This document shows, in pieces, positions 1 to 64,000 of a stretch of 64,000 bases of DNA. Under the pieces are notes generated by a model. It did not search any database. It had not been told where the DNA came from and saw nothing but the letters and a program-made list of their open reading frames with translations. Origin of the DNA: Candidatus Abyssobacteria bacterium SURF_17 (GTDB lineage Bacteria > Abyssobacteria > SURF-5); NCBI GenBank assembly GCA_003598055.1, contig QZKI01000013.1, positions 1-64,000 of the forward strand. Direction: 5' to 3'. The first letter of the stretch is position 1. The number at the start of each line of letters is the position of its first letter. The translations under genes were made by a program, and so were the position numbers.

Positions 1-357
1 TTAATACAGTACGAGAGCACTCCCTTCCAGCGGTGGCACCGAAAAGAGCAGCCAGAAGACCACGCCAAACGGCACTGCGACCCCGAGCAGGTACGGCCTG
101 CGCCTGCCGTATCGAGAGCGGGTCCGGTCGGAGATGATTCCCATGGCGGGGTCCGTAATGGCATCCCAAATGTTTGCGGCAAAGAGTATGCCGCCGGCGA
201 TTGAAGGTGCGATGCCCGCAACATCCGTCAGAAAAATCAGAAAGAAAATCGCGATGACGGTGAACGCGAGTGACGATGCCCCTTCCGCGCCGCCATACGC
301 AATCTTGACTGCGAGCGGAATACGTTCACGCTCTGTGAGCGAGTGAGATTCCATCAT
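1..357 (-). CDS. GPH/MFS-type sugar-cation symporter, N-terminal part (cut by window edge)
   Basis: This is the first 118 residues of an inner-membrane transporter; the rest lies beyond the left edge. The visible part has two or three hydrophobic segments. It carries the family hallmark DAITDPAMGIISDRTRSRYG followed by RRRPY, the cytoplasmic loop typical of glycoside-pentoside-hexuronide:cation symporters related to MelB. Substrate cannot be told. The start overlaps the stop of the upstream TetR-type gene by 4 bp (354-357), so the two are probably co-transcribed, and the regulator may respond to the transported compound (inference). A second MFS protein with a similar RFGRRKPY loop lies at 56939-58129. 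Confidence 0.85.
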   Translation of the reverse strand: MMESHSLTERERIPLAVKIAYGGAEGASSLAFTVIAIFFLIFLTDVAGIAPSIAGGILFAANIWDAITDPAMGIISDRTRSRYGRRRPYLLGVAVPFGVVFWLLFSVPPLEGSALVLY

Positions 358-1016
358 CCGGCCTCGGAAGGCTTTGAGGTTCGCCTGAGTCGAGCCGCTT
401 TTTCATGAGCCTTGCCGCACTGTCTATCTTCGATGTAGAGTTCTATGAGCTGTTTCGTCATGCGAGACATCTTCTTCAGTGAGACGTTGTCAGGGTCCAT
501 GTCCCACTGAAGCGACACGCCATCCTGAATCGCCATAATCATGCTGGCAAGATCTTCCATGTCTTCAGGGGAGAGACCTGAGTCCTTCCACGTTTCCATG
601 AGCAGATCCATGATGGCTTTGCGAAACCGGTTGTACAACATCTTGAAGCTGCCACGCACGCGCTCATTTCGTTTTGCCTCGGCCCAGGAATCATAGAAGA
701 AAATCGCATGCGCATCATTGACCATGTGAGGGCCGAATAAGAACTCGATTGCCTTGTTGAAACGGGTTTCAGGTTTCTTGCGGCGGCTGATCTCGGCAAC
801 ACTCCGGGTGGTGAGCTCGTCTACGATGCTCTTGACCAACTCCTCGATCATCTCGTCCCGGTTCTTGAAGTAATGATGCAGGATACTCGGCTGGACTCCC
901 GCCTCCTTTGCCACTTGCCGGATCGAGGCATTATCCAGCCCATCCCTCGTGACGCACCTGAAGAAGGCATCGAGGATCTGAGCGCGCCGCTCGCGCGCGA
1001 GGCTCTTTCGTCCCAT
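354..1016 (-). CDS. TetR/AcrR-family transcriptional regulator
   Basis: A 220-residue one-component repressor. The N-terminal helix-turn-helix is clear: RRAQILDAFFRCVTRDGLDN, then a recognition helix region ending SILHHYFKNRDEM. The remainder is a helical ligand-binding domain with no assignable ligand. I chose ATG 1016 (MGRKSLARERR) because a GGGGGGAG Shine-Dalgarno lies just upstream; a longer frame to 1085 would run into the promoter. It overlaps the downstream transporter gene by 4 bp. A consensus-like promoter (1057-1085) and a palindrome at the predicted start point (1041-1056) suggest autoregulation. Confidence 0.9.
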   Translation of the reverse strand: MGRKSLARERRAQILDAFFRCVTRDGLDNASIRQVAKEAGVQPSILHHYFKNRDEMIEELVKSIVDELTTRSVAEISRRKKPETRFNKAIEFLFGPHMVNDAHAIFFYDSWAEAKRNERVRGSFKMLYNRFRKAIMDLLMETWKDSGLSPEDMEDLASMIMAIQDGVSLQWDMDPDNVSLKKMSRMTKQLIELYIEDRQCGKAHEKAARLRRTSKPSEAG

Positions 1017-1040
1017 GGTCTCCCCCCACGAGTATTTTGT

Positions 1041-1056
1041 TTGGACGACCGTACAA
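1041..1056. promoter_or_regulatory. Candidate TetR operator palindrome
   Basis: TTGGACGACCGTACAA is a 16-bp inverted repeat (TTGGACG / CGTACAA, one mismatched pair). It sits between the -10 box and the start codon of the TetR-type gene, covering the predicted transcription start. Position and symmetry fit an autoregulatory operator; binding is inferred. Confidence 0.45.
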
Positions 1057-1085
1057 TATATATCACATGGAAACTGGCTTGTCAA
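1057..1085 (-). promoter_or_regulatory. Sigma-70-type promoter for the TetR-transporter unit
   Basis: On the minus strand TTGACA (1080-1085) is followed after 17 bp by TATATA (1057-1062). Predicted transcription starts near 1050, about 34 nt before ATG 1016. Confidence 0.65.
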
Positions 1086-1139
1086 GCAAAAAAAGGCATG
1101 TCATATGCTTGTTTCTACAGCGAAAGGCCTGCCTCTTCC

Positions 1140-1169
1140 TTGTGTGATTCCCCACCGCTCTGGTACAAT
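1140..1169 (+). promoter_or_regulatory. Possible sigma-70 promoter for the ferredoxin-like gene
   Basis: TTGTGT (1140-1145), an 18-bp spacer and TACAAT (1164-1169) precede the gene starting at 1223. The -10 is good and the -35 moderate. Confidence 0.45.
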
Positions 1170-1222
1170 GCATACCACAGATGGAGATATCTTAGGGGCA
1201 AATCGAGACGGAAGCGCCGGCT

Positions 1223-2044
1223 ATGAGCAGGTCAAGGTTCGGATACGAGCTCATCCTGAAGTTCTGGAAGTATGGCCATGTGACGGACGGCTGGCCGCTA
1301 CTGGGCTATAAGGCCTCGGAGAAAACTACGTCCGGCCACATCATCCCGGTTAATCAAGTGGTCCGTTCCGGCGAGAACATTGTGCTGCCGATGCTCGTGC
1401 TGCAGCCGCTCATCGAGCGGGCAAGCGCCGTGGCCGTTATGAACGAGTGCATGTGTCGCAGGGGCCAAAAATGCCGCGCCTTTCCGCACGATCTCGGCTG
1501 TCTGCTTCTGGGTGACGCGGTCGGTGAGCTTAATCCCTCATTCGGACGAACCGTCACTCCCGCCGAGGCGATCGCCCACTCGGAGCGCGCCATTCGGATG
1601 GGGCTTGTGCCGCTCGTCATTCACGACGCCATTGACGCATGGATTTGGGGGCTCGATTTTCGGCGGATGATGAATGTGTGCTTCTGTTGCGATTGCTGCT
1701 GCGACGTGCGAATCGGTATTCGGAGCCGGCGTACCAGTGGGTTTTATGAGAACATTCACCGGCTGCCGGGCCTGACCCTCTCGGTCGGCGAAGGGTGCAT
1801 ACGTTGCGGCACCTGCAAAGAGTTATGTGTTGCCGGAGCTGTCGAAATACGAGAGGACGGCGCCCATATCGGCGAGAACTGCAAGGGATGCGGGAGGTGT
1901 GTTCCGGCATGTCCTCAAGGCGCAATCACGATGGCGCTCGACCCGCGCGTCGACACGATCCGACTTACGCTCGAGCGATACGAGCGCCGCGCGAACATCG
2001 GGCCGTTGAGCACAAAACAGGATTCCAAACCATCCCACACGTAA
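1223..2044 (+). CDS. Cys-rich dicluster 4Fe-4S ferredoxin-type protein
   Basis: A 273-residue soluble protein. The C-terminal third holds two complete [4Fe-4S] motifs, CIRCGTCKELC and CKGCGRCVPACP, in the usual bacterial 2[4Fe-4S] arrangement. Upstream are two further Cys clusters: CMCRRGQKC around residue 77 and the dense NVCFCCDCCCDV around residue 150. The second cluster recurs in a set of anaerobe ferredoxin-like proteins of unknown role (family recollection). No signal peptide or membrane helix is seen. Electron transfer is likely but the partner is unknown; the divergent TetR-transporter pair gives no clear hint. A GGAAG sequence precedes ATG 1223. Confidence 0.8.
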   Translation: MSRSRFGYELILKFWKYGHVTDGWPLLGYKASEKTTSGHIIPVNQVVRSGENIVLPMLVLQPLIERASAVAVMNECMCRRGQKCRAFPHDLGCLLLGDAVGELNPSFGRTVTPAEAIAHSERAIRMGLVPLVIHDAIDAWIWGLDFRRMMNVCFCCDCCCDVRIGIRSRRTSGFYENIHRLPGLTLSVGEGCIRCGTCKELCVAGAVEIREDGAHIGENCKGCGRCVPACPQGAITMALDPRVDTIRLTLERYERRANIGPLSTKQDSKPSHT

Positions 2045-2053
2045 GTGCCGGCT

Positions 2054-2881
2054 TCAGCTTTCCTGAATCCTCTCGCAAAAATAATCCACGATCAAGTCCG
2101 TCGCACGCCGCCCCAGTTCCGCGTCTACGATGATCTTGCGTCGCTTCTTGAAATCCTCCAGCGCGATCCAGAGACCTTCGATCTGTCTCAACGGGTCGTA
2201 TTCGGGCCCGCCGAACTCGATGAATCCGCCGAGCCCGGCGATTGCCGGCCAGCGGCGCAGTGCTTCGAGCGGGTCTCGCGCAGCGACATCATTCAAGGTT
2301 TCCAATTTCGAGAAGTCGAGATGGCCGAAGTCCGCAATGAGGGAGTATTCCAGAATGTACGCATGCTCGCCGCCTGCCGCAACAATCTCATACACGGTCT
2401 CAAGCGCCTCGAACTCGGGATAGATGAGCGCCTCCGACGCGCCTGCCTGGAGACACTGCACGGGCACGCCCAGGAATGCGCTCAAACCTTTCTCATGCTC
2501 CGGAAGCTCGCGATTGCCGCCGTGGCCGATGATGATTGCGACCTTGGAAGGCTTGAAGCTCATGCGCTCAAGGTGCCATTTCACGAATTCTTTCAGTTTC
2601 GCATAGAATGCGTCAAAGGGGATATAGTTGGGGGACCAGTTGAGCGCTATCGCTCCCACCGAATCAGTGCAGTACGGGATATGGCCGATGTATGACGCTC
2701 CTATCTTCCGCGTGATGAGGTGGCACCAATTCTGCGCGAGCAGGGTGTCGGTCTGCGGCGGCATCGGATAGCCGTGCGCCTCGAAATCGTTCGCCACGCT
2801 GAACATCGCCACCCGTCGCATCTCCGGCACATACGGCCCGTACCCTTCCAGTTGTTGTGCAGTCACTTGCAAGTCATTCAT
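2054..2881 (-). CDS. Creatininase-family amidohydrolase-like protein
   Basis: 275 residues. The family hallmark GHGGN appears as IIIGHGGNRELPEHEKG, and a second conserved histidine region follows as AAGGEHAYILEYS. The family contains creatininase and lactam/formamide hydrolases (for example mycofactocin and riboflavin-pathway members) that bind divalent metals through such His/Asp/Glu residues. The N-terminal motif is divergent (FEAHGYPMPPQTDTLLA rather than the usual EQHGPHLPLGTD), so substrate is uncertain and one metal site may be altered. It converges with the ferredoxin-like gene, only 9 bp apart. Confidence 0.75.
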   Translation of the reverse strand: MNDLQVTAQQLEGYGPYVPEMRRVAMFSVANDFEAHGYPMPPQTDTLLAQNWCHLITRKIGASYIGHIPYCTDSVGAIALNWSPNYIPFDAFYAKLKEFVKWHLERMSFKPSKVAIIIGHGGNRELPEHEKGLSAFLGVPVQCLQAGASEALIYPEFEALETVYEIVAAGGEHAYILEYSLIADFGHLDFSKLETLNDVAARDPLEALRRWPAIAGLGGFIEFGGPEYDPLRQIEGLWIALEDFKKRRKIIVDAELGRRATDLIVDYFCERIQES

Positions 2882-2981
2882 GGCTTCCTTTGCCTTTCTG
2901 TCCCCCTGAACGTCGGCAACAACTCTGCGTCCATTCTATTCGCCTGTGTCGAGCACCGTCAATCCGTCCAACAAGCAACCC

Positions 2982-3009
2982 TTGATTTCAGCACCCAATC
3001 TGGTATCAT
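2982..3009 (+). promoter_or_regulatory. Possible sigma-70 promoter for the TerB-like gene
   Basis: TTGATT (2982-2987), a 16-bp spacer and TATCAT (3004-3009) lie about 65 nt upstream of ATG 3073. Confidence 0.45.
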
Positions 3010-3072
3010 AGTATCAGAAATCTTCAAGATGGCCTTCTGCTTTTCGGTTTGCACCAAGCGCGAGAGAAAGTT

Positions 3073-3531
3073 ATGTTGAAGAAATTGAGTAAACTATTTT
3101 TCGACGTGAAACCAAATGTGGCGGCTGAAGACAAGGAAGAGGCAACCGTCCGCCCTCAGATTGCCACGTGCGTGCTGCTTCTGGAAATCGCGCATTCGGA
3201 TGATCATTTCAGTGATGAGGAACAGTCGCGCATTGTCGAACTATTGAAGGAAGACTTCCAGCTTTCCGACGAGTACGCGGCCGAGCTTCTGGAGCTTGCG
3301 CATCAGGAGCGCAAGGAAAGCTCGGACCTGTGGCGGTTCACGAGCGTGATTGATAAGAACTATTCCATCGAAGAGAAGGAGCGCGTTGTCGAGACGCTGT
3401 GGAAGCTCGTGTATGCCGATGACCGGCTCCACTTCCGCGAAGACCATTTGATTCATCGGCTCTCAAGACTGCTGAACCTTTCCCACAAACAGCTTATCGA
3501 AGCGAAGAAAAAGGTAATGGGGTGGACGTAA
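3073..3531 (+). CDS. TerB-family (tellurite resistance B / DjlA N-domain-like) protein
   Basis: 152-residue, all-helical, acidic cytoplasmic protein. The pattern fits TerB-like domains: TCVLLLEIAHSDDHFSDEE in the first half and a repeated LVYADDRLHFREDHLIHRLS in the second, giving two pseudo-symmetric Asp-rich helical hairpins that in relatives bind metal. I chose ATG 3073 (MLKKLSKLFF) over the upstream in-frame codon because a purine-rich GAGAGAAAG lies directly before it. Function in the cell is unknown; TerB proteins are linked to membrane stress, and no other ter gene is nearby. Confidence 0.75.
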   Translation: MLKKLSKLFFDVKPNVAAEDKEEATVRPQIATCVLLLEIAHSDDHFSDEEQSRIVELLKEDFQLSDEYAAELLELAHQERKESSDLWRFTSVIDKNYSIEEKERVVETLWKLVYADDRLHFREDHLIHRLSRLLNLSHKQLIEAKKKVMGWT

Positions 3532-3691
3532 TCATCCCGAATGCCACGGATTGCACCGAACCGCGCATCCGCCCTCCACGGTAGAGTTTTCCGGCAATTC
3601 GTGACAAAATTGTTTAAGCGCAAACTGGCAAGAGATGTGAATGGCTGGCGCGGGCTCCTTGGGCTACCCAACGAGAGAGGAGGAGTCAACC

Positions 3692-4867
3692 ATGAGAGTT
3701 CTCGGATCGCTCGCAGCGCTGCTATTCATCCCCAGTTTGGTGTTCGCCGCTACAGAAAGACCTCCCTGCAGCGGGAATCTGGACGTCATCAAATTCAAGG
3801 ATAGCAGCTACGAGATGGTCGGCGACGTCATCGCAGAAGAAGACGACTGGGTCACGATTGTGCCCGCGAACGGTGGGCGGGTGAAGCTTAAGCGCGATGT
3901 CATCAGCCAAATCTCGTACGACGCGCGTGAAACCAAGCAAGTTACAACGACGCAGTTGGTTGACGAATTCAGTCACTGTGTGTCGCGCATGGCGGGAGGC
4001 GCAGGCACGTTTCGGGTTGCCAAGGTAACGCCCGAGGCCGTGTATCTGAACATCGGGGCGCTGGACCGCGCACGGCCCGGCATGGAACTGAACGTTTATC
4101 GGGAAGGCGAGGAGATCACTGACCCCGAGACCGGCCGGTTACTAGGGCGCGAGAAGGATTTTGTGGGTATTGTTCAAATAATAGGTGTGGAGAAGGAATA
4201 CTCACAGGTGGTGCCAATCGAGGCCAACACAGGAGACTTCCGAGAGAGTGACACGGGGGAATTCCTCCGAGGTTCGCCGACCCTGGCGGTTGCCGGAATC
4301 ACTAACCTGAACGGTGATGAAAGCCCCTACGGGATGCTGCTGTCGGAACAGATCATCGGCACACTGAAGCAGAATCCGGAAGTTAAAGTAGTGGAACGCA
4401 AGCATCTTGGGCAGATATTGCGAGAACTCGCCATAGAGAAATTCTTATTGCCTCGCACACCCGCTGACGCCACCCGAGGCAATGAGAAGCCAATTGCACT
4501 GAAAACGCTCGATTTAAAGGAAGCCGAACCTCCCGAGGTCCCCGACAACAGCCTCGCAGAGAAACTGCGTATGATCAAGGGAGCGGATGCAGTTATCGTT
4601 GGGACAGTGGCCGATGTGAACGGGGCTGCCGCCGTGAATCTGCGCGTGGTAGATACTTCCACCGCGGCTGTCCTTTACAGCACCCATAAGGTGGTCGGGA
4701 ATCCGGAGAAATCCATTCAGGCACGCGGCCTTTTCGGGGGAATTGCCGAGTCGGATGAAGCCGCTCCGGAAGAGACAAGCATCGAGACGGTCAAGAGTAA
4801 GAGTCGGTCCGAAACGGACAAAGGTGACCTGTTAGACCGCATCCTGCGTGCAATCTATTCGAGATGA
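3692..4867 (+). CDS. Secreted FlgT-C-like / CsgG-FlgO-like two-domain protein
   Basis: 391 residues. ATG 3692 follows AGAGAGGAGG and gives a classical signal peptide (MRVLGSLAALLFIPSLVFA, then AT), so the mature protein is periplasmic or outer-membrane associated. After a short N-terminal region, residues around 110-190 resemble the FlgT C-terminal beta domain (VYLNIGALDRARPGMELNVY, then DPETGRLLG). The C-terminal part has the CsgG/FlgO style fold signature: LAVAGITNLNGDESPYG, VKVVERKHLGQILRELAIEK, and a late GADAVIVGTVADVNG strand. Such domains occur in envelope lipoproteins of secretion or flagellar P-ring systems, but no flagellar or curli genes are here. The domain assignments are pattern-based. 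Confidence 0.65.
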   Translation: MRVLGSLAALLFIPSLVFAATERPPCSGNLDVIKFKDSSYEMVGDVIAEEDDWVTIVPANGGRVKLKRDVISQISYDARETKQVTTTQLVDEFSHCVSRMAGGAGTFRVAKVTPEAVYLNIGALDRARPGMELNVYREGEEITDPETGRLLGREKDFVGIVQIIGVEKEYSQVVPIEANTGDFRESDTGEFLRGSPTLAVAGITNLNGDESPYGMLLSEQIIGTLKQNPEVKVVERKHLGQILRELAIEKFLLPRTPADATRGNEKPIALKTLDLKEAEPPEVPDNSLAEKLRMIKGADAVIVGTVADVNGAAAVNLRVVDTSTAAVLYSTHKVVGNPEKSIQARGLFGGIAESDEAAPEETSIETVKSKSRSETDKGDLLDRILRAIYSR

Positions 4868-4871
4868 ATCC

Positions 4872-5261
4872 ATGTTCCGGACAAATGCGCAAGAGGGAGG
4901 AACAACTAGAGACGGCAGTAAACATGGAGTAGAAACAAGAGAATATATTCATCTGCCTTCGAATCTGCCCATGGAAATGGGCGCAGCCTCTTATTGGATC
5001 GCAGCCGAAGGGAAGGCCCCGTTCGGCGGTCGAGAAGTTTTCTGCATCGTTCGTGATACGGACTGCATCACAAGCTGCTGTGGGATGAGTCAGGGATTTC
5101 GCTCGGTCGGCGTGCCCGGATACGTTGTCGAATGGCGCACGAGAATGGAGGAAGGCCTGCCGGTATCCGTTGTCGAACCCATCATCGACGGAACCGAGCG
5201 TGCGGAGATTGCTCGGTTGTTGCAGGAGAGATACCGCGTCTCACAAGTGGAATTCTTATGA
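4872..5261 (+). CDS. Hypothetical protein, downstream of the FlgT/CsgG-like gene
   Basis: Not recognised. The frame gives 129 residues from ATG 4872, five bases after the stop of the preceding gene, so the two are probably co-transcribed. It has no signal peptide or membrane helix. The central part is beta-rich with a Cys cluster (CIVRDTDCITSCCGMSQG) and the C-terminus is helical (EIARLLQERYRVSQVEF). The start is uncertain: GGGAGG near 4895 is not followed by an in-frame start, and the next in-frame ATG is 4971. Confidence 0.55.
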   Translation: MFRTNAQEGGTTRDGSKHGVETREYIHLPSNLPMEMGAASYWIAAEGKAPFGGREVFCIVRDTDCITSCCGMSQGFRSVGVPGYVVEWRTRMEEGLPVSVVEPIIDGTERAEIARLLQERYRVSQVEFL

Positions 5262-5313
5262 GCCCGCAATAGACCGCATCTTCCACGTCAATCACCCGTC
5301 AATTCGTCAATGG

Positions 5314-5345
5314 AAAAACGGGGCAAAGCCTCGTGCTCTGCCCCG
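5314..5345 (-). terminator. Intrinsic terminator after the lipoprotein gene
   Basis: CGGGGCA (5319-5325) and TGCCCCG (5339-5345) form a 7-bp GC-rich stem. On the minus strand it is followed by TTTTT (complement of 5314-5318). It lies 42 nt beyond the stop of the minus-strand lipoprotein gene. Confidence 0.8.
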
Positions 5346-5386
5346 TTGTGGTGTGCAGGATTCGACAATCCCTTTCTATCAGAATT

Positions 5387-6034
5387 CTATGAAGCTGCCG
5401 GGCCTCCCTCGGCCTCTTCCGGTTTCTTCTCCTTCTCTTCCTTTCCAGCTTCCTTCTCCTCTTCCGCAGGAGAAGGAGGCGCGTAGACCGCCTGCTGACG
5501 CCGTATTGCTGCGAGGCGCTCTTCTTCTTCGCGCTCGAGGCGTCGCCGCCTGATGGCAATGTAGAGAAGCAACGCTACGATGATGAGAATGACGATGATG
5601 AGGACGACCGTCGTGTTTCCGACGTCCGATACTTCGATGGGAGCCGAGTCCTTCGGCAGATATATTTCACCGAGCGTGGCCGCAGACCCTTCAACCGCCG
5701 AAAGTTTCTGGCTCAGCAGCTCAGACTTCTGTCGCAACGCATTCGCCTGCTCCTCGAGCAGGTCGGCTTTCATCATGAGAGCATCGGCCTTTCCGAGCAT
5801 CTCCTGGCCGGACTTGCGTAAAGACTGAGCCTCACGCAAGAGCGTATCCGCAGATGCGGCCAACGCGGCCGGTTCATCCTTCAACTCGCTTGTCTCTTTC
5901 AGGATGCGGTTTACGGCAACCTGCGTGTTGACTGCCTTTTGGCTCGTCTCCGGTTCTTCACTTCCGCATGCAACGACGATAAAGAGTACTCCGAGCACGA
6001 CGCTTAGTAAGAGGTACGGGATTCTTTTCGGCAT
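5387..6034 (-). CDS. Lipoprotein with coiled-coil and single transmembrane helix
   Basis: Not a named family. ATG 6034 (MPKRIPYLLL) is preferred because AAAGGA is correctly spaced; an ATG four codons earlier abuts it. The signal sequence ends in a lipobox (FIVVAC then GSEE). A heptad-like region rich in Leu/Ala/Gln follows (residues about 35-110, e.g. LLREAQSLRKSGQEMLGKAD), then a strongly hydrophobic helix (VVLIIVILIIVALLLYIAI), an RRRRLEREEEE stop-transfer run and a Glu/Lys/Pro-rich tail. The combination would tether a periplasmic coiled coil to the inner membrane and place the charged tail in the cytoplasm (inference). It resembles Lpp-like spacer proteins only in general design. Confidence 0.7.
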   Translation of the reverse strand: MPKRIPYLLLSVVLGVLFIVVACGSEEPETSQKAVNTQVAVNRILKETSELKDEPAALAASADTLLREAQSLRKSGQEMLGKADALMMKADLLEEQANALRQKSELLSQKLSAVEGSAATLGEIYLPKDSAPIEVSDVGNTTVVLIIVILIIVALLLYIAIRRRRLEREEEERLAAIRRQQAVYAPPSPAEEEKEAGKEEKEKKPEEAEGGPAAS

Positions 6035-6070
6035 TGGACTACACATCCTTTCTTTGTCTGGACCCCTGGG

Positions 6071-6101
6071 ACGATAGCACGATACGTGGCTCCGGTGTCA
6101 A
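6071..6101 (-). promoter_or_regulatory. Weak candidate promoter for the lipoprotein gene
   Basis: Minus-strand TTGACA (6096-6101), a long 19-bp spacer and TATCGT (6071-6076), about 40 nt upstream of ATG 6034. Confidence 0.35.
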
Positions 6102-6273
6102 CGATATTCGTGAGTACAGGCACATTACAACCGTGCTGCGGAAAACCATGTCCTCTCACGTATCAACTCGCGACAAATCATACCACGAGAATATTCGAAC
6201 AAAATTTTAACAACATTCCAACCGAATTGCAAGTCGAGCGTGCAAGCCCAAAAATTTGATTCTGAGCACGAGG

Positions 6274-6303
6274 TTGACACCTCATTGGTTACACCACTAT
6301 AAT
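6274..6303 (+). promoter_or_regulatory. Consensus sigma-70 promoter
   Basis: TTGACA (6274-6279), 18-bp spacer, TATAAT (6298-6303). Both hexamers match consensus exactly. It drives the small gene starting at GTG 6351. The rest of the 6047-6273 gap is AT-rich with no gene that I can support. Confidence 0.75.
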
Positions 6304-6350
6304 TGCCTCATGCATAGGACTCACCTGAACAGTGCGGAGGTTATAAAGCC

Positions 6351-6653
6351 GTGTACGAAAAGGGAACTGCGGTCAGGGTCACCGTGGACATCAGCAATAC
6401 CGGCCTGACGGAGCTCCAGTTTGTGGGCAAAGTCGTCATCGACGCGAGCGATTTCATGGCAATCGAGTTCGATACGGTTATCGTTCCAAAGGTGGAAATC
6501 AAGACCGCCGAACCACTTCCCGATAAGCCCTTGGAGGAAGTGCTCGGAACAGAGATTGCCGTCTCTGACGGAGTGAACAGGCCGAAACCGCCAAAGGTGG
6601 AAAACGTCAGGTTCCTCGGCGGAGAGGACTCGGTGATCGGCTCGAGGAAGTAG
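6351..6653 (+). CDS. Hypothetical 100-residue protein
   Basis: Not recognised. GTG 6351 is preceded by GCGGAGG at a 10-nt spacing and by an exact-consensus promoter, so it is very likely expressed. The first half alternates hydrophobic and polar residues (TAVRVTVDISNTGLTELQFV), suggesting a small beta-sandwich. The C-terminus is Pro- and Lys-rich (GVNRPKPPKVENVRFLGGED). There is no signal peptide and no cysteine. It stands alone between its promoter and the convergent FmdB-type gene. Confidence 0.65.
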   Translation: MYEKGTAVRVTVDISNTGLTELQFVGKVVIDASDFMAIEFDTVIVPKVEIKTAEPLPDKPLEEVLGTEIAVSDGVNRPKPPKVENVRFLGGEDSVIGSRK

Positions 6654-6737
6654 CGGGTTGGCGAAGGGGAGAGACAAGGCGCTAACGTCCCCTCTCCCAA
6701 TGTTTGCCTGGGGAAATGGGGATCATAAAATCCGACG

Positions 6738-6902
6738 TCAGCTCTTCTTTGAAGTCACTGCAAAGAAGCCGCCGATGAGTTTCTCGGTTTTTCGGCTCCC
6801 GCATTTCGGGCATTTCGGTTTACCCTTCTCCATATCACTGACAGCCATCTTCAACGAGAATTTCTTCTTGCATGCAGTGCACTTGTATTCGTAAACCGGC
6901 AT
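6738..6902 (-). CDS. FmdB-family zinc ribbon protein
   Basis: A 54-residue gene. It begins MPVYEYKCTACKKKFSLKM, with the second Cys pair in KGKPKCPKCGSRKTEKLIGG. This is the FmdB/CxxC_CxxC_SSSS regulatory-protein family: a small zinc ribbon with the conserved MPxYEYxCxxC start. A GGAGGG Shine-Dalgarno sits about 8 nt upstream of ATG 6902. First seen near formamidase genes, the family has no well-established general role, although zinc binding through the four Cys is a safe inference. Confidence 0.9.
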   Translation of the reverse strand: MPVYEYKCTACKKKFSLKMAVSDMEKGKPKCPKCGSRKTEKLIGGFFAVTSKKS

Positions 6903-7125
6903 GTCTTATTCCCTCCTCGAGTCCCACATCCGCTTACGGACGCTTGGCTGCACTATAACAATCTCTTGCGCAGAAAACATCGATAGAATATTATTATATT
7001 CAAACAGCCGATTTTTTCAAGGGCCTTGTCAGCAGCCGAATCGATGAAGCAATTCTCCCACGGTCGACGGGCAAGGATATCGTTTCGGGATGACGAAGAG
7101 ATAGAACGAAAGCAAGAGCAAATCC

Positions 7126-8073
7126 GTGCACCGACTCAAATGGTTTGCCGCCTCTCTGGTCACGATGGCACTCGTCGTGACCGTCATAGGTTTGGTGATA
7201 CAACCGTATTCGCGACTCGAGAGACGAGCCGCTGTCCTCATCGACCAGCTTGCCCCGCCCGGCACAACGGTTGGCGCCATCGACATCGGCTTTCCACTCA
7301 CCGTGGAGATGACCAGCCTCGTCGTCCCCTTCGAAATCGACGGAGAGCAACGGGAGATTTCAGTCGAGAAGCTCACCGGCAACCTCTCACTCACACAACT
7401 TGTACGCGGGAAGTTCGGGGCCTCAATGACGAGTGACCTCTTCGGCGGGTCTGTGTGGCTTCATATCCAAACGAACAGCCTGCGGCGGGGGAAAACGCTT
7501 GACAACCCAAGGCTCACTATTGAGACAAGGGCCAGAGACCTCGATGTGGCTGCACTCTGTGATTTCTTCGAAGCGCCCACGATGGCGTCGGGCCGCTGCG
7601 ATGCCGACGTGGAGGCACAACTCAACGGGACAACTCTCATGAGTCTGCAAGGAAAAGCGCTCGTCATTGGAAAAAACATCGAAGTGCCTCCGATAAAGGT
7701 CGAAGGATTGATGCTTCCGGAAAATCACGACGGAAGGCTGACCGCCACCCTCGTTGCCAAGGACGAGAGCGTCCTGATTAAAGACCTCCGATTCGCTGGG
7801 ACCGCATATGATTTCTCGGGCAACGGAGCGATCCGGCTCCTCAAACCGTTAGAGGAGAGCGCACTCGATTGTTTGGTCTCGGCGATTTTCAAAGAACCCT
7901 TCTTCATTGCTGATGAGAGATTTTCTGGCCGAGCGGCGGAAGACATTGTCGACACCCTGGTTGCAAGTCAGAGTACGGTGTTCTTCAAGCTTCGAGGAAC
8001 CCTCGGCAAGCCAAAGATGCGGCTCGACCCCGCTGCATCGCTCCAGTCATTGACGCAACATCGCAACCGCTGA
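7126..8073 (+). CDS. GspN-like (type II secretion, AsmA-type) membrane-anchored protein
   Basis: 315 residues from GTG 7126. One N-terminal signal-anchor helix (FAASLVTMALVVTVIGLVI) is followed by a periplasmic beta-rich domain. The arrangement LPLTVEMTSLVVP-like strand, LTGNLSLTQLVRGKFGASM, loss of Cys catalytic features and the C-terminal FFKLRGTLGKPKMRLDP are typical of GspN/AsmA-like proteins of deltaproteobacterial-type secretion loci. GspN is an accessory of type II secretion thought to act near GspC/GspD. No other gsp gene is in the window except the GspF-N-like small protein immediately downstream, which strengthens the idea of a dispersed secretion or pilus function. Family assignment is moderate. 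Confidence 0.55.
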   Translation: MHRLKWFAASLVTMALVVTVIGLVIQPYSRLERRAAVLIDQLAPPGTTVGAIDIGFPLTVEMTSLVVPFEIDGEQREISVEKLTGNLSLTQLVRGKFGASMTSDLFGGSVWLHIQTNSLRRGKTLDNPRLTIETRARDLDVAALCDFFEAPTMASGRCDADVEAQLNGTTLMSLQGKALVIGKNIEVPPIKVEGLMLPENHDGRLTATLVAKDESVLIKDLRFAGTAYDFSGNGAIRLLKPLEESALDCLVSAIFKEPFFIADERFSGRAAEDIVDTLVASQSTVFFKLRGTLGKPKMRLDPAASLQSLTQHRNR

Positions 8074-8232
8074 CCCCGCCGAATTGCTGTTTCCCACATT
8101 CCCACGGAGTGCGTACAGGTGAGACACGCTTCGTCAAATTGAAGCACGAACATGAACCATTTGCAGAACTTGCCTCTCCGCCGCATCTTATAAGCCACTG
8201 TTAATAAAGCACTTACACAATACCGTCCGGTT

Positions 8233-8249
8233 TGGCACACGAGTTGCTT
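8233..8249 (+). promoter_or_regulatory. Sigma-54 (RpoN) promoter
   Basis: TTGGCACACGAGTTGCTT carries the GG (-24) and GC (-12) elements exactly 10 bp apart, matching the TGGCAC-N5-TTGC consensus. Predicted start is about 8259, 34 nt before the ATG at 8293. Such promoters need an enhancer-binding activator; none is in the window. Confidence 0.75.
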
Positions 8250-8292
8250 TTCTAAAAAAGTGCAAGGACTTTTGGGAGGTTCAGAAATTCGT

Positions 8293-8484
8293 ATGAAGAA
8301 GTTCTACTACATTGCTCTTAAAGAAGGCAGAACATGCGAGGGAATCGTGCGGTGCGACTCCATAGATTCCGCCCGAGAGGAACTGATGCGGGAAGGCTTA
8401 AGGGAGATTAATCTCGCGATACTCCGCTCCGATGCAGTTGATTTCCTCGACATGACCGAACAAACAGAGGGTAGCGCGGGCTAA
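8293..8484 (+). CDS. Small protein resembling the N-terminal domain start of GspF/PilC
   Basis: 63 residues. The pattern KKFYYIALKEGRTCEGIVRC followed by DSIDSAREELMREGLREINL matches the first about 45 residues of GspF/PilC proteins (FxYxALdxxGkxxxGxixaxsxxeAlxxLrxxGlxpvxi). Nothing of the membrane domains follows. ATG 8293 is preceded by GGGAGG, spaced rather far (13 nt). It has its own sigma-54 promoter and a strong terminator, so it forms a complete single-gene transcription unit rather than a broken gspF. Possible roles are a regulator or competitor of a secretion/pilus platform (speculative). Confidence 0.6.
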   Translation: MKKFYYIALKEGRTCEGIVRCDSIDSAREELMREGLREINLAILRSDAVDFLDMTEQTEGSAG

Positions 8485-8547
8485 TCGAAAGCTTGAGGCA
8501 GCACGCGGGACGAACGCTGCGGCACTAGGTCGCGTACCCATTTGTAC

Positions 8548-8592
8548 GAACGATGGGCCGAAGCTGGCATGGTTTGGCCCATCGTTCTTTTT
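8548..8592 (+). terminator. Strong intrinsic terminator
   Basis: GAACGATGGGCC (8548-8559) and GGCCCATCGTTC (8576-8587) form a perfect 12-bp stem followed by TTTTTG. It ends the sigma-54-driven small gene. Nothing else is seen in 8485-8703. Confidence 0.9.
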
Positions 8593-8703
8593 GTTTCTTT
8601 TGGAAAGCGCTTGAACCGGCCGACGTCTTGCGGTTAAGAGAGCAAGGGGAAAAGGGAATAGACGAAACGGGCAGAATACATGCAGTGACTCTCGACTGCT
8701 TGT

Positions 8704-9681
8704 CTACTTCAAGTATTCGTATACGCCGCCCGATGTGCTCATGATAAGCTGGTCTTTCTCGCTGCTCGATTTTTCGATCACTTCGAGCGATTGGAGGAAC
8801 TTATAGAACTCTTCGTGAGCGGCGTAGGCCTGCGCATAGATGGCGGCCGCCTGGGCATCACCCCTGCCCTTGGTTGTCTCCGCCTCTTTATACGCATCGG
8901 CAAGCATTATCTTGACGGTTTTGTCGGTTTCGGCGCGTATCTTGGCCGCTTCCTCTTCACCTTCGGAACGATACTGCTTTGAGATACGCGCACGCTCGGC
9001 GATCATCCGGTCAAAGATCGCATTCAAGTTTTCTTGTGGGAGGTCTGCCCGCTTGATTCGGACGTCGATCACCTGAATGCCGTATCGACGGGAAGCGTCG
9101 TCGGCCTTTTTGGTAACCGCATTCATGATGGCTTCGCGACCCGTCGTAATCTGTTCCTTGAGGGTGGGAATATTCTCCGTCCTTACGATCTCGACAAGAT
9201 TGCTCTTCGCAAGCTCTTCCCGAAGCACAGAGTAGATGATATCGTCAAGCCGGGCCTGAGCCCCGTGTTCCGTGCGGACCGTCTGGATGAACCAGAGGGA
9301 GTTGACAATGCGCCATCGGGCGAAGTTATCCACCAGGAGGTGCTTCTTATCCTTGGTGACGATGTCAGTGGGCTGCGAGTCGTACTCGAGCACCCTGTCC
9401 TCCATAATGATCACCTTCTGAAGGAACGGAATCTTCATGTAAAGGCCGGCGCCCTGTTTCACGGTGAGGTCGGTTTTCTTCTCCTGCTCATAGGCCCGGA
9501 GGGCCTTATCGAAGTCTGCGCGCATCTCCTCGGGGAGAGACCCAAGAATGATGATAACCGGCTCGCCAAAGAACGTTATCACTGCCTGCTTTGTCTCATC
9601 GACAATGAAAAACGCGCCCGAGAGCAGGATAATCCCGAACACCACCGCAATGACTGCTATGACCGCCACCGGTCGCTTCAT
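8704..9681 (-). CDS. hflC: HflC, SPFH/prohibitin-family modulator of FtsH
   Basis: 325 residues. N-terminal membrane anchor (VAVIAVIAVVFGIILLSGAF), then an SPFH domain in the periplasm beginning IVDETKQAVITFFGEPV. The helical region contains the HflC signature RIKRADLPQENLNAIFDRM, then RSEGEEEAAKIRAETD. HflC pairs with HflK to form a cage around the FtsH protease. The N-terminal loop holds an insertion (EEMRADFDKALRAYEQEKKT), as in many non-enteric HflC proteins. It overlaps hflK by 4 bp (9678-9681), so it is translationally coupled. Confidence 0.93.
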   Translation of the reverse strand: MKRPVAVIAVIAVVFGIILLSGAFFIVDETKQAVITFFGEPVIIILGSLPEEMRADFDKALRAYEQEKKTDLTVKQGAGLYMKIPFLQKVIIMEDRVLEYDSQPTDIVTKDKKHLLVDNFARWRIVNSLWFIQTVRTEHGAQARLDDIIYSVLREELAKSNLVEIVRTENIPTLKEQITTGREAIMNAVTKKADDASRRYGIQVIDVRIKRADLPQENLNAIFDRMIAERARISKQYRSEGEEEAAKIRAETDKTVKIMLADAYKEAETTKGRGDAQAAAIYAQAYAAHEEFYKFLQSLEVIEKSSSEKDQLIMSTSGGVYEYLK

Positions 9682-10703
9682 TGCTTCTTCTCTCCGCCGG
9701 GCGAGGTGAGTTGATTCAAGTTTATGACATTCACCTGCTCATCTACTATCACCTTCTGAAACCGCGGGAGCACCGTCTTCATGGTTTCCAGGTACAGGCG
9801 CTCCTTCGTGACCGACCTGGCTTTTTCATATTCCTTTGCCAGTGCCAGGAAGCGGGACGCGTCGCCCTCGGCCCTCGCTATGCGCTCCCGCTCATATGCC
9901 TCGGCTTCTCTCAAGAGCTGGGCCGCTTGCCCGCGCGCTTTCGGGATCTGCTCGTTCTGATATCCGCGGGCGGTATTGATGATTCGGTCACGGTCTTCTT
10001 TCGCAGTGGCCACATCTTTGAAGGCATTGGCAACCTCGCGGGGCGGCTGAACGTCCTGGAGCTGAACCGCAATGATTTGGACTCCCACCCCATACAGGTC
10101 GGCCATCGACTGAATTTTCGCAGCTATCTCGAATTGAATCTCCGTCTTGCCGATGGTCAATGTGTCATCGATGAGTCGATTGCCCACAACCTGCCGCTGC
10201 GCAGCTTCGGCCAGGTCGTGAAGCGTCTCATCCGGCTCGATGACGTTGAACAAGTAGGCGACCGGGTCGAGTATCTTGTATTGCACGATCATACTGCTGT
10301 TGACAACGTTCTCGTCGCCGGTCAGCATCTGGGCTTCTTTCAGCATGGCGGGGTCATTGCTCGAATCGCGATACTGCGCCGGAGGGCCCTGCGTCTTTGT
10401 CCGGAATCCTATCTCCAGCCGCTTGACTTCCGTCACTTTCGGGAGTTTGACCGTCTGGATTGGCCACGGAAGCTTGAAATGAAGGCCTGGCGAGGTTGAG
10501 GACGTGTACTTACCGAAGGTTTGGATGATTCCCTCTTCGTCGGGATCCACGATGTAGACAGGCCCTCCGAAGATAAGCCACACGAGAAGCATGAGCAAGA
10601 AAATGATAGGACCGACTTTAGAAGGGGATATATTGATACGTATCTCGCGGCGAAGGTTGCTGATATCGAAAACTTCGTCCCTGTCAGGTCTCCGCGGATT
10701 CAT
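9678..10703 (-). CDS. hflK: HflK, SPFH-family partner of HflC
   Basis: 341 residues, shorter than enteric HflK because the Gly-rich N-terminus is reduced to about 30 charged residues. One transmembrane helix (IIFLLMLLVWLIFGGPVYI) leads into an SPFH domain (PDEEGIIQTFGKY, SPGLHFKLPWPIQTVKLPKV) and a long helix with AKEDRDRIINTARGYQNEQI. Its N-terminal start ATG 10703 lies only about 8 nt from the -10 box of the best promoter, with no Shine-Dalgarno, so the mRNA may be leaderless. It is the first gene of an hflK-hflC operon. Confidence 0.93.
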   Translation of the reverse strand: MNPRRPDRDEVFDISNLRREIRINISPSKVGPIIFLLMLLVWLIFGGPVYIVDPDEEGIIQTFGKYTSSTSPGLHFKLPWPIQTVKLPKVTEVKRLEIGFRTKTQGPPAQYRDSSNDPAMLKEAQMLTGDENVVNSSMIVQYKILDPVAYLFNVIEPDETLHDLAEAAQRQVVGNRLIDDTLTIGKTEIQFEIAAKIQSMADLYGVGVQIIAVQLQDVQPPREVANAFKDVATAKEDRDRIINTARGYQNEQIPKARGQAAQLLREAEAYERERIARAEGDASRFLALAKEYEKARSVTKERLYLETMKTVLPRFQKVIVDEQVNVINLNQLTSPGGEKKQ

Positions 10704-10711
10704 TACAATGC

Positions 10712-10740
10712 ATTATAGCAAATGAGTGGCATACATGCAA
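10712..10740 (-). promoter_or_regulatory. Promoter of hflK-hflC
   Basis: Minus-strand TTGCAT (10735-10740), 17-bp spacer, TATAAT (10712-10717). Transcription is predicted to begin within about 3 nt of the hflK ATG at 10703. Confidence 0.7.
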
Positions 10741-10765
10741 CCGCCCACGGAATTCTTCGCTTGAC

Positions 10766-10794
10766 TTGACTTTTTCCGGATCGAACCCTATAAT
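10766..10794 (+). promoter_or_regulatory. Promoter of the HNH gene
   Basis: TTGACT (10766-10771), 17-bp spacer, TATAAT (10789-10794). A second TTGACT overlaps at 10761. It is divergent from the hflK promoter. Confidence 0.75.
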
Positions 10795-10819
10795 GATTTT
10801 GCTGGAGGGAGAGTTCTAA

Positions 10820-11410
10820 ATGCTCAACGAAAGCGTACTCATACTCAATCGCTCATGGATAGCCGTCAACGTCGCAAATGTCAGGCGGGCCCTCACCCTG
10901 GTGTATCAGGGATATGCAAAGGTCGTGTCGCCTGAAGATTTTTCGACGTACGATTTCGACGACTGGAGAGAGCTCTCCAAAGCAGCCGACGACTACTGTA
11001 TCCACACAATAAACTTCAAGATCAAGATACCGGAAGTCATTGTTCTTACGGTTTTTAACGGCGTGTATCGGCGGGACATAAAGTTTTCGCGTCGCAATAT
11101 CTTCGAACGTGACAAGAACACATGCCAGTATTGCGGGAGAAAGTTCAAGAAGTGGGAACTTACACTTGACCACGTCGTACCCCGTAGTCTGGGTGGGCGC
11201 TCAACGTGGGAGAATCTTGTGCTTGCATGCGTTCCTTGCAACGTGAAGAAGGGAAATCGAACGCCTGAAGGTGCCACTCTGCCGCTCATCCGCAGACCCC
11301 GCAAGCCACGCTGGCTCCCATATTCGGGAGAAAGTCTGTCCTTGGTCGTAAAGCCGAGCTGGCAGAAATTCGTTGACGCCGCGTACTGGGACGTTGAACT
11401 GAAGGATTAG
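10820..11410 (+). CDS. HNH endonuclease-family protein
   Basis: 196 residues. The HNH nuclease core is intact: DKNTCQYCGRKF, LTLDHVVPRSLGGRSTWENL, then LACVPCNVKKGNRTPEGA, with two CxxC pairs for structural zinc. The N-terminus (SVLILNRSWIAVNVANVRRA) is the domain typically found in the widespread stand-alone HNH proteins whose role is unknown. There is no restriction or phage gene nearby, so this is likely a housekeeping relative, not a defence or homing enzyme. GGAGGGAGAG precedes the ATG, and promoter and terminator flank it. Confidence 0.9.
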   Translation: MLNESVLILNRSWIAVNVANVRRALTLVYQGYAKVVSPEDFSTYDFDDWRELSKAADDYCIHTINFKIKIPEVIVLTVFNGVYRRDIKFSRRNIFERDKNTCQYCGRKFKKWELTLDHVVPRSLGGRSTWENLVLACVPCNVKKGNRTPEGATLPLIRRPRKPRWLPYSGESLSLVVKPSWQKFVDAAYWDVELKD

Positions 11411-11477
11411 CCTTGCCGAGTCCGCTCTCGTCGGTGAGGGCGGGCGCACTGCTCCGGCTTACAGATGACTTTCGTAT

Positions 11478-11506
11478 AAATGGGCCTGATGTTTGCAGGC
11501 CCATTT
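11478..11506 (+). terminator. Intrinsic terminator or attenuator between HNH gene and priA
   Basis: AAATGGGCCTG (11478-11488) and CAGGCCCATTT (11496-11506) form a perfect 11-bp stem with a 7-nt loop. The downstream tract GATTTAT is a weak U-run. It ends 24 nt before priA, so it could reduce read-through into priA. Confidence 0.65.
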
Positions 11507-11530
11507 GATTTATGGCCCGGGAAAGCCGAT

Positions 11531-14002
11531 ATGTCCAACCAGCTCTTTGCGCAGGTTGTCTTCAACCTGCCCTTTGACCATTCCTACACCTATTCCGTCA
11601 GCGAAGATCTCGAGGAACACGTGAAGCCGGGCGTCAGGGTTGCCGTGCACCTTCGCAAACACCTCGCCACCGGTTATGTCGTATCTGTCGGCCCTGAAGC
11701 GCCCGACAAAGATATCAAGCCCATCTGTGACGTGCTCGATTCCGAGCCACTGTTCGATAGCAAGCTCCTATCGCTCACACGCTGGATCGCCCATTACTAT
11801 CTGTGTTCGTGGGGCCAGACACTCGACTGCGCCCTGCCGCCGAGCGTCAGACTTGCTGCGCGCACACATATTTCACTGGTTTCACAGCCCGCCTCGAAGC
11901 TCAACAAGATTCTTTCCGGCCTCCGTGCAAGCGCTCCACGACAATATGACATACTGAAACACATCATCGAGAATAAGAAGCTGACCATCGCGCAGCTCGA
12001 GAAGAAACTCGGGAGCGAAGGGCTGTACGGCTCTATTGCAGCACTGGAGAAACGCGGTGTCATCGCCCGTGAGGCGGTCATTCGGAGACAAGCGGGCGCG
12101 AAACAACTGAGTGCGGTCAGGATCGTCGCGGGCACAGATGTAGGAACCGCCGTCAGCGATCTGGCCAGTTCATCGCCAAAGCAAGCATCCGCCCTCAAGA
12201 TGATCTGCGAGCGAGGCGAAATGCTGACAAGCGAGATTACGCGGGCCACGGACACTTCCTATGACGCAATCCACAGGTTGGTGAAAAAAGGATATGTCGA
12301 GTTGTTCAGCAAGGAAGTCCTTCGATCGTATCAGCAGCATTTCACCGAGGATGCGGCCTTCTTGACCCACACCCTCACGGGGGAGCAAGAGACCGCGCTC
12401 GCGCTCGTGCGGGCTTCTCTCGAGCGAGAGGAATTTCAAACCATCTTGCTCGAGGGGATAACGGGCAGCGGCAAGACAGAAGTCTACCTCCAGGCGATCG
12501 ACCTCGTCGTCAAACAGGGCAAAGGAGCGATTGTGCTGGTGCCCGAGATATCGCTCACGCCGCAGACGGTAGCGAGATTCCGCGCGCGCTTCGGAGATTC
12601 AGTCGCCGTGCTCCACAGCCGCCTCTCTCCGGGCGAACGCTATGACGAGTGGCGGCAAATACGCGCTGGGCTCTATAACATCGTCATCGGCGCGCGGTCG
12701 GCAATCTTCGCGCCGGTACGAAAGCTCGGCCTCATCGTCGTGGACGAAGAGCACGAGGCATCGTACAAGCAGGGAGAAACGCCGCGCTATCAGGCGCGCG
12801 ACGTCGCAATTGTGCGCGCGCGCGATGCGAATGCAGTCGTGCTGCTCGGGTCGGCAACGCCGTCGCTCGAGACCTACAGCAATGTCGAACAGGGAAAATA
12901 TGGGCGTGCGACACTGACGGCGCGCGTGCAGAGCCAGCCCTTACCGAAAATACATCTGATAGACCTGCGCCATTCGAAAAAAGGTCAGACGGTCGAGACG
13001 ATTCTCTCCGACGAGCTGTGCTTCAAGATTGACGAGAAACTGTCTCGCGGTGAGCAAGTGATTATCTTCCTGAATCGACGGGGTTACACGCCGTTTTTTC
13101 TCTGTCCCAAGTGCGGCGTCTCGGTCGGCTGCGCGCATTGCAGCGTGGCGCTCACATACCATGCGAGCGAGAACCGCATGAAATGTCACTATTGCAACTC
13201 CACGCAGCCCGTGCCCGAGCAGTGCCCGCATTGCGGCCACCCGAAGCTCGCAAAGCTCGGCACGGGCACGGAACGCGTGCAGGAAGAACTTGAAAATATG
13301 TTCCAGAAGGCGCGCATTCAGCGGATGGACGCGGACACCACCGCGACCAAATGGGCGCACGAGAAGATTCTGAACTCATTCGAGAAGGGTGACATCGACA
13401 TTCTCGTGGGAACGCAGATGCTCGCGAAGGGATTGGATTTTCCGCGCGTAACGCTCGTCGGCGTCGTGCTCGCCGATGTCGCGCTGAACTTCCCGGATTT
13501 TCGTTCAGCCGAGCGCACGTTTCAATTGCTGATGCAGGTGGCCGGACGCTCGGGTCGCAGCCATCTCGGCGGCGAGGTCATCATCCAAACATATAACCCG
13601 GCGCACTACGCCGTCCAGGCGGCAAAGAGGCATGATTACACGGGATTCTATCGCGAGGAGATGAAGCTGCGGCGACAATTGAGCTTTCCGCCATATCGGC
13701 ATCTTCTGAACGTGCTGGTTGATTCTCCGTCGCAGAAACAAGCGCTCCAGACCATTCGGCGGCTGGCGGAGATACCGAGGGGAATGCAACAGCAGGGCGG
13801 CGCGCGCGGGTTGACGGTGATGGGGCCGTCGGCGGCGCCTCACGCAAAAATCAAAGGGCGATACCGATTTCGCGTCTTGCTGCTCGCCTCGAACACGGGA
13901 CTGCTGAGGTCGCTCGGGCGCGACATCATGGAAGCCCACAGAAAGCTCCGCAGCGCCCACACGCGCCTCACCGTGGACATGGACGCGCTCTCGATGATGT
14001 AG
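11531..14002 (+). CDS. priA: Primosomal replication restart helicase PriA
   Basis: 823 residues, about 90 longer than the enteric enzyme. Order: 3'-DNA-end binding domain (LFAQVVFNLPFDHSYTYSV), a central extension with two winged-helix-like repeats (about residues 115-270), and a superfamily 2 helicase with Walker A GITGSGKTEVY (Lys about 315) and DEEH (Asp 405). The zinc-binding insert has CPKCGVSVGCAHC and CHYCNSTQPVPEQCPHCG; motif VI is QVAGRSGR. I start at ATG 11531 because the upstream in-frame codons lie in the hairpin. PriA reloads the replisome at stalled forks. Confidence 0.93.
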   Translation: MSNQLFAQVVFNLPFDHSYTYSVSEDLEEHVKPGVRVAVHLRKHLATGYVVSVGPEAPDKDIKPICDVLDSEPLFDSKLLSLTRWIAHYYLCSWGQTLDCALPPSVRLAARTHISLVSQPASKLNKILSGLRASAPRQYDILKHIIENKKLTIAQLEKKLGSEGLYGSIAALEKRGVIAREAVIRRQAGAKQLSAVRIVAGTDVGTAVSDLASSSPKQASALKMICERGEMLTSEITRATDTSYDAIHRLVKKGYVELFSKEVLRSYQQHFTEDAAFLTHTLTGEQETALALVRASLEREEFQTILLEGITGSGKTEVYLQAIDLVVKQGKGAIVLVPEISLTPQTVARFRARFGDSVAVLHSRLSPGERYDEWRQIRAGLYNIVIGARSAIFAPVRKLGLIVVDEEHEASYKQGETPRYQARDVAIVRARDANAVVLLGSATPSLETYSNVEQGKYGRATLTARVQSQPLPKIHLIDLRHSKKGQTVETILSDELCFKIDEKLSRGEQVIIFLNRRGYTPFFLCPKCGVSVGCAHCSVALTYHASENRMKCHYCNSTQPVPEQCPHCGHPKLAKLGTGTERVQEELENMFQKARIQRMDADTTATKWAHEKILNSFEKGDIDILVGTQMLAKGLDFPRVTLVGVVLADVALNFPDFRSAERTFQLLMQVAGRSGRSHLGGEVIIQTYNPAHYAVQAAKRHDYTGFYREEMKLRRQLSFPPYRHLLNVLVDSPSQKQALQTIRRLAEIPRGMQQQGGARGLTVMGPSAAPHAKIKGRYRFRVLLLASNTGLLRSLGRDIMEAHRKLRSAHTRLTVDMDALSMM

Positions 14003-14056
14003 GAAAGACGCCGATTGCAGATACAAGGTGTGAATCACGCAAGAGGAGAATCGTGA

Positions 14057-15466
14057 ATGGACGACCGTATGAAACAATCACTGGACGCGATTTTTCGGCC
14101 GCGTTCAGTCGCGATAGTCGGCGCGAGCAACAACCGCGAGCGCTGGGGCTATGGAACAATGCTTAATATGCTCGAAGCAGGCTACCGCGACACGCTCTAT
14201 CCCGTGAACCCGAACGAACAGCAAGTGCAAGGCGTTCGATGCTACCCGAGCATATCGGACGTGCCGGGAGAAATTGACCTCGCAGTAATCGTGGTGAACG
14301 CAGCCGCCGTGCCAGTCGTGATACGCGAATGCATCCGGAAAAAGGTCAAAGGCGGCATCGTCATCACCGCGGGCTTCGCTGAGGTAAGCACCGAGGGTGC
14401 GGAACTGCAAAAGAGTTTGGCGGAGGAGGCGAAGCAGGCCGGCTTTTACTTCGTCGGACCGAACTGTTGGGGCATCTGGAGCTCCGAGGCCAATGTGAAC
14501 ACGTTGTTCTGGGACCTGCCGCCGAAGGGTCCCATCTCGTTCGTCTCTCAGAGCGGTTCGCTGGGCGAATATCTCTACATCGCGACGCAGAGATGCGGGT
14601 ACGGCATCGACAAGTTCGCCAGTTGCGGCAATCAGGCGTGCATCACTTTCAACGATTTTCTCGAATACCTCGGCGATGACCTGGCCACGCGCGTCGTCAT
14701 CGGATACGTCGAGGATGTCGGCGACGGGCGGCGATTCCTTGAAATCGCGCGCCGCGTATCGGCTGAGAAACCACTCCTCATTTACAAGGCCGGAACCACG
14801 CGAGCGGCGGCCCGAGCGGCCCGCTCGCACACAGCCGCGCTCGTGGGCAACGACAGCATCTTCGACGCCGCATGCCGTCAGGCGGGCGCCATCCGCTGGC
14901 ACGATTTCATGGAAATCTTCGACATGGCCGAAGCGCTCTGCTACCAGCCGCTTCCAAGAGGAAATCGCGTGGCGGTGGTATCATCGGCCGGCGGGTTTTG
15001 CGTGACCGCGGCGGAAGCATGCTCGCGCATGGGCATTGAGCTGCCCGAGATGAGCGACGAAGCACAGGCCATGCTGCGAGGGCACATGCGTGGATTCGCG
15101 CCGCCGCCGGTGAACCCAATCGATTGTATCGCGCGCAAGAGCAATGAATCGTACATCGACATTCTTGATGTTGTCGCGCGGCAGGACTACATTGATGGGA
15201 TAATCGCGACTCCGCATCTGGGCCGGTTCAGCCGAACTACAAAGCCGGAAGACATGATACGTCGCATCAAGCTGGCGGAGTCAATCTCCTCGATTCCCGA
15301 GAGGTACGGCAAGCCGCTCGTTTGCGCGAACGAGCACGAGCTGAAAGGGCCGGTGTACGAGATTTATAAGAGCAAGCACATTCCCTTCTTCGACAATCCG
15401 GGTGACTGCGCCAAGGCGATGTATGCACTCGTGAAATATTCAGAGATACGGAGGCGGAAAGCATAG
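14057..15466 (+). CDS. NDP-forming acyl-CoA synthetase, alpha (CoA-binding/ligase-CoA) subunit
   Basis: 469 residues. The N-terminal CoA-binding Rossmann domain starts RPRSVAIVGASNNRERWGYG. The succinyl-CoA-synthetase-like ligase domain follows, with FVGPNCWGIW and FVSQSGSLGEY. The conserved catalytic histidine is in ARAARSHTAALVGND, near residue 257. A third domain (GNRVAVVSSAGGFCVTAAEA) completes the alpha part of acetate-CoA ligase (ADP-forming) enzymes. The ATP-grasp beta subunit is not fused and is not adjacent. Substrate (acetate, branched or aryl acids) cannot be assigned. GAGGAGAATC precedes the ATG. Confidence 0.85.
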   Translation: MDDRMKQSLDAIFRPRSVAIVGASNNRERWGYGTMLNMLEAGYRDTLYPVNPNEQQVQGVRCYPSISDVPGEIDLAVIVVNAAAVPVVIRECIRKKVKGGIVITAGFAEVSTEGAELQKSLAEEAKQAGFYFVGPNCWGIWSSEANVNTLFWDLPPKGPISFVSQSGSLGEYLYIATQRCGYGIDKFASCGNQACITFNDFLEYLGDDLATRVVIGYVEDVGDGRRFLEIARRVSAEKPLLIYKAGTTRAAARAARSHTAALVGNDSIFDAACRQAGAIRWHDFMEIFDMAEALCYQPLPRGNRVAVVSSAGGFCVTAAEACSRMGIELPEMSDEAQAMLRGHMRGFAPPPVNPIDCIARKSNESYIDILDVVARQDYIDGIIATPHLGRFSRTTKPEDMIRRIKLAESISSIPERYGKPLVCANEHELKGPVYEIYKSKHIPFFDNPGDCAKAMYALVKYSEIRRRKA

Positions 15467-15551
15467 GTTCGTCCTACGCCTTACTCGCACGGTCATTGCG
15501 AGCATTTGGCCCCGCACGCGTCGGGATTATGTGTGCAAGAGACATCCCGTT

Positions 15552-15689
15552 TGTCATTGCGAGTGAAGGGCCGTAGGCCCGAGGGTCGCAGACCCGAGCG
15601 AAGCAATCTCTGTGTGTGTATCTTCAATCCTGTCAATGAGATTGCTTCGGTCGCTCGGGTCTGTGACCCTTCGCCCCCTCGCAATGACA
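15552..15689. repeat. Palindromic intergenic repeat, copy 1
   Basis: A long imperfect inverted repeat: left arm 15552-15610 starting TGTCATTGCGAG, right arm 15638-15689 ending CTCGCAATGACA. The left arm holds two units of about 15 bp (GGGCCGTAGGCCCGA, GGGTCGCAGACCCGA). A related copy lies at 59244-59392. The remainder of 15467-15710 has no gene that I can support. Confidence 0.85.
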
Positions 15690-15710
15690 AGGGAAGGGGG
15701 AGCGGTCCCT

Positions 15711-16334
15711 TTACGGCGAGAAGCCTTCTGGATCTCTCGTCGCTGACGCGACGCCTTCTTTGCCCGCAAGAAAACGTTCAGCCATGCGTGCGGCCTTCTC
15801 GTAGAAATCGTTTGCGGCATGCTCCCGAACTCTCTCAAGAAAACGCCGGAGCCACGTGAGCACGTGCTCACTCAGGAATTTCTCTTCTGCTTCGCGGCAT
15901 ATCTCGACTGCTCCATAGTTCTCGTCCATCAGCGCGAAGGCTTGTTTAAGCTTGAGATAACTTACAAATGCAAGCTCGATGGCCACGTGGTCGGGAACAT
16001 CCCGCATTTCCTTCGATGTCTCGAATCCGAACGCCCGGTAAAATGCCGCAACGTCTGCAATTATCACTCCTTTATCGCGCACACCGTCATTCTGATAGTC
16101 AGACTCGTAGGGGGAAACATGGCCTCCGCTGCCGAGCACCGCATGATAGGCGGCCTCGCTGCATGAATCCGCAAGGAGAGTAGCCACGGCACAGGCATCC
16201 GCACGCAGCGCGGGCTCGACTTCTTCGAGTAATCCCTGCGCCGCGAGCGCGACCTCGTGCGAAGGTCGGCGGAACAAAAGCGAAAGAAATTTCCAATTCG
16301 CACCGGCTTCGAGCAGTTCCTTCATGCCGCTCAT
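15711..16334 (-). CDS. TorD/DmsD-type chaperone for the molybdoenzyme
   Basis: 207 residues, all helical. KFLSLLFRRPSHEVALAAQG at the N-terminus and SPYESDYQNDGVRDKGVIIADVAA-type central region match redox-enzyme maturation chaperones (TorD/NarJ-like). The motif VPDHVAIELAFVSYLKLKQA is their signature E-hyd-x-F-M/V helix. These proteins bind the TAT signal or apo-form of the catalytic subunit until cofactor insertion. I start at ATG 16334, which overlaps the stop of the gamma subunit gene (ATGA) and follows GGGAGG. A longer frame upstream is just read-through in the gamma gene. Confidence 0.85.
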   Translation of the reverse strand: MSGMKELLEAGANWKFLSLLFRRPSHEVALAAQGLLEEVEPALRADACAVATLLADSCSEAAYHAVLGSGGHVSPYESDYQNDGVRDKGVIIADVAAFYRAFGFETSKEMRDVPDHVAIELAFVSYLKLKQAFALMDENYGAVEICREAEEKFLSEHVLTWLRRFLERVREHAANDFYEKAARMAERFLAGKEGVASATRDPEGFSP

Positions 16335-17224
16335 AACGCGCCTCCCAATCTGAGCGGTACCCATGCGGTGCGCATCTTGCGCGAGCCTGCCTGATTCTGG
16401 CTGCCGTCCCATACCGCGAATGCGGCGAACGTGTTCTGGCCTTTTTGGAGTCCTTCTCCTCCCGGCCACTCGGCGAGCGCAAGCGGGCGGGAAATCACAA
16501 CCGCCCATCGGCCGTTGCCCCACTGAGCCGAGCCTTTCGAGGCCTGCACCGGCAGCGGTTGGAGCGAGCCGAAGCCTTCGGCCCACAGGTCATCAACGCT
16601 GGAAAGCCTCTTTGCGGCCATTGGGTTGCCTGCGGCAAGCCCGACCGCGTATTGTCTCGCCAGACTTTCTTTGTCTTCGCCCGAAGCGGCATCGGACGGG
16701 TAGTGGTCAACAGTTGCGTTTGGGAAGTCTTGCCGGAGACTCCAATCGCCGAGATCAAGAGCGCGCTCGTAGGAAGCTTTCCAGACATGGATGTGCACTG
16801 GAAGGCCCGCCTGTCCCATCGTCGGGTCGGGCACTTCGCCTCCGGCAACCGGCGGAAGCTGAACGGCCACCGCATCGGAGAACCGGCTCCCCTCTTCAAC
16901 CATGTCCTGCGTAACATCCTGCCACTCGATTCGGAAAGCGACCGCAGTATCGTCGCACAATGCTTTTACGCGGATTTCGGCGAGTGTCAAGACGGTCTGC
17001 TTGGGGTCGGTAAGGTCTTGTGGCAACAATGGCACAACAGTCTCGACCGCCCGTTGCCATTCAGGGCTGTCGCATGCGAGTTCACCAATGGCGGCAACCC
17101 CGTAATTCGCGGTTATCCCCTGGGCAGCGGGTACAGACGGCGCCGGCTTTTTCGCACATGCGAACGCAAATAGGAAGATAAGTGTTGCGAATATTGGACA
17201 GAATTTCTTCACATTCTTGCACAT
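16331..17224 (-). CDS. Haem-b gamma subunit of a type II DMSO-reductase-family enzyme (EbdC-like)
   Basis: 297 residues. A Cys-ended signal (FCPIFATLIFLFAFAC) suggests export and possibly lipidation, though the lipobox is not classic. The mature part matches the ethylbenzene dehydrogenase gamma-type fold: VKALCDDTAVAFRIEWQDV, AVAVQLPP, GLPVHIHVWKA, and near the end GNGRWAVVISRPL. In relatives this periplasmic subunit carries one b-haem, with Met and Lys/His ligands, that passes electrons between the beta-subunit Fe-S wire and a c-type cytochrome. I used ATG 17224 (MCKNVKKF). It lies 48 bp after the beta gene and overlaps the chaperone gene. Confidence 0.8.
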   Translation of the reverse strand: MCKNVKKFCPIFATLIFLFAFACAKKPAPSVPAAQGITANYGVAAIGELACDSPEWQRAVETVVPLLPQDLTDPKQTVLTLAEIRVKALCDDTAVAFRIEWQDVTQDMVEEGSRFSDAVAVQLPPVAGGEVPDPTMGQAGLPVHIHVWKASYERALDLGDWSLRQDFPNATVDHYPSDAASGEDKESLARQYAVGLAAGNPMAAKRLSSVDDLWAEGFGSLQPLPVQASKGSAQWGNGRWAVVISRPLALAEWPGGEGLQKGQNTFAAFAVWDGSQNQAGSRKMRTAWVPLRLGGAL

Positions 17225-17272
17225 GATAGTGACTCCTCGATATGAAGACACCCTTCGTATGGAACGATGTCC

Positions 17273-18403
17273 TTACGTCACATTCAGACGCGGCACGCCT
17301 CGTTTAGCATCGAAAGCTGTTCGGACGGTAACCGGCTCGCGAATCGGAACGGTCACCAGTTCTTCCCCTTTGTCGCCCAATGCGGCAACGGTTCCGTCGC
17401 CCACCCTGAAACGGGGAATCACATGACTCGTACAGCCGAACAGGTTAATGAGCGCCGCGAGCTTTTTGTTCTCCGTATGCGCATGTTTATAGCGCTCGAC
17501 TGCCCGCTTTGCGCCCGGGCCGAAGAGCTGCACGAGGAACGGCTCAGGCACGTGAATCGGCGGTATGTAATAGACGTTCGGCTCGAGGCCGAGCTGAGGC
17601 ATGAGCGGAAGCGCCACCTTCTGAACGTGAACGAGATAGTCGATCGGGTTGTCCTCGTTGGCGGCCGAGGGCGTGCTTATCCACCCGCGCAAGCGAATCT
17701 TGCCGATGCACTCCGTGAAGCAGCGGGGCTGAACATCTTGCTCGCCGAGCGGGAAGCAGCCGATGCATTTTTCCGACACACGGGTATGCGAATTGAAGAA
17801 CACCCTCTTATAAGGGCAGGCGCGAACGCATTCGCGGTAGCCACGGCAGCGCTTTTGGTCGACCAGCACGATTCCGTCCTCCGGACGCTTATAGATTGCG
17901 CCCCTCGGGCAGGCAGCAAGGCAAGCTGGATATGTGCAATGATTGCAGATGCGCGCGAGATAAAACATCCACACCGGCTGGGGCAACTCCATAGCCATGC
18001 CGCCGTCGACCGCTCCCACGATTTCGTCTTCTCCGACATTCGGATGAGCGTAATCGGCGGATTCCGGCAGGTAACCGAGAAGCCGCTCGCCGGCCGGAGC
18101 GGCCTCGAAAATCGTGCTTCCCTCGTACCGCTCGCCCTCCCACGGCTGCGGGCCGAGCTTGTCGAGAATCTTGAAATCGTATGCGAGTGGGTAAGAGCCG
18201 TATGGCTTGCTTTCGACATTGTTCCAGAACATATACTCCTGCCCGCGTCCTGATGTCCACGTGGTCTTACACGCCAAGGTACACGTCTGGCACGCGATGC
18301 ATTTGTTGATGTCGAATACGGCCGCAAACTGCCTTTTCGGCCTCGCCTCGCCATACCAGTAACTCATGGTTCGATTGATCTGCCAATTGTAAACTCGTGC
18401 CAT
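17273..18403 (-). CDS. Fe-S beta subunit of the type II DMSO-reductase-family enzyme (NarH/NxrB-like)
   Basis: 376 residues. Four cluster-binding motifs are visible: [12 protein letters not shown] near residue 35, [29 protein letters not shown], and [20 protein letters not shown]. In CRGYREC a Tyr replaces one Cys, as Trp or other residues do in this family, implying three [4Fe-4S] and one [3Fe-4S] cluster (family knowledge). It has no signal of its own and probably travels with the alpha subunit through TAT. The stop of alpha is 3 nt from this start, so they are tightly coupled. Shorter than NxrB proteins, longer than PcrB. Confidence 0.92.
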
Positions 18404-18406
18404 CGT

Positions 18407-21400
18407 TCATTCCCTCTTCGTGACGTATTCACCCGCCAGATAGCGTTTGAATGCATCGCTCTCATATGATGGTCGGATACCAAGCGCCGCCGGGCGCCAG
18501 AGTGCCTGCCCTTCGATTCCGCCCGGCTCGGCCTTCGTGATTTTGACGAATGCCTCGCGCGGAGCGCCCGTGGGGCAGTGGACATCGGGCAAGAACCCTT
18601 TACCGATGGCCTGTCCCGCCAGATCCTTGCGCACGAGCGAATCGGTCATCAGCGTCGGCTTGAGCCAGCCGCGCGTCGCGCTCTGGTGGCTGCCGTAACG
18701 GAACATCGCCTGATAATTCGTCTCGGGATTCTTCGCAAGGCCGTCCGGCCGGGTTTCATGTCCCTTGACCGAGCCCGGCGTGGCAGCATACATGTTGAAC
18801 CACATGCGGGTTATCCCGCGCGGTGTGCCCGGATAGTACCGGGTGCGGCACAACAGGCGCGAGACTTTGTAATCCGGGTCATCAGGTTTCCATCCTCTGT
18901 ACGGGCGGTCTGAGGGGTCGGCGTCCACCCACACGTAGTCGCCGTCTTCGACACCCAGCTCTTTCGCGTCTTTCGGGTTGATATCCACGTAGCCCTCGCC
19001 GACGAACGGCATCCGCTTGTCGCGCCGGAAGATGTCGCCGAACGGCCCGAACAGCACCGCAATCATGTCGGTCTCAATCGGAGTCGTATGCGCTCCATGC
19101 CGATATTTCGGCGTATGGAACACATAGCGATATCCCTTCTCCATGAGTGGGTGCTTTGTCTGTGCGAGGTCGGGCCACGACTTCACGACGTTACGCACCT
19201 GACGCGTTTCCGTGCTTTGGTCGGTGGGGTCAAGCCCGACGTCGGCAGGACCAAGCGGCTTGATAAACGGGCTCGGCTTGGCGACAATCACGTTGGGTTC
19301 GTAAAATGTCGAGTCTATCGGTTCACGATGCACCGGCAGATTCTCGCCGTGCTCGACGAATTCTTTCTCTCCTCGATAGAATTCGAGCCTGCCGGTTTTC
19401 GTGTACCACGGCACGCTCTCCTCGGTCTGTTCGTATCCGACCGTGCGCGGCGTGGTGCGGCCCATCATCAATACAGGGATGCCCTTCTTTGCCTTTTCAT
19501 GCAAGCTCGCGAACGAGTAGCCTGCCGTCGTGCTGCTGTGGTCGAGAATGCGCTGCAGGTACACGCTTGCCCGGTATTCATCCACGAATTTCCAGTAATC
19601 CTTGAACCTTTCCTCCTTGATAAGCTCGCCGATGCGTTTGCCCACCATTGCGATAATCTCGATGTCGCCGCGGGTGTCATGAATCCGCGGGAGCGGCGTT
19701 TCGGGAAACAGCGTGAGAAACGGATTCGTTACCGAGGCCGTCATGTCCGGGTGCTTGATGTCCGCCCATGAATCGGCGGCAAACACGATGTCGGCATGCT
19801 CGCACGACGTCGACCACCACCATTCGTTGACGGCAATCATCTCGATTTTCGGGAGCACGTTGTGCACCACGTTGTAATGCCACTTCACGTTGCCGAGAAT
19901 CGAGTTCGCATTCGCGAACCAGAGCGATTTGGTCGGCGTGGGCATGTGCGTCTTGCCCGTGTAGAGCCGGTCGCCCACGCGCAGCGGATGGTCCTCGTGA
20001 TTATAGTAGTGCGCCGATTCGGCCCGCCAGTACTGCTTCGGGCGGGCGGGCTTCGTAGGGTCAAGCTCGATGTCGAACGGGTTCTCGGCCACGTACTGGC
20101 CCAAGCCATTGAAAAGTGCGACTCGATAGTTGCCGGCGTACGAGCCGACATTGCCCGAGATGCGCCCGACGTTGCCGGTAAGGGCCGCGAGCAGGAATAC
20201 GGCACGATCCTTCAAGTCATTGTTGAAGAACTGATTCGGCCCCATGCCGACGGCCATCAATGTCTTTCCCGGTTGTTTCGCGATGTCGCGCGCGAGCGAC
20301 ACAATTGTCTCGCGAGGAGCCCATGTCATTCCTTCTGCATCCTGCGGCGAGAAATTATCTGCGAGATAATTCTTTATCGCACTGAAGACCGTGGTAACGG
20401 TCACCGTCTTCCCATCAGTGAGAGTGGCACTGAATTTTCCCTCGAGCGCCGGAGACAACTTTGCCTCATCAAAATACCTGCCGACCTGGTCGCGGGTGAT
20501 GGGAACCGGTGCGTTCCGGGTTGTGTCCCATACGACGAAGTCGCCCCATTCCTCTCTCATCTGCAACGGTATGAGTTGTTCGGCTTGCTTGTGGGCGGGA
20601 CCGCTCTTATCCTCGGACTTCAATACGCGCGTCATGTTCTTGAGGTCTGCATTCTTGTAATCCTTGATGATGTCGGAAGCGCGGAGAAGCTCGAGGGTGT
20701 CGTATCGCACAAGCAGCGGCAAATCGCTAAAGCGTTTTACGAATCCTGCATCATAGAGCTTTTCCTGAATGATGACGTTCGAGAGTGCGAGCGCAAGGGC
20801 CGGCGTGGTGCCCGGCCGCACGACAATAGCCTGGTCGGCCTTGTTCGATGTGGCACTGTATTCGCATGCAATCACAACGACGCGCGTGCCATTTACCCGC
20901 GCTTCGGTGAGCCAGTGGGAGTCGGGCATTTTCGTCGTGATCCAGTTCATGCCCCACACGATTACCATGTCGGCATGCTCGCACGAGTTCAGGTCGAACT
21001 CGACGGTCTGTTGGCCGGTGACCATCGGATGACCGGGCGGCAGGTCGGTATGCCACGAGTAATTGTCCCAGCCGCGCCCGCCGAGCACATCTGCTTCAGA
21101 TACGCCGCGGATGTGCTTGTCAAGCATTGCGAGCGAGTTGGCGAAGCGATACATGCCGAACACGCGCGTCATGCCCAACAGCGGCATGCCTCCGCGAAAC
21201 TTCAGGCATTGCGTGCCCGCGCCCTTCGTCGCCTGTATCATCTCGTCGTCGTATCCTTGTGCCTTGAGCCGCTTGGAGCCCTCGTTGCCAGCATAGGTCT
21301 GCGCGATATTAATGAGAGAGCGCGCAGCGAGGTCGGCAGCCGTCTCCCACGAAACCTGTTCCCATGAATCACGGGCGCGATTGAAGAATTGCACAGGCGG

Positions 21401-21883
21401 CTTGCCGGTATTAGGGTCCCGAGGGAATCCCCCTTCAACCCATTCACGGAACCCTTTGCGCACCATCGGCCCCTTGACACGCCGGTCTCCGTAAAACCGC
21501 CGTGTGAGCGCCAGTCCCTTTTGGCAGCAGCGCGGGTCCCAGCGGGCGGAAGCCTTGTTGCCGTAAAGGTCCTCGGCTTTGCCGTAGCCGTACGTCGCTC
21601 CGATGCGCACGACCACGCCGTTCTTCACATATGCGCGGAGCAGGCAGTTGTGCGTGTCATTCGGCGCGCAGAGAAACGTGTACGTGCTATCCGGCTTGAG
21701 CAGGTCGCGATACACTTTTTCCCAGTCGCGTTCGGGATAGAATTCCAGCGGGTTCTGCGCGCCCTCGGCCCACAGCCACGGATACTGGGCGAGGTAGCCG
21801 GCAAATCCTAATGCCGATGCCGCCCGCAAGAACTCGCGCCTGTTTATCGCGCTCTTTTCCTTCGCACTGTTATTGTTTTTCAT
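18407..21883 (-). CDS. Catalytic molybdopterin alpha subunit, type II DMSO reductase family (NxrA/pNarG branch)
   Basis: 1158 residues from ATG 21883 (GGAG 8 nt upstream). It has a twin-arginine signal ([19 protein letters not shown]), so it is exported folded. The FS0 cluster region reads [18 protein letters not shown] with a late RCCQKG. The Mo-ligand Asp lies in [19 protein letters not shown], equivalent to the NarG Asp. Further signatures are [20 protein letters not shown] and [16 protein letters not shown]. Length and motifs fit nitrite oxidoreductase and periplasmic-facing nitrate reductases better than the ~920-residue chlorate, selenate or DMS enzymes. Substrate and direction remain unproven. 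Followed at once by beta, gamma and chaperone genes. Confidence 0.88.
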
Positions 21884-21913
21884 ACTCCTTTCTCCTGACG
21901 AGGTCATTGCATT

Positions 21914-24247
21914 TCAAGGTTGCTCAGACAACGAGCGGATGTAGCGGACAATGTCGCTCGCCTCTTGCGCGCTCAGCTTTGGATAACCGAGGTTCTCGCT
22001 CCCGAATGCAGGCATGCCCGCCGAGAGGCGACCTCGAATGATTGACGCTTGCAGATAACCGTCGGTGGCAGCCGCCAGAAATGCGGTATTTGCAAGTTCG
22101 GGCGCGGAACCACCGAGACCTTTTTCACCGTGGCAGCCCCGACATGTTCGTGCATAGAGAATTCCGCCTTCTGACGCGTCGCCGAACGCAGGCCGTCCGG
22201 GAGGTGTGACAGGGTTCATTCCGATTCGCTCCCGGAGATATTCGATTGCATCCGCGAGTTCCTGGTCCAAAACGATAGGCACCGTGACGCCCTCAGGCGC
22301 TCCTTGCGGCGGAACGCACCGGCCGCGCTGAACAGCGGCAGCCATGAAGCCGTCAGACGCCGAATCAAGGAAAGCCGGCGCTATCAGGCTCACCGCAAGC
22401 CTTCCTTCGCCGCGTGCGCCGTGACACGGAGAGCACGATCGCGCAAACACCTGTTCACCCCGCCTGAAAGACCGCTCTGTGGGCAGAGAGGGTAAGCTGA
22501 GCGGCTTTTCTTTCGTCCAACTCATGATGTAGCCGATGATTGAAGCGGCTTCGGCCGAATTGAGTGCGCGCTGGCTGCCCATGGCCGTATCTTCGCGACC
22601 GTCCATGAGCATGCGATAGATGAAATCTGACTCCACCGTTCTTAGGAACACCTGGTTCGAGAGCGCCGGGCCGATGTCGCCCTCTCCCTTCTCGCCATGA
22701 CAGATGGCGCAGTTTTCGTCGTAAAAACGCTTGCCCACTTGCAGGTCCGGCGTCATGCGCGCGATTGCCGCACGAGAAGTTGCCGGAGGTTCCAGCGAAC
22801 GGAGGTAGCGCACCAGTTCATCCAGTTCCTCTACCCGTAGGCCGCCCTCCTTGGTTCCCCAGGCAGGCATCCGGCGTCCGGGGCGTCCGTCGAGCAGCGT
22901 CTGCCGGATAAAGCGGTCTGATGCCACTGCCAAGAACTCGGGGTGCGTAACCGCAGGAAAAGCCTGCTGTGAAATGCCGAACCTGATGCCGCCCCCTTCG
23001 CTTCCGTGACAGGAACTGCAGAAGGTCTTGTAAAGCGATTCTCCGTCGGTCGCGAACTCGCGCACGCCGAGGCGTCTCGCCTCGAGCCTGTCCGGAGGCC
23101 AACTGCTCACCGGCATGTCGTTGCCCCGCAGCGAGAGCATATACAGCGTAACAGCCTCGAGTTCCGTCTCAGTAAGGGTTGGCTGCGGCATCTGGCTGTT
23201 GGGGACAACGAGACCCGGGTCACGCAGGTGCGCCTTATGCCATTCAGCGAGATTATGAGTACCCGGGATATGGGAGAAATCCAACAGGGCCAGGTTCTTT
23301 TTCCCGGTACTCGACAGGTCCGGCCCATCGTCGCCGCCGACGCCGCCTATTCGATGGCAGCCGGGACAACCCTTCTCAAACACCGTAGCCTTCGCCTGAA
23401 CGAGCTTTGGCGCGCCCACGAGTTGTCGGAGATAGGCATTTATCGCTTCAACATTCTCAGGTTCGAGCGGCCCGTAACTCTCCCGCCAAATCTCTTCATC
23501 GCTCCGTTTTTGGAGCGACAGATGCCTCTCGTGCCAGTCCGGCGGAATCTCCGTCGTCCCGATAAAGGAAAGGTCGGGACCGTTGCCGCGACCCCGCCCA
23601 TTGACCCGATGACACGCAAAGCAATCATTCCGCTCAAACTGGCGTGCGCCCCTCTCGGCAAAGCCTCCGCCGGAAATCTTCAAGTAGGCGTGGCAACTGC
23701 CACACCCGGCTTCGTAGTAGCCCGCCGGAATCAGAGGGTCCTCCCAGTGAGGCACGTGCCCGTGAGCGTCCTCGGTGGTCGTAGCCAATCCTTGGCCCCC
23801 ATGGCAAGGAGTGCAGCCCAATTGCTCCGCCGGATGCATCTCGAACACCCACGCCGGATGCGACCGAAACGGCTGCTCCTGCGCCGCCATGGCAGGGTCA
23901 TCTATGCCGAGATGGCAGGTTGTGCACCGGTCAGCCACGTCATAGTGGGCCAGAGTAATCTGTTTGATTTCCCGCGGAAACCGCGGCGATTTCTTGCCCG
24001 AGCCCTGTGCTGTCGAAGCGAGCAGGCTCGCAAACTGACGCTGATACGTGCGCCATGGTTTGAGGTAATGTTCAGCGATGATGGCTGCCAGCAGGCATGC
24101 CAGCGTAATCAACGAAGTCGTTAGCAGCGCCCAACGCGCTCGTCGCCCGCCTGGCGTGACGGGGTCGAACGTAGGCACGGGAACAGCGGCAGGCGTCTCC
24201 TCAGGCCCGCTCTCCGCGCTGCGGTCTTCCCTTAATGAATTGGCCAT
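21914..24247 (-). CDS. Membrane-anchored nine-haem cytochrome c
   Basis: 777 residues. ATG 24247 (MANSLRED) follows GGAGTCGGAGCC and overlaps the end of the cytochrome b gene by 16 bp. One N-terminal helix (LLTTSLITLACLLAAIIAEHY) anchors it. I count nine CXXCH sites in order: CTTCH, CTPCH, CGSCH, CFACH, CPGCH, CSSCH, CAICH, CSPCH, CRGCH. The first three form a multihaem N-terminal part. The last four sit in repeated class-I-like domains of about 100 residues, each ending with a Met-containing loop (for example GRRMPAWG, SAGMPAFG). It probably carries electrons between the Rieske/cytochrome b complex and the molybdoenzyme (inference from gene order). Confidence 0.9.
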   Translation of the reverse strand: MANSLREDRSAESGPEETPAAVPVPTFDPVTPGGRRARWALLTTSLITLACLLAAIIAEHYLKPWRTYQRQFASLLASTAQGSGKKSPRFPREIKQITLAHYDVADRCTTCHLGIDDPAMAAQEQPFRSHPAWVFEMHPAEQLGCTPCHGGQGLATTTEDAHGHVPHWEDPLIPAGYYEAGCGSCHAYLKISGGGFAERGARQFERNDCFACHRVNGRGRGNGPDLSFIGTTEIPPDWHERHLSLQKRSDEEIWRESYGPLEPENVEAINAYLRQLVGAPKLVQAKATVFEKGCPGCHRIGGVGGDDGPDLSSTGKKNLALLDFSHIPGTHNLAEWHKAHLRDPGLVVPNSQMPQPTLTETELEAVTLYMLSLRGNDMPVSSWPPDRLEARRLGVREFATDGESLYKTFCSSCHGSEGGGIRFGISQQAFPAVTHPEFLAVASDRFIRQTLLDGRPGRRMPAWGTKEGGLRVEELDELVRYLRSLEPPATSRAAIARMTPDLQVGKRFYDENCAICHGEKGEGDIGPALSNQVFLRTVESDFIYRMLMDGREDTAMGSQRALNSAEAASIIGYIMSWTKEKPLSLPSLPTERSFRRGEQVFARSCSPCHGARGEGRLAVSLIAPAFLDSASDGFMAAAVQRGRCVPPQGAPEGVTVPIVLDQELADAIEYLRERIGMNPVTPPGRPAFGDASEGGILYARTCRGCHGEKGLGGSAPELANTAFLAAATDGYLQASIIRGRLSAGMPAFGSENLGYPKLSAQEASDIVRYIRSLSEQP

Positions 24248-25788
24248 TGGCTCCGACTCCAATAGAAGTTCCAATTCGGGCCACGATGCACGGTGGCGAC
24301 ATAGGTGAGAATTATGAATGCGACGAAGAAGCACGTAAACAGCGCAATCGCACCGGCTCGCGTCGAGTTGCACCGGTTCATGACAAACAGCGACCACGCA
24401 GCGAAGACCGCGACGAAAACAGTGCCGGGATTGAATGCAATGATTATCAATTGCGGAATATCCGGAAACCAGTTTCGAAGCCAGCCGAACTGAATCGTGA
24501 ACGCCAGCAGCGCGACCACGACGGCGCCGCCGAAGACAGCGCTCTGAAGAACAACACGCTTATGTCCTTCACCCGCACACCAGAGGCCGCCGTTGTCTCG
24601 CTCGCGGTCGAGGAAGGGAATGAGTCCGAGGCCGAGGAGCACGAGCGTCGGGATTCCGATTCCTCCCATGAACGCAGAATACGAGACGAGTTCCTGCAGG
24701 CCGAGGAAATACCACGGCGCCTTCGCCGGATTCTCCGGACGCGATGGATTCGCAAGCTCTTTGAGTGGAGCATCGGCGATAAGCGCGAGCACTAAAGCAA
24801 TCGCGCACGTTGCCATCAACACCGCCATCTCAGCGAAGAAGGCATTCGGCCATGCGGTCACCGTATTTTCTTGCCCCCGGTCAACATGGGGTGTTGTTCC
24901 GCGAACGAGCGCCATGAGCCCATATGTTTTCTCGGGGGCGGGCTTGAAAGAAACCATCTGCCCCGTGAGCAGCCGCACGGGCTCGCCCGGCTCGTCCGGC
25001 GGGCGCGCGAGACCTCCGTCTTTCCGAATCCGCCAGAAATGCACGCCGATGAATGCGGCGGTCAAGAGCGGCAGCACCATCACATGCAGCAGATAGAACC
25101 GCGTGAGCGCCTCCTGTCCCACCGTATCGGCGCCGAGCAAAAGCCGTTTCTGCAATCCGCCGACATCGAAGAAGCGTGTGATACCGAGCGCGTCGGTCAC
25201 CTCGCGAGGGGATTGCGCGATGTTCGAGCCGATGGTTATCGCCCAATACGCCAATTGGTCCCACGGCAAGAGGTAGCCGGTAAAGCTCAGCCCGAGGGTG
25301 AGAACGAGGAGCGCCATGCCGACCAACCAGTTGAACTCGCGCGGTTTCTTGTATGCGCTCGTATAGAACACGCGGGCCATGTGGAGGAACACCAGCCCAA
25401 CCATCAAATGCGCCGCCCATCGGTGGATATTGCGCATGAACTGACCGGTGGGCACCACGAAGTGGATGTCCTTGATCGATTGATACGCTGCGTCGGTCGT
25501 CGGCTTATAGTAAACCATGAGCAAAATGCCCGTGACCGTCAAAACGAGGAAACTCGCAAAAGCGCCTACACCTACTCCGCACGTTGCCCAGAACCTGAGA
25601 CTGCGCTCATGGATGCGCGTCGAGTGGATGTGCAGAAAAAAATTCGCGAACACCGCCTGCGAGCGCGTGCGGTCGGTATCGGGCTTCCCGTGCCGGAAGA
25701 TGGCATCGCGAAGCCGCGCGGGCGCCTGGCGAAGATTCTCGATGAACGCGCCGAGCGCGGACTGTTCAGGCGGAGCCATCGTAGCCAT
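24232..25788 (-). CDS. Cytochrome b of a Rieske/cytochrome b complex
   Basis: 518 residues with about ten hydrophobic helices: a b6-like half fused to a subunit-IV-like half plus extra C-terminal helices. Haem ligands are in NIHRWAAHLMVGLVFLHMAR and in FYLLHVMVLPLLTAAFIGVH. The quinol-site motif appears as KAPWYFLGLQEL (PEWY equivalent, with Ala-Pro instead of Pro-Glu). The enzyme transfers electrons from (mena)quinol to Rieske and to the low-potential haems. The gene lies 8 bp after the Rieske gene and overlaps the nine-haem cytochrome gene. The C-terminal extension (FNPGTVFVAVFAAWSLFVM) is not in short cytochrome b6. Confidence 0.92.
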   Translation of the reverse strand: MATMAPPEQSALGAFIENLRQAPARLRDAIFRHGKPDTDRTRSQAVFANFFLHIHSTRIHERSLRFWATCGVGVGAFASFLVLTVTGILLMVYYKPTTDAAYQSIKDIHFVVPTGQFMRNIHRWAAHLMVGLVFLHMARVFYTSAYKKPREFNWLVGMALLVLTLGLSFTGYLLPWDQLAYWAITIGSNIAQSPREVTDALGITRFFDVGGLQKRLLLGADTVGQEALTRFYLLHVMVLPLLTAAFIGVHFWRIRKDGGLARPPDEPGEPVRLLTGQMVSFKPAPEKTYGLMALVRGTTPHVDRGQENTVTAWPNAFFAEMAVLMATCAIALVLALIADAPLKELANPSRPENPAKAPWYFLGLQELVSYSAFMGGIGIPTLVLLGLGLIPFLDRERDNGGLWCAGEGHKRVVLQSAVFGGAVVVALLAFTIQFGWLRNWFPDIPQLIIIAFNPGTVFVAVFAAWSLFVMNRCNSTRAGAIALFTCFFVAFIILTYVATVHRGPNWNFYWSRSQWPIH

Positions 25789-25796
25789 GCGACCTC

Positions 25797-26264
25797 CTAT
25801 ACGCTCAACTTTGTTCCCGGCGGAACGTTCGTCTGTGTGTCGATCACCAACTGACCATCAGGCGCCAGCCCGACCTCAAGCCACGGCAGCGCCGAGGGCG
25901 CGGGACCTCTCGTTACTTCCCCCTGAGAGTCGAATCGCGAGCCGTGACAGGGGCAATCGAAACCGGCTAAAGTCTGCGAGACGATGCAGCCCAGATGAGT
26001 ACAGATACCCGAGATAGCGTACACGCCCGCGTCATCGCGGAAAACGAAAGCGCGAGCCGACGCAATCCATCGCCCCGGCCCGGGCGCCAAATCGTCCGGC
26101 CGCCCGACCTTGACCGCGCCGGCTTCGCCTGCAATGACCGCGGGAAACGGCAGCCGGGCCATGCCGACAGTAGCCAGGCCCAGCGTGGCCCCGCACGTCC
26201 ACATGGCCGCCTTTCCGAGGAAATCCCTTCGCTGGATCGGCTGGGGTCTTCTCAGGTCGCTCAT
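25797..26264 (-). CDS. Rieske [2Fe-2S] protein
   Basis: 155 residues. A TAT-type N-terminus ([20 protein letters not shown]) tethers the protein, and the two cluster boxes are CTHLGC and [12 protein letters not shown], with Cys/His ligands all present and the usual disulfide Cys. I use ATG 26264, which overlaps the stop of the upstream FAD oxidoreductase gene (ATGA); a longer frame would reach back into that gene. It forms the quinol oxidation site together with the next gene. Confidence 0.95.
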
Positions 26265-28174
26265 GATATCGCCTCCCGGAAGCAGAAACGCTCCATCGTG
26301 ATCGCGCCCGTCGGACATCGCTGGGCGCAGCATGCGCACCGGATGCATTTCTCTTCATCTTTAATAATCGCCGAAATCTGCGCTCCCGGCTCTTGAGTTG
26401 AAATGTGCTTGATGAGGCTGCGCAGCTCGTCATCCTGTTCCAGGCTCTCCGGTGATACGAGCCGCAAGCAGAGCGTGGGGCATACGTCCGCGCAGCCTCC
26501 GCACAACACACATTTCTCGGAATCGAAAATGGTGTTGACGCCGCAGTCGAGACAGCGCGACGCTTCCCTGAGCGCCAGTGGTTGGGAATAGCCGAGCTCA
26601 ACGCTCACGTCGTGGCCGCGCAGCCGCTCCTTCGCGTCGGTGATCGGAATGTACACGCGTGCAATTCGCTCGTACCCTTTCTCACGCTCGTACCCGACGA
26701 GATTGATGTGACAATCGAACGCGCTCGTCTCAAGGCTCCGACCGGTCAGATAGGCATAAACAGAGCGCGCCGCCCTCTTGCCGCTCGCAATCGCGGATAT
26801 CATCAGGCCGGGACCATGCGCAACATCACCTGCGAAAAAGACGCCCTCGGCCGTGCTCGCGAGTGAATCGGGGTCAACGGTAGGTATTCCGCGCTCGCTC
26901 ACCTCGATGCCGTGGAGCTTCGGGTCAACGAAGGAAAGGTCAGTGGATTGACCGACTGCCAGAAGAACGGTGTCACAGTCGATGGTTGTAAGAATTGTGG
27001 GGTCAAATTGCGGTGAAAAACGCTTCTTTTCATCGTAGACGCGGAGCACTTTCTGGAATACCACGCCGGTCACCCGGCCCTGCTCATCGCGGAGTATCTC
27101 CTTCGGCCCCATGCTGTTATGCAGCAGGATACCTTCTTCAGCGCCCTCGACGATCTCAACGTCGTCGGCAGGCATCTCCATGAGCGATTCAAGGCAACAC
27201 AGGTGAGCCTGTTCCACGCGAGGCTGACGCAGGGCGGTGCGCGCCATATCGAAATACGCCTGGCGGAGCACCGTCCGGGCGACGTCGTATGCGACGTTCC
27301 CGCCGCCGATGACAACTATGCGCCTGCCGAGTTCCACGGGATTGCGGAGCGCGACATCTCTCAGGAAATCCACGCCTCCCATCACGCCCGGTCCCTGCAC
27401 CCCGGGAATCGGAAGGCTCCGTGAGCGCTTGGCGCCGACTGCGATTACGACGGCGTCATATTCGGCCCGCAGTTCATCAAATGATACGTCCTTGCCGACC
27501 TCGACTCCGCATCGAATCTCGACGCCGAGCGATTCGATAACACCTACTTCGGCGCGGATCACATCGCGCGGCAACCGATACTCGGGCACCCCAGCATACA
27601 GCATGCCGGCGGGCACCGGCTCCATTTCCAAGATGACGGGCTTTATGCCGAGCAAGGCGAGGTCATGCGCACACGCAAGCCCTGCCGGCCCCGAGCCGAT
27701 GATTGTCGCTGTGGGCGCAGCATCGCCGGACACCGGCGACCGCTCGAGCAGCCAGCGAAGCTCGTCCCGCACTTCACAGAGTTGCGGCACCACTCGCTGA
27801 GCAAGCCATTTCTTGAAGTAGTCCCCCTCCAGCTTCCACGTTTCGGGACCGAATTGCTCTGTCGCAAACCGCTTGAGCGCGCGAATGGCAATCGGACGGT
27901 CAACCGACCCGCGCCTGCAGTTGACCTCGCACGGTGCGCCGCAGATGCGTCCGCAGAGAGAGGCCAGCGGATTCGGCCCGCGCGCAATCAGGTAGGCAAG
28001 CTCATAATTCCCCGCTGCGATTGCGCGCACGTATCCGCGCGCATCGGTATGAACGGGGCAGGCATCCTGGCAGTTGATCAATCTGCGCCAATAGGCGTGG
28101 TCGGGAATCCGGACCGCGAAGCCGGAAGCCTTCTTCACGTGCTGCGTCTGTTCTCTGTCGCTGTCCTGGTGCAT
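26261..28174 (-). CDS. GltD-like FAD/NAD(P) oxidoreductase with ferredoxin domains
   Basis: 637 residues. An N-terminal Fe-S region ([18 protein letters not shown] and [16 protein letters not shown]) leads into two Rossmann folds: FAD-binding [19 protein letters not shown] and NAD(P)-binding [19 protein letters not shown]. The C-terminus has [23 protein letters not shown] and [16 protein letters not shown], two more [4Fe-4S] motifs. It resembles the small subunit of glutamate synthase and other electron-input modules, but no gltB is present. As first large gene of the Rieske/cytochrome b operon it may exchange electrons between NAD(P)H or ferredoxin and the complex on the cytoplasmic side. 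Similar genes sit beside Rieske/cytochrome b genes in anammox bacteria (from memory). Confidence 0.9.
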
Positions 28175-28278
28175 TCGTCAGACCGCAAAGAGGAAAGAGG
28201 CGCTACACGCCTCAGTTACGGGTATGTATGCCTTAGTATTTCCTGAAAAAGCTTTTTGGGCAAATACAGGGAGAAGCA

Positions 28279-28695
28279 CTATGCCCTCTTGAATTGCCTG
28301 CTGAACATGTCCAGCGTGATGCTTCGATACAACTCACGTGTCTGCTCCTTAATCTTGTCGAGCTGCCTTCGTATCTTGCATCGCTGGAACAAGCGGCATT
28401 GCTCCCCCGGCCCAAGCTCGCATCGACCGGTAACAACGGGTCCGTCAATCGCTTCCACGATGTCGAGCAAACTGATTTTTTCCGGCTCGGAAGCGAGAAG
28501 ATACCCCCCCTGAGGACCCCGGCGGGAATAAACCATGTGACTGCGGGCGATTCTCTGGAAAATCTTCGCCAGATATCCTTGGGAAACCCCCAGTTCTTTG
28601 GCGATTACCGAAACGTCCACGGGGGAGCGGTCGCTGTTATCGGCGAGATAGGCGAGTCCGTGAATGGCAGTCACAGAGGCCTTCGATATTTCCAT
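28279..28695 (-). CDS. Rrf2-family Fe-S transcriptional regulator
   Basis: 138 residues. The winged helix reads VSVIAKELGVSQGYLAKIFQ with the wing RRGPQGGYLLASEP. Three Cys follow in the loop GRCELGPGEQCRLFQRCKIR (C-x7-C-x5-C), the spacing seen in Rrf2 proteins that hold an Fe-S cluster (IscR, NsrR, RirA types). It lies 104 nt upstream of the respiratory operon in the same direction, so it is the obvious candidate to sense redox state, NO or iron and control it. A perfect-spacing promoter and a tandem repeat precede it. Confidence 0.93.
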   Translation of the reverse strand: MEISKASVTAIHGLAYLADNSDRSPVDVSVIAKELGVSQGYLAKIFQRIARSHMVYSRRGPQGGYLLASEPEKISLLDIVEAIDGPVVTGRCELGPGEQCRLFQRCKIRRQLDKIKEQTRELYRSITLDMFSRQFKRA

Positions 28696-28708
28696 AGTTT
28701 CCCGTCCA

Positions 28709-28726
28709 TATTTACGCTATTTACGC
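28709..28726. repeat. Tandem 9-bp direct repeat in the Rrf2 gene 5' region
   Basis: TATTTACGC is repeated exactly twice with no gap, between the -10 box and the start codon of the Rrf2 gene. It could be a regulator site or a chance duplication. Confidence 0.5.
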
Positions 28727-28740
28727 TCCAGTTTAGCTTA

Positions 28741-28769
28741 ATTATAGCCACCACTTTATTATTTGTCAA
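28741..28769 (-). promoter_or_regulatory. Consensus sigma-70 promoter of the Rrf2 gene
   Basis: Minus-strand TTGACA (28764-28769), 17-bp spacer and TATAAT (28741-28746), all matching consensus. It could serve the downstream respiratory genes too, since no clear promoter is seen in 28175-28278, where only a small GAGGCG...CGCCTC hairpin (28197-28213) is visible. Confidence 0.8.
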
Positions 28770-28913
28770 GGGGCAAGAAAAAGAAAATCGTTCGATGCCC
28801 GAGGAAGTCTATCGATGAAGAACAACAGCGTGATAAATTGCCGCGGCAGACTAACCGGCACTGCAAGGGTAAAATGCGAGGGCGTACCACCTGACGGTGA
28901 ACGAGCATAACGC

Positions 28914-28959
28914 AAAAAAGGAAGGCAAGGTCACAGAACTGTGAACCCTGCCTCCTTCC
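28914..28959 (-). terminator. Intrinsic terminator after the DUF2284 gene
   Basis: GGAAGGCAAGGT...CACAG pairs with CTGTG...AACCCTGCCTCCTTCC. On the minus strand the hairpin is followed by TTTTTT (complement of 28914-28919). It lies 15 nt past the stop at 28975. Confidence 0.8.
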
Positions 28960-28974
28960 GCTATTTCCGAACTT

Positions 28975-29532
28975 CTACTCGACGAGCACGATCCCGAAAT
29001 ACTGCCCGGGGCAATCGTAGTCTTTCACAACCTCGAGCGGATAGCCGTTGCTTCTTACCGTCTGAAACACATCGATTCCGGAAGCCTCCATTGAAGGCCG
29101 CAACTGCTGGGGGAAGCGGCAGCCGGCCTTGAGCGCGCATGCATCGCATTGGTGACACGGGCCCTCGCCCATGGACCATGCCTTATAGTAACCCGAGAGG
29201 AATATCTCGCGCTCAAGCGGCACGATAATCGGGTTCACTTTCCAGAGCTCACCCTTGACGAGGATCGCCGTTTTATATGAGTCAACGATAGCCCGCGTTT
29301 GTTCCGGCGTGGGCGAATACGGCGGACACGAAAGCCTTCGGCCATAGCCCGCACATCCATATTGGCATCTCATTCTCACCCACGGCGCCGTGATGACCGT
29401 CTTCGTGGCTATGACCTTCGCGTCGAGAGCGCCAAGCTCGCACGCCCTCTTGCAGAAGCGTTCGATATCCGGAAACTTGGATAGACTCTTCCTGGATGTC
29501 ACCTTCTTGACAGGTGCCTTTCTTGTTGCCAT
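28975..29532 (-). CDS. DUF2284 metal-binding protein
   Basis: 185 residues. The family's cysteine patterns are complete: CQYGCAGYGRRLSCPPYSP at about residue 56 and GPCHQCDACALKAGCRFPQQ at about 125, with the late DYDCPGQYFG. In relatives these Cys probably bind metal or an Fe-S cluster; the biochemical role is not established. I start at ATG 29532 because AAGGA is 8 nt upstream. The first 20 residues are very basic. It stands alone with its own terminator. Confidence 0.9.
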   Translation of the reverse strand: MATRKAPVKKVTSRKSLSKFPDIERFCKRACELGALDAKVIATKTVITAPWVRMRCQYGCAGYGRRLSCPPYSPTPEQTRAIVDSYKTAILVKGELWKVNPIIVPLEREIFLSGYYKAWSMGEGPCHQCDACALKAGCRFPQQLRPSMEASGIDVFQTVRSNGYPLEVVKDYDCPGQYFGIVLVE

Positions 29533-29706
29533 GTGCTTCATCCTTTCCCTGAGAAAACATATAAGCGGTCGTTACACAATGGATGGAGAAACAGCCGGGT
29601 TGTGCCACCGATACAGGCAATCAAACACGCGGTTTTGCTCCGTTTCAAACTTCTCGGTCTGGCGCTCGCGTTTCATTCAGTCCCTGCATTCCGCCGCCGC
29701 AGGCGC

Positions 29707-29865
29707 TCATAGGCCACCGCGCGTAATCACGAAGTACATGAAGACACAAAAAAGCGCCATTCCGACCGCGAGGAAGATCAAGAAGCGAATGGGGTTGGCA
29801 TACTTTGGGATGGTTCGCTGATAGGCATCCTTTTTCTTCCTCATCTTGGTCTTCGTCCGTGCCAT
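29707..29865 (-). CDS. Small single-pass membrane protein
   Basis: 52 residues. It starts with a very basic segment (MARTKTKMRKKKDAYQRT), followed by PNPIRF-like residues and one transmembrane helix (FLIFLAVGMALFCVFMYFVI), ending TRGGL. The positive-inside rule puts the N-terminus in the cytoplasm. The start could also be ATG 29844 (MRKKK). No family is recognised; similar small basic-plus-helix proteins occur widely. Confidence 0.6.
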   Translation of the reverse strand: MARTKTKMRKKKDAYQRTIPKYANPIRFLIFLAVGMALFCVFMYFVITRGGL

Positions 29866-29951
29866 GAAACGTATCGATTCTCCCATTCGGACCCCGCGAG
29901 CCTATTCCCGCGCGATGCTTTCGGGGCTCCGCGTTTTCCCTTCCCGGGACG

Positions 29952-30137
29952 TTATTTTTCACCGAGCGTCATATAGTACTGCAGGCACTTCTTGCAACTG
30001 CCATCCGATTCTTTCCAATCCGGATGCTCTTGGGAAATCCGGTTGAGCACATATTTCTCGGTGTCAAAATGGAGCTTGAAGCTTTCCCGGCTCACCTCTG
30101 ATCCGCAGAGCGGACAAACGACTTTGTTTTCTGCCAT
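29952..30137 (-). CDS. Small zinc-finger-like protein
   Basis: 61 residues. CPLCGSEVSRESFKLHFDTE near the N-terminus looks like a C2H2-type zinc finger start, followed by SCKKCLQYYMTL. The pair of CxxC motifs and His spacing suggest one or two zinc sites. The gene has its own promoter (30211-30239). Function unknown. Confidence 0.7.
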   Translation of the reverse strand: MAENKVVCPLCGSEVSRESFKLHFDTEKYVLNRISQEHPDWKESDGSCKKCLQYYMTLGEK

Positions 30138-30210
30138 ACTAGATCCCCCTTCAAAGGCCTATATGTACCTTAGAGGCGTTGTGTATTCTTGAAATATGAC
30201 TACCTTATCC

Positions 30211-30239
30211 ATTATACAGAAACGAATGGAAAACGGCAA
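30211..30239 (-). promoter_or_regulatory. Promoter for the small zinc-finger gene
   Basis: Minus-strand TTGCCG (30234-30239), 17-bp spacer, TATAAT (30211-30216). Start predicted near 30204, about 67 nt before the gene. Confidence 0.6.
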
Positions 30240-30367
30240 AAGGGCGTGGGAATAACACGAAAGGTGCACGATACCGTCCTTCACTTGCCTTTTCGGGACC
30301 GGTATGATATTTTGATTCAAGGCAGGTTGTACGAGCGGGAACAGTTGCCGGACACAAGCAACCCGAA

Positions 30368-30733
30368 ATGCCGGAATCCACAGCAAGAAAGAAAGCCCAT
30401 CGGAGCGCGGAGAGGTATCATTGTCCGCCGTTTTTTGTCGCGCGCATTACAGGCGGTGGAAAGATAGAAGAACGCGCCACGGTGGAGGATTTGAGTCTGT
30501 GCGGATTGTGCGCACGCACTTCATGCGAATTCGAGCAGGGGAGCGCTGTGGAGATTGAACTGATAAGTTCTTACGTTGCGCCGGTAAGGGTCTGCGCACG
30601 GGTGAGATGGGTATCGCCGCCGCAATGCGAAGGGTCTCATCACCTGGTGGGTTTTACCATACAGCGGGTACGCATTGTTGACTGGTTCAGATTCATGAAA
30701 CTTATCGCTCAGCTCAAGCGGGAGGTATGGTAG
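30368..30733 (+). CDS. PilZ-domain protein (1)
   Basis: 121 residues, one PilZ-like beta barrel. RKKAHRSAERYHCPPFF is a degenerate RxxxR region; VEDLSLCGLCARTSCEFEQG corresponds to the D/NxSxxG motif with Cys substitutions. PilZ domains bind cyclic di-GMP through these two motifs; since both are altered, binding is uncertain. The stop directly abuts the ATG of the second PilZ gene, so they form a pair. Start uncertain because no clear Shine-Dalgarno is seen. Confidence 0.7.
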   Translation: MPESTARKKAHRSAERYHCPPFFVARITGGGKIEERATVEDLSLCGLCARTSCEFEQGSAVEIELISSYVAPVRVCARVRWVSPPQCEGSHHLVGFTIQRVRIVDWFRFMKLIAQLKREVW

Positions 30734-31132
30734 ATGGCCACGACAAAGATGCGGTCAAGCGCGGCGCAGACCTATGGCGGTCCCGAGAGGCGGAAAGCGC
30801 AAAGAATTCCGGTCAGCTACCCCATCCGTCTCCGATTTATCTCATCCGCCGGCGAGGCCCTTGAACGATACGCCCAGACCAGGAACGTTTCCTCCACCGG
30901 CGTCCTTTGCGGCTCCTTGGACGCGCCGGAACCGGGCATGAAGGTCGACTTTTCCATCGGAGTGCCATCCGCGTATGCCCGTTCACTCCCTACGGCCCAG
31001 CTCAACGGCCTGGCCGTTGTCGCCCGGCGCGAGCCCCCCGCCATGAATGAGGCGTTAGAGCTCGAGAGGAACATAGCTCTCAAGTTCCTCACAAGGCCTG
31101 TCCTCTCGACGGAACTCTCAATGTTCGATTGA
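30734..31132 (+). CDS. PilZ-domain protein (2)
   Basis: 132 residues. The cyclic di-GMP signature is better kept here: ERRKAQRIPVSYPIRLRF (RxxxR) and TRNVSSTGVLCGS (NxSxxG). It begins immediately after the first PilZ gene. The pair may act as cyclic di-GMP effectors on motility, pili or polysaccharide (inference); target is unknown. Confidence 0.82.
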   Translation: MATTKMRSSAAQTYGGPERRKAQRIPVSYPIRLRFISSAGEALERYAQTRNVSSTGVLCGSLDAPEPGMKVDFSIGVPSAYARSLPTAQLNGLAVVARREPPAMNEALELERNIALKFLTRPVLSTELSMFD

Positions 31133-31160
31133 CGTCGATTGGTCTGACCGCACCATCTCA

Positions 31161-31652
31161 TCAACAAGTCATTTCATCCGGTAGTTGTGCCTTCCTCGCC
31201 TCGGGAATAGGGAGAGGAATGCCATACGTGTTGGGAGACAACTCCTTATAATAGATGACTTCCCGTGTTGGCTGTGGAAGGTTATCGATGTAGCCGCTCA
31301 TCCGAAATCCCAGCGCCACATGCATCTTTCTGGAGACCTCGTTGTCCTCTTCGGTGGAACTGAAGAGTTTCCCGTTCCATGAGTGAGTCGCCACCTTCTC
31401 GATCAACCTGCGGGCGACACCCTTCCGTCTGAAGTCCGGATGCACTGTGAGAAGGGAAACGTACAGGCAGCCGACGAAATTCGTCTCAAACGTTATGAAG
31501 CCGACAACCTGCCCATCCGCGCCCGCGACATACATTCGCGCGTCCGCGATCCTCGCTTCTAAGAAATTCGGCCATTTGCCCGTGCTGAACAGCGACTTGT
31601 TCAGGTTCACGCATTGTTGATAGTCACTTCTTTTGGCGAGCCTTATTTCCAT
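31161..31652 (-). CDS. GNAT-family N-acetyltransferase
   Basis: 163 residues. Motif A is VHPDFRRKGVARRLIEKV (R-x-x-G-V/x-A), the acetyl-CoA pyrophosphate-binding loop. It is preceded by the beta strands VVGFITFETNFVGCLYVSLL and followed by KMHVALGFRMSGYIDNLP. Substrate unknown. It lies 60 bp after the TIM-barrel gene in the same direction and could be the last gene of the long minus-strand unit. Confidence 0.88.
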   Translation of the reverse strand: MEIRLAKRSDYQQCVNLNKSLFSTGKWPNFLEARIADARMYVAGADGQVVGFITFETNFVGCLYVSLLTVHPDFRRKGVARRLIEKVATHSWNGKLFSSTEEDNEVSRKMHVALGFRMSGYIDNLPQPTREVIYYKELSPNTYGIPLPIPEARKAQLPDEMTC

Positions 31653-31712
31653 AGAAAGACGGTCATCTGACGGCAGTAATCGGCACTGCTTGTTCTCCGG
31701 GACATCACATTA

Positions 31713-32537
31713 TCAGGAGGGAAGTTGGAGATTATGGTGTTTGATATAATCGAGCGTACTGGGCAATTTGTCCAGCGTCATCTCAAGGGTCATCAACGGA
31801 CGCACTCCTCGTTCCCGGAGCAACCGATACGCTCTGCGAAAGTCGACATTTCCTTCGCCGAACGCGAGATGCAGGTCATTCTGGGCGTCGTTGTCATTGA
31901 TGTGCACCTTCACGATGTATTTGCCGAGCACATCAACCCACTCTTCGAGCGAAACTGCGGAATACACGTTCACGTGGCCGATGTCAAGGCAGATTTGCAT
32001 GTAGGATGAGCCGACCGTCTCGATGACTCTCCGGAGGAAGTATGGCGCGCTCAAGAACATGTTCTCGATTGCAATGACGATGCCGAGACGCCGTGCGTGG
32101 TTGACGACTGGCTTCCACGTCTTCATGCTTGTCTTCAGCCACATATCGCGATAGTCCTTGGGAATCAGCGGATTGAGCCCGAGATGAAAAACAACTATTC
32201 TGGCCTTCAGCAACGCGCTGATGTTGAGACACCGCATGAAATTGAATTTGGTATAGTCGCGGATGACAGTGTCCTGACTGCCAGGGTTGAGGTCGAAAAG
32301 GGGCCCGTGGACGCTCACGCCCACGCCTTCCGCCTCGAGCCGCTTCCCCATGGCTTTTACCTCGGCATGGGGGAAATTGCGTATCCAGCCGGTGTCATAC
32401 ATCATCACCTCGACATCCAAATTGTTCGCCTTCAGGAAAGCGAGGTTTGCGTCGATAGCCTCGAACGGAACCGTAACGGCATAACGGGAATTCCCGTCCC
32501 GCCTCGCGCTACCAGCTCCTATCCGGCCGGAACGCAT
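31713..32537 (-). CDS. Xylose isomerase-like TIM-barrel (sugar phosphate isomerase/epimerase family) protein
   Basis: 274 residues. Features of the AP_endonuc_2 fold: VSVHGPLFDLNPGS, VVFHLGLNP, IAIENMF, ICLDIGHVNVYS, VKVHINDNDAQNDLHLAFGE and LEMTL at strand ends, giving the usual Glu, Asp, His, His and Glu metal ligands. Members include endonuclease IV and sugar isomerases; which one is not decidable. The start is uncertain: ATG 32537 overlaps yraN by 29 bp. The first 15 residues are poorly conserved, so a later start is possible. Confidence 0.75.
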   Translation of the reverse strand: MRSGRIGAGSARRDGNSRYAVTVPFEAIDANLAFLKANNLDVEVMMYDTGWIRNFPHAEVKAMGKRLEAEGVGVSVHGPLFDLNPGSQDTVIRDYTKFNFMRCLNISALLKARIVVFHLGLNPLIPKDYRDMWLKTSMKTWKPVVNHARRLGIVIAIENMFLSAPYFLRRVIETVGSSYMQICLDIGHVNVYSAVSLEEWVDVLGKYIVKVHINDNDAQNDLHLAFGEGNVDFRRAYRLLRERGVRPLMTLEMTLDKLPSTLDYIKHHNLQLPS

Positions 32538-32892
32538 CTTTGATGATCTCAATGTGCGAACTTTTCTCTTCATCGTTCATGACAATTGCGACGACGTCAA
32601 AACGGCATGCAACATCATCGAACTTCTTCTTCTTCTGGAGATACCAGCGAGCCGCCGTGCACAGCCGTTTTCTCTTCCGTGCGATGACGCTCTCCTGGGG
32701 CAGTCCGAATTCGAGCGATGTCCGCGTTCTCACTTCGACGAAAACCAGACAGTTCCCATCGCGCGCCACAATATCGATCTCGCCAGCGGGCGTCCGGAAA
32801 TTTCGCTCCACTATCTTGTAACGCGACTTCTTGAGAGCGCGGACGGCGCGCTCTTCGCCCGCTGCTCCCCGCTCGATAGCGTTGCCTGCCAC
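32509..32892 (-). CDS. yraN: YraN/UPF0102 family nuclease-like protein
   Basis: 127 residues. The restriction-endonuclease-like core is visible as AGEIDIVARDGNCLVFVEVRTR, with the E, D, E-V-R residues of this widespread family, and an N-terminal ERGAAGEERAVRALKKSRYK helix. The exact role is unknown; it is often near rnhB or trpS-like housekeeping genes. It sits 4 bp after scpA. Confidence 0.92.
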   Translation of the reverse strand: MAGNAIERGAAGEERAVRALKKSRYKIVERNFRTPAGEIDIVARDGNCLVFVEVRTRTSLEFGLPQESVIARKRKRLCTAARWYLQKKKKFDDVACRFDVVAIVMNDEEKSSHIEIIKDAFRPDRSW

Positions 32893-32896
32893 CGCA

Positions 32897-33610
32897 TCAG
32901 CCCTTCTGGAGAAGAAATATCCTTATCTCCGCGAATAGTTTCGTCTGCCGCGCGACCACTTCCTTCAAACGTATGAGCTCCAGGAGCGCCAGGAACGTGG
33001 ATATCAGGGCGACCTTCGTCGTCGCCGCTCCCCCGAAGATTTCATCCAACAAAATATTGCCCTTTTGTTTGAGAAGCGCTCTAATTTCTTCCATTTTCTC
33101 TTCAATGCTGACTTCCTCGAGCGTGATCTCCCGAAACGGCTCCTCGGTTGCATATTCGAGCACGCGCTTGAATGCCTGAAGCAGTTCAAACAACGAGACC
33201 TCGATCAAAGGCTCCCCGGTCTCGAGGTCTTCCTCCTCTTTGAAATTCCGCTGGAAGTGAGTGCTTTCAACCGCAGCCATGTGATCGAGGTTATCGGCCA
33301 GTTCTTTGTACTTCTTATACTCGAGTATCTGCTCGATGAGCTCGAATCGCGGGTCGTCCTCCTGTTCTTCTTCGCCAGGCTGAGTCGGCAGCAGCATACG
33401 CGACTTTATTTCCACGAGCGTGGCCGCCATAACAAGGAACTCGCTGGCAATCTCGAGGTCGAGCTGCTCCATCATTTTCAAGTACTCGACATACTGCTCC
33501 GTGATTGTTGCTATCGGAATATCATAGATGTCCACTTCGTTGAGCTTGATAAGATGCAGCAGCAGGTCGAGCGGTCCCTCGAAGTTGGTGAGCTTGAGCT
33601 TGTATGTCAT
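32897..33610 (-). CDS. scpA: Segregation and condensation protein ScpA
   Basis: 237 residues. The N-terminus LTNFEGPLDLLLHLIKLNEV and DIPIATITEQYVEYL is the diagnostic ScpA (kleisin) sequence; the C-terminal winged helix is in the last 70 residues. It binds SMC and ScpB to form the condensin complex. It overlaps trpS by 4 bp. scpB is not adjacent here, unlike in many genomes. Confidence 0.95.
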   Translation of the reverse strand: MTYKLKLTNFEGPLDLLLHLIKLNEVDIYDIPIATITEQYVEYLKMMEQLDLEIASEFLVMAATLVEIKSRMLLPTQPGEEEQEDDPRFELIEQILEYKKYKELADNLDHMAAVESTHFQRNFKEEEDLETGEPLIEVSLFELLQAFKRVLEYATEEPFREITLEEVSIEEKMEEIRALLKQKGNILLDEIFGGAATTKVALISTFLALLELIRLKEVVARQTKLFAEIRIFLLQKG

Positions 33611-34593
33611 ATGCGCATCGCTTTCCGGACTTCGTCCATCGTGGCCGCGGCACTGGCCCTTGCCCGTTCGGCTCCCTCGGCAAGAATCGCCTTAACGCGC
33701 TTCGGGTCTGACGCGAATTCGGAGCGAGCCGACCTGAACGGGCGCAGATACTCATTCAGGTATCTTGCGAGCGCCTGCTTATCTTCAACGCAGCCGATCT
33801 CGGCGGTGCGACACTCTCGGTCCACGCGCTCGACCCACTCGCGAGGGGCGAATATCTTCTGGAGGTCGAAGACCGGGCATATATCTGGATTGCCCGGGTC
33901 GGTCCTGCGTTTGCGCGCGGGGTCGGTGAGCATCTGCATCACCTTCTGGGTTGTTTCCTCTTCGGAATCCGACAGCAAAATGGCATTGCCATACCGCTTG
34001 CTCATTTTCCTGCCGTCGATTCCGCGGATTAGCGGCGTTTCGGTAAGCATTGACTGCGGCTCCGGGAAAACCTCCCCATACAGATGATGGAACCGCCGCG
34101 CAAGCTCCCGCGTGAACTCAAGGTGAGGCAGTTGGTCCTGCCCGACGGGCACCGCGTGGGCTTTGTACACGAGGATGTCGGCAGCCTGCAGCATGGGATA
34201 ACCGAGGAATCCGTGAGTGGCGATCTCGCGGCCCTCGTACTCCTCTAGCGCCTCCTTGTATGTGGGCACGCGCTCGAGCCAGCCCAGCGGAGTGATCATC
34301 GAGAACAGCAGATACAGTTCGGCATGTTCCTTGACGTGCGATTGCACGAAGATGACGCTTTTCTTGGGGTCGAGGCCGGCCGCAAGCCAATCATACACCA
34401 TTTCGATGATGTTTGACTGGATGCCTTCCGAATTCTCGTACTCCGTCGTCAGCGCATGCCAGTCGGCCACCATATAGTACGTCTCGTTTCCCTCATCCTG
34501 CAGTCGTCTCCAGTTGCTAAGTGCGCCAAGAAGATGGCCTATATGAAGCTTGCCGCTCGGGCGCATGCCGCTCAGTATCCTCAGTCTCGCCAT
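33607..34593 (-). CDS. trpS: Tryptophanyl-tRNA synthetase
   Basis: 328 residues; class Ic synthetase. HIGH motif region RILSGMRPSGKLHIGHLLG and KMSKS-type RKMSKRYGNAILLSD. I chose ATG 34593 because GGAG with 6-nt spacing precedes it; an alternative, ATG 34620, overlaps the TatD/radical SAM stop as ATGA and adds nine residues. It ends overlapping scpA. It charges tRNA-Trp in the cytoplasm. Confidence 0.94.
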   Translation of the reverse strand: MARLRILSGMRPSGKLHIGHLLGALSNWRRLQDEGNETYYMVADWHALTTEYENSEGIQSNIIEMVYDWLAAGLDPKKSVIFVQSHVKEHAELYLLFSMITPLGWLERVPTYKEALEEYEGREIATHGFLGYPMLQAADILVYKAHAVPVGQDQLPHLEFTRELARRFHHLYGEVFPEPQSMLTETPLIRGIDGRKMSKRYGNAILLSDSEEETTQKVMQMLTDPARKRRTDPGNPDICPVFDLQKIFAPREWVERVDRECRTAEIGCVEDKQALARYLNEYLRPFRSARSEFASDPKRVKAILAEGAERARASAAATMDEVRKAMRI

Positions 34594-34616
34594 CACCTTC
34601 TCCGTTCCGACTTCCT

Positions 34617-35993
34617 TCATCCCACCTCGTTGTAATGCCGTTCCCTGAATCCGACGCCCAGCTCCTCGCGGGCGAGCTTGCTGCATGCCTCCAACTCGTC
34701 GGGGTCGATATCGAGCGCGGTCACGCTCACCTCGGGGATATGCTTCTTGCACTCGCGGATGAATTCAAGGATTGACGAAAACGTCCAGGGCCCGAATTTC
34801 GGCCTGCACAGGTCAAAGTATTTCTCGGCGGTCGAGCTGTTCAGGCTGACCGAAACCGAATCCACCAGTCCCGCCAACTCAGGCACCACATTCCGGCCAT
34901 GGATAAGGTTCGCCTGCCCGTTCGTGTTGACACGGACTTTGCAGCCGCGCTCTTTGAGGAGTCGTGCCACCTGCTTGATCACATCGAGCCGGAGAAACGG
35001 CTCGCCCAACCCGCAGAAGACGACCTCCTTATATGAACGTTCCCGGCGTTGACCGACCGCGCCGATGATATCATCAGCGCTAGGGTCTCGTTTCAGAGTG
35101 AGATTGTGCCCCTTTATATACGGACTCTTGAACCGCGTGCAGAACGTGCACTCGTTCGTGCACGCGCCCGTCACATTGATGTAGAGCGAGTCTCTGATGG
35201 GATAGACCACGACCTCGCCGTTCTCGCCCATCGGCAGGCCGAAGAGCTGTTTGGCGTTCAGTGAAGTAATCCGCTCCACATCATCAAGGCTCAGCCCTTT
35301 CAGGCGCGCCAACTCTTGCGCGACGTAGCGCACGAATGCCGGTTCATTCCGCTTCCCCCTCTTTGGCTGAGGAGTCAGGTAGGGAGCGTCGGTTTCCAAA
35401 ACGAGCCTCTCAATCGGAATCTGTTCCACAACAGAGCGGAGGCCTCCCGCATTGGGATACGTTAGCGGCCCGGCAACCGAAACGAAAAAGCCCCATTCGA
35501 GCGCCTGCTCCGCGAGCCTGGCGTCTCCAGAAAAACAGTGCATCACTCCTCCCACCAGTCTCCCCGCATGTTCCGACAGTATGTGCGCTGAATCCTCATG
35601 GGCATCCCGGTCATGTATGATGACCGGCAGTCCCAGTTCTTCGGCAAGGCTCAGGTGCGCATCAAATGCCTCGCGCTGCTCTTCTGGAGGCGAGAGATTC
35701 CTATAGAAATCAAATCCGGTCTCCCCAATTGCGACCACTTTTGGATGCCGCGCCAGCCGACGCAGCTCCTCGATCGCCGACTCGCTTGCCGTGGACGCAT
35801 CGTGCGGATGTATTCCGACTGCCGCCAGCAGTTTGGCGCTCTGTTCGGACATCGCAATAGCCCGCTTGCTCGAATCTACATCGAATCCGACGACAGTAAT
35901 GTACTCGATACCGGCCGCCTCGGCATTGTCGAGGACGCTCGGCAAATCATCGGAGAACTCAGGCATCTGCAAATGTGCGTGGGTATCTATCAC
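34617..35993 (-). CDS. TatD-family nuclease fused to a radical SAM domain
   Basis: 458 residues. Residues 1-254 are a TatD-type metal-dependent DNase (VIDTHAHLQMPEF, GIHPHDAS, IGETGFDFYRN, HDRDAHED, MHCFSGDA, ETDAPYLTP). The rest is a radical SAM domain with CTNECTFC (Cys about 278, 282, 285), a GLGEP motif and RVNTNGQANL. The pair is a known fusion (TatD-associated radical SAM). GTG 35993 overlaps the metG stop (GTGA). The radical SAM substrate is unknown. Confidence 0.9.
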   Translation of the reverse strand: MIDTHAHLQMPEFSDDLPSVLDNAEAAGIEYITVVGFDVDSSKRAIAMSEQSAKLLAAVGIHPHDASTASESAIEELRRLARHPKVVAIGETGFDFYRNLSPPEEQREAFDAHLSLAEELGLPVIIHDRDAHEDSAHILSEHAGRLVGGVMHCFSGDARLAEQALEWGFFVSVAGPLTYPNAGGLRSVVEQIPIERLVLETDAPYLTPQPKRGKRNEPAFVRYVAQELARLKGLSLDDVERITSLNAKQLFGLPMGENGEVVVYPIRDSLYINVTGACTNECTFCTRFKSPYIKGHNLTLKRDPSADDIIGAVGQRRERSYKEVVFCGLGEPFLRLDVIKQVARLLKERGCKVRVNTNGQANLIHGRNVVPELAGLVDSVSVSLNSSTAEKYFDLCRPKFGPWTFSSILEFIRECKKHIPEVSVTALDIDPDELEACSKLAREELGVGFRERHYNEVG

Positions 35994-37522
35994 ACCTTCA
36001 CCCTTGGAAAGAGCGGCTCGCCCGGTGCTATCTTTGAACCTTCCTGCAACAAGCCCCACTTCCTCGCCGACTCGAAGGTGCCTTCTTCCGCTTTATCGAG
36101 TCCGAGTTGGGAAAGCATCTTTTCCGCTGTTGCGGGCATGAACGGCGCCAGCAAAACCGCGATTATTCGGAGCGACTCCGCGAGATTATAGAGAACGGCA
36201 TTCAGCCGCGTCTTTGATTCCGCCTTCTTGGCTAATTCCCATGGCGCATTCTCTTCAACATACTTGTTGCATCTCCGGATGAAGGTCCAGATTTCTTCGA
36301 GTGCGGAGTTGAATTGCAGGTTGTCCAGTTGCGTTTTCACTCGTTCCGGCAGCGCCGCGGCCATCCCGAGAATTTCGGCATCCGCCGACTCGCGACCTCC
36401 CGCCCGTGGAATCGAGCCGCCATCGTACTTCTTTATCATGGCAAGCGCGCGGCTGAGAAGATTTCCGAGATCGTTTGCCAGCTCGTTGTTAATTCTCGCT
36501 ATCATGGCCGAAAGCGAGAAGTCGGCGTCTTTGCCGAAGGTGCCTTCTCGCATCAGGAAATAGCGAACCGCATCAACGCCATACGTTTCAACAAGCTCTA
36601 CTGGGTCAACGACGTTGCCGATCGATTTCGACATCTTCTGGCCTTCGACCGTCCACCAGCCATGGCCGAACACGCGCCTGGGCAGCGGCAGGTTCGCCGC
36701 CATGAGCATAGCAGGCCATATGACGGTGTGGAACCATAGAATCTCCTTCCCGATCAGGTGCAAGTCGGCGGGCCAAAGGGTTTTGAAGCGGCCCTCGTCT
36801 GTCCCGTATCCGGAGGCCGTAATGTAATTGATGAGCGCGTCTATCCACACATATATGGTGCGCTCCGGGTCACCGGGCACCGGAATTCCCCACTTCACCG
36901 TCGTTCGGCTGATGCTCAGGTCGTTCAATCCCTGTCGAATGCGGCTTAAGACTTCGTTCCGGCGCGTTTCCGGCTCGATAAATCCTGGATGTATCCGTAT
37001 GTGCTCGAGCAGTTTGTCCGCAAACGCGGAGAGCTTAAAGAAGTAGCTTTTCTCTTTCAGGCGTTCCACCGCGCGTCCGCAGTCCGGACATTTACCATCT
37101 ACAATCTGCGTCTCCGTCCAGAAGGTCTCGTCCGGCACGCAGTACCAGCCCTCGTAATCCCCTTCGTAAATGTAGTTGTTTGCCCTGATGGTCTCGAATA
37201 ATTTCTGAACGCCTTGCTTGTGATAGTCGTCGGTGGTGCGAATGAGATGGTCGTAGCTGATGTTCAACGTTTGCCACGCCTCACGGAATCTCCCGACAAC
37301 GATGTCCACCCATTCCTTCGGAGTCTTCCCATGGCTCTTGGCCGACTGCTCAATCTTGGTGCCGTGCTCATCCGTACCGGTGAGAAAGAAAACGTCATAT
37401 CCTTCCATCCGTTTGAACCGTGCGAGAACGTCGGCGGCAATGGTGCAATATGCGTGTCCAATGTGAGGAACATCATTCACATAATATATGGGAGTGGTCA
37501 GGTAGAATTTCGGATTCGCCAT
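35990..37522 (-). CDS. metG: Methionyl-tRNA synthetase
   Basis: 510 residues, the short type without the C-terminal tRNA-binding domain. Motifs are TTPIYYVNDVPHIGHAYCTI (HIGH), TGTDEHGTKIEQ, one zinc knuckle CPDCGRAVE with a second half-site replaced, and KMSKS in GQKMSKSIGNVVDPVELVE. It charges initiator and elongator tRNA-Met. It starts 8 bp after ricT and overlaps the TatD/radical SAM gene. Confidence 0.96.
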   Translation of the reverse strand: MANPKFYLTTPIYYVNDVPHIGHAYCTIAADVLARFKRMEGYDVFFLTGTDEHGTKIEQSAKSHGKTPKEWVDIVVGRFREAWQTLNISYDHLIRTTDDYHKQGVQKLFETIRANNYIYEGDYEGWYCVPDETFWTETQIVDGKCPDCGRAVERLKEKSYFFKLSAFADKLLEHIRIHPGFIEPETRRNEVLSRIRQGLNDLSISRTTVKWGIPVPGDPERTIYVWIDALINYITASGYGTDEGRFKTLWPADLHLIGKEILWFHTVIWPAMLMAANLPLPRRVFGHGWWTVEGQKMSKSIGNVVDPVELVETYGVDAVRYFLMREGTFGKDADFSLSAMIARINNELANDLGNLLSRALAMIKKYDGGSIPRAGGRESADAEILGMAAALPERVKTQLDNLQFNSALEEIWTFIRRCNKYVEENAPWELAKKAESKTRLNAVLYNLAESLRIIAVLLAPFMPATAEKMLSQLGLDKAEEGTFESARKWGLLQEGSKIAPGEPLFPRVKV

Positions 37523-37530
37523 GAACGAAG

Positions 37531-38268
37531 TTATCTCCCTCCCAAACCATTCTCGACGGTATCATCCGTCTCTTCGCTGGCGGTTTCTTCGCCGGGTTCG
37601 CTCTCAGCTTTCTGTGCGCCTGCGGCCTGGTAGCAGGCATATTCATATTGAATGCAACACATGAGCCTTCCGCACTGGCCGGAAATCTTTGTGGGATTCA
37701 ATGCAAGGCTTTGCTTCTTTGCCATTTTGATGGATACCGGCGAGAATTCCTGCAGGAACGTGGCGCAGCACAGCGGCCTGCCGCAGCAGCCCATTCCGCC
37801 GACCATGCGAGCTTCGTCACGCACGCCGATCTGGCGCAACTCGATGCGCGTACGGAACTGATGCGCGAGGTCTTTCACCAGTTCCCGGAAATCCACCCGA
37901 GTCTCTGAACGAAAATAGAATAATATTTTGCTCCTGTCGAGCGCTGCCTCAACGCCGACGAGTTTCATCGGGAGCTCACGTTCCTCGATTTTGTTTTCGC
38001 ATATCTTGAACGCATCCTGCTCGAGTTGAAGCAGTTCTTCATGGCGTTTTCTGTCTTCCGCAGTCGCTTTTCGAACCGCTTTCATCATCTTTTCCAGACA
38101 AGGCTCCGCCAGAGCAATATGCCGAGGTTCAACCACAACTTCTCCGAGCCTTAAACCGATGTCAGTCCTCACGACGCAGGCGTCGCCCGGCCTGAGGTTC
38201 AGCCCTTCCGCCCGAAACGTGTGGACACGGCCTTCTTCCTTAAATTTGAGTCTACCGACCGCTATCAT
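37531..38268 (-). CDS. ricT: PSP1-domain protein RicT (YaaT)
   Basis: 245 residues. The PSP1 domain has the conserved Cys set RMVGGMGCCGRPLCCATFL and KISGQCGRLMCCIQYEY. In Bacillus subtilis the homologue forms the Fe-S RicAFT complex controlling RNase Y; here it sits next to holB and tmk, a common arrangement. The C-terminal 30 residues are Glu/Thr-rich. ATG 38268 is preferred over GTG 38277 because GAGG is correctly spaced. Confidence 0.9.
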   Translation of the reverse strand: MIAVGRLKFKEEGRVHTFRAEGLNLRPGDACVVRTDIGLRLGEVVVEPRHIALAEPCLEKMMKAVRKATAEDRKRHEELLQLEQDAFKICENKIEERELPMKLVGVEAALDRSKILFYFRSETRVDFRELVKDLAHQFRTRIELRQIGVRDEARMVGGMGCCGRPLCCATFLQEFSPVSIKMAKKQSLALNPTKISGQCGRLMCCIQYEYACYQAAGAQKAESEPGEETASEETDDTVENGLGGR

Positions 38269-38366
38269 AATGATCACCTCAACGCCTGTTTATCATAAGC
38301 GGGCCTGCGTCATCCCGCTCACTGCCAGCATTCAATTTGCCATGCAACGTCGGGGAGAACCCCGTT

Positions 38367-39476
38367 TCACCCTTCCACTGGCTCTCTCAATCGCAACAAT
38401 AAGTCCAGAAAAGCGCGGTCCTCTCCCACATAATGAGAGCAGTACACCGTAATCTCCTCGATCACTTTCATGTTCTCGCGCACTGCGGGGAGGCTAAGAG
38501 CCCTGGCATACGTGCGAAGTGAACCCACCTTGTCCCGGTTCAGGATGAGTTCTTCAGCGTTGGTTTCTTTCAATACCAGTATATCCCTGTATAGGGTGAG
38601 CAGCAAGCCGAGGCAATCGTTCAAGAACTCTCTGTAGTTCCTGTCAATAAATGATTTACGTAAGTCTTCGAGTGCCGTTTTCATGCCGGAGGTCAAGACC
38701 TCGCCCGGCACCACAATCTTGTGTTCGGCCTCATCCTCCAGGCGGGCTCGTTCTTCTGCGAGGAGCTCTTGCAGCCGCTCGTAAGCTTGAATTCGAGCGG
38801 AGACGCTCCCAAGCGATTCCAAAATGCATGTGACTGCCTCGAACCGTTTGGTATCGGCAAACAGAAGCCCCCGTGTGATCTGCCCGTCGGCAAGTTCGGC
38901 AGCAACGGCGGCCCTCTCTCTGTCGACGCCAAACTCGGAGGCCAGTATATCAGCGACCGTGTCAGTGCGGAGCCGGCCGAACTTGACCGGCTGGCAGCGC
39001 GATGCTACGGTCGGCAGGACACTTTCCGGCCTCTCGGTCACAAGCACAAAGACGGTGGAAGGCGGCGGTTCCTCAAGGGTCTTGAGCAGCTTGTTGGCGG
39101 AACTGCTCCCTAATCGGTCGGCCTCGGAAATCACGAAAACTTTGCATTTTCCCTTGAGCGGTTTCATATAAGCAAACGGCAGCAAATTCTCGACTTGTTC
39201 GACGGTAATCGTTGACGACCTCTTCGTGGGCATAATGGTCTGGACATCCGGATGCTTCCCCTCAGCTATCAAACGGCAATCGGCACATGTGCCGCAGGAA
39301 TTGCCGTCTCGAAAAGTGCGGCAATTCAATGCCTCGGCGAATGTGGTGGCCGTCAATTTCCTGCCGACCCCGGACGGCCCGACAAACAGATATGCATGCG
39401 CTACTCTGCCCTTCACAATGGCAGACTGGAGCGTTCGTACTGCCGTTGGCTGGTCCAGAATCTTGTGAAAACTCAT
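38367..39476 (-). CDS. holB: DNA polymerase III delta-prime subunit
   Basis: 369 residues, AAA+ clamp-loader fold. The P-loop is unusual: GPSGVGRKLTATTFAEALN lacks the standard GK[ST], consistent with the non-hydrolysing role of delta-prime. The zinc module CRTFRDGNSCGTCADCRLI and the SRC motif in VASRCQPVKF are intact. It overlaps tmk by 4 bp, and 98 bp separate it from ricT. Confidence 0.9.
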   Translation of the reverse strand: MSFHKILDQPTAVRTLQSAIVKGRVAHAYLFVGPSGVGRKLTATTFAEALNCRTFRDGNSCGTCADCRLIAEGKHPDVQTIMPTKRSSTITVEQVENLLPFAYMKPLKGKCKVFVISEADRLGSSSANKLLKTLEEPPPSTVFVLVTERPESVLPTVASRCQPVKFGRLRTDTVADILASEFGVDRERAAVAAELADGQITRGLLFADTKRFEAVTCILESLGSVSARIQAYERLQELLAEERARLEDEAEHKIVVPGEVLTSGMKTALEDLRKSFIDRNYREFLNDCLGLLLTLYRDILVLKETNAEELILNRDKVGSLRTYARALSLPAVRENMKVIEEITVYCSHYVGEDRAFLDLLLRLREPVEG

Positions 39477-40129
39477 GCTCGCTTCACGAGAAATGGCTTG
39501 ATCAAAGACACAACGGTTCTATGCACTTCCTCCACCGAGCCGCTAACCGGTATCACCCGTATCCGGTCCGGCTCGCGAGATGCGAGTTCAAAGTATCCCT
39601 TACGCACGGATCGATGGAATTCCGGGCCTTCCTTCTCCATCCTGTCGCCGCTCGCGTGGTTTGCAAATTCGCGCTTGGCTGAGACGGCGCGCCTAATACC
39701 AATTTCGACGTCGAGGTCTAGCAGGATTGTGATATCGGGCACGAGGCCGCCGGTGGCCAATTCATTCACACTTCGAATAATGTTGATGTCAAGTCCTCGC
39801 CCATAGCCCTGGTACGCCATAGTGGCGTCACAGAAGCGGTCGCACACTACCCATTTGCCGGCGCCAAGTGCAGGCAGGATGATCTCCGACACCTGCTGCG
39901 CGCGCGCAGCGAGGAACAGGAAAAGCTCCGCCGGCGACACGAGGCCAGCGTGAGCAGGTGAAAGCAGAACCTCCCTGATTCTCTCCCCGATTTCCGTTCC
40001 GCCGGGCTCTCGTGTTTCGACCACGTCGATGCCCTCTTTGCGGAGATAATCGGAGAGCAGCGTGGCCTGAGTGGTCTTGCCGCTCCCCTCCACTCCTTCT
40101 ATCGTAATAAATTTGCCCCGTTTACTCAT
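39473..40129 (-). CDS. tmk: Thymidylate kinase
   Basis: 218 residues. P-loop GVEGSGKTTQATLL, the DR[YF]xDATxAYQGxGRG motif in CDRFCDATMAYQGYGRGLD and the lid region near RRAVSAKREFANHASG. It phosphorylates dTMP to dTDP. It overlaps tyrA by 8 bp and holB by 4 bp. Confidence 0.95.
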   Translation of the reverse strand: MSKRGKFITIEGVEGSGKTTQATLLSDYLRKEGIDVVETREPGGTEIGERIREVLLSPAHAGLVSPAELFLFLAARAQQVSEIILPALGAGKWVVCDRFCDATMAYQGYGRGLDINIIRSVNELATGGLVPDITILLDLDVEIGIRRAVSAKREFANHASGDRMEKEGPEFHRSVRKGYFELASREPDRIRVIPVSGSVEEVHRTVVSLIKPFLVKRA

Positions 40130-40994
40130 TCGGTTTGTTCCGATTGAGCGAATCCCTCAGCGCCTTTGCCACGTTAAAGAACGCAAACACTTCATCATGG
40201 TCATGAGCGCTCAGGTAACGGTCGAACTGTTCCATCTCGGTGCCCAACGCTGCCAGCGCCTCTCTGATTTCCTGTGAGTTTGCCAGGCAGATGTCGGCCC
40301 ACATTTCAGGGTCGCTCGAAGCGATTCGGGTGGTATCGAGAAATCCCTTGCCCACGAGATGGTTACATCCTTTATCCAATGCGTTCAGGCCCGAGACCAG
40401 CAGCGCGGCCATGATATGAGGCAGGTGGCTCGTCCTGGCCAGGATGCGGTCATGGGCAGAAGGAGTCAGTTCAACGACGTTCCCGCCCAGGCATCCCCAC
40501 ATTTCCTTAATGGTCTCAGCCACAGCCGGCGTCGTTCTCGCCGTCGGCGTGAGGAACACGGTCGCCCCCTCGAACAGGCTTGCCGAAGCGTGCGCCACCC
40601 CCTTTTTTTCCGAGCCCGCGAGCGGATGGCTGCCGACAAACCTCGCGCCAACCCGCGCCAATTCTTCAACCGCTCTGACGATACTACCCTTCGTACTGCC
40701 CACGTCAGTAATAAAGCATCCTTCCTTCAGTGAGCTTTCCATTTGCTCGACAATCGACGCAACCGACCCGACGGGCGTGCAAATCAGAATCAGGTCAGCC
40801 CCTTTTGCGGCTTCAGTGAGTTCGCGACCTGCTTCATCGATGGCGCCCATCCTGAGGCCCTTTTCCACTGACGTGGGGCTTCGTCCGATTCCCACAACCT
40901 TCCCGCACATGTGTTTGGCCTTGAGCCCGAGACCAAGTGAGCCGCCGATGAGGCCCACCCCGATGATTGTCACCTTATCGAAATACGTGCTCAC
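40122..40994 (-). CDS. tyrA: Prephenate dehydrogenase
   Basis: 290 residues. Rossmann start VTIIGVGLIGGSLGLGLKAK and the prephenate-binding GSHPLAGSEKKGVAHASA. It lacks any chorismate mutase or ACT domain, so it is the simple monofunctional type for tyrosine synthesis. It overlaps hisA by 4 bp. aro or trp genes are not adjacent. Confidence 0.93.
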   Translation of the reverse strand: MSTYFDKVTIIGVGLIGGSLGLGLKAKHMCGKVVGIGRSPTSVEKGLRMGAIDEAGRELTEAAKGADLILICTPVGSVASIVEQMESSLKEGCFITDVGSTKGSIVRAVEELARVGARFVGSHPLAGSEKKGVAHASASLFEGATVFLTPTARTTPAVAETIKEMWGCLGGNVVELTPSAHDRILARTSHLPHIMAALLVSGLNALDKGCNHLVGKGFLDTTRIASSDPEMWADICLANSQEIREALAALGTEMEQFDRYLSAHDHDEVFAFFNVAKALRDSLNRNKPNE

Positions 40995-41743
40995 GTGCCC
41001 TGCTCGCTTGAGGTGCCGCTGGTCGCAACAATGTCAATCGCCCGTCTGAGGGTGAATGAGCCTTCATAGAGCGCTTTGCCGATTATCATCCCAATGATTC
41101 GGCCAGGCGCCAGGCGCGCGATGTCGCCCACATCCTTCAATGTCGATATACCGCCGGAGGCGATAATGGAGGCGGGAACCTCGTCCGCCATCCTCGTGAG
41201 CGCCTCTCTGTTCGGACCCAACAGCATGCCGTCTCGCTGAATGTCGGTATAAATAATGACGCCCGCGCCATCCTCAACTACCCGCTTGCCAAACTCGACG
41301 GCATCAATGTCTGTCACGTCACGCCAGCCCTTCACGGCCACCTTGCCGGAGCGCGCATCGATGCCGACAGCAACTTTCTCGCCGAAGCGCATGCATGCCT
41401 CTCGAAGAAACCCGGGAGATTGGAGCGCCGCGGTTCCGAGCACAACACGGTTTATCCCCATCTCCAACACACGGGCAAGTGTCTCAAGCGTGCGGCTGCC
41501 CCCGCCAAATTGAATTGGGATATTGACCGCGTTCCGAATCGCTTGAAGCGAAGGCAGGTTCTGCGGCGAGCCGACCAATGCGCCGTCGAGGTCAACAACA
41601 TGGAGCCATTGGGCTCCCTGCTGCACCCAATTCCGCGCAACTTCGGCTGGGTCGCCTGAATACACCTTCTCCTTTTCAGGCTTCCCTTGCTCGAGTCGAA
41701 CGCAACGGCCTCCTCTGAGGTCAATCGCCGGAAACAGTATCAT
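40991..41743 (-). CDS. hisA: Phosphoribosylformimino-5-aminoimidazole carboxamide ribotide isomerase
   Basis: 250 residues, (beta/alpha)8 barrel. LFPAIDLRGGRCVRLEQG and VVDLDGALVGSPQNLP hold the catalytic Asp pair with phosphate-binding GGGSRTLE. It isomerises ProFAR in histidine synthesis. The start ATG 41743 lies within the end of rplT (23-bp overlap). It is separated from all other his genes, an unusual context. Confidence 0.94.
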   Translation of the reverse strand: MILFPAIDLRGGRCVRLEQGKPEKEKVYSGDPAEVARNWVQQGAQWLHVVDLDGALVGSPQNLPSLQAIRNAVNIPIQFGGGSRTLETLARVLEMGINRVVLGTAALQSPGFLREACMRFGEKVAVGIDARSGKVAVKGWRDVTDIDAVEFGKRVVEDGAGVIIYTDIQRDGMLLGPNREALTRMADEVPASIIASGGISTLKDVGDIARLAPGRIIGMIIGKALYEGSFTLRRAIDIVATSGTSSEQGT

Positions 41744-42101
41744 TTTTGTCCAGATGTGCTTTGGCGACTTCAACTAACTGGTTGAAGACCTCCCGGTCGT
41801 TCACGGCTAGTTCCGCCAGCATTTTCCGGTCGACTTCAATTGAAGCGTTGCTGAGTCCGTTGATGAACTTACTGTACGAAAGCCCCCCTAATCGCGCGGC
41901 GGCGTTGATGCGCGTAATCCAAAGGCGGCGGAATTGTCGCTTGCGCGTTCTTCGGTCCCGGTATGAGAATCGAAGGCTTCGAATAACGGCTTCGTTCGCG
42001 GTGCGAAACAGTCTGCTCTTTCCGCCGTAATAGCTCTTCGCCATCTTCAGCACCTTCCGGCGGCGATTGCGGGAGGCGGCGCTATTTCGTGTTCTCGGCA
42101 T
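41721..42101 (-). CDS. rplT: 50S ribosomal protein L20
   Basis: 126 residues. RRRKVLKMAKSYYGGKSRLF, WITRINAAARLGGLSYSKFI and IEVDRKMLAELAVNDREVF are typical L20. It is slightly longer at the N- and C-termini than E. coli L20 (118). It binds 23S rRNA and, in some bacteria, its own leader. It lies downstream of rpmI and overlaps hisA. Confidence 0.97.
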   Translation of the reverse strand: MPRTRNSAASRNRRRKVLKMAKSYYGGKSRLFRTANEAVIRSLRFSYRDRRTRKRQFRRLWITRINAAARLGGLSYSKFINGLSNASIEVDRKMLAELAVNDREVFNQLVEVAKAHLDKNDTVSGD

Positions 42102-42158
42102 GGTTTAACACACTCCTTCTTGAAGGTTCAAATGTAGACCGCTCGGCGGTCAATGCAG

Positions 42159-42353
42159 CTAGACGCACAAGAGCCGTTCAATCCGTTTCTGGTCAGCGCT
42201 CGAGACTACCTTTGCCTTTCTCAATTTACGCTTGCGGCCACTTGCCTTTTTCGTAAGCAGATGGCTCTTGTAAGCTCTGTGCCGCTTGAACTTGCCGGAT
42301 GCCGTCTTCTTGAAACGTTTTGCCGCTGCACGGTTGCTCTTCATCTTGGGCAT
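42159..42353 (-). CDS. rpmI: 50S ribosomal protein L35
   Basis: 64 residues: [20 protein letters not shown] and [23 protein letters not shown] 42353 gives the standard L35 length; the longer open frame is read-through from upstream. Middle gene of the infC-rpmI-rplT set. Confidence 0.97.
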
Positions 42354-42438
42354 ATCCAACTCCCCTTCCTGAAACAGGAAAAAGACATCCCCTCCTGTCA
42401 CGGTCAGAAAAACCTGTGGGATTCTTCCTCGATAGCAG

Positions 42439-42951
42439 TTAGTGCTTGGGTACGAGCACGAGGGTCATATTGCGTCCCTCGAGTTTTGGCTGCTGCTCCA
42501 CAGAAGCCATGTCCTGTGTATCCTGAACGAGTCTTTCGAGCACTCTCCGGCCAAGTTCGGTGTGAACCATCTCGCGGCCGCGAAACATCACCGTGATTTT
42601 CGCCTTGTTGCCCTCAGCGAGGAATTTCTGAATGTGGTTCAGCTTGAATTGGTAGTCGTGTTCCTCGGTCTTGGGCCGAAACTTCATCTCTTTGACGACT
42701 ATTGTATGTTGATGTTTCCTGGCTTCCTTGGCCCGCTTGCTCTGCTCGTACTTGTACTTGCCATAATCCATGATTCGGCATACTGGCGGAGAAGCCTGCG
42801 GAGCCACCTCAACGAGGTCAAGCTCCTGCTCTCGGGCCAACCGCAGCCCTTCGTCGACGGAAACAATCCCGATTTGTTCTCCGTCAACTCCGATGAGCCG
42901 AATGGACCTGGCACGGATTCTCTGGTTCACTCTGGTTTCTTCAACTCGTAT
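42439..42951 (-). CDS. infC: Translation initiation factor IF-3 (probable ATA start)
   Basis: 170 residues if started at ATA 42951, the codon placed 8 nt after GGAGGT. The protein core is typical: [59 protein letters not shown]. The length matches other IF-3 proteins (167-180). The only ATG starts in frame (43077 and others) lie before the leader terminator and would add about 40 unrelated residues; GTG 42927 would cut off the N-terminus and lacks a good Shine-Dalgarno. Non-AUG/GUG/UUG starts (AUU, AUC) are a known self-control device for infC; AUA is rarer. Confidence 0.9.
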
Positions 42952-42993
42952 TGCGCACCACCTCCAAGTAGTTGGGGCACAGGGGGATGAAAC

Positions 42994-43019
42994 AAAAAAA
43001 GATGGCACAGCGCCATCTT
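42994..43019 (-). terminator. Leader terminator (attenuator) before infC
   Basis: AAGATGGC and GCCATCTT (42999-43019, reverse orientation) form an 8-bp stem with a 5-nt loop, and minus-strand TTTTTTT follows (complement of 42994-43000). It lies between the infC promoter and the infC start, so it must be controlled or leaky. Two more hairpins upstream (around CCCTGT...ACAGGG and CATGGG...CCCATG) could compete with it. Confidence 0.75.
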
Positions 43020-43152
43020 CTCCCATGGGACCCCCCATGAGCCGCAGAACCCTGTGAGCAACCATTCTCTGGCGCAACAGGGTGAGAAGCTTTGGCTTCT
43101 GCTTTTAAGAGCCGTATGGTTCACAGCAAATTTTTCTGTTTTCTCGCCTCCC

Positions 43153-43181
43153 ATACTAGCACAGGCAACATCCGATGTCAA
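43153..43181 (-). promoter_or_regulatory. Promoter of the infC operon
   Basis: Minus-strand TTGACA (43176-43181), 17-bp spacer, TAGTAT (43153-43158). Leader of roughly 190 nt to the infC start. Confidence 0.75.
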
Positions 43182-43197
43182 GCTAATGGCAGCGCGC

Positions 43198-43227
43198 TTG
43201 ACAGCCGACACGGCGTTACACTATAAT
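43198..43227 (+). promoter_or_regulatory. Promoter of the rpmH operon
   Basis: TTGACA (43198-43203), 18-bp spacer, TATAAT (43222-43227), both exact. It is back to back with the infC promoter, their -35 boxes only 16 bp apart, so the two operons share a compact divergent control region. Confidence 0.8.
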
Positions 43228-43378
43228 AAATGGCAAACAAAGATTCGTGCGGCGGGTCAGGAAGCCTCTGACTTGCCGATTTTGCTTCCATTCACGAATG
43301 GCAGAAGGATATCTGCCATGAAGATCATAGACCGCAGCAAAGCGTGACGACCGGATACACCATCAGAGGGATGGAACA

Positions 43379-43519
43379 GTGAAGAGAACGTATCAACCTT
43401 CGAACAGAAAGAGAAAGCGGACACACGGTTTTAGGACTCGGATGAAAACAAAGGGCGGACGGAAGGTTCTCAGCCGCAGGAGGCGAGAAGGGCGCAAGCG
43501 ATTGACTGTCAGCGGTTAG
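43379..43519 (+). CDS. rpmH: 50S ribosomal protein L34
   Basis: 46 residues from GTG 43379 with GAGGG 8 nt upstream. The sequence [20 protein letters not shown] and [20 protein letters not shown] is classical L34. It is first gene of the rpmH-rnpA-yidD-yidC-khpB-mnmE-mnmG cluster. Confidence 0.97.
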
Positions 43520-43533
43520 CCCAGTGGCCCACA

Positions 43534-43881
43534 ATGAAAAACCTTGGTTTTCCGAGGGGCAAGCGGTTAAAGAAACAGCACGAGTTTAAGAGAATCTATC
43601 GGACCGGACGAAAGACAGCGGATGAGTACCTGACCATGTACTCCCGTCCGGCCGAGGGCCGAGCGGGCAAGGTGGGGATTGTGGCCAGCAAGAGGGTGGG
43701 GAAAGCTGTCGAGCGCAACAGAATACGAAGAGTTCTCAGAGAGACCATTCGAGCGAACCAACACCGATTCAGCGAGAAGACAGACATCGTTATCATCGTG
43801 AAACAACCCGCGCTTGAGCTTACCCACGTCGAACTGGCCGAAATGCTGCTTCTCTTGCTCCGAAAAAGCGGAGCTAATTAA
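43534..43881 (+). CDS. rnpA: Ribonuclease P protein component
   Basis: 115 residues. [20 protein letters not shown] and the RNR motif [15 protein letters not shown] mark the RNase P protein, which aids the RNA subunit in 5' tRNA processing. The stop shares a base with the yidD start. Confidence 0.95.
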
Positions 43882-44090
43882 TGCGCAAGCTGCTAATCTT
43901 TGCGATAAAGGTATACAAGGTGGCGCTGTCTCCGCTTCTGCCGCCTGCCTGCCGCTTTTACCCCACCTGCTCCGAGTACGCTGTCCAGGCCATCGAGAAA
44001 CACGGCGCATTGAAAGGGTCATTTTTGGCCGCACAGAGAATCTTGCGATGCCATCCGCTCTGCGAGGGCGGCTTCGACCCGGTGCCGTAG
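43881..44090 (+). CDS. yidD: Membrane protein insertion efficiency factor YidD
   Basis: 69 residues. [20 protein letters not shown] and [20 protein letters not shown] are the conserved segments. It is a peripheral inner-membrane helper of YidC. One-base overlap with rnpA. Confidence 0.96.
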
Positions 44091-44132
44091 AAGCGCCCCT
44101 GGACACATCTTCGTGAGAGAGGAGTTTCTCCA

Positions 44133-45989
44133 TTGGACAAAGAGATGCAGAGAAATATGTTGCTTGCGGTCGTCCTGTCCATTCTCATCATGATCGCATG
44201 GACGCATTTCTTTGCTCCAAAACCGTCGGAGCAACCGCAGAAACAGAGGGAATCCGCCGTCAGAGTATACGAAGAAACTCCCGAACCGGAAGAGATTGAA
44301 CCCATTGCGGAACTTCCAGCGCCCGAAGACCTTGCGGGCGCGCGCGACGTCGTGGTGGAAATGCCTCACATGATTGCGACCTTTACGACGCTCGGCGGCC
44401 GGCTGACCTCACTTAGGCTTCCCGAGTACCGCTCGAAGCGAGGGGGAGACGTTGAGCTTGTTCCTCAGGATCAGGACGGGCAATGGCCCTTGTCACTCGC
44501 GTTTCACGACGCAGCCTTCGGCGCAGCCACGGAAAACTTTATCTATGATTGCGCGCTCTTCGTACCAACAAACGAGCGACTGCGCGGGCTGGTTGATGAG
44601 TTACGACAGTGCGCCGACAGGGTGTCCGCCTCATTGGAGGCGAATGAGCTCCGGCATCAACTCAACTTCTGCCTTCCTCAGAGTGAAGGAAGCGAAGACC
44701 TGCGCTGGGTAGTCTTGGCAGTCGCGAGCGCGGAAAATACAGGCGCCGCCGAAGCCGACTCGCTCCAGAAGCGCGTCGAGAGATTGTCGCATAGCAAGGT
44801 TCTGGTTTTCTCGCACCAGATGACAGCACAACTGAGATTGGTAAAGGCGTTTGTGTTCGACCCGGAGGAGTTTTCATTCGACATGTATGCGGTCTTCCGC
44901 AATACGTCTGACCGTCTCTTGAGCTTGGGAAGCGGCCAGGCGAGCTACTCAATTCAGTGGCTGCCCGGATTGGAGAGCTCCGAAACCGCTACAAAATACG
45001 ACGAACTCCTCGGCGTGTATCTCGTCGAGAAGGATTTCGGTCAGAAGCCGATTCGCAAGCTCAAAGAGACCAGAGAGTTCCCGGAGCAGTTGACGTGGAT
45101 CGGCCTCAAGCGGAAGTACTTCTTCGTTGCACTTGAGCCGGGGAGCGGACTCATGCGGGCCGTTATGGAGCCCCTCGGACAAAAGGAGGAGTTGGTCAAA
45201 ATAAGGCTCGACATGCTCCCGACGCAATTGGAGCCGGGAGCCATGGCGGCAAACCACCTCCGCCTCTGTGTTGGCCCGATGCTAAGGGACGTCCTGGAAT
45301 CATTCGGTCCGGGCTTCAACCAGGTAATCAACTTTGGATTCTTTGACATCTTCGGGAAGATGCTGCTGGCAGCACTCTTGTGGTTCAACAAATATGTCCA
45401 GAACTACGGGTTGGCCATCATCCTCCTGACCATCGTCGTGCGCGTCGGTCTTTTCCCGCTCAATCAGAAGAGTTACAAGTCGATGAAGGAGATGCAGGCG
45501 CTCCAGCCGAAGGTGACTGAGTTGCGGGAGAAACACAAGAAGAATCCGCAAGAGATGAACCGGAAGATGATGGAGCTCTACCGAACCCATAAAGTCAATC
45601 CGATGGGGGGATGCCTTCCCATCGCATTTCAGATGCCGATATTTATTGCGCTGTTTCAGGCGCTCAGATACGCAGTGGAGCTGCGCGGTGCAGAGTTCCT
45701 GTGGATCACTGACCTTTCCGAGCCCGACCGCCTGTTCACTCTCACGGTCCCGATCAATCTGCCGATTAACCTTCTGCCACTGCTGGTTATCGCGGCGATG
45801 GTGATTCAGCAGAAAATGACCCCGATGGCGGCGGGCGGCCAGAGCGAGGCTCAACAGAAAATGATGCAGTACATGCCGATCATCTTCGGCTTCCTGTTCT
45901 ACAGCATGCCCTCTGGCCTCACGGTATACTTTCTCGTATCCACCGTGCTCGGGCTCGTGCAGCAATACTTCGTTCAAAAGGCGGCGTAA
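44133..45989 (+). CDS. yidC: Membrane protein insertase YidC
   Basis: 618 residues from TTG 44133 (GAGAGGAG upstream). N-terminal helix LLAVVLSILIMIAWTHFF, a large periplasmic beta domain (about 60-380), then five insertase helices with NPMGGCLPIAFQMPIFIALF and the hydrophilic groove region MNRKMMELYRTHKV. The big periplasmic domain is the Gram-negative-type. It inserts inner-membrane proteins with or without SecYEG. Confidence 0.95.
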   Translation: MDKEMQRNMLLAVVLSILIMIAWTHFFAPKPSEQPQKQRESAVRVYEETPEPEEIEPIAELPAPEDLAGARDVVVEMPHMIATFTTLGGRLTSLRLPEYRSKRGGDVELVPQDQDGQWPLSLAFHDAAFGAATENFIYDCALFVPTNERLRGLVDELRQCADRVSASLEANELRHQLNFCLPQSEGSEDLRWVVLAVASAENTGAAEADSLQKRVERLSHSKVLVFSHQMTAQLRLVKAFVFDPEEFSFDMYAVFRNTSDRLLSLGSGQASYSIQWLPGLESSETATKYDELLGVYLVEKDFGQKPIRKLKETREFPEQLTWIGLKRKYFFVALEPGSGLMRAVMEPLGQKEELVKIRLDMLPTQLEPGAMAANHLRLCVGPMLRDVLESFGPGFNQVINFGFFDIFGKMLLAALLWFNKYVQNYGLAIILLTIVVRVGLFPLNQKSYKSMKEMQALQPKVTELREKHKKNPQEMNRKMMELYRTHKVNPMGGCLPIAFQMPIFIALFQALRYAVELRGAEFLWITDLSEPDRLFTLTVPINLPINLLPLLVIAAMVIQQKMTPMAAGGQSEAQQKMMQYMPIIFGFLFYSMPSGLTVYFLVSTVLGLVQQYFVQKAA

Positions 45990-46018
45990 CTCAATTCCGC
46001 ACAGAAAGGAAGCAAACT

Positions 46019-46756
46019 ATGGTATCAATCGAAGTTGAAGGGAAGACACCGGAGGAGGCGATACAGAAGGCTCTGGAAGTCCTCGATGCGCCTCGCGAGA
46101 AAGTGAAGGTCGAGATTCTGGAGGAAGGCAGCAAAGGATTGTTCGGCATGATTGGAAGCAAACAGGCGAAGGTGAAGGCAACCCTTTTGGAGATTACCGA
46201 ACCCGATGTCGGAAGGTCTCAGGCCTCGGAGTTCTCCCCGCGCCCGACGGTTTCCGCCACAAAGCCTCCGCGTCCGATTACCGATGCACGCGCGCTAGCC
46301 GCACTCGGCGACACTCCGGGAAAGGAGACATTGGAGGAACTGCTTCGCCTCATGGGTTTCAAGGCGGAAATAACGCAGAGACTCGACGGCGACAAGATAA
46401 TCCTATCCGTCCATGCCGGCGAGGACAGCAATATCCTCATCGGCAGACGCGGCAAGAACCTCAACGGGCTGCAATATGTCGTCAACCGCATCTGCGCGAG
46501 AAAGAACGAGAACACGCAACCTGTCGTGATAGACATCGAAGGTTACAGGGAGAGACGCGAGGAGGCTTTGGAGGCATTGGCTCAACGCCTGGCCGCAAAG
46601 GCGAAAAGCTCTCACCGCGAGGTCGAGACCGAACCGCTCTCAGCCGCCGAACGCCGACTCATCCACATGGCCTTGAAAGACGATGCCGAAGTGCGCACAC
46701 AGAGCCGGGGCGAAGGGCCCTATAAAAATGTGGTCATACGGCCGAGGTCTCGATAA
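46019..46756 (+). CDS. khpB: RNA-binding protein KhpB/Jag (SpoIIIJ-associated)
   Basis: 245 residues. Jag_N domain (VSIEVEGKTPEEAIQKALEV, GSKGLFGMIGSKQAKV), a KH domain with the GRRG loop in NILIGRRGKNLNGLQYVVNR, and a C-terminal R3H domain (SAAERRLIHMALKDDAEVRT, then SRGEGPYKNVV). It binds RNA and influences cell-envelope growth in Gram-positive bacteria. Usual position after yidC. Confidence 0.93.
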   Translation: MVSIEVEGKTPEEAIQKALEVLDAPREKVKVEILEEGSKGLFGMIGSKQAKVKATLLEITEPDVGRSQASEFSPRPTVSATKPPRPITDARALAALGDTPGKETLEELLRLMGFKAEITQRLDGDKIILSVHAGEDSNILIGRRGKNLNGLQYVVNRICARKNENTQPVVIDIEGYRERREEALEALAQRLAAKAKSSHREVETEPLSAAERRLIHMALKDDAEVRTQSRGEGPYKNVVIRPRSR

Positions 46757-46831
46757 ATAGTTCAGAGGGAACTGAAATAGGCGCCGGGGCTGTGCCCGGC
46801 TCGCCGATGATGGTTCTTCTCTATGTATTGC

Positions 46832-46863
46832 CGCCCCGGAGCTTGAATTGCGGTTCCGGGGCG
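46832..46863 (+). terminator. GC-rich hairpin between khpB and mnmE
   Basis: CGCCCCGGA (46832-46840) and TCCGGGGCG (46855-46863) form a perfect 9-bp stem, followed only by CGCATTTCTT. A weak U-run makes it a partial terminator or RNA-stabilising stem. Confidence 0.5.
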
Positions 46864-46891
46864 CGCATTTCTTAAGGAAGTTGTCAGACGT

Positions 46892-48274
46892 ATGAGCGAA
46901 GGCTCGACAATATGCGCCGTGTCGACACCGCCCGGCCGCAGCGGCATCGGCATCGTAAGGCTGAGCGGGCCGGAAGCGATTGACGCAGCCGACCGCTTTT
47001 TCACCGCAACCAACGGGAGACCACTGCATGAACAGTCCAACCGGCGGCTCATCCACGGACATGTGCTCGATGAAGGATGCGTCGTCGATGAGGTGCTTGC
47101 GAGCGTGATGCGCTCCCCTCACAGCTACACGACCGAAGACGTGGTCGAAATAAATTGTCATGGCGGCATCATCGCAGTCCGCCGAACGCTCGAACTGGCG
47201 CTCAAGGCGGGCGCCAGACTTGCAGAGCCGGGCGAATTCACCAAGCGCGCCTTCCTCGGAGGCCGCATTGACCTCGCTCAGGCCGAAGCGGTGGCCGACC
47301 TCATCGGAGCGAAAACGGCAGCGAGTCTCAGGGCCGCGACGAATCAATTGCAGGGAAGATTGAGCGAACGCATCATGGCGCTGCGCGACAGGCTTGCTGA
47401 CTGCCTCGCTCGCATCGAGGCGACGATAGACTTCCCGGAGGATGAGGTGCCACCACTCCCTGGCGCGGGCGTCGCGGAAGTCCTGGAAGAAATCCGTGAC
47501 GGAATAGACGACCTCATCTCGAATGCGCAAGGCGGGAGACTCTACCGCGACGGCATCACGACGGTCATCGTCGGCAAGCCGAACGTCGGCAAGTCGAGCA
47601 TCCTCAATGCGATTCTGAGCGAGCCGCGGGCAATCGTCACGGAGGAGCCGGGAACGACGCGCGACGTTATCGTGGAATCGGTTGATTTGCGGGGAATCGC
47701 TCTGAGACTGTGCGATACGGCCGGCATTCGTGAGCCGGGCTGCGAGGTCGAACGCCTGGGCGTCGAACGAAGCGAACGCGCGCTCGACGAGGCGGACCTC
47801 GCCCTTTTCATCGCCGACTCGTCCCAGCCTCTCTCGGCCGAGGACGTGAGAATCATCGAGCGCCTCGCGGCAAAGCCCCATGTCATCGTTGCTGCCAACA
47901 AGATAGACCTCAAGCAAGATGCAGACATGTCCGAGATTGCCCGAAAACTTCCCGGGAAGAAGGTCGTCCGCACTTCCGCGACGGAAGGCATCGGCATTAA
48001 AGAACTCGGGGAAGCGATATTCAACGAGGTGACGAACGGGGCCGAAATCGCGCCTGAAGAAATCATCGTGAGCCGGCTCAGACACCAGAAAGCACTCGAA
48101 AGGGCACGAACAGCTTTGCGACGGGCGGGGGAAGCGCTCGCGAATGCGCTCTCGCACGAGTTCGTCGCGGTTGACCTGCGCGACGCGCTCGATGCGCTCG
48201 GCGAGATCGTCGGCGCAGTCGTGACCGATGACCTGCTCGAAAGAATCTTCAGTGAATTCTGCATCGGGAAATAG
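46892..48274 (+). CDS. mnmE: tRNA modification GTPase MnmE
   Basis: 460 residues. N-terminal TrmE domain (STPPGRSGIGIVRLSGPEAI), helical domain, and an inserted G domain with GKPNVGKSSILNAIL, EPGTTRDV, DTAG and NKIDL. The C-terminus ends in CIGK, the formyl-group-related Cys motif. With MnmG it makes the 5-carboxymethylaminomethyl modification of wobble uridine. Confidence 0.96.
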   Translation: MSEGSTICAVSTPPGRSGIGIVRLSGPEAIDAADRFFTATNGRPLHEQSNRRLIHGHVLDEGCVVDEVLASVMRSPHSYTTEDVVEINCHGGIIAVRRTLELALKAGARLAEPGEFTKRAFLGGRIDLAQAEAVADLIGAKTAASLRAATNQLQGRLSERIMALRDRLADCLARIEATIDFPEDEVPPLPGAGVAEVLEEIRDGIDDLISNAQGGRLYRDGITTVIVGKPNVGKSSILNAILSEPRAIVTEEPGTTRDVIVESVDLRGIALRLCDTAGIREPGCEVERLGVERSERALDEADLALFIADSSQPLSAEDVRIIERLAAKPHVIVAANKIDLKQDADMSEIARKLPGKKVVRTSATEGIGIKELGEAIFNEVTNGAEIAPEEIIVSRLRHQKALERARTALRRAGEALANALSHEFVAVDLRDALDALGEIVGAVVTDDLLERIFSEFCIGK

Positions 48275-48312
48275 TGAGAGGGCGAAAGGTGAAGGCAATC
48301 TGCCGGGGTCAA

Positions 48313-48389
48313 GTCTTCACAATTCACATTTCGATTGCGATAAACTGTCCGCCTCCCCCCGTTAGGACCGAAATGTGAATTGTGAAGAC
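48313..48389. repeat. 21-bp perfect inverted repeat before mnmG
   Basis: GTCTTCACAATTCACATTTCG (48313-48333) recurs inverted at 48369-48389 with a 35-bp loop. Both arms extend to GGGGTC, with a 5-bp difference. The structure resembles REP/MITE-type elements in other genomes. It lies directly upstream of the mnmG start and its right arm covers the alternative GTG 48382. Confidence 0.85.
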
Positions 48390-48405
48390 CCCAATGGTCG
48401 AAGCG

Positions 48406-50265
48406 ATGTACATTTACCCCAAGAAATATGATGTCATCGTCGTCGGTGCGGGGCACGCAGGCTGCGAGGCCGCGCTAGCCTCAGCCAAGATGGGCTGCGA
48501 GACGCTCCTGCTGACCATCTCGCTCGATACCATCGCGCAGATGTCGTGCAATCCCGCCATCGGAGGCCTCGCCAAGGGACACCTTGTGCGCGAGATAGAC
48601 GCGCTCGGCGGAGCAATGGCGAAGGTGACCGACGCGACGGGAATTCAGTTCCGCATGCTGAACCGGGGTAAGGGGCCAGCCGTGTGGGCTCCGCGCGCAC
48701 AGGCCGACAAGAAAGCCTACCACCTCAAGATGAAGCATCTCTTGGAAGAAGCCGCCGCATTAGACCTCAAGCAGGCGCTCGTCGAGGATATTTCCATTGA
48801 GAACGGGCGCGTGACAGGCGTCATCACGCAGACTCAGACGAAGTTCGAAGGCCATGCCGTGATAATCACCACGGGTACGTTTCTTCGCGGTCTCATCCAC
48901 GTGGGGCTTTCACAGTACGAGGCGGGTAGGGCGGGCGAGTTTCCCTCGAAGAAGCTTTCCGACGCGCTTGAAAGGATTGGCTTCGAACTCGGCCGCCTCA
49001 AAACAGGTACGCCGCCGCGCATCAACAAGAACACCGTTGACTTCTCCGCGTTCACCGAACAGCCGGGCGATGTGCCGCCGCCGCCATTCTCATTTTCAAC
49101 CGACACAATCGAGCGCGAGCAGGTCCCGTGTTACCTCGGTTACACGAACGAGCGCACCCACGAAGTTATTCGCAACAATCTTGACCGTTCGCCGCTCTAT
49201 TCGGGCAAGATTGTCGGCATCGGCCCGCGCTACTGCCCTTCCATCGAGGACAAGGTGGTCAAATTCCCGGAGAAGAAGCAGCACCAGATTTTCCTCGAGC
49301 CCGAGGGCATCGAGACAGACGAGCTCTATTGCAACGGCATACCGAGCAGTCTTCCCGAAGACGTCCAGTTGCAGTTCCTCCGCACCATTCGCGGGCTCGA
49401 GCAGGCTGAAATTATGCGCTCCGGCTACGCCATCGAATACGATTTCGCGCCTCCTTCTCAGATAAAAGCCACCATGGAGACGAGAAAGGTCGAGAACCTG
49501 TATTTCGCCGGTCAGATAAACGGGACATCCGGCTACGAAGAGGCGGCCGCGCAGGGACTCATGGCGGGAATCAATGCAGCGCTCAAACTGCGAGGCGACG
49601 TGCCCCTCGTTCTGGACCGCTCGCAGGCGTACATCGGTGTGCTGCTCGACGACCTCGTCACCAAAGAGATACGCGAGCCGTATCGTATGTTCACCGCACG
49701 CGCGGAATACCGCCTGCTGCTCAGGCAGGATAACGCTGACCTGCGCCTCATGCCCATCGGCCACAGACTTGGGCTTGTGGATGATGCTGCGTTCGAACGA
49801 TTGGAGAATAAGCGCGAGCGCATCGAAGAAGAACTCCTCAGGCTGAGAAACAATCGGCTCGCACCTTCCGAAACCGCGGACCGGCTTCTCGTCGAGCGTG
49901 GAACGGGGCCGCTCAAAGACGGAGCCACCCTCGAACAACTCCTCCGCCGCCCGGAGCTGAACATTGAAGACGTATACGCGCTTGCCGGATTGGCGGTCCC
50001 TGAAAAGAATGTCGCCGAGCAGGTGCAGATTGAGGTGAAATACGACGGCTACATCAAACGCCAGCTTGCACACATCGAGAAGCTGAAAAAGCTCGAGGAT
50101 GCAGCCGTTCCCAACGAGTTCGACTTCTCCCGCCTTCACGGGCTCTCGACCGAGGGCCGCGAAAAGTTGATGCGATTCCGCCCCGCCTCCGTCGGTCAGG
50201 CTGCGCGCATTTCGGGCGTCAGCCCCTCCGACATCTCCATCCTGATGATATATCTGCGGAAGTAG
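48406..50265 (+). CDS. mnmG: tRNA uridine 5-carboxymethylaminomethyl modification enzyme MnmG
   Basis: 619 residues from ATG 48406 (MYIYPKKYD), the start nearest to the FAD-binding DVIVVGAGHAGCEAALAS. In-frame ATG 48394 and GTG 48382 are alternatives. Signatures include MSCNPAIGGLAKGHLVREID, GLKTGTPPRI-like RLKTGTPPRINKNTVDF, YCPSIEDKVVKFPEK and PYRMFTARAEYRLLLRQDNA. It is the FAD partner of MnmE. Confidence 0.96.
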   Translation: MYIYPKKYDVIVVGAGHAGCEAALASAKMGCETLLLTISLDTIAQMSCNPAIGGLAKGHLVREIDALGGAMAKVTDATGIQFRMLNRGKGPAVWAPRAQADKKAYHLKMKHLLEEAAALDLKQALVEDISIENGRVTGVITQTQTKFEGHAVIITTGTFLRGLIHVGLSQYEAGRAGEFPSKKLSDALERIGFELGRLKTGTPPRINKNTVDFSAFTEQPGDVPPPPFSFSTDTIEREQVPCYLGYTNERTHEVIRNNLDRSPLYSGKIVGIGPRYCPSIEDKVVKFPEKKQHQIFLEPEGIETDELYCNGIPSSLPEDVQLQFLRTIRGLEQAEIMRSGYAIEYDFAPPSQIKATMETRKVENLYFAGQINGTSGYEEAAAQGLMAGINAALKLRGDVPLVLDRSQAYIGVLLDDLVTKEIREPYRMFTARAEYRLLLRQDNADLRLMPIGHRLGLVDDAAFERLENKRERIEEELLRLRNNRLAPSETADRLLVERGTGPLKDGATLEQLLRRPELNIEDVYALAGLAVPEKNVAEQVQIEVKYDGYIKRQLAHIEKLKKLEDAAVPNEFDFSRLHGLSTEGREKLMRFRPASVGQAARISGVSPSDISILMIYLRK

Positions 50266-50346
50266 ACGCCACCCCCGCACACGAGTCCATGCGCGAGCCC
50301 ATCTCCGCATCGCCCGAACTAATACCCAAATGAGAAAATATATGGC

Positions 50347-50362
50347 TGTGACCTATGTCACA
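50347..50362. promoter_or_regulatory. CRP/FNR-type palindromic site
   Basis: TGTGACCTATGTCACA is a perfect 16-bp palindrome with the TGTGA-N6-TCACA half-sites of CRP-type regulators (also HcpR-like). It lies about 110 bp upstream of the promoter at 50471 in the 50266-50761 intergenic region. Confidence 0.55.
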
Positions 50363-50470
50363 GAAACAACCTCTTCGCGGGGCTCATAATCATTCCAAAC
50401 AGTTGGCGATTGTATCCGCCGATGGCATGTTCCGTGGGCTCTCTGTTCCGTGAGCTCCCTGTGAGTTCCC

Positions 50471-50499
50471 TTGACAAACCATCGGGCGGATGCTACAAT
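50471..50499 (+). promoter_or_regulatory. Promoter of the methyltransferase unit
   Basis: TTGACA (50471-50476), 17-bp spacer, TACAAT (50494-50499). It gives a leader of about 255 nt before GTG 50762. No gene is supported in 50266-50470. Confidence 0.7.
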
Positions 50500-50626
50500 C
50501 CCGCCCAATTTTAGGAGGGTTGCTGTCAGCGTAAACAGCCAGTTGTCATTCTTCTTGATATTACCCCAAGTATCCCACGCCTGGTAGACCACCCCAGTAC
50601 AAATGGCGTTTGTTTGGTTTCATTAG

Positions 50627-50692
50627 GGTGAAGTTGAAACTTCACCTGAGGGCCCGAAATATGGGCCGGTCTTTGCAGCAAGGTCGGCAAAG
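50627..50692 (+). promoter_or_regulatory. Structured leader with three hairpins
   Basis: Three consecutive stems lie in the leader: GGTGAAGT/ACTTCACC (50627-50646), GGCCC/GGGCC (50651-50667) and CTTTGC/GCAAAG (50671-50692). None is followed by a U-run. I could not match the pattern to a known riboswitch class, so a role in mRNA control is only suspected. Confidence 0.4.
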
Positions 50693-50765
50693 CTGGACAA
50701 GCGCGAGTTTTCGCCAGTCGGCGGGACCGAATATGGACTCTGAAAAAGGAGGCGTAGGGAAGTGA
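50661..50765 (+). CDS. Possible 34-residue leader ORF
   Basis: ATG 50661 has GAGGG about 8 nt upstream. The frame runs MGRSLQQGRQSWTSASFRQS and ends at TGA 50763-50765, overlapping the GTG 50762 of the methyltransferase as GTGA. Such coupling is common for real upstream ORFs, but the second hairpin would cover the ATG, and composition is not informative. Confidence 0.3.
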   Translation: MGRSLQQGRQSWTSASFRQSAGPNMDSEKGGVGK

Positions 50766-51787
50766 CAACAACCAAGAATCACGAAGAAGTATCAACTAAA
50801 CAAGTACTGGGCCAGATGCTTGTGGGCGCATGGATGACACAGGCCATCTACGTTGCGGCGGAACTCGGGATTGCGGATTTGCTCGCTGCAGGTCCTCGAA
50901 CGGTCGAAGAGTTGGCAGAGGACTGCCATGCACACGCCAGTTCCCTCTATCGGGTGCTGCGTGCTCTAGCGAGTGTGGGCATATTCGCCGAAGATGCGCA
51001 TGGGCGATTCTCACTGACGCCGCTCGCCGAACAACTGCGGAGCGACGCACCGGACCCCCAGCGGGCATTTGCCATCATGCTAGGAGCAGAATTCTATAAG
51101 TCGTGGGGAAAGCTGCTGCACGGGGTGAAGACGGGCGGAGAGGCATTCCGCACGGCGTTCGGCGTACCGTTTTTTCAATACATGACAGAGCATCCTGAGC
51201 GCCACAGCATTTATGATGCTGCTATGGAGAGCTTCGCGGTCGGCGAGACCGAGCCCATGATCGATGCATATGATTTCTCTCCATTCAAAACCGTAGCCGA
51301 TGTCGGTGGCGGTAACGGCCTGGTGTTAGCCTCGATTCTCAAGCGGCATCCGGGAATGAAGGGCATCCTGTTCGATTTACCTGCCGTAGCGGACCGCGCT
51401 CGAACCATCGTCTCGGGTTTCAGTTTGGATGGTCAATGCCAGATTGTGGGAGGAGATTTCTTTGCTTCGGTACCGACGGGAGTCGATGCATACGTACTAC
51501 GGCACATCATCCATGATTGGAACGATGACGATGCGGTTGCCATCCTGCGCAATTGTCGCGAGGCGATGAATCCCGAAGGCAGAGTATTAGTGGTTGAGAT
51601 TGTGATACCGCCCGGGAACGAGCCGTGTTTCGGAAAGTGGCTCGACCTGATGATGCTGGTCGTCGGCGGCCGCGAACGCACAGAAGAACAGTACCGGCGA
51701 TTGTTCGCGGAGGCGGGGTTGAAATTGAGCCGCATTGTTCCCACCGCAGCGGAAATCAGCGTCATTGAGGGAATACGGGCATCATAG
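50762..51787 (+). CDS. Class I SAM-dependent O-methyltransferase (family 2 type)
   Basis: 341 residues. N-terminal winged-helix dimerisation domain (AIYVAAELGIADLLAAGPRT, SLYRVLRALASVGIF), then the Rossmann domain with the SAM loop TVADVGGGNGLVLA. The catalytic region is VLRHIIHDWNDDDAVAILRN with the usual His. Relatives methylate phenolic or enol hydroxyls (for example hydroxyneurosporene, polyketides). No biosynthetic genes surround it, so the substrate is unknown. AGGAGGC precedes GTG 50762. Confidence 0.88.
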   Translation: MTTTKNHEEVSTKQVLGQMLVGAWMTQAIYVAAELGIADLLAAGPRTVEELAEDCHAHASSLYRVLRALASVGIFAEDAHGRFSLTPLAEQLRSDAPDPQRAFAIMLGAEFYKSWGKLLHGVKTGGEAFRTAFGVPFFQYMTEHPERHSIYDAAMESFAVGETEPMIDAYDFSPFKTVADVGGGNGLVLASILKRHPGMKGILFDLPAVADRARTIVSGFSLDGQCQIVGGDFFASVPTGVDAYVLRHIIHDWNDDDAVAILRNCREAMNPEGRVLVVEIVIPPGNEPCFGKWLDLMMLVVGGRERTEEQYRRLFAEAGLKLSRIVPTAAEISVIEGIRAS

Positions 51788-51820
51788 CATCTTACCGTTA
51801 GAATTGAAAGGAGAACGTCC

Positions 51821-52714
51821 GTGAAGAGCTTAATGGCTCTGTCCGTTGTCGCACTGGTCCTGGTGATGGGGTGCGCCACGGACCAATCAAAGGAGATTGC
51901 TCAACTGAGGCAGGAAGTAAGCGATCTGAAGGTTCTGGCTGGCCCGCCTCCCACGTCCCTGGACACGTTGTATCCCCCTGAGGCGGATGCGCCCGTCTAT
52001 CAGATAAAGATGTTTGAAATGGAAGCCCCGTTTACGGGCATCGCTATCGAGACGGGCAAGGGAAACTTTGAACTAGCCAAGGCGTACTTTGAAAGGTTCA
52101 GGACACAGTATCTGGAAGTCTCGAAGATGGTGCCCGAGTGGGAAAAGGAGTACCCTTTGGAGCCGGTTGAGCAGCTTGGGGCATCGCTTGAGACCGGGGA
52201 GCAGGACAAGATAATGGCGGCATTTGGGGCGGTCGCCGGGGCGTGCAATGACTGCCACTTCCTCAACATGCCCAAGGTACAGCAGAAGTATCACTGGGAA
52301 GATTGTTCCGGAATCATGGTGTCAGACCCGGTGACAAAGGAAAACGTGAAATATAGCCAGTTTATGGTGAATCTGAACGTGTCCTTCGTCGGTATCGGAT
52401 TGGAACTTGAGCAGGGACAGCCGGATAATGCTCTGAAGCACTTTGAAGCGCTCAACAGCAGGTATCAAACCTTGAAGGAAACCTGCGGAGCATGTCATCA
52501 GACGGAGAGGGAGTACTACGTTGACGATAACGTGCAGGCACTCATAAATACGCTGGGAGCAACGCTGAGGACTTCGTCTCCGGATACGAACTCGGTACGA
52601 ACATTGAGCCAGCAGATTGGAATGGAGAGTTGCATGAAGTGCCATTGGCTGCATATCCCCGCGACATATGCTAAGGCTCAATGGAACGAGAGAAAACAAG
52701 GCGGAGAAGAATAG
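51821..52714 (+). CDS. Triheme c-type cytochrome lipoprotein
   Basis: 297 residues from GTG 51821 (AAAGGAG upstream). Lipobox VALVLVMGC then ATDQ. Three CXXCH haem sites: CNDCH, CGACH and CMKCH, in a helical scaffold (DNALKHFEALNSRYQTL). The first half has a repeat of the FELAKAYFERF / DNALKHFEALN type, hinting at internal duplication. It would sit on the periplasmic face of a membrane. It follows the methyltransferase by 33 bp; whether they are linked functionally is unclear. Confidence 0.85.
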   Translation: MKSLMALSVVALVLVMGCATDQSKEIAQLRQEVSDLKVLAGPPPTSLDTLYPPEADAPVYQIKMFEMEAPFTGIAIETGKGNFELAKAYFERFRTQYLEVSKMVPEWEKEYPLEPVEQLGASLETGEQDKIMAAFGAVAGACNDCHFLNMPKVQQKYHWEDCSGIMVSDPVTKENVKYSQFMVNLNVSFVGIGLELEQGQPDNALKHFEALNSRYQTLKETCGACHQTEREYYVDDNVQALINTLGATLRTSSPDTNSVRTLSQQIGMESCMKCHWLHIPATYAKAQWNERKQGGEE

Positions 52715-52748
52715 GCTCTCGATCTCACGGGAGGAAATTGCGTATGTG

Positions 52749-53879
52749 TCACGAACGCCGGTTGGGCAAACCCAACTTCATGAAAGGCTTCTCAACCAAT
52801 ACGTGCGATATAGTTGAGACCACGAGTACGATGATGATGATAAGCAATACCTTCACTGAAGGATGGGCATCTACCTTGGCTTGAATGAAACACATCACCG
52901 GCAAATGCCACAAGTAGGCGCTGTAGCTGACAACCCCCATAAACCGCAGCGGGGTGGAACCGAGTACCCGACTCACAAGGCCTGCGCCGCTCAAGCACAA
53001 GAACAGAAAGAACGCCCACAGGAATCCAAACACTGCCGAGTGAACATACGTCAGGGACCACCTGAACTCTTGACCCGAGACCGACGTCCAGAAACGAGGA
53101 ATCAGCAGCACGATTGTGAGGAACGCCATTATCGCGACCAAATTAAGAAGTCCCCTCGCATACAATGGTTTGAGTCTCTTCGGCTTGAAAATCCTGGACT
53201 GAAGGAGCGCTGTCAAAGACCCCATCAGGAAAACAGGTAGGTTGCGCGCTAAGGAAATACGACTCACCTCAAACTCCTCGGGACGCCAGGGAGGCCACAA
53301 AACAAAACGAATCAATATGCTTGCAGCAACGACGAACAAGGCGGCAGCTAATGGATTCTTCTTGAGAGGCACGCAGAACAGGAATGCCACGAACGGCAGC
53401 AGAACGTAGTACTTGACTTCCACCGGAATTGCCCAAAAGATATTCTTCCCTTCGCGTAGCAACAAGTGGTTCACGAACTCGGACCGCGAAATGGGAACGA
53501 AATAGGGCACATTAAGATGCGTCGAAAAGATGTGACTGACAAGAAGAACCAGGAAGAAGAGCGGGAATATTCTGAGAAACCGCCTGCGAGCATAAATACT
53601 CCACACGCTCAATTCCAGGAACTGCGATTTCTGTCTCTTCACCGGCGGCAGGGTCAGCAAGAATGAACTCAAGACAAAGAACAGAAGAACACCGCATATG
53701 TCGAACCTTGCCAAGCTGAACAGCGGGGTCAGATGAATTCCAGCATTCCCCATGTGGCCGAGAAGGACAAAAAGGATTGCCACTCCCCTCAGGCCGTCCA
53801 GCGAATCTATCTGCAGACCGGTCGAAGACGATTTTCTCAGAATTGGCTCTACCAGTGTGGGGAGTCTTGGGGACCGCAT
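52749..53879 (-). CDS. Acyltransferase-3-family membrane protein
   Basis: 376 residues, about ten transmembrane helices. IDSLDGLRGVAILFVLLGHM holds the catalytic His region of the OafA/acyltransferase 3 family. These enzymes O-acetylate or acylate sugars, peptidoglycan or lipids. The start is uncertain: ATG 53879 (MRSPRLPTL) or TTG 53915. It converges with the triheme gene. Confidence 0.88.
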   Translation of the reverse strand: MRSPRLPTLVEPILRKSSSTGLQIDSLDGLRGVAILFVLLGHMGNAGIHLTPLFSLARFDICGVLLFFVLSSFLLTLPPVKRQKSQFLELSVWSIYARRRFLRIFPLFFLVLLVSHIFSTHLNVPYFVPISRSEFVNHLLLREGKNIFWAIPVEVKYYVLLPFVAFLFCVPLKKNPLAAALFVVAASILIRFVLWPPWRPEEFEVSRISLARNLPVFLMGSLTALLQSRIFKPKRLKPLYARGLLNLVAIMAFLTIVLLIPRFWTSVSGQEFRWSLTYVHSAVFGFLWAFFLFLCLSGAGLVSRVLGSTPLRFMGVVSYSAYLWHLPVMCFIQAKVDAHPSVKVLLIIIIVLVVSTISHVLVEKPFMKLGLPNRRS

Positions 53880-54018
53880 ATATCCGACTGTAACCCTTGG
53901 GGTGTCAAAGGTCAATCCCGGTGAAGGGTGTCAGTTCTTGGCACAGTCGACACTTGCTGTAAGGCCTACACTCTAATGCCGTGTGCGCATATGAGGAGGG
54001 AAACTGGACCGCGCTCTT

Positions 54019-54468
54019 TTAATCGCTTGCTTGGGGTTCGCGGGCGGCTGCTTCCGATTTGAGCCGGTTCGCTTCAGCAAGCTCGGCGAAAGAACGCCGT
54101 TTCAGCAGCTCGATGAGAGAATCCTGCGCCTCGCGCCATACCTCATGCACGGCGCAGATAGGCCGGTTCTCACAAGAGTTCCCGTTCAAGAGGCACACAT
54201 TGAGCGCTATCTGACCCTCAATGGCTTCGAGCACATCCAGAAGAGTTATCTCATTCGGGTCTTTCACCAGCGTAAAGCCGCCGCCGGTTCCGCGTGTCGA
54301 GCTCACGATTCCCGCGCGTGAGAGACCTTGAAATATCTTGGAAAGGAAGCTTGGGGGGATATTCTGGCGTTCAGATATCTCGCTCAGCAGACATATCGTA
54401 CCTTTTGGCTGCGAGCACAAGTATAAAACACCGCGTATCGCGTACTCCGCGGCGCGCGTTATTTGCAT
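54019..54468 (-). CDS. Rrf2-family Fe-S regulator (second)
   Basis: 149 residues. AAEYAIRGVLYLCSQPKGTI, QNIPPSFLSKIFQGLSRAGI and RGTGGGFTLVKDPNEITLLD are the winged helix. Three Cys are in NVCLLNGNSCENRPICAVHE (C-x6-C-x5-C), an Fe-S-type loop. The C-terminal 30 residues are Ala/Glu-rich. Target unknown; the nearest downstream gene faces away. Confidence 0.92.
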   Translation of the reverse strand: MQITRAAEYAIRGVLYLCSQPKGTICLLSEISERQNIPPSFLSKIFQGLSRAGIVSSTRGTGGGFTLVKDPNEITLLDVLEAIEGQIALNVCLLNGNSCENRPICAVHEVWREAQDSLIELLKRRSFAELAEANRLKSEAAAREPQASD

Positions 54469-54503
54469 CCAACTTCCTCCTTACTGCAACGTTCAAACAT
54501 CAC

Positions 54504-54532
54504 ATTATGCCAACAAAACTCTCTTTTGTAAA
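54504..54532 (-). promoter_or_regulatory. Promoter of the second Rrf2 gene
   Basis: Minus-strand TTTACA (54527-54532), 17-bp spacer, CATAAT (54504-54509), 36 nt from ATG 54468. Confidence 0.5.
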
Positions 54533-54567
54533 ATGGTTTCCCTGAATGGGGCACAGTTTGCTTCTCA

Positions 54568-55203
54568 CTAAAAGCCTAACGGTCCGGCGATATAATTGAA
54601 TATCTGCATCGGCACGGCCACAATATGGCGGAACACGCCCGTCATGAGAAACAGGATGAGGATGATGAAACCGAACTGTTCCAGCCTCCGGAACTGCCAT
54701 GCTGTTTGCATGGGGAGATAGTGATACAACACATGTGAGCCGTCGAGCGGCGGAATGGGAATGAGATTGAACACCGCAAGCACAACATTCAGATACATGA
54801 GGTATTGCAGGATGAACACGATTGGACGGATGAACGGAAATCCGCCGAATACATAAATCGTCCTGAGCAATGTTGCCGCCAACAGCGCGAGCACCAGATT
54901 ACTGGCGATTCCGGACACGGAAACAAGAATGTCATCACGCCGGTAATTGTTGAACCGCCTCGGGTTAACCGGCACCGGCTTTGCCCAGCCGAGCAGGAAC
55001 GGCGTGCCCATCAGCAATGCCAACAGGGGAAACGCAATGGTCCCGATTGGGTCGATGTGAGGGATGGGATTCAGCGTCATCCGGCCGGAGAGCATCGCGG
55101 TATCATCGCCACACCGGTATGCCATCCATGCGTGCGCAAACTCGTGTACGCAACAGGAAAAGAGAAGAATCACGTATATCGCCAGTATGTATTCTGTGGG
55201 CAT
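54568..55203 (-). CDS. M50-family site-2 protease-like zinc metallopeptidase
   Basis: 211 residues, about five to six helices. The zinc motif HEFAH is in LLFSCCVHEFAHAWMAYRCG, and the second motif NLIPIPPLDGSHVLYH provides the Asp. This is the small Rip-like (M50B) type, without PDZ. It cleaves transmembrane segments in relatives. ATG 55203 (MPTEYILAI) is chosen to start at the first helix. 38 bp after dnaJ. Confidence 0.9.
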   Translation of the reverse strand: MPTEYILAIYVILLFSCCVHEFAHAWMAYRCGDDTAMLSGRMTLNPIPHIDPIGTIAFPLLALLMGTPFLLGWAKPVPVNPRRFNNYRRDDILVSVSGIASNLVLALLAATLLRTIYVFGGFPFIRPIVFILQYLMYLNVVLAVFNLIPIPPLDGSHVLYHYLPMQTAWQFRRLEQFGFIILILFLMTGVFRHIVAVPMQIFNYIAGPLGF

Positions 55204-55241
55204 GCTCTGTTTTCCGGGTTCCCCTCCGCCAGCCGGTCGCC

Positions 55242-56393
55242 TCAATGAGACAGCTTCGCCGTGTCCGCAAATTTGATGAAGGCTTCCCTTTCGGCATCGC
55301 CGAGCGATTCGGGAATTCGCACATCTACCTGGACGATGTGGTCGCCCCTTCCATTGCCATGCACCTTCTTCACACCTTTTCCCTTGAGTCGGAGTTTTCT
55401 ACCGGGCTGCGTCCCCGGTGGGATGCGCAGGTTCACCGGGCCGTCAATCGTCTCCACCTTCACGTTCGCGCCGAGCACGGCCTGCGCAAGATTAACGGTC
55501 ACGTCAGAATAGATAGTACTACCCTCGCGTCTGAATTTCGCGTGTTCGCGGACTCTTACGGTGAGAATGAGGTCGCCCGCCGGACCGCCCTGACTGCCCT
55601 TTTGTCCTTGTCCGGCAATGCGTATCTTCGAGCCGTTCCCGACGCCGGCGGGGATTTTTACCGCAATCGAACGCGTATGCGCGGCCACACCCTGTCCGCC
55701 GCATGCACTGCATGGCCTGCCACCGGTAACGCCCCGACCCAGGCAGGCGGGACATGGACGGCTGATCGAGAACGCTCCCTGGCTGGTCGCGACGGAGCCG
55801 CGCCCGTTGCACGTCGGACACGTCTGTGTGCCCGAGCCAGGCTCGGTTCCCGTGCCGCCACACCGCGAGCATTCTTCCTCACGAGCTATCTGAAACGTTG
55901 TCTTCCCGCCGGAGATGGCTTGCTCGAACGGTATTTCGATTTCGGCGTGGATGTCCTCGCCGCGCATCGGCCCGAAGTGCGTGCCGAATCCGGCCTGCGG
56001 CCCGCCCGCACCTCTGCCCATGCCGCCGAACCCGAAGATCGAGCTGAACAGGTCGCCAAGGTCGCCAAATCCGGAAAGGTCTTCATATCTGAACTGCTGG
56101 CCGCCCGCTCCGGGATGCGGCCTGAATCCCCCCTGTCCGCCGGGCCCGAATCCGCCCCCGAACCCACCAAAGAAGGCGCCGTCGCGCATCTGATCGTACT
56201 GTTTCCGCTTCGTCTCATCGCCGAGGACATCATAGGCCTCTTGAACGCTCTTGAACTTCTCCTCGGCAGACTTGTCGTTCGGGTTTCTGTCGGGGTGATA
56301 CTTCTTGGCAAGCTTTCGATACGCATCCCGTATCTCCTTGTTGGATGCGGTCTTAGAGACTCCCAAAACTTTGTAATAGTCCTTGGCAGGCAA
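55242..56393 (-). CDS. dnaJ: Chaperone DnaJ
   Basis: 383 residues. J domain with HPD in [20 protein letters not shown], a Gly/Phe-rich stretch ([20 protein letters not shown]), and four zinc repeats [32 protein letters not shown] and [10 protein letters not shown]. The C-terminal beta domains are typical. dnaK and grpE are not adjacent. No good promoter is clear in the upstream gap. Confidence 0.95.
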
Positions 56394-56938
56394 GTACTCT
56401 CACCTCGTGCGAAAGGGTGTAGAAAACACAATTCTTCATTCAATATAGCACAAATATAACATAAGCGCACACCGTTTGTCGAGGAGTAAGCCCTCGCGAT
56501 GGACCACGCGAAATGGGCAACAAAAGGAATAAGAACATTTGAACCGCAGCGCGTCGCAGACCCGAAGCGCAGGAGACGCAAAGAAAAAGACTTGGAGACC
56601 GAAGTATCAACAAAACGCCCTTATCTGCAGATTAAGCAGATTCCCGCTGATAAAGAAGGAGGGGGAGCACAAAGACGCGGATCATTCCTGCGAAAGCGCA
56701 AATCATAAGGAAAAACCCGTTTGGGCAACGTAGGCGCCTTTCATCCTCTTCTGTCCAAGAGCTTTTTCCGCAATTTCCAAGCGAATATCCTCCTCTTGCA
56801 AGGACGCAATGAATTGCGCCCCTACAGAGGCAAATTAGGGAGACTCTTGCAGGGGCGCGATTCATCGCTCCCAAAATGTGTTCGTGGACAGTTAATCTTT
56901 GGTTTGGACAAAACCGATGGCAGCCTCAACCAGAATTC
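56394..56938. other. Intergenic region with degenerate repeats, no gene supported
   Basis: 545 bp between dnaJ and the MFS gene. It contains stretches of the filler-type sequence found in many genomes (CCGCAG-, CTGCAGATTAAGCAGATT-like) and an inverted repeat at 56806-56868. No ORF with a convincing start and composition is seen. Confidence 0.5.
56806..56868. repeat. Imperfect inverted repeat with GGGGCGC core
   Basis: GCAATGAATTGCGCCCCTAC (56806-56825) plus AGAG pairs with CTCTTGCAGGGGCGCGATTC (56844-56863) plus ATCGC, with about 21 of 25 positions complementary. It resembles common intergenic GGGGCGNNATTNATCGC repeats. Confidence 0.6.
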
Positions 56939-58129
56939 TCACGTGCTTCGGGCACGGATGGACCTGAGTGCGCAGAAGCTGATGAACATGAACACTGATG
57001 CGACGGGGAAAATCGAACGATAGCCGAATGTATCGATAAGTTTGCCTCCAATGAGGGGGCCAAAAATCTGCGGGGCTGCCATACTTACTACACCGATGCC
57101 GACGAATTCCGCAGTACGTTCCTTCGGTATGAGGTCGAGCATGTAGGCGTAACCGACTCCCATGACTACCGCAAGCGGGATGCCGCTGATGCCGAGCGTA
57201 ATCAGTGCCTGCGTGAAACTCCGTGAGAAGCCAATCGTGAGGATAGCCGCTGTCCAGAAGGCGACCGCTGATAGCAGAAGCCCTCTTCGTCCGACTCTGT
57301 CGCCGAGCGCGCCTGACGGCAGTACGAGAACCGTCTGCACAATCGAGGGTATCATAGGGGCGAGGAGTGATTTTCCCTCCCCCACCCCCAGTTCCTCGAC
57401 AAGGAACAGAGTGATGAATGCCTGAACGACCCAAAAACCGAGCCACCAGAAAAACTGCGCAAGAAAGAATTTCAGGGCGTCGGTCTCCTTGGCTATGCTC
57501 CTCAAATATCGGATAGGGGTGGTTTCTCCAAGAGAGTTCTCCTCGGGCTTGTCCGGCCCTCTCAGCAACGCGATTGCAAACACTACTGAGAAGCAGCAGA
57601 CCGCAGCAACCATGGAAAAGACCATCTTCGGATACTCGTCCCAAACCTGCGAACACGCGAAGAATGATGCGATGAGACCCATTCCGCCGAGAAGATTCAT
57701 CACCCCGCTGGCAGTTCCTCGCTGGGATGGAGGCGTGATATCGGGCAAGAGCGACATGTACGGTGTTTGTGCGATATCCATGAACATATACGTAGCTCCA
57801 CTGATGCATGCAATAAGCCCTAACGCACCCGTGTAAGGCAGACTCATCATGCAAGCGAACATGCCAAGCATCCCGAAGAGTATGTATGGCTTCCGGCGCC
57901 CGAACCGACCGTGAGTTCGGTCACTGAAATAGCCCGCGATAGGCGGAACGATGCAGCCTGAGACCCCGGCCAAGCTGAGCATGAGCGAAATCAAGAATTT
58001 CGAGCCCGTGAATCCTCTCAGAAAAATGGGCATTACGCCCGTATAGAATCCCCAGAAAAAAAGTATCCCAAACCATCCCGTCCCGAGAATGGCCATTTCC
58101 CTATGAGTGATCTCAGCGGGTTCTTTCAA
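56939..58129 (-). CDS. MFS transporter
   Basis: 396 residues, 12 predicted helices. Loop RTHGRFGRRKPYILFGMLG and the second half-repeat GDRVGRRGLLLS are the MFS signatures; the first half resembles GPH/sucrose-type carriers. Substrate unknown. TTG 58129 has GGAG 11 nt upstream; the alternative ATG 58096 would lose only 11 residues and lies at the first helix. Confidence 0.88.
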   Translation of the reverse strand: MKEPAEITHREMAILGTGWFGILFFWGFYTGVMPIFLRGFTGSKFLISLMLSLAGVSGCIVPPIAGYFSDRTHGRFGRRKPYILFGMLGMFACMMSLPYTGALGLIACISGATYMFMDIAQTPYMSLLPDITPPSQRGTASGVMNLLGGMGLIASFFACSQVWDEYPKMVFSMVAAVCCFSVVFAIALLRGPDKPEENSLGETTPIRYLRSIAKETDALKFFLAQFFWWLGFWVVQAFITLFLVEELGVGEGKSLLAPMIPSIVQTVLVLPSGALGDRVGRRGLLLSAVAFWTAAILTIGFSRSFTQALITLGISGIPLAVVMGVGYAYMLDLIPKERTAEFVGIGVVSMAAPQIFGPLIGGKLIDTFGYRSIFPVASVFMFISFCALRSIRARST

Positions 58130-58275
58130 CGAAGAAGGGTCTCCAACGAGAAGGTCGGGAACGGAAAAAGGCTATGGAAATCGAACACCCAAATCCACGA
58201 GACCTTTGCAACCATCGCGATTATCATGCCGCGGCCAGGAAAATGGTACCTTTCACCTTTATAGGATAATAGGTA

Positions 58276-59022
58276 TTATGTTCCCGGAATGAGCTTTTTC
58301 CGAAGTTTCCGAGCGTCCTCGACCGCATGCGCAGCCTCATCGTTATTGAAATATGCATAGACATCGCGACCGCCCTCGAATTCCTTGCTTAGCCACTCGG
58401 CCCAGGGACGCAGGGATTGTTCCGGGTAGGCTCCGCGATACTTGCTGCCTGTCCCGTGAAACCGCACGTAAGCAACGCTTCCTGTTGCTATTCGCGGGAC
58501 TTCGAGCCCCTCCATGTCATGCACGCAGAGGCTGGCGCCACGCTCATCGAGCATCGAAAAAACTTCTGAATTCAGCCAACTCTGGTCACGGAACTCGAAG
58601 ACGTGAACCAGATCACGAGGAAGGTGGTTCAAGAAATCCTCGAGCCGCTGCGGGTCGCACCTCCAGCGAGGCGGAAGCTGGTACAGAATGGGGCCGAGGT
58701 GTTCGCCGAGCAACCGTGCTCGCGTGAGGAATCGCTCAACGACTTGTTCGGGGTCTTTGAGTTTCTTCCTGTGAGTGATATAGCGATTGGCTTTGACGCT
58801 GTAAATGAATCCCGTTCCGGCCTGTTCGGCCCAACTGCGAAATGTCTTCTCACTCGGCAGTTGATAGAAAGTGTTGTTAATCTCGACGGTGTCAAAGGTC
58901 TGTGCGTAAAATGCAAACCACTCTTTGTTGGGAACGCCTTCAGGATAAAATCGCCCCTTCCAGTGCTCGTAGCTCCATCCTGAGCAGCCTACCCGTATTT
59001 CAGGTTTCTTCCGCTCGTTCAT
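58276..59022 (-). CDS. DUF72-family protein (YecE-like)
   Basis: 248 residues, TIM-barrel-like fold. VGCSGWSYEHWKGRFYPEGV, TVEINNTFYQLPS and VFEFRDQSWLNSEVF, plus VRFHGTGSKYRGAY, are the family boxes. No established biochemical function. Single gene. Confidence 0.93.
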   Translation of the reverse strand: MNERKKPEIRVGCSGWSYEHWKGRFYPEGVPNKEWFAFYAQTFDTVEINNTFYQLPSEKTFRSWAEQAGTGFIYSVKANRYITHRKKLKDPEQVVERFLTRARLLGEHLGPILYQLPPRWRCDPQRLEDFLNHLPRDLVHVFEFRDQSWLNSEVFSMLDERGASLCVHDMEGLEVPRIATGSVAYVRFHGTGSKYRGAYPEQSLRPWAEWLSKEFEGGRDVYAYFNNDEAAHAVEDARKLRKKLIPGT

Positions 59023-59113
59023 GGTAGATTATGAAATCCGGGCGAGCGCGGCGTTCTGTGCCGAGGCAACGCTTCATGCACGAGTGCGCTTGCCGCATCT
59101 AAGTACGCTCCCT

Positions 59114-59211
59114 CATGAATTCGGTGACGTATTGTTCTATTATCGTTTGTCTTTGTAGGGGCCGTTCGCGAACGGCCCCTACAAGAATGCGGACACATCA
59201 CCGTATTCATG
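59114..59211. repeat. Nested palindromic element
   Basis: A perfect 32-bp palindrome lies at 59153-59184 (arms TTGTAGGGGCCGTTCG / CGAACGGCCCCTACAA). It is framed by a second inverted pair, CATGAATTCGGTGACGT (59114-59130) and its near complement ending at 59211. The GTAGGGGC...GCCCCTAC core recalls intergenic repeats in many genomes. Confidence 0.8.
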
Positions 59212-59243
59212 AACATGTACAACAAGAAACTGGTAGCCATTTC

Positions 59244-59392
59244 GTCATTGCGAGGGAGCGACGGGTCGCAGACCCGAGCGACCGAAGCAGTCTCAGTCGT
59301 AGCGTTAAAGATGCAAGCAGAGATTTCTTCGCCCGGGTCTGCGACCCTCGGGCTTGCGGCCCTCGGGCCTGCGGCCCTGCGCTCGCAATGAC
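59244..59392. repeat. Palindromic intergenic repeat, copy 2
   Basis: Same family as 15552-15689. Left arm 59244-59294 begins GTCATTGCGAGGGAGCGACG; right arm 59320-59392 ends GCTCGCAATGAC. The right arm contains three 15-bp units of the GGGCCGCAGGCCCGA type (read on the minus strand), against two in the left arm of copy 1. Confidence 0.85.
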
Positions 59393-59425
59393 CGCATGGA
59401 GCCGCTTCGGACGAGTGCTCCTCTC

Positions 59426-60796
59426 CTATTTCCTTATTATTTGCCTCTTGGCCTGTTCTTCGACCTCCTTCGTTTCGCGCCTGAGTTGTTCGCTCTCCTC
59501 GACTGTGTACTTTCCGGGAGTGGTGATCCGCGTAATATCCTCCGGCAATGCTTTGAGCGAACGCTCACACCGCTTTCGTGCGTCGTCGATCGTCTCCGTA
59601 AACGTGGCCCTTCCGTTCTCCATCACATTGGCCAACAGCGGGGTCATTCCGGGAATCGGCTTCTCCTCGCGCAAGGCGATGATATCGCGTTCGAATCGTC
59701 CGCTGCGGTCAAAGGCGCGATAAACCTGTTTTCCCGCCGGCAGCGTCATTTTGTCGGTGCTGAGCTTGAGGACGGGCTTCCCGTCGTATTCCACGAGTTT
59801 GTAAGCCATATCAGTGCTCGGGGCATCTTTCGAGACGCCCATGTTCGTGCCGACCCCGAAGCCGTCTATGAGCGCCCCTTTGGTGAACACATCATCTATC
59901 TTATACTCGTCAAATCCGCTGCTTGCGAATATCAGGGTGTCGTTCAGGCCGGCCTCGTCCAGTATCTGACGAACTTTCTTGCTCAGGTCAGCCATGTCGC
60001 CACTGTCGAGCCGGACTCCTCTGAGTTTCTGGCCGCGCTGTTTCATCTCCCGTCCTACAACGCATGCCTTTCGCGCGCCGGAAAGCGTGTCATAGGTGTC
60101 TATGAGAAGGACGCAATTGTCCGGATGCGTGCGCGCAAACGCCCGGAACGATTCAATCTCGTCATCGAACGCGGTGACGTAGGAGTGCGCCATTGTGCCA
60201 CTGATGGGAATGCCGTAGCGCTGGCCGGCAAGAACGTTGCTGGTGCCTTTGAAGCCTGCGATGTAACTCGAGCGCGCCACCTTCAGCCCTGCCTCTGCGC
60301 CGTGCGTGCGGCGGAGCGAGAAATCGATTAACGTCTTTCCCCGGGCGACAGTCATGCAGCGAGAGGCCTTCGTGCAAATGAGCGATTGAAGGTGCACAGC
60401 ATTAATAACATACGATTCCACGAGCTGGCTCTCGATGATGGGCGCGGTCACTTCGAGGATAGGCTCATCTGCAAAGAAGACCTCACCCTCCTTCATTGCC
60501 CACACTTCGCCGGTAAATTTGACCGTCGCGAGAAAGCGGAGAAATTCTTCGGAGAACATCTTCGTGCTTCTCAAGTAGTCAATCTCATCGCTGGTGAAAC
60601 GGAATCGTTCGAGATACCGGAGGACCTCCTCGAGGCCTGCGCTGACGAAGTACCCCCAATTCTTGGGATACGTGCGAATGAACAGGCTGAACGTGGCTGG
60701 CGCGAACATCTTTTCCTTGAAATAGCTCGCGGCCATAGTGAGCTCGTAAAGGTCGGTGATGAGAGCCGACGCATATGGAGTGTCCGCTTTCGTCAT
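59426..60796 (-). CDS. pncB: Nicotinate phosphoribosyltransferase
   Basis: 456 residues from ATG 60796 (GAGG upstream, MTKADTPYASALITDLYELT). DLYELTMA, SRRTHGAEA-like LRRTHGAEAGLKVARSSY, GTMAHSYVTAFDDE, LIDTYDTLSGARKA and VRLDSGDMADLSKKVR are typical of the family. It salvages nicotinate to NaMN in NAD synthesis. The longer frame upstream of 60796 is not supported. Confidence 0.94.
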   Translation of the reverse strand: MTKADTPYASALITDLYELTMAASYFKEKMFAPATFSLFIRTYPKNWGYFVSAGLEEVLRYLERFRFTSDEIDYLRSTKMFSEEFLRFLATVKFTGEVWAMKEGEVFFADEPILEVTAPIIESQLVESYVINAVHLQSLICTKASRCMTVARGKTLIDFSLRRTHGAEAGLKVARSSYIAGFKGTSNVLAGQRYGIPISGTMAHSYVTAFDDEIESFRAFARTHPDNCVLLIDTYDTLSGARKACVVGREMKQRGQKLRGVRLDSGDMADLSKKVRQILDEAGLNDTLIFASSGFDEYKIDDVFTKGALIDGFGVGTNMGVSKDAPSTDMAYKLVEYDGKPVLKLSTDKMTLPAGKQVYRAFDRSGRFERDIIALREEKPIPGMTPLLANVMENGRATFTETIDDARKRCERSLKALPEDITRITTPGKYTVEESEQLRRETKEVEEQAKRQIIRK

Positions 60797-60973
60797 CTCG
60801 TTTCCTCTGTAGTCCTCCGCATGGGTCTCGGGAGTCTTTTTAAACCTTATCATGGAAGGTGTGCATCCGCAACGAGTGCGGGCAGGGGACAGCCGACCAC
60901 CAAGCGCGGTGTGCTTAAACGACGCGCGCAATTGCGTCGTTGTCTGCTGAGAAGCGGTTCCGTGGATCCGGGC

Positions 60974-62620
60974 CTACTTCTTGAGTTTCTTTAGTTCCTC
61001 GGCCCGCAGCTCTTTCCGGAGTATCTTGCCGACGGCTGTCTTGGGCAGTTCACTGCGGAACTCAATGATTTTGGGAACCTTGTAGGCAGCCATATTTTCC
61101 TTGCAGAAGGCGGTTATTTCTTCCGCGGTCGCAGTCTCCCCTGGGCGGAGTACGATGAAGGCTTTGACTGTCTCTCCGCGGTATTGGTGAGGAACTCCTA
61201 TCGTGGCCGCCTCGAGCACTTTTGGATGCGAGTAGAGCACTTCATCCACTTCGCGTGGATAGATGTTGTATCCGCCTGCGATTATCAGGTCCTTCTTTCT
61301 GTCTACGATATAGAAGTAGCCGTCCTCGTCCATGCGGGCGATGTCACCGGTGAGCAACCAGCCATCTTTGAGCGTCTGTTCTGTTTCCTGTGGTTTGTTC
61401 CAGTACCCGAGCATGACCTGAGGGCCTTTGATGATGAGCTCGCCCTCTTTCCCTACGGGCAGTTCCTTTTGCCAATCCTCGGTGTCAACAATCTTGGAGT
61501 CGGTGTCGGGGAATGGGATGCCGATGCTCCCCGGTTTTCTGATGCCGAGGATCGGTGTGGAATGCGTGACGGGCGAAGCCTCGCTCAATCCGTAGCCCTC
61601 GGTCATCGAGATGCCCAAGGACGCGATGCCGTTAATCGTTTCAATGGCAAGCGGCGCCGAGCCTGAGTTGAACAGCGCCACTTTGTCCAGGCCCGCCTCG
61701 CCAGCATCGGGATGGTTCAGGATGGCGGTGAAGAGTGTGGGCACACCGGGGAAATAGGTGACGTCATCGGATGCAAACGCGTTGAGCAACTGGTCTATGT
61801 CGAACCGCGGAATCAAAATCATCTTCGCACCATTGAATATCCCGCAGTTCATCCCGCACGTCATCCCGTACGAGTGAAATATGGGAATGACGATGAGATA
61901 CACCTGCTGGCCGAGCGGCATGAGTTCTTTCGCCCATGTGGCGGTTTGGAGCGTATTCGAGACGATGTTCATATGAGAAAGCGTAGCGCCTTTGCTCAGG
62001 CCGGTGGTTCCGCCGGTGTACTGGAGCACCGCAGGCTCGTTTATGCCCACCTCCACCACGGGCGGGAGTCTGTTGCCGCCGCGTTCGAGGAGTTCGAGAA
62101 AACTGATCTCGCCAGCCGCAAGCTCCAGAGCGCCTGCAGCATCTCTCACTTCGGGTATCATGTAATCGGTCACCCGAGTCACGACGACGTTCTTCAGGCT
62201 GGTCGTCTCCTTGACTTTCCTCGCCTTGTCAATATGCATATCGAGACAGAAGAGCGTCTCCGTCCCGCTGTCATTAAGCTGGTGCTCGAGTTCTCGTTCC
62301 ATATAGAGAGGATTCACGTTCACGACGATAGCGCCGATACGCAGAATCGCATAGTATCCGATGATTATCTGCGGACAGTTCGGGAGCATGAGGCCCACGC
62401 GGTCACCTTTGCGAATGCCCATGTCGGCGAGCGCGACCGCAAGTTTGTTCACCTGTGACCGGAGCTCGCGATAGGTGAGCGTGGCCCCATAAAAATCGGT
62501 TGCAAGGCTATCCTTGTACTTCGATGCCGCAAGGTCGAGCATGAAGTAAGCCGGCACCTTGGGATACCGAAGTGAAGAAGGAACAAAGTAATCATAGTGA
62601 CGAAACCACGGCTTTTTCAT
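60974..62620 (-). CDS. Long-chain fatty acid-CoA ligase
   Basis: 548 residues. ANL-superfamily motifs: LQYTGGTTGLSKGATLSH (P-loop), EGYGLSEASPV, and YFYIVDRKKDLIIAGGYNIY with the late catalytic Lys in LPKTAVGKILRKEL. Activates a fatty acid as acyl-AMP then acyl-CoA at the inner membrane. Substrate chain length is inferred from overall FadD-like length. A palindrome-like sequence lies just upstream (62643-62660). Confidence 0.92.
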   Translation of the reverse strand: MKKPWFRHYDYFVPSSLRYPKVPAYFMLDLAASKYKDSLATDFYGATLTYRELRSQVNKLAVALADMGIRKGDRVGLMLPNCPQIIIGYYAILRIGAIVVNVNPLYMERELEHQLNDSGTETLFCLDMHIDKARKVKETTSLKNVVVTRVTDYMIPEVRDAAGALELAAGEISFLELLERGGNRLPPVVEVGINEPAVLQYTGGTTGLSKGATLSHMNIVSNTLQTATWAKELMPLGQQVYLIVIPIFHSYGMTCGMNCGIFNGAKMILIPRFDIDQLLNAFASDDVTYFPGVPTLFTAILNHPDAGEAGLDKVALFNSGSAPLAIETINGIASLGISMTEGYGLSEASPVTHSTPILGIRKPGSIGIPFPDTDSKIVDTEDWQKELPVGKEGELIIKGPQVMLGYWNKPQETEQTLKDGWLLTGDIARMDEDGYFYIVDRKKDLIIAGGYNIYPREVDEVLYSHPKVLEAATIGVPHQYRGETVKAFIVLRPGETATAEEITAFCKENMAAYKVPKIIEFRSELPKTAVGKILRKELRAEELKKLKK

Positions 62621-62642
62621 GTGACACCTCTGAAGTGGTTGA

Positions 62643-62660
62643 GTTGTAACTAGTAACTAC
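62643..62660. promoter_or_regulatory. Possible operator upstream of the CoA ligase gene
   Basis: GTTGTAACTAGTAACTAC is an imperfect palindrome around CTAG, 23 bp before the ligase start. It could be a regulator site. Evidence is symmetry and position only. Confidence 0.3.
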
Positions 62661-62800
62661 AGGTTGCGGGGCAGATAATATCATATTTTATGCTCAATGG
62701 AAAGACTTTGCTTGAATTCCGTTGGCGAAGCACGGCTCCAGTTTGGTATAGTTGAGAAAAAAGTGCATACGTGCGCTCTCGAACTGAGGGTTTTCCTAGA

Positions 62801-64000
62801 GTGAACCAAGAGATCGGAAAGAAAGAGACGGCCACGTTGCTGGAGAGGCCGTGGACAAGCTCCTGCGATGAAGTGCTGCGGCGTTTTCACACTTCCCTGG
62901 AAAAAGGTCTTGACAGGGAGGAGATAGCCGGGAGGCGCCGCAAATACGGCCCAAACCGACTGCGCGAGGTCAAGAGGAAGAGCGCATGGCTGATTCTCGC
63001 CGAACAGTTCAAGAGCCTGATGGTCGGGCTCCTTGCCGTAGCCTGCGCGCTCTCATTTGTGTTTCAGGAATGGGTCGAAGGAATAGCGATAGCCATTGTG
63101 ATTGCTCTCAATGCGACAATCGGCTTCATGACGGAGATAGGTGCGGTGCGCTCGATGGAGGCGCTGCGCCGTCTCACGAGCGTGAGCGCAAAGGTTCGGC
63201 GGGAGGGAGAGCTCCAGGAAATTCCCGCGGAGCAGCTCGTTCCTGGGGACATCGTCGTTCTCGAGGGAGGCGATATCGTTACGGCGGACCTCCGCTTGAT
63301 AGAGGCGTCAAAGCTGCAGGCCGACGAGTCTGCGCTCACGGGCGAATCGGTTCCCGTCAGCAAGAGTAGAGAGCCGCTGCCGGGAGATGTTCCTCTGGCT
63401 GAGCGCAAAAACATCCTCTTTAAGGGCACCTCGGTGACCCGGGGGTCCGGCGCGGGCGTCGTTGTTGCCACCGGAATGAGGACGGAACTCGGCGAAATAT
63501 CCGCGCTCGTGGCGGAGGCTGAAGAGGAACGCACGCCGCTCGAGAAACAACTTGACAAGCTCGGGGGAAAGCTCATCTGGCTGACAATCGCGATTGCCAT
63601 CCTTGTGGTCGTTACCGGAATACTGGCGGGAAAAGAAGTATTCCTGATGATTGAGACCGGCATCGCGCTCGCGGTGGCGGCGGTGCCCGAAGGCCTGCCG
63701 GTTGTGGCAACCATCGCCCTCGCGAGGGGCATGTACCGGATGGCGCGCCGGAACGCGCTCATCAATCGACTCTCGGCGGTCGAATCGCTCGGGGCGACGA
63801 ACGTTATCTTCACCGATAAGACGGGCACGCTGACCGAAAACCGGATGACGGTGACTCAGCTCGCGCTCGAATCCGGCAGGGTGACTGTCGAGGAAAACGG
63901 ATTCTCCATTGATGGAGAACACGTGAACCCTTCCCAAGAGAGCCTGCTGAGGGAAATCCTCGAACTCGGCGTCCTCTGCAACAACGCGGAGTTGCGCAAG
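62801..64000 (+). CDS. P2-type cation-transporting ATPase, N-terminal 400 residues (cut by window edge)
   Basis: GTG 62801 (GAGGG 10 nt upstream) opens a frame that stays open to the end of the window. Cation-ATPase N-domain (KGLDREEIAGRRRKYGPNRL), first helices (LMVGLLAVACALSFVFQEWV), the actuator TGES (residues 180-183), the ion-binding helix PEGLP (296-300) and the phosphorylation site DKTGTLT (Asp 339). PEGLP with this order points to P2A/P2-type Ca2+ or related pumps rather than heavy-metal P1B. The rest is outside. Confidence 0.92.
   Translation, partial: MNQEIGKKETATLLERPWTSSCDEVLRRFHTSLEKGLDREEIAGRRRKYGPNRLREVKRKSAWLILAEQFKSLMVGLLAVACALSFVFQEWVEGIAIAIVIALNATIGFMTEIGAVRSMEALRRLTSVSAKVRREGELQEIPAEQLVPGDIVVLEGGDIVTADLRLIEASKLQADESALTGESVPVSKSREPLPGDVPLAERKNILFKGTSVTRGSGAGVVVATGMRTELGEISALVAEAEEERTPLEKQLDKLGGKLIWLTIAIAILVVVTGILAGKEVFLMIETGIALAVAAVPEGLPVVATIALARGMYRMARRNALINRLSAVESLGATNVIFTDKTGTLTENRMTVTQLALESGRVTVEENGFSIDGEHVNPSQESLLREILELGVLCNNAELRK

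Follow-up and report, generated by a model that had tools for sequence, protein, structure and literature searches.

Organisation of the locus

The window, by which we mean the whole 64,000-nucleotide stretch of DNA analysed here, contains a compact transcription unit that follows a gene for a type II secretion protein. The features of this region are:

7126-8073, + strand: gspN-like gene (AsmA-like type II secretion protein; TIGR04411, E=2.4e-19), above the curated cut-off and immediately 5' of the P0001 gene
8233-8247, + strand: sigma-54 (-24/-12) promoter, TGGCACACGAGTTGC; exact consensus, conserved before orthologues, rpoN present
8293-8484, + strand: gene for P0001 (ATG 8293, TAA 8484), a 63-residue protein that is very probably a stand-alone GspF/PilC N-domain; residues 1-44 form the predicted beta-beta-alpha-beta domain and residues 45-63 an acidic tail, RSDxVDFLDx
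8499-8513, + strand: 15-nt block, GGCAGCACGCGGGAC, conserved within the 3' untranslated region; lies after the stop codon and before the terminator
8548-8599, + strand: intrinsic terminator; 12-bp perfect stem and T-run, with compensatory changes in orthologues

The phylum is represented by three genomes only, each a separate genus: that of the window (G000) and two others (G001 and G002). A perfect sigma-54 promoter had been proposed in the preliminary description, and TGGCACACGAGTTGC is indeed an exact match to the sigma-54 pattern TGGCACRNNNNTTGC, the only one in the window. With up to one mismatch allowed, the window holds four sites where 2.6 are expected, a number not above chance there. 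The site is credible because the exact pattern is enriched at genome scale (19, 26 and 14 occurrences in the respective genomes, compared with 5, 3 and 4 for a backwards control), because rpoN is found in all three genomes, and because the site is conserved before the orthologous genes, without change in G001 and with a single mismatch in G002. The distance from site to ATG is 38-45 nt in all three genomes, and the P0001 ATG is preceded by a GGGAGG Shine-Dalgarno sequence. Inspection by eye of the regions upstream of the sigma-54 sites gave no convincing common activator motif.

The terminator described earlier, with its 12-bp stem, is likewise present. Its arms, 8548-8559 and 8576-8587, pair perfectly and are followed by a T-run; folding lengthens the stem to 15 bp, and in the orthologous terminators the stem is preserved through compensatory changes. 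A terminator scan missed this hairpin (8548-8587) because its 16-nt loop exceeds the limit of the tool.

A conserved gene under purifying selection

Homologues of conserved length, on which the preliminary description had staked its proposal, exist in both of the other genera. A whole-genome search found one orthologue in each, 67 and 65% identical to P0001 and 66 and 64 residues long. Substitutions between genera fall mainly at the third codon position (9/8/38 and 11/8/25 for the three positions), with dN of ~0.19 and dS of 1.6 or saturated, and the P0001 gene is thus under clear purifying selection. The 63-residue reading frame is therefore a real gene; the codon-position pattern and the orthologues rule out an artefact or random frame, and an origin as a phage or plasmid gene is ruled out by the lack of any match in viral contigs, phages and plasmids. 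A paralogue of 65 residues, 44% identical, is encoded elsewhere in the same genome (G000:C14:61198-61395; L002 1501-1698). It is flanked by a cupin-like and a molybdopterin-oxidoreductase-like gene, shows no sigma-54 site by eye, and lacks the conserved acidic tail.

The 3' untranslated region is conserved in one place. The 15-nt block GGCMGCACGCGGGAC is identical save for one variable base in the three genera (window 8499-8513; L003 1709-1723; L004 1462-1476, - strand), while the non-coding sequence around it has diverged. The block has no Rfam match and is not a genome-wide repeat; GCACGCGGGAC, considered as a repeated element, was rejected, being not enriched over control genome-wide. Persistence of the block where synonymous sites are saturated could mean that the RNA weighs no less than the protein: sigma-54 would then drive a small RNA carrying a conserved element near its 3' end, with the reading frame of minor importance or one half of a dual function. 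The 3' regions do fold better than shuffled sequences (z -3.4 to -4.6). Much of that folding energy is supplied by the terminator, however, Rfam offers no match, and the selection on the reading frame points to the protein, so that we regard an RNA-centred explanation as very improbable.

P0001 as a free-standing GspF/PilC N-domain

Taken alone, P0001 gives nothing significant against Pfam, NCBIfam or PHROG, and no Pfam match at E<=1; three homologues gave weak matches to the NCBIfam GspF model (E 0.07-0.16). The relationship becomes clear with profiles. When a profile of the four small proteins was searched against 386 genomes, 26 of the 27 distant loci inspected were N-termini of GspF/PilC, in frames of 390-500 residues that carry T2SSF (PF00482); the remaining one was a restriction-enzyme-like chance match. 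Alignment of the small proteins with 17 GspF/PilC N-domains by hhalign gave 98.3% probability (E 2.3e-14) over residues 1-41. In the reciprocal direction, a GspF N-domain profile built without the small proteins was searched against 1459 frames and recovered all four, with E-values from 1e-8 to 8e-10 and no reversed-sequence match below E 4. Because 13 of the 17 rows of that profile had come from the first search, the test was repeated with a profile fully independent of that search, made from seven GspF N-domains of the same phylum only; the scores were weak (E 0.001-0.6), and the four small proteins ranked 1-4 of the 1459 frames.

The likeness to the first 45 residues of GspF/PilC that had been suggested for this protein thus holds, the profile searches matching residues 1-42, as does the suggested lack of a membrane domain. 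P0001 is not itself a GspF/PilC (T2SSF, PF00482) platform protein: it is too short, has no hydrophobic helix and no Pfam match, and lacks the GspF linker, the helical domains Cyto1 and Cyto2 and the transmembrane segments. Nor is it a piece recently detached from a local GspF, since in the alignment it is only 20-24% identical to the GspF/PilC N-domains of its own phylum, less than to several foreign ones. We conclude with high confidence that P0001 is a stand-alone GspF/PilC N-domain. It shares with the N-domain of GspF/PilC platform proteins (residues 1-54 in PulF) the profile over residues 1-42, the order of secondary structure, and the conserved glycines and core residues; it differs in being free-standing, at 63-66 residues, and in having an acidic tail and a sigma-54 promoter of its own.

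Predicted structure and location

Likeness of fold, the lack of which had been named in advance as grounds for rejecting the proposal, is supported by structure prediction. AlphaFold2, with only the four small proteins as input, places strands at residues 2-10 and 13-21, a helix at 24-33 and a strand at 37-44 (pLDDT ~95); for N-domains of PilC from this genome and from others the predicted strands are 3-9 and 15-21, the helix 25-34 and the last strand 38-45. In these models P0001 and the PilC N-domain share one order of elements, beta-beta-alpha-beta, which has also been described for the flexibly tethered N-domain of PulF (PMC10790770).

The fold is a small one of a common kind. In the PDB, the nearest structures by Foldseek were T7 Gp2 and YkzG, at E 0.19 and worse, with nothing below 0.001. 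T7 Gp2 and YkzG (RNA polymerase epsilon) are RNA-polymerase-binding proteins. The GspF N-domain fold might therefore have moved to an unrelated job, such as binding RNA polymerase or another regulator, and the conserved acidic tail, which GspF lacks, would fit such a change. We consider this improbable. The resemblance to Gp2 and YkzG is confined to a small beta-beta-alpha-beta-like fold, with no significant score and no sequence relation found; the fold search met no solved GspF N-domain to compete with them; and the genomic context and co-regulation described below point to filament systems.

The tail RSDxVDFLDx is conserved in the three orthologues, with a net charge of -4 to -7, whereas GspF linkers are mostly positive or basic at the corresponding place. 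P0001 has no signal or membrane segment. Anionic lipids are the presumed ligand of the PulF linker adjoining the N-domain (PMC10790770); with an acidic tail in its place, P0001 is probably cytosolic.

Genomic context and plausible co-regulation

The small gene directly follows gspN in all three genera, and in each genome that gspN is the only gene above the TIGR04411 cut-off. An hflC gene lies 3' of the small gene in two of the three. Directly 5' of gspN, G001 and G002 carry an unknown gene of 171-175 codons (L115 8198-8725; L116 8362-8877), which is not seen at the window locus.

Could P0001 then be an accessory subunit of the T2SS that works with GspN, contributing to the machine positively and in stoichiometric amounts and not as a regulator or decoy? 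Linkage to the sole gspN in three genera favours such a role, and in Acinetobacter baumannii the T2SS needs GspN for the transport of surface lipoproteins (PMC12802150). On the other hand, the small gene has a sigma-54 promoter separate from gspN, and the T2SS operon gspD-E-F-G-H-I-J is located elsewhere in the genome. The two proteins are unrelated, GspN being periplasmic with a beta-taco fold, and P0001 has nothing in its sequence that would export or anchor it. An accessory role alongside GspN seems to us unlikely, if less so than the transfer to an unrelated job.

The other exact sigma-54 sites are informative. In G000 and G001 one precedes the pilT gene that heads a pilT-pilS-pilR-pilC cluster, and further sites lie before a second pilT, a pilB with an MshEN domain, and pseudopilin genes; still others precede MshEN-HDOD, HDOD, flagellar and cytochrome genes (pilS, pilR and the flagellar genes being named from sequence by eye). 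The sites before pilus and pseudopilin genes make co-regulation of the small gene with pili plausible but not certain. The pilus and secretion context of the earlier proposal is thus supported, by the adjoining gspN and by these sigma-54 targets.

MshEN domains are normally found on PilB/GspE motors. The gene at L074 395-1774 (G000:C139), which stands behind an exact sigma-54 site, encodes MshEN fused to HDOD, a further case of a domain of filament motors employed outside the motor itself.

A possible role in trans

Why would the N-terminal domain of a platform protein be made as a protein of its own? When residues 2-54 of PulF are deleted, secretion and pilus assembly persist with less efficiency (PMC10790770). 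A soluble copy would presumably share the binding target of the platform N-domain. Four or more GspF/PilC proteins are encoded per genome. Sigma-54 and an activator, probably PilR-like, would turn on the pilus genes, and the soluble N-domain would accumulate at the same time. It could then take the position of the platform N-domain, which we guess to be on the motor ATPase, on its anchor protein or on the membrane-facing surface of the platform; in binding the partner there it would strengthen or weaken one of the several T2SS/T4P machines in trans, the acidic tail standing in for the mostly basic, membrane-linked tether. We put the probability that P0001 is a trans-acting modulator of a type IV filament machine at roughly 45%. 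Counting against this role are the weak scores of the independent profile, the commonness of so small a fold, and the use of sigma-54 by these genomes for flagellar, cytochrome and HDOD genes as well.

If P0001 does act in trans, it would control filament motors in a way distinct from that of CpiA and the phage inhibitor Aqs1. Those small PilB inhibitors resemble it in proposed role only, as small soluble proteins on the type IV pilus motor (PMC8213720); CpiA is predicted to be mainly alpha-helical, with no homology to known domains, whereas P0001 is a beta-beta-alpha-beta domain derived from the platform.

The N-domain of GspF/PilC is dispensable yet required for full activity, and a naturally soluble version offers a tractable route to its partner. 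Flexibility of this domain has hindered crystallisation of full-length homologues.

Distribution and novelty of the free-standing form

A search for stand-alone GspF N-domain proteins, as the preliminary description had proposed, covered samples of 386 and then 290 genomes. Among the matches listed, such proteins occur only in this candidate phylum of three genomes, which has four of them. Two other candidates were set aside: a 97-residue frame in G257:C33 lies within the span of an 889-residue frame on the same strand, and the G050 candidate is a GspF truncated at the end of a contig.

The suggestion of a new small-protein family stands in part. Pfam, NCBIfam and PHROG have no model for the stand-alone form, and the literature searched holds no precedent for a free-standing, separately regulated GspF/PilC N-domain; the domain itself is already known, and what is new is its free-standing, separately regulated form. 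More tentatively than the modulator role itself, we suggest that P0001 may typify a new family in which the N-domain has been freed to control type IV filament machines in trans, under regulation of its own and as either decoy or adaptor. The N-domain would then be a general docking module, as it is also joined to other membrane proteins of the phylum.

Three proteins of ~215-250 residues in the other two genomes (L132, G001:C75; L130, G002:C26; L133, G001:C157) begin with a GspF/PilC-type N-domain, have a predicted membrane segment and lack T2SSF. Two of them are orthologues, and the C-terminal part is of unknown type; the membrane segment was read by eye, and for L130 was judged from similarity to L132.

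Finally, one PilC copy (L112 3569-4804; L075 4925-6154; L076 1876-3108) has an N-domain that is identical at 45 of 45 positions across the three genera, the rest of the protein being ~90% identical. Such complete identity suggests an unusually strong constraint on that N-domain.

Follow-up and report, generated by a model that had tools for sequence, protein, structure and literature searches.

A conserved operon joining an NAD(H)-type flavoprotein, a Rieske/cytochrome b module and a predicted periplasmic molybdoenzyme of the NXR/Nar group in Candidatus Abyssobacteria SURF_17

The nitrate reductase NarGHI of E. coli is a cytoplasmic type II molybdoenzyme with a histidine-ligated FS0 cluster, and its membrane subunit is the diheme cytochrome b NarI rather than a Rieske/cytochrome b (R/b) complex. 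Other arrangements have been described: in Caldithrix abyssi a Rieske/cytochrome b complex feeds an outward-facing Nap, a different molybdoenzyme (PMC5317091), and in haloarchaea (NarG with NarC; PMC8301774) and Methanoperedens (PMC5244752) a Rieske/cytochrome b or bc1-type cytochrome b serves an outward-facing archaeal Nar, although the accessible parts of these three papers describe no FAD/NAD module. Kuenenia stuttgartiensis has two clusters (Kustd1480-1485 and Kuste4569-4574) in which Rieske protein, cytochrome b6, subunit IV, a GltD-like NAD(P) subunit and a multihaem cytochrome c stand together; they are tied either to an HAO-like protein or to no enzyme at all, bifurcating NAD(P)H formation has been proposed for them with fitting energetics, and one of the two lacks a suggested acceptor reaction (PMC12954380). 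Finally, Thermogutta terrifontis is reported to grow anaerobically with nitrate and to have NrfAH; in its 2017 description a complex III was noted beside a nar cluster whose enzyme was called a cytoplasmic NarGHI, and the accessible parts of that paper do not mention the FAD gene of the cluster (PMC5673643).

Here we analyze an operon of Candidatus Abyssobacteria bacterium SURF_17 within a window of 64,000 nucleotides, the whole stretch of DNA considered, from a genome that is 92% complete. An earlier note made from the sequence had presented the operon as the strongest candidate in the window for an undescribed respiratory system. This can be sustained only in part, given the T. terrifontis complex III and the FAD–R/b relatives in Kuenenia; nevertheless, we found no description of the full operon, FAD subunit included, in the open-access journal literature searched.

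Layout of the operon

All nine genes that the earlier note had read as running in one direction with several overlaps are present in the proposed order on the minus strand, from 28695 to 15711, and are tightly coupled:

28741..28769, minus strand: candidate promoter-like site TTGACA-17-TATAAT upstream of rrf2, 12/12 match to the sigma-70 consensus
28279..28695, minus strand: Rrf2-family Fe-S regulator (PF02082, E=1.4e-31)
28197..28213, minus strand: stem-loop with T-rich tail in the rrf2/fad gap, a possible attenuator or terminator
26261..28174, minus strand: GltD-like FAD/NAD(H) oxidoreductase, four Fe-S motifs, clusters at both the N- and the C-terminal end (Pyr_redox_2, Fer4_20, Fer4)
25797..26348 (likely true start 26264), minus strand: Rieske [2Fe-2S] protein (PF00355)
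24232..25788, minus strand: cytochrome b6 and subunit IV as one fused protein
21914..24247, minus strand: membrane-anchored nine-haem cytochrome c (nine CXXCH motifs)
18407..21907, minus strand: catalytic alpha subunit, type II DMSO-reductase family, Mo-bisMGD enzyme of the NXR/Nar clade
17273..18403, minus strand: beta subunit with four Fe-S clusters (TIGR03478 match below cut-off)
16331..17251 (likely start 17224), minus strand: gamma subunit, haem-b (EB_dh) protein and predicted periplasmic lipoprotein (PF09459, E=2.6e-23)
15711..16334, minus strand: TorD/NarJ-type chaperone, delta (PF02613, E=1.5e-18; TIGR03482, E=3.5e-22, under cut-off)

The operon is real. The FAD/Rieske and gamma/delta genes meet at ATGA junctions, the cytochrome b and cytochrome c genes share a 16-bp overlap, and most remaining junctions are gaps of 3-8 bp. 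The spacing before gamma is 21 or 48 bp depending on the choice of start codon, and that between rrf2 and the FAD gene is 104 bp and holds the stem-loop and T-rich tail. Gene order and identity had thus been read correctly, but two boundaries had not, as delta starts at 16334 rather than 16586 and the Rieske gene most likely at 26264, at its ATGA junction. Terminator-like sites are no more frequent in the region than expected by chance (16 versus 14.5 in shuffles), and the stem-loop that follows rrf2 would still permit transcription in separate units.

The molybdoenzyme and the spread of the gene order

The alpha subunit is predicted to be a periplasmic molybdoenzyme of the NXR/Nar group. It is about 42% identical to Kuenenia NxrA (PDB match 7b04_B, 956 bits, E=1.9e-286), carries a Tat signal of the RRxFL type (RREFLRA), and matches the KsNXR ligands C67, N70, D71, C75, C115 and D275; its FS0 site is formed by three cysteines and one aspartate (CAPNDTHNC...C), and the Mo ligand Asp275 and the substrate residue Asn70 are identical in the window, Thermogutta and sampled relatives. 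The beta subunit has 15 cysteines that are at least 98% conserved in the orthologue alignment and scores 262 bits against TIGR03478 (cut-off 480.7). In gamma, C32 is conserved in 100% of orthologues, and the conserved M145 and K292 align with the residues that bind haem in gamma proteins of the NXR type. The Mo aspartate, Asn70, FS0 aspartate, Tat export and gamma Met/Lys pair expected of the periplasmic NXR/Nar group are therefore all present; Mo and FS0 ligands, Tat export, beta Fe-S clusters and gamma ligands are shared with NXR of the Kuenenia/Nitrospira type (7b04, PMC8387239). As the earlier note had said, a diheme NarI-type subunit is absent from the operon, gamma belonging to the EB_dh family PF09459. 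Membership in NarGHI itself was rejected, with a TIGR01580 score of 152 bits (cut-off 1084), NarG as outgroup in the tree and no NarI.

The phylogenetic placement that the earlier note had called for puts alpha, together with Beggiatoa-type nitrate reductases, in a clade that is sister to the NXR of anammox bacteria and Nitrospira (support 100/100 for NXR and 100/99 for the window's clade), rather than inside the true NXR clade formed by NxrA of nitrite oxidizers and anammox bacteria; the EbdA-like enzymes of the window's own family are distant. Tree and ligands together narrow the substrate to nitrate or nitrite, and of the broad list proposed earlier only these two are retained. Chlorate, perchlorate, selenate, dimethyl sulfide or a hydrocarbon would be a highly improbable substrate: the enzymes for these are likewise of type II and have a haem-b gamma, yet PcrA and EbdA score only 192 and 157 bits against alpha in the PDB search, and the NXR-specific FS0 aspartate and N70 (Ile in EbdA) are conserved.

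Alpha subunits with FAD–Rieske–cytochrome b–multihaem c genes directly upstream form a single group (support 100/99). This gene order occurs in 46 of the 49 clade loci with sufficient upstream DNA to be informative, and these span several phyla, mainly Acidobacteriota and Planctomycetota, so that chance can be dismissed as its cause. An rrf2 gene is found upstream in 19 of the 46 full operons, and in these Rrf2 C92 and C106 are conserved. In T. terrifontis R1 (THTE_1506-1512) the order FAD–Rieske–cytochrome b–multihaem c–alpha–beta–gamma–chaperone is identical, with 66% identity to the window in alpha, 63% in cytochrome b and 57% in the FAD protein, although no rrf2 was found directly upstream there. 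The nearest relatives without the R/b genes are periplasmic nitrate reductases of the Beggiatoa type (L077, Parabeggiatoa 4572_84), whose alpha is 59-60% identical and which lack the module upstream, and no R/b genes adjoin the two NXR-clade loci that were read (L101, L102).

One may postulate that the two halves are merely neighbors, the first encoding a quinol:cytochrome c oxidoreductase for general use and the second a nitrate reductase of its own, supplied by a soluble cytochrome. The three clade loci lacking the R/b module (L022, L040 and L061), the Beggiatoa-type relatives that do without it and the possible terminator after rrf2 are in keeping with such independence. We nevertheless consider it very doubtful, given that overlapping and ATGA-coupled genes continue across the junction, that the linkage persists in nearly all informative loci of several phyla, and that the window's genome encodes further R/b complexes, which could cover general respiration.

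The FAD–Rieske–cytochrome b module and its cytochrome c

Alignments show that the FAD–Rieske–cytochrome b module and the R/b complexes of Kuenenia are homologous. The earlier suggestion that a dedicated FAD/NAD module raises the possibility of bifurcation is upheld. Over about 620 amino acids the FAD protein is 35-36% identical to the NAD(P) subunit of either Kuenenia R/b complex, and its Fe-S cysteines are at least 98% conserved across 46 orthologues. The best PDB matches of the Rieske protein (9rk4/9rk3) are of the Kuenenia R/b type; its ligands CTHLGC...CPCHGS are invariant in the 46 orthologues, the serine is present, and phenylalanine replaces tyrosine, as in Kustd1480. In the same orthologues cytochrome b conserves His122/136/235/250, and His53 and R255-K256, 100% conserved, align with H43/R247 of Kuste4571 and H62/R266-K267 of Kustd1481. 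The interface-haem histidine, the Arg/Lys and the KAPWY motif are thus common to the window and Kuenenia, and the window's cytochrome b stretch NPAKAPWYFLGLQE is identical to that of both Kuenenia complexes.

There are also differences, beyond the linkage here to a molybdoenzyme. Cytochrome b6 and subunit IV are separate in Kuenenia but fused in the window, and the c_N haem cysteine and the NADPH-type motif 'YRR' of Kuenenia are both missing. The c_N column holds no cysteine in any of the 46 orthologues (Gly in 42), so that the low-potential branch differs from Kuenenia's, and 'YRR' is replaced by the NAD-type 'LE' in 44 of 44 readable orthologues. Cys70 of cytochrome b was discarded as a c_N ligand (4% conserved), as was membership in the ExtP/ExtQ cytochromes b of selenite/tellurite operons (ExtP 241 versus a cut-off of 290 bits, ExtQ 52 versus 150).

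In the cytochrome c, alignment shows four N-terminal haems followed by five class-I-like domains. The nine CXXCH motifs noted earlier hold for the window but are not general, as 40 of 46 orthologues, like T. terrifontis, have seven; seven is the usual number and the nine-haem type a lineage form. An AlphaFold2 model (pLDDT 77) has an N-terminal helix at 32-60 and low confidence around haems 1-3, and placement of partners on it was dropped because the tetrahaem region was too uncertain.

Electron flow, direction and host physiology

We infer that the operon probably encodes a periplasmic nitrate reductase (alpha-beta-gamma) with a dedicated quinol-oxidizing R/b–NAD(H) complex in place of NarI, working reductively; the proposed role of Rieske/cytochrome b and multihaem c as the quinone connection is thereby upheld. 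The gamma lipoprotein would anchor alpha-beta-gamma to the membrane, and quinol would be oxidized at the outer (Qo) site of the Rieske/cytochrome b complex. The flow would then bifurcate: one electron would pass from Rieske through multihaem c, gamma haem b, the beta Fe-S clusters and alpha FS0 to Mo and nitrate, whereas its partner would cross haem bP, haem bN and the extra interface haem and reach NAD+ by way of the cytoplasmic subunit, with its Fe-S clusters and FAD. Net NADH production by this route is plausible, though we place it somewhat below an even chance; the alternatives are a simple Q-cycle and the oxidation of NADH by the FAD subunit.

NADH oxidation deserves separate mention. 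The FAD subunit could oxidize NADH and feed the b haems or quinone, with electrons passing through R/b and multihaem c to nitrate and no NADH made. The NAD-type 'LE' suits a catabolic NADH donor, the energetic span is large and exergonic, and the version of the module joined to a cbb3 oxidase (CcoN/CcoO), present as a second copy in two Acidobacteria, can equally be read as an NADH oxidase chain. We regard this as rather unlikely, because complex I usually does this job, the retained interface-haem His and Arg/Lys fit the path proposed for NAD(P) reduction, and a Rieske/Qo site is superfluous in simple NADH oxidation. It is a variant of the bifurcating scheme, leaving enzyme and direction unchanged and giving the flavoprotein the opposite role.

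Enzymes of the NXR group are reversible, and we know of no residue or sequence mark from which the direction of nitrate/nitrite turnover could be read. In nitrite oxidizers, electrons classically run backward through bc complexes, and the enzyme could in principle oxidize nitrite to nitrate, with electrons driven uphill by the pmf from multihaem c through R/b to quinone and NAD+. The sister position of alpha to true NXR agrees with this, as do the haem-copper oxidases of operon hosts outside the window's family and a RuBisCO-family protein in 5 of 19 genomes searched; NXR has also been favored for related planctomycete enzymes (PMC10732223). However, searches of the window's genome and of the two other members of its family yielded no haem-copper oxidase above cut-off, no RuBisCO was found in that family, and the cbb3-linked copy of the module would only be able to pass electrons outward to the oxidase. 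Moreover, the sister enzymes in Beggiatoa are termed nitrate reductases, the accessible account of Thermogutta describes a nitrate reducer with NrfAH (PMC5673643), and NrfA was found in T. terrifontis and many other operon hosts. Nitrite oxidation, which the earlier note had listed as an option, is therefore the less likely direction, and its reverse-flow form quite unlikely. Neither NrfA nor NirK was found above cut-off in the window's family, and an HAO-like multihaem protein of about 455 amino acids is a weak candidate nitrite sink.

More tentatively still, the preferred reductive scheme may be realized in one membrane supercomplex, in which part of the quinol electrons would go to nitrate in the periplasm and part to NAD+ in the cytoplasm. 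The unit of FAD protein, R/b and multihaem c would then be an interchangeable module, found also on cbb3 oxidase and HAO-like enzymes and, in an FAD-less form, beside EbdA-like enzymes.

In many Acidobacteriota and Planctomycetota the operon couples a relative of the Kuenenia R/b–NAD(P) module to an enzyme for which nitrate is the obvious high-potential acceptor, and its occurrence in a pure-culture organism, T. terrifontis, makes the proposal directly testable. If the bifurcating path is correct, NADH would be made directly by nitrate respiration. Metagenomic 'nxrA' matches in Acidobacteriota and Planctomycetota may represent nitrate reducers rather than nitrite oxidizers.

Operon layout, conservation and precedents

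All nine genes claimed in the earlier note were confirmed, on the minus strand and in the layout described: rrf2, a GltD-like FAD/NAD(H) subunit (fad), Rieske, cytochrome b, cytochrome c, alpha, beta, gamma and the chaperone delta. The nine haems proposed for the c-type cytochrome likewise agree with a count of nine CXXCH motifs. The cytochrome b and cytochrome c genes overlap by 16 bp, most remaining junctions are gaps of 3-8 bp, and ATGA overlaps occur as follows:

26264, minus strand: ATGA overlap of FAD and Rieske genes
16334, minus strand: ATGA overlap of gamma and delta genes

The longest gap, 104 bp between rrf2 and fad, contains a stem-loop, and a sigma-70 consensus (12/12 match) lies upstream of rrf2. 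The operon's downstream neighbour, on the opposite strand, encodes an ADP-forming acetate-CoA ligase alpha-type protein (14057-15466); elsewhere in the window, a protein with weak cytochrome c'/multihaem matches adjoins an O-methyltransferase (51821-52714).

The gene order, which the earlier note proposed to follow across related genomes, proved conserved. Among 80 related loci from GTDB genomes, 49 in the Rieske/cytochrome b (R/b) clade had enough upstream DNA to judge, and 46 of these carried FAD, Rieske, cytochrome b and multihaem c upstream of alpha (the set was missing upstream in L022, L040 and L061). Hosts of the 46 complete loci were Acidobacteriota (32), Planctomycetota (11), Verrucomicrobiota (1), one labelled Poribacteria and one unclassified; the cytochrome c has seven haems in 40 of them, and nine in the family to which the window belongs and in a few of its relatives. 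In even samples, alphas with an identity of 63% or more occurred in 13/294 Planctomycetota and ~21/297 Acidobacteriota genomes (counted from match lists).

Passages in earlier papers remark on "Complex III next to Nar" in Thermogutta (PMC5673643) and propose Rieske/cytochrome b as feeder of nitrate reductase in Caldithrix (PMC5317091) and Methanoperedens (PMC5244752); for haloarchaea, the role is proposed for NarC, a cytochrome b of the bc1 type (PMC8301774). No description of the whole operon including the FAD subunit was found in the literature searched, which excluded subscription journals and preprints.

Identity and location of the molybdoenzyme

The window alpha scored 956 bits against Kuenenia nitrite oxidoreductase (NXR; 7b04), 192 against perchlorate reductase and 157 against ethylbenzene dehydrogenase, and its alignment retains every one of the Kuenenia residues C67, N70, D71, C75, C115 and D275 (named in PMC8387239). 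In an IQ-TREE phylogeny (39 rows; a second tree of 102 rows gave the same picture), alpha fell outside the NXR clade. It lies within a clade of R/b-linked enzymes (100/99) that groups with Beggiatoa-type enzymes (100/99), this larger group being sister to the NXR clade holding Kuenenia (100/100; G148, taken as Kuenenia from its 99.1% match to 7b04). Planctomycete NxrA-like enzymes have been reported with reaction direction left undecided (PMC10732223). Plasmid 2 of Natronococcus occultus (L106, NC_019976.1, 114873-118351) also carries an alpha of the window enzyme's group (49-50% identity), with no gene listed at the matching position and the region of the first ligand of FS0, the Fe-S cluster of alpha, outside the frame read.

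The gamma subunit, a haem-b protein of the EB_dh family, has conserved Met145/Lys292 and an invariant N-terminal Cys typical of lipoproteins. Because of these lipoprotein features and the Tat signal of alpha, the enzyme is predicted to be periplasmic.

The quinol/NAD module

The top PDB matches of the Rieske protein were 9rk4 and 9rk3, which we take to be Kuste4569 and Kustd1480, judged by their sequences and PMC12954380. The Kuenenia clusters read Rieske-FAD-b-subunit IV-6 haem-8 haem (L137) and Rieske-b-FAD-subunit IV-8 haem (L136). The window FAD subunit is 35-36% identical to both over ~620 residues, and the window cytochrome b shares the four b-haem His, the His of the proposed new interface haem with its adjoining Arg-Lys, and the block NPAKAPWYFLGLQE, but lacks the cysteine that binds haem c_N. 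The second notable difference is in the FAD subunit, where an acidic "LE" replaces the "YRR" of Kuenenia; in Rossmann folds such a motif generally favours NAD over NADP.

Electron flow and the host family

Thermogutta terrifontis carries the complete operon and an NrfA confirmed here; in the passages concerned, it is described as growing anaerobically with nitrate, the operon being listed as a Nar system alongside NrfAH (PMC5673643). Full-length NrfA occurs in many further operon hosts. Neither haem-copper oxidase above cut-off nor RuBisCO was found in the genome that holds the window or in two others of its family. In two Acidobacteria, a second module copy encloses cbb3 subunits in a single run, Rieske-cyt b-7-haem c-CcoN-CcoO-FAD (L114, G051:C271; L140, G050:C8, with rrf2 directly upstream); here the R/b–NAD module is linked to cbb3 oxidase, an enzyme that can serve only as electron acceptor. 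Together these observations favour, without proving, electron flow outward to nitrate.

In the published scheme, one electron of menaquinol (~-70 mV) passed to a high-potential acceptor can pay for transfer of the other to NAD(P)+ (-320 mV; PMC12954380). Here nitrate would be that acceptor, the second electron reaching NAD+ through the R/b complex; nitrate (+420 mV) leaves more energetic room than nitrite to NO (+380 mV). We consider it probable that nitrate is reduced through the dedicated R/b complex; that the complex makes NADH in the process is a more tentative proposal. A ~455-aa HAO-like multihaem protein common to the family (G000:C24:21010-21747, G001:C78, G002:C133; G000 being the window's genome) is a weak candidate for a nitrite reductase.

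The family has a further R/b cluster, in which b6, subunit IV, a cytochrome c with 8 haems and a protein of ~1050 residues, of beta-helix type in G001, are joined to an EbdA-like type II alpha-gamma-beta-chaperone set. Its alpha was found in G001 (L110) and G002 (L111, with a Zn-alcohol dehydrogenase upstream), and the G000 contig stops before it (L108). This cluster is possibly a unit for anaerobic hydrocarbon or alcohol oxidation. Near relatives of G000 comprise only three genera of one family, the remaining relatives matching at domain level only, so the host may belong to a deep lineage that has been little sampled and lacks haem-copper oxidase; one related MAG is labelled Candidatus Poribacteria. 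Since the second R/b cluster adjoins an EbdA-like enzyme, R/b complexes seem to be a common electron gate of periplasmic type II enzymes in this family.
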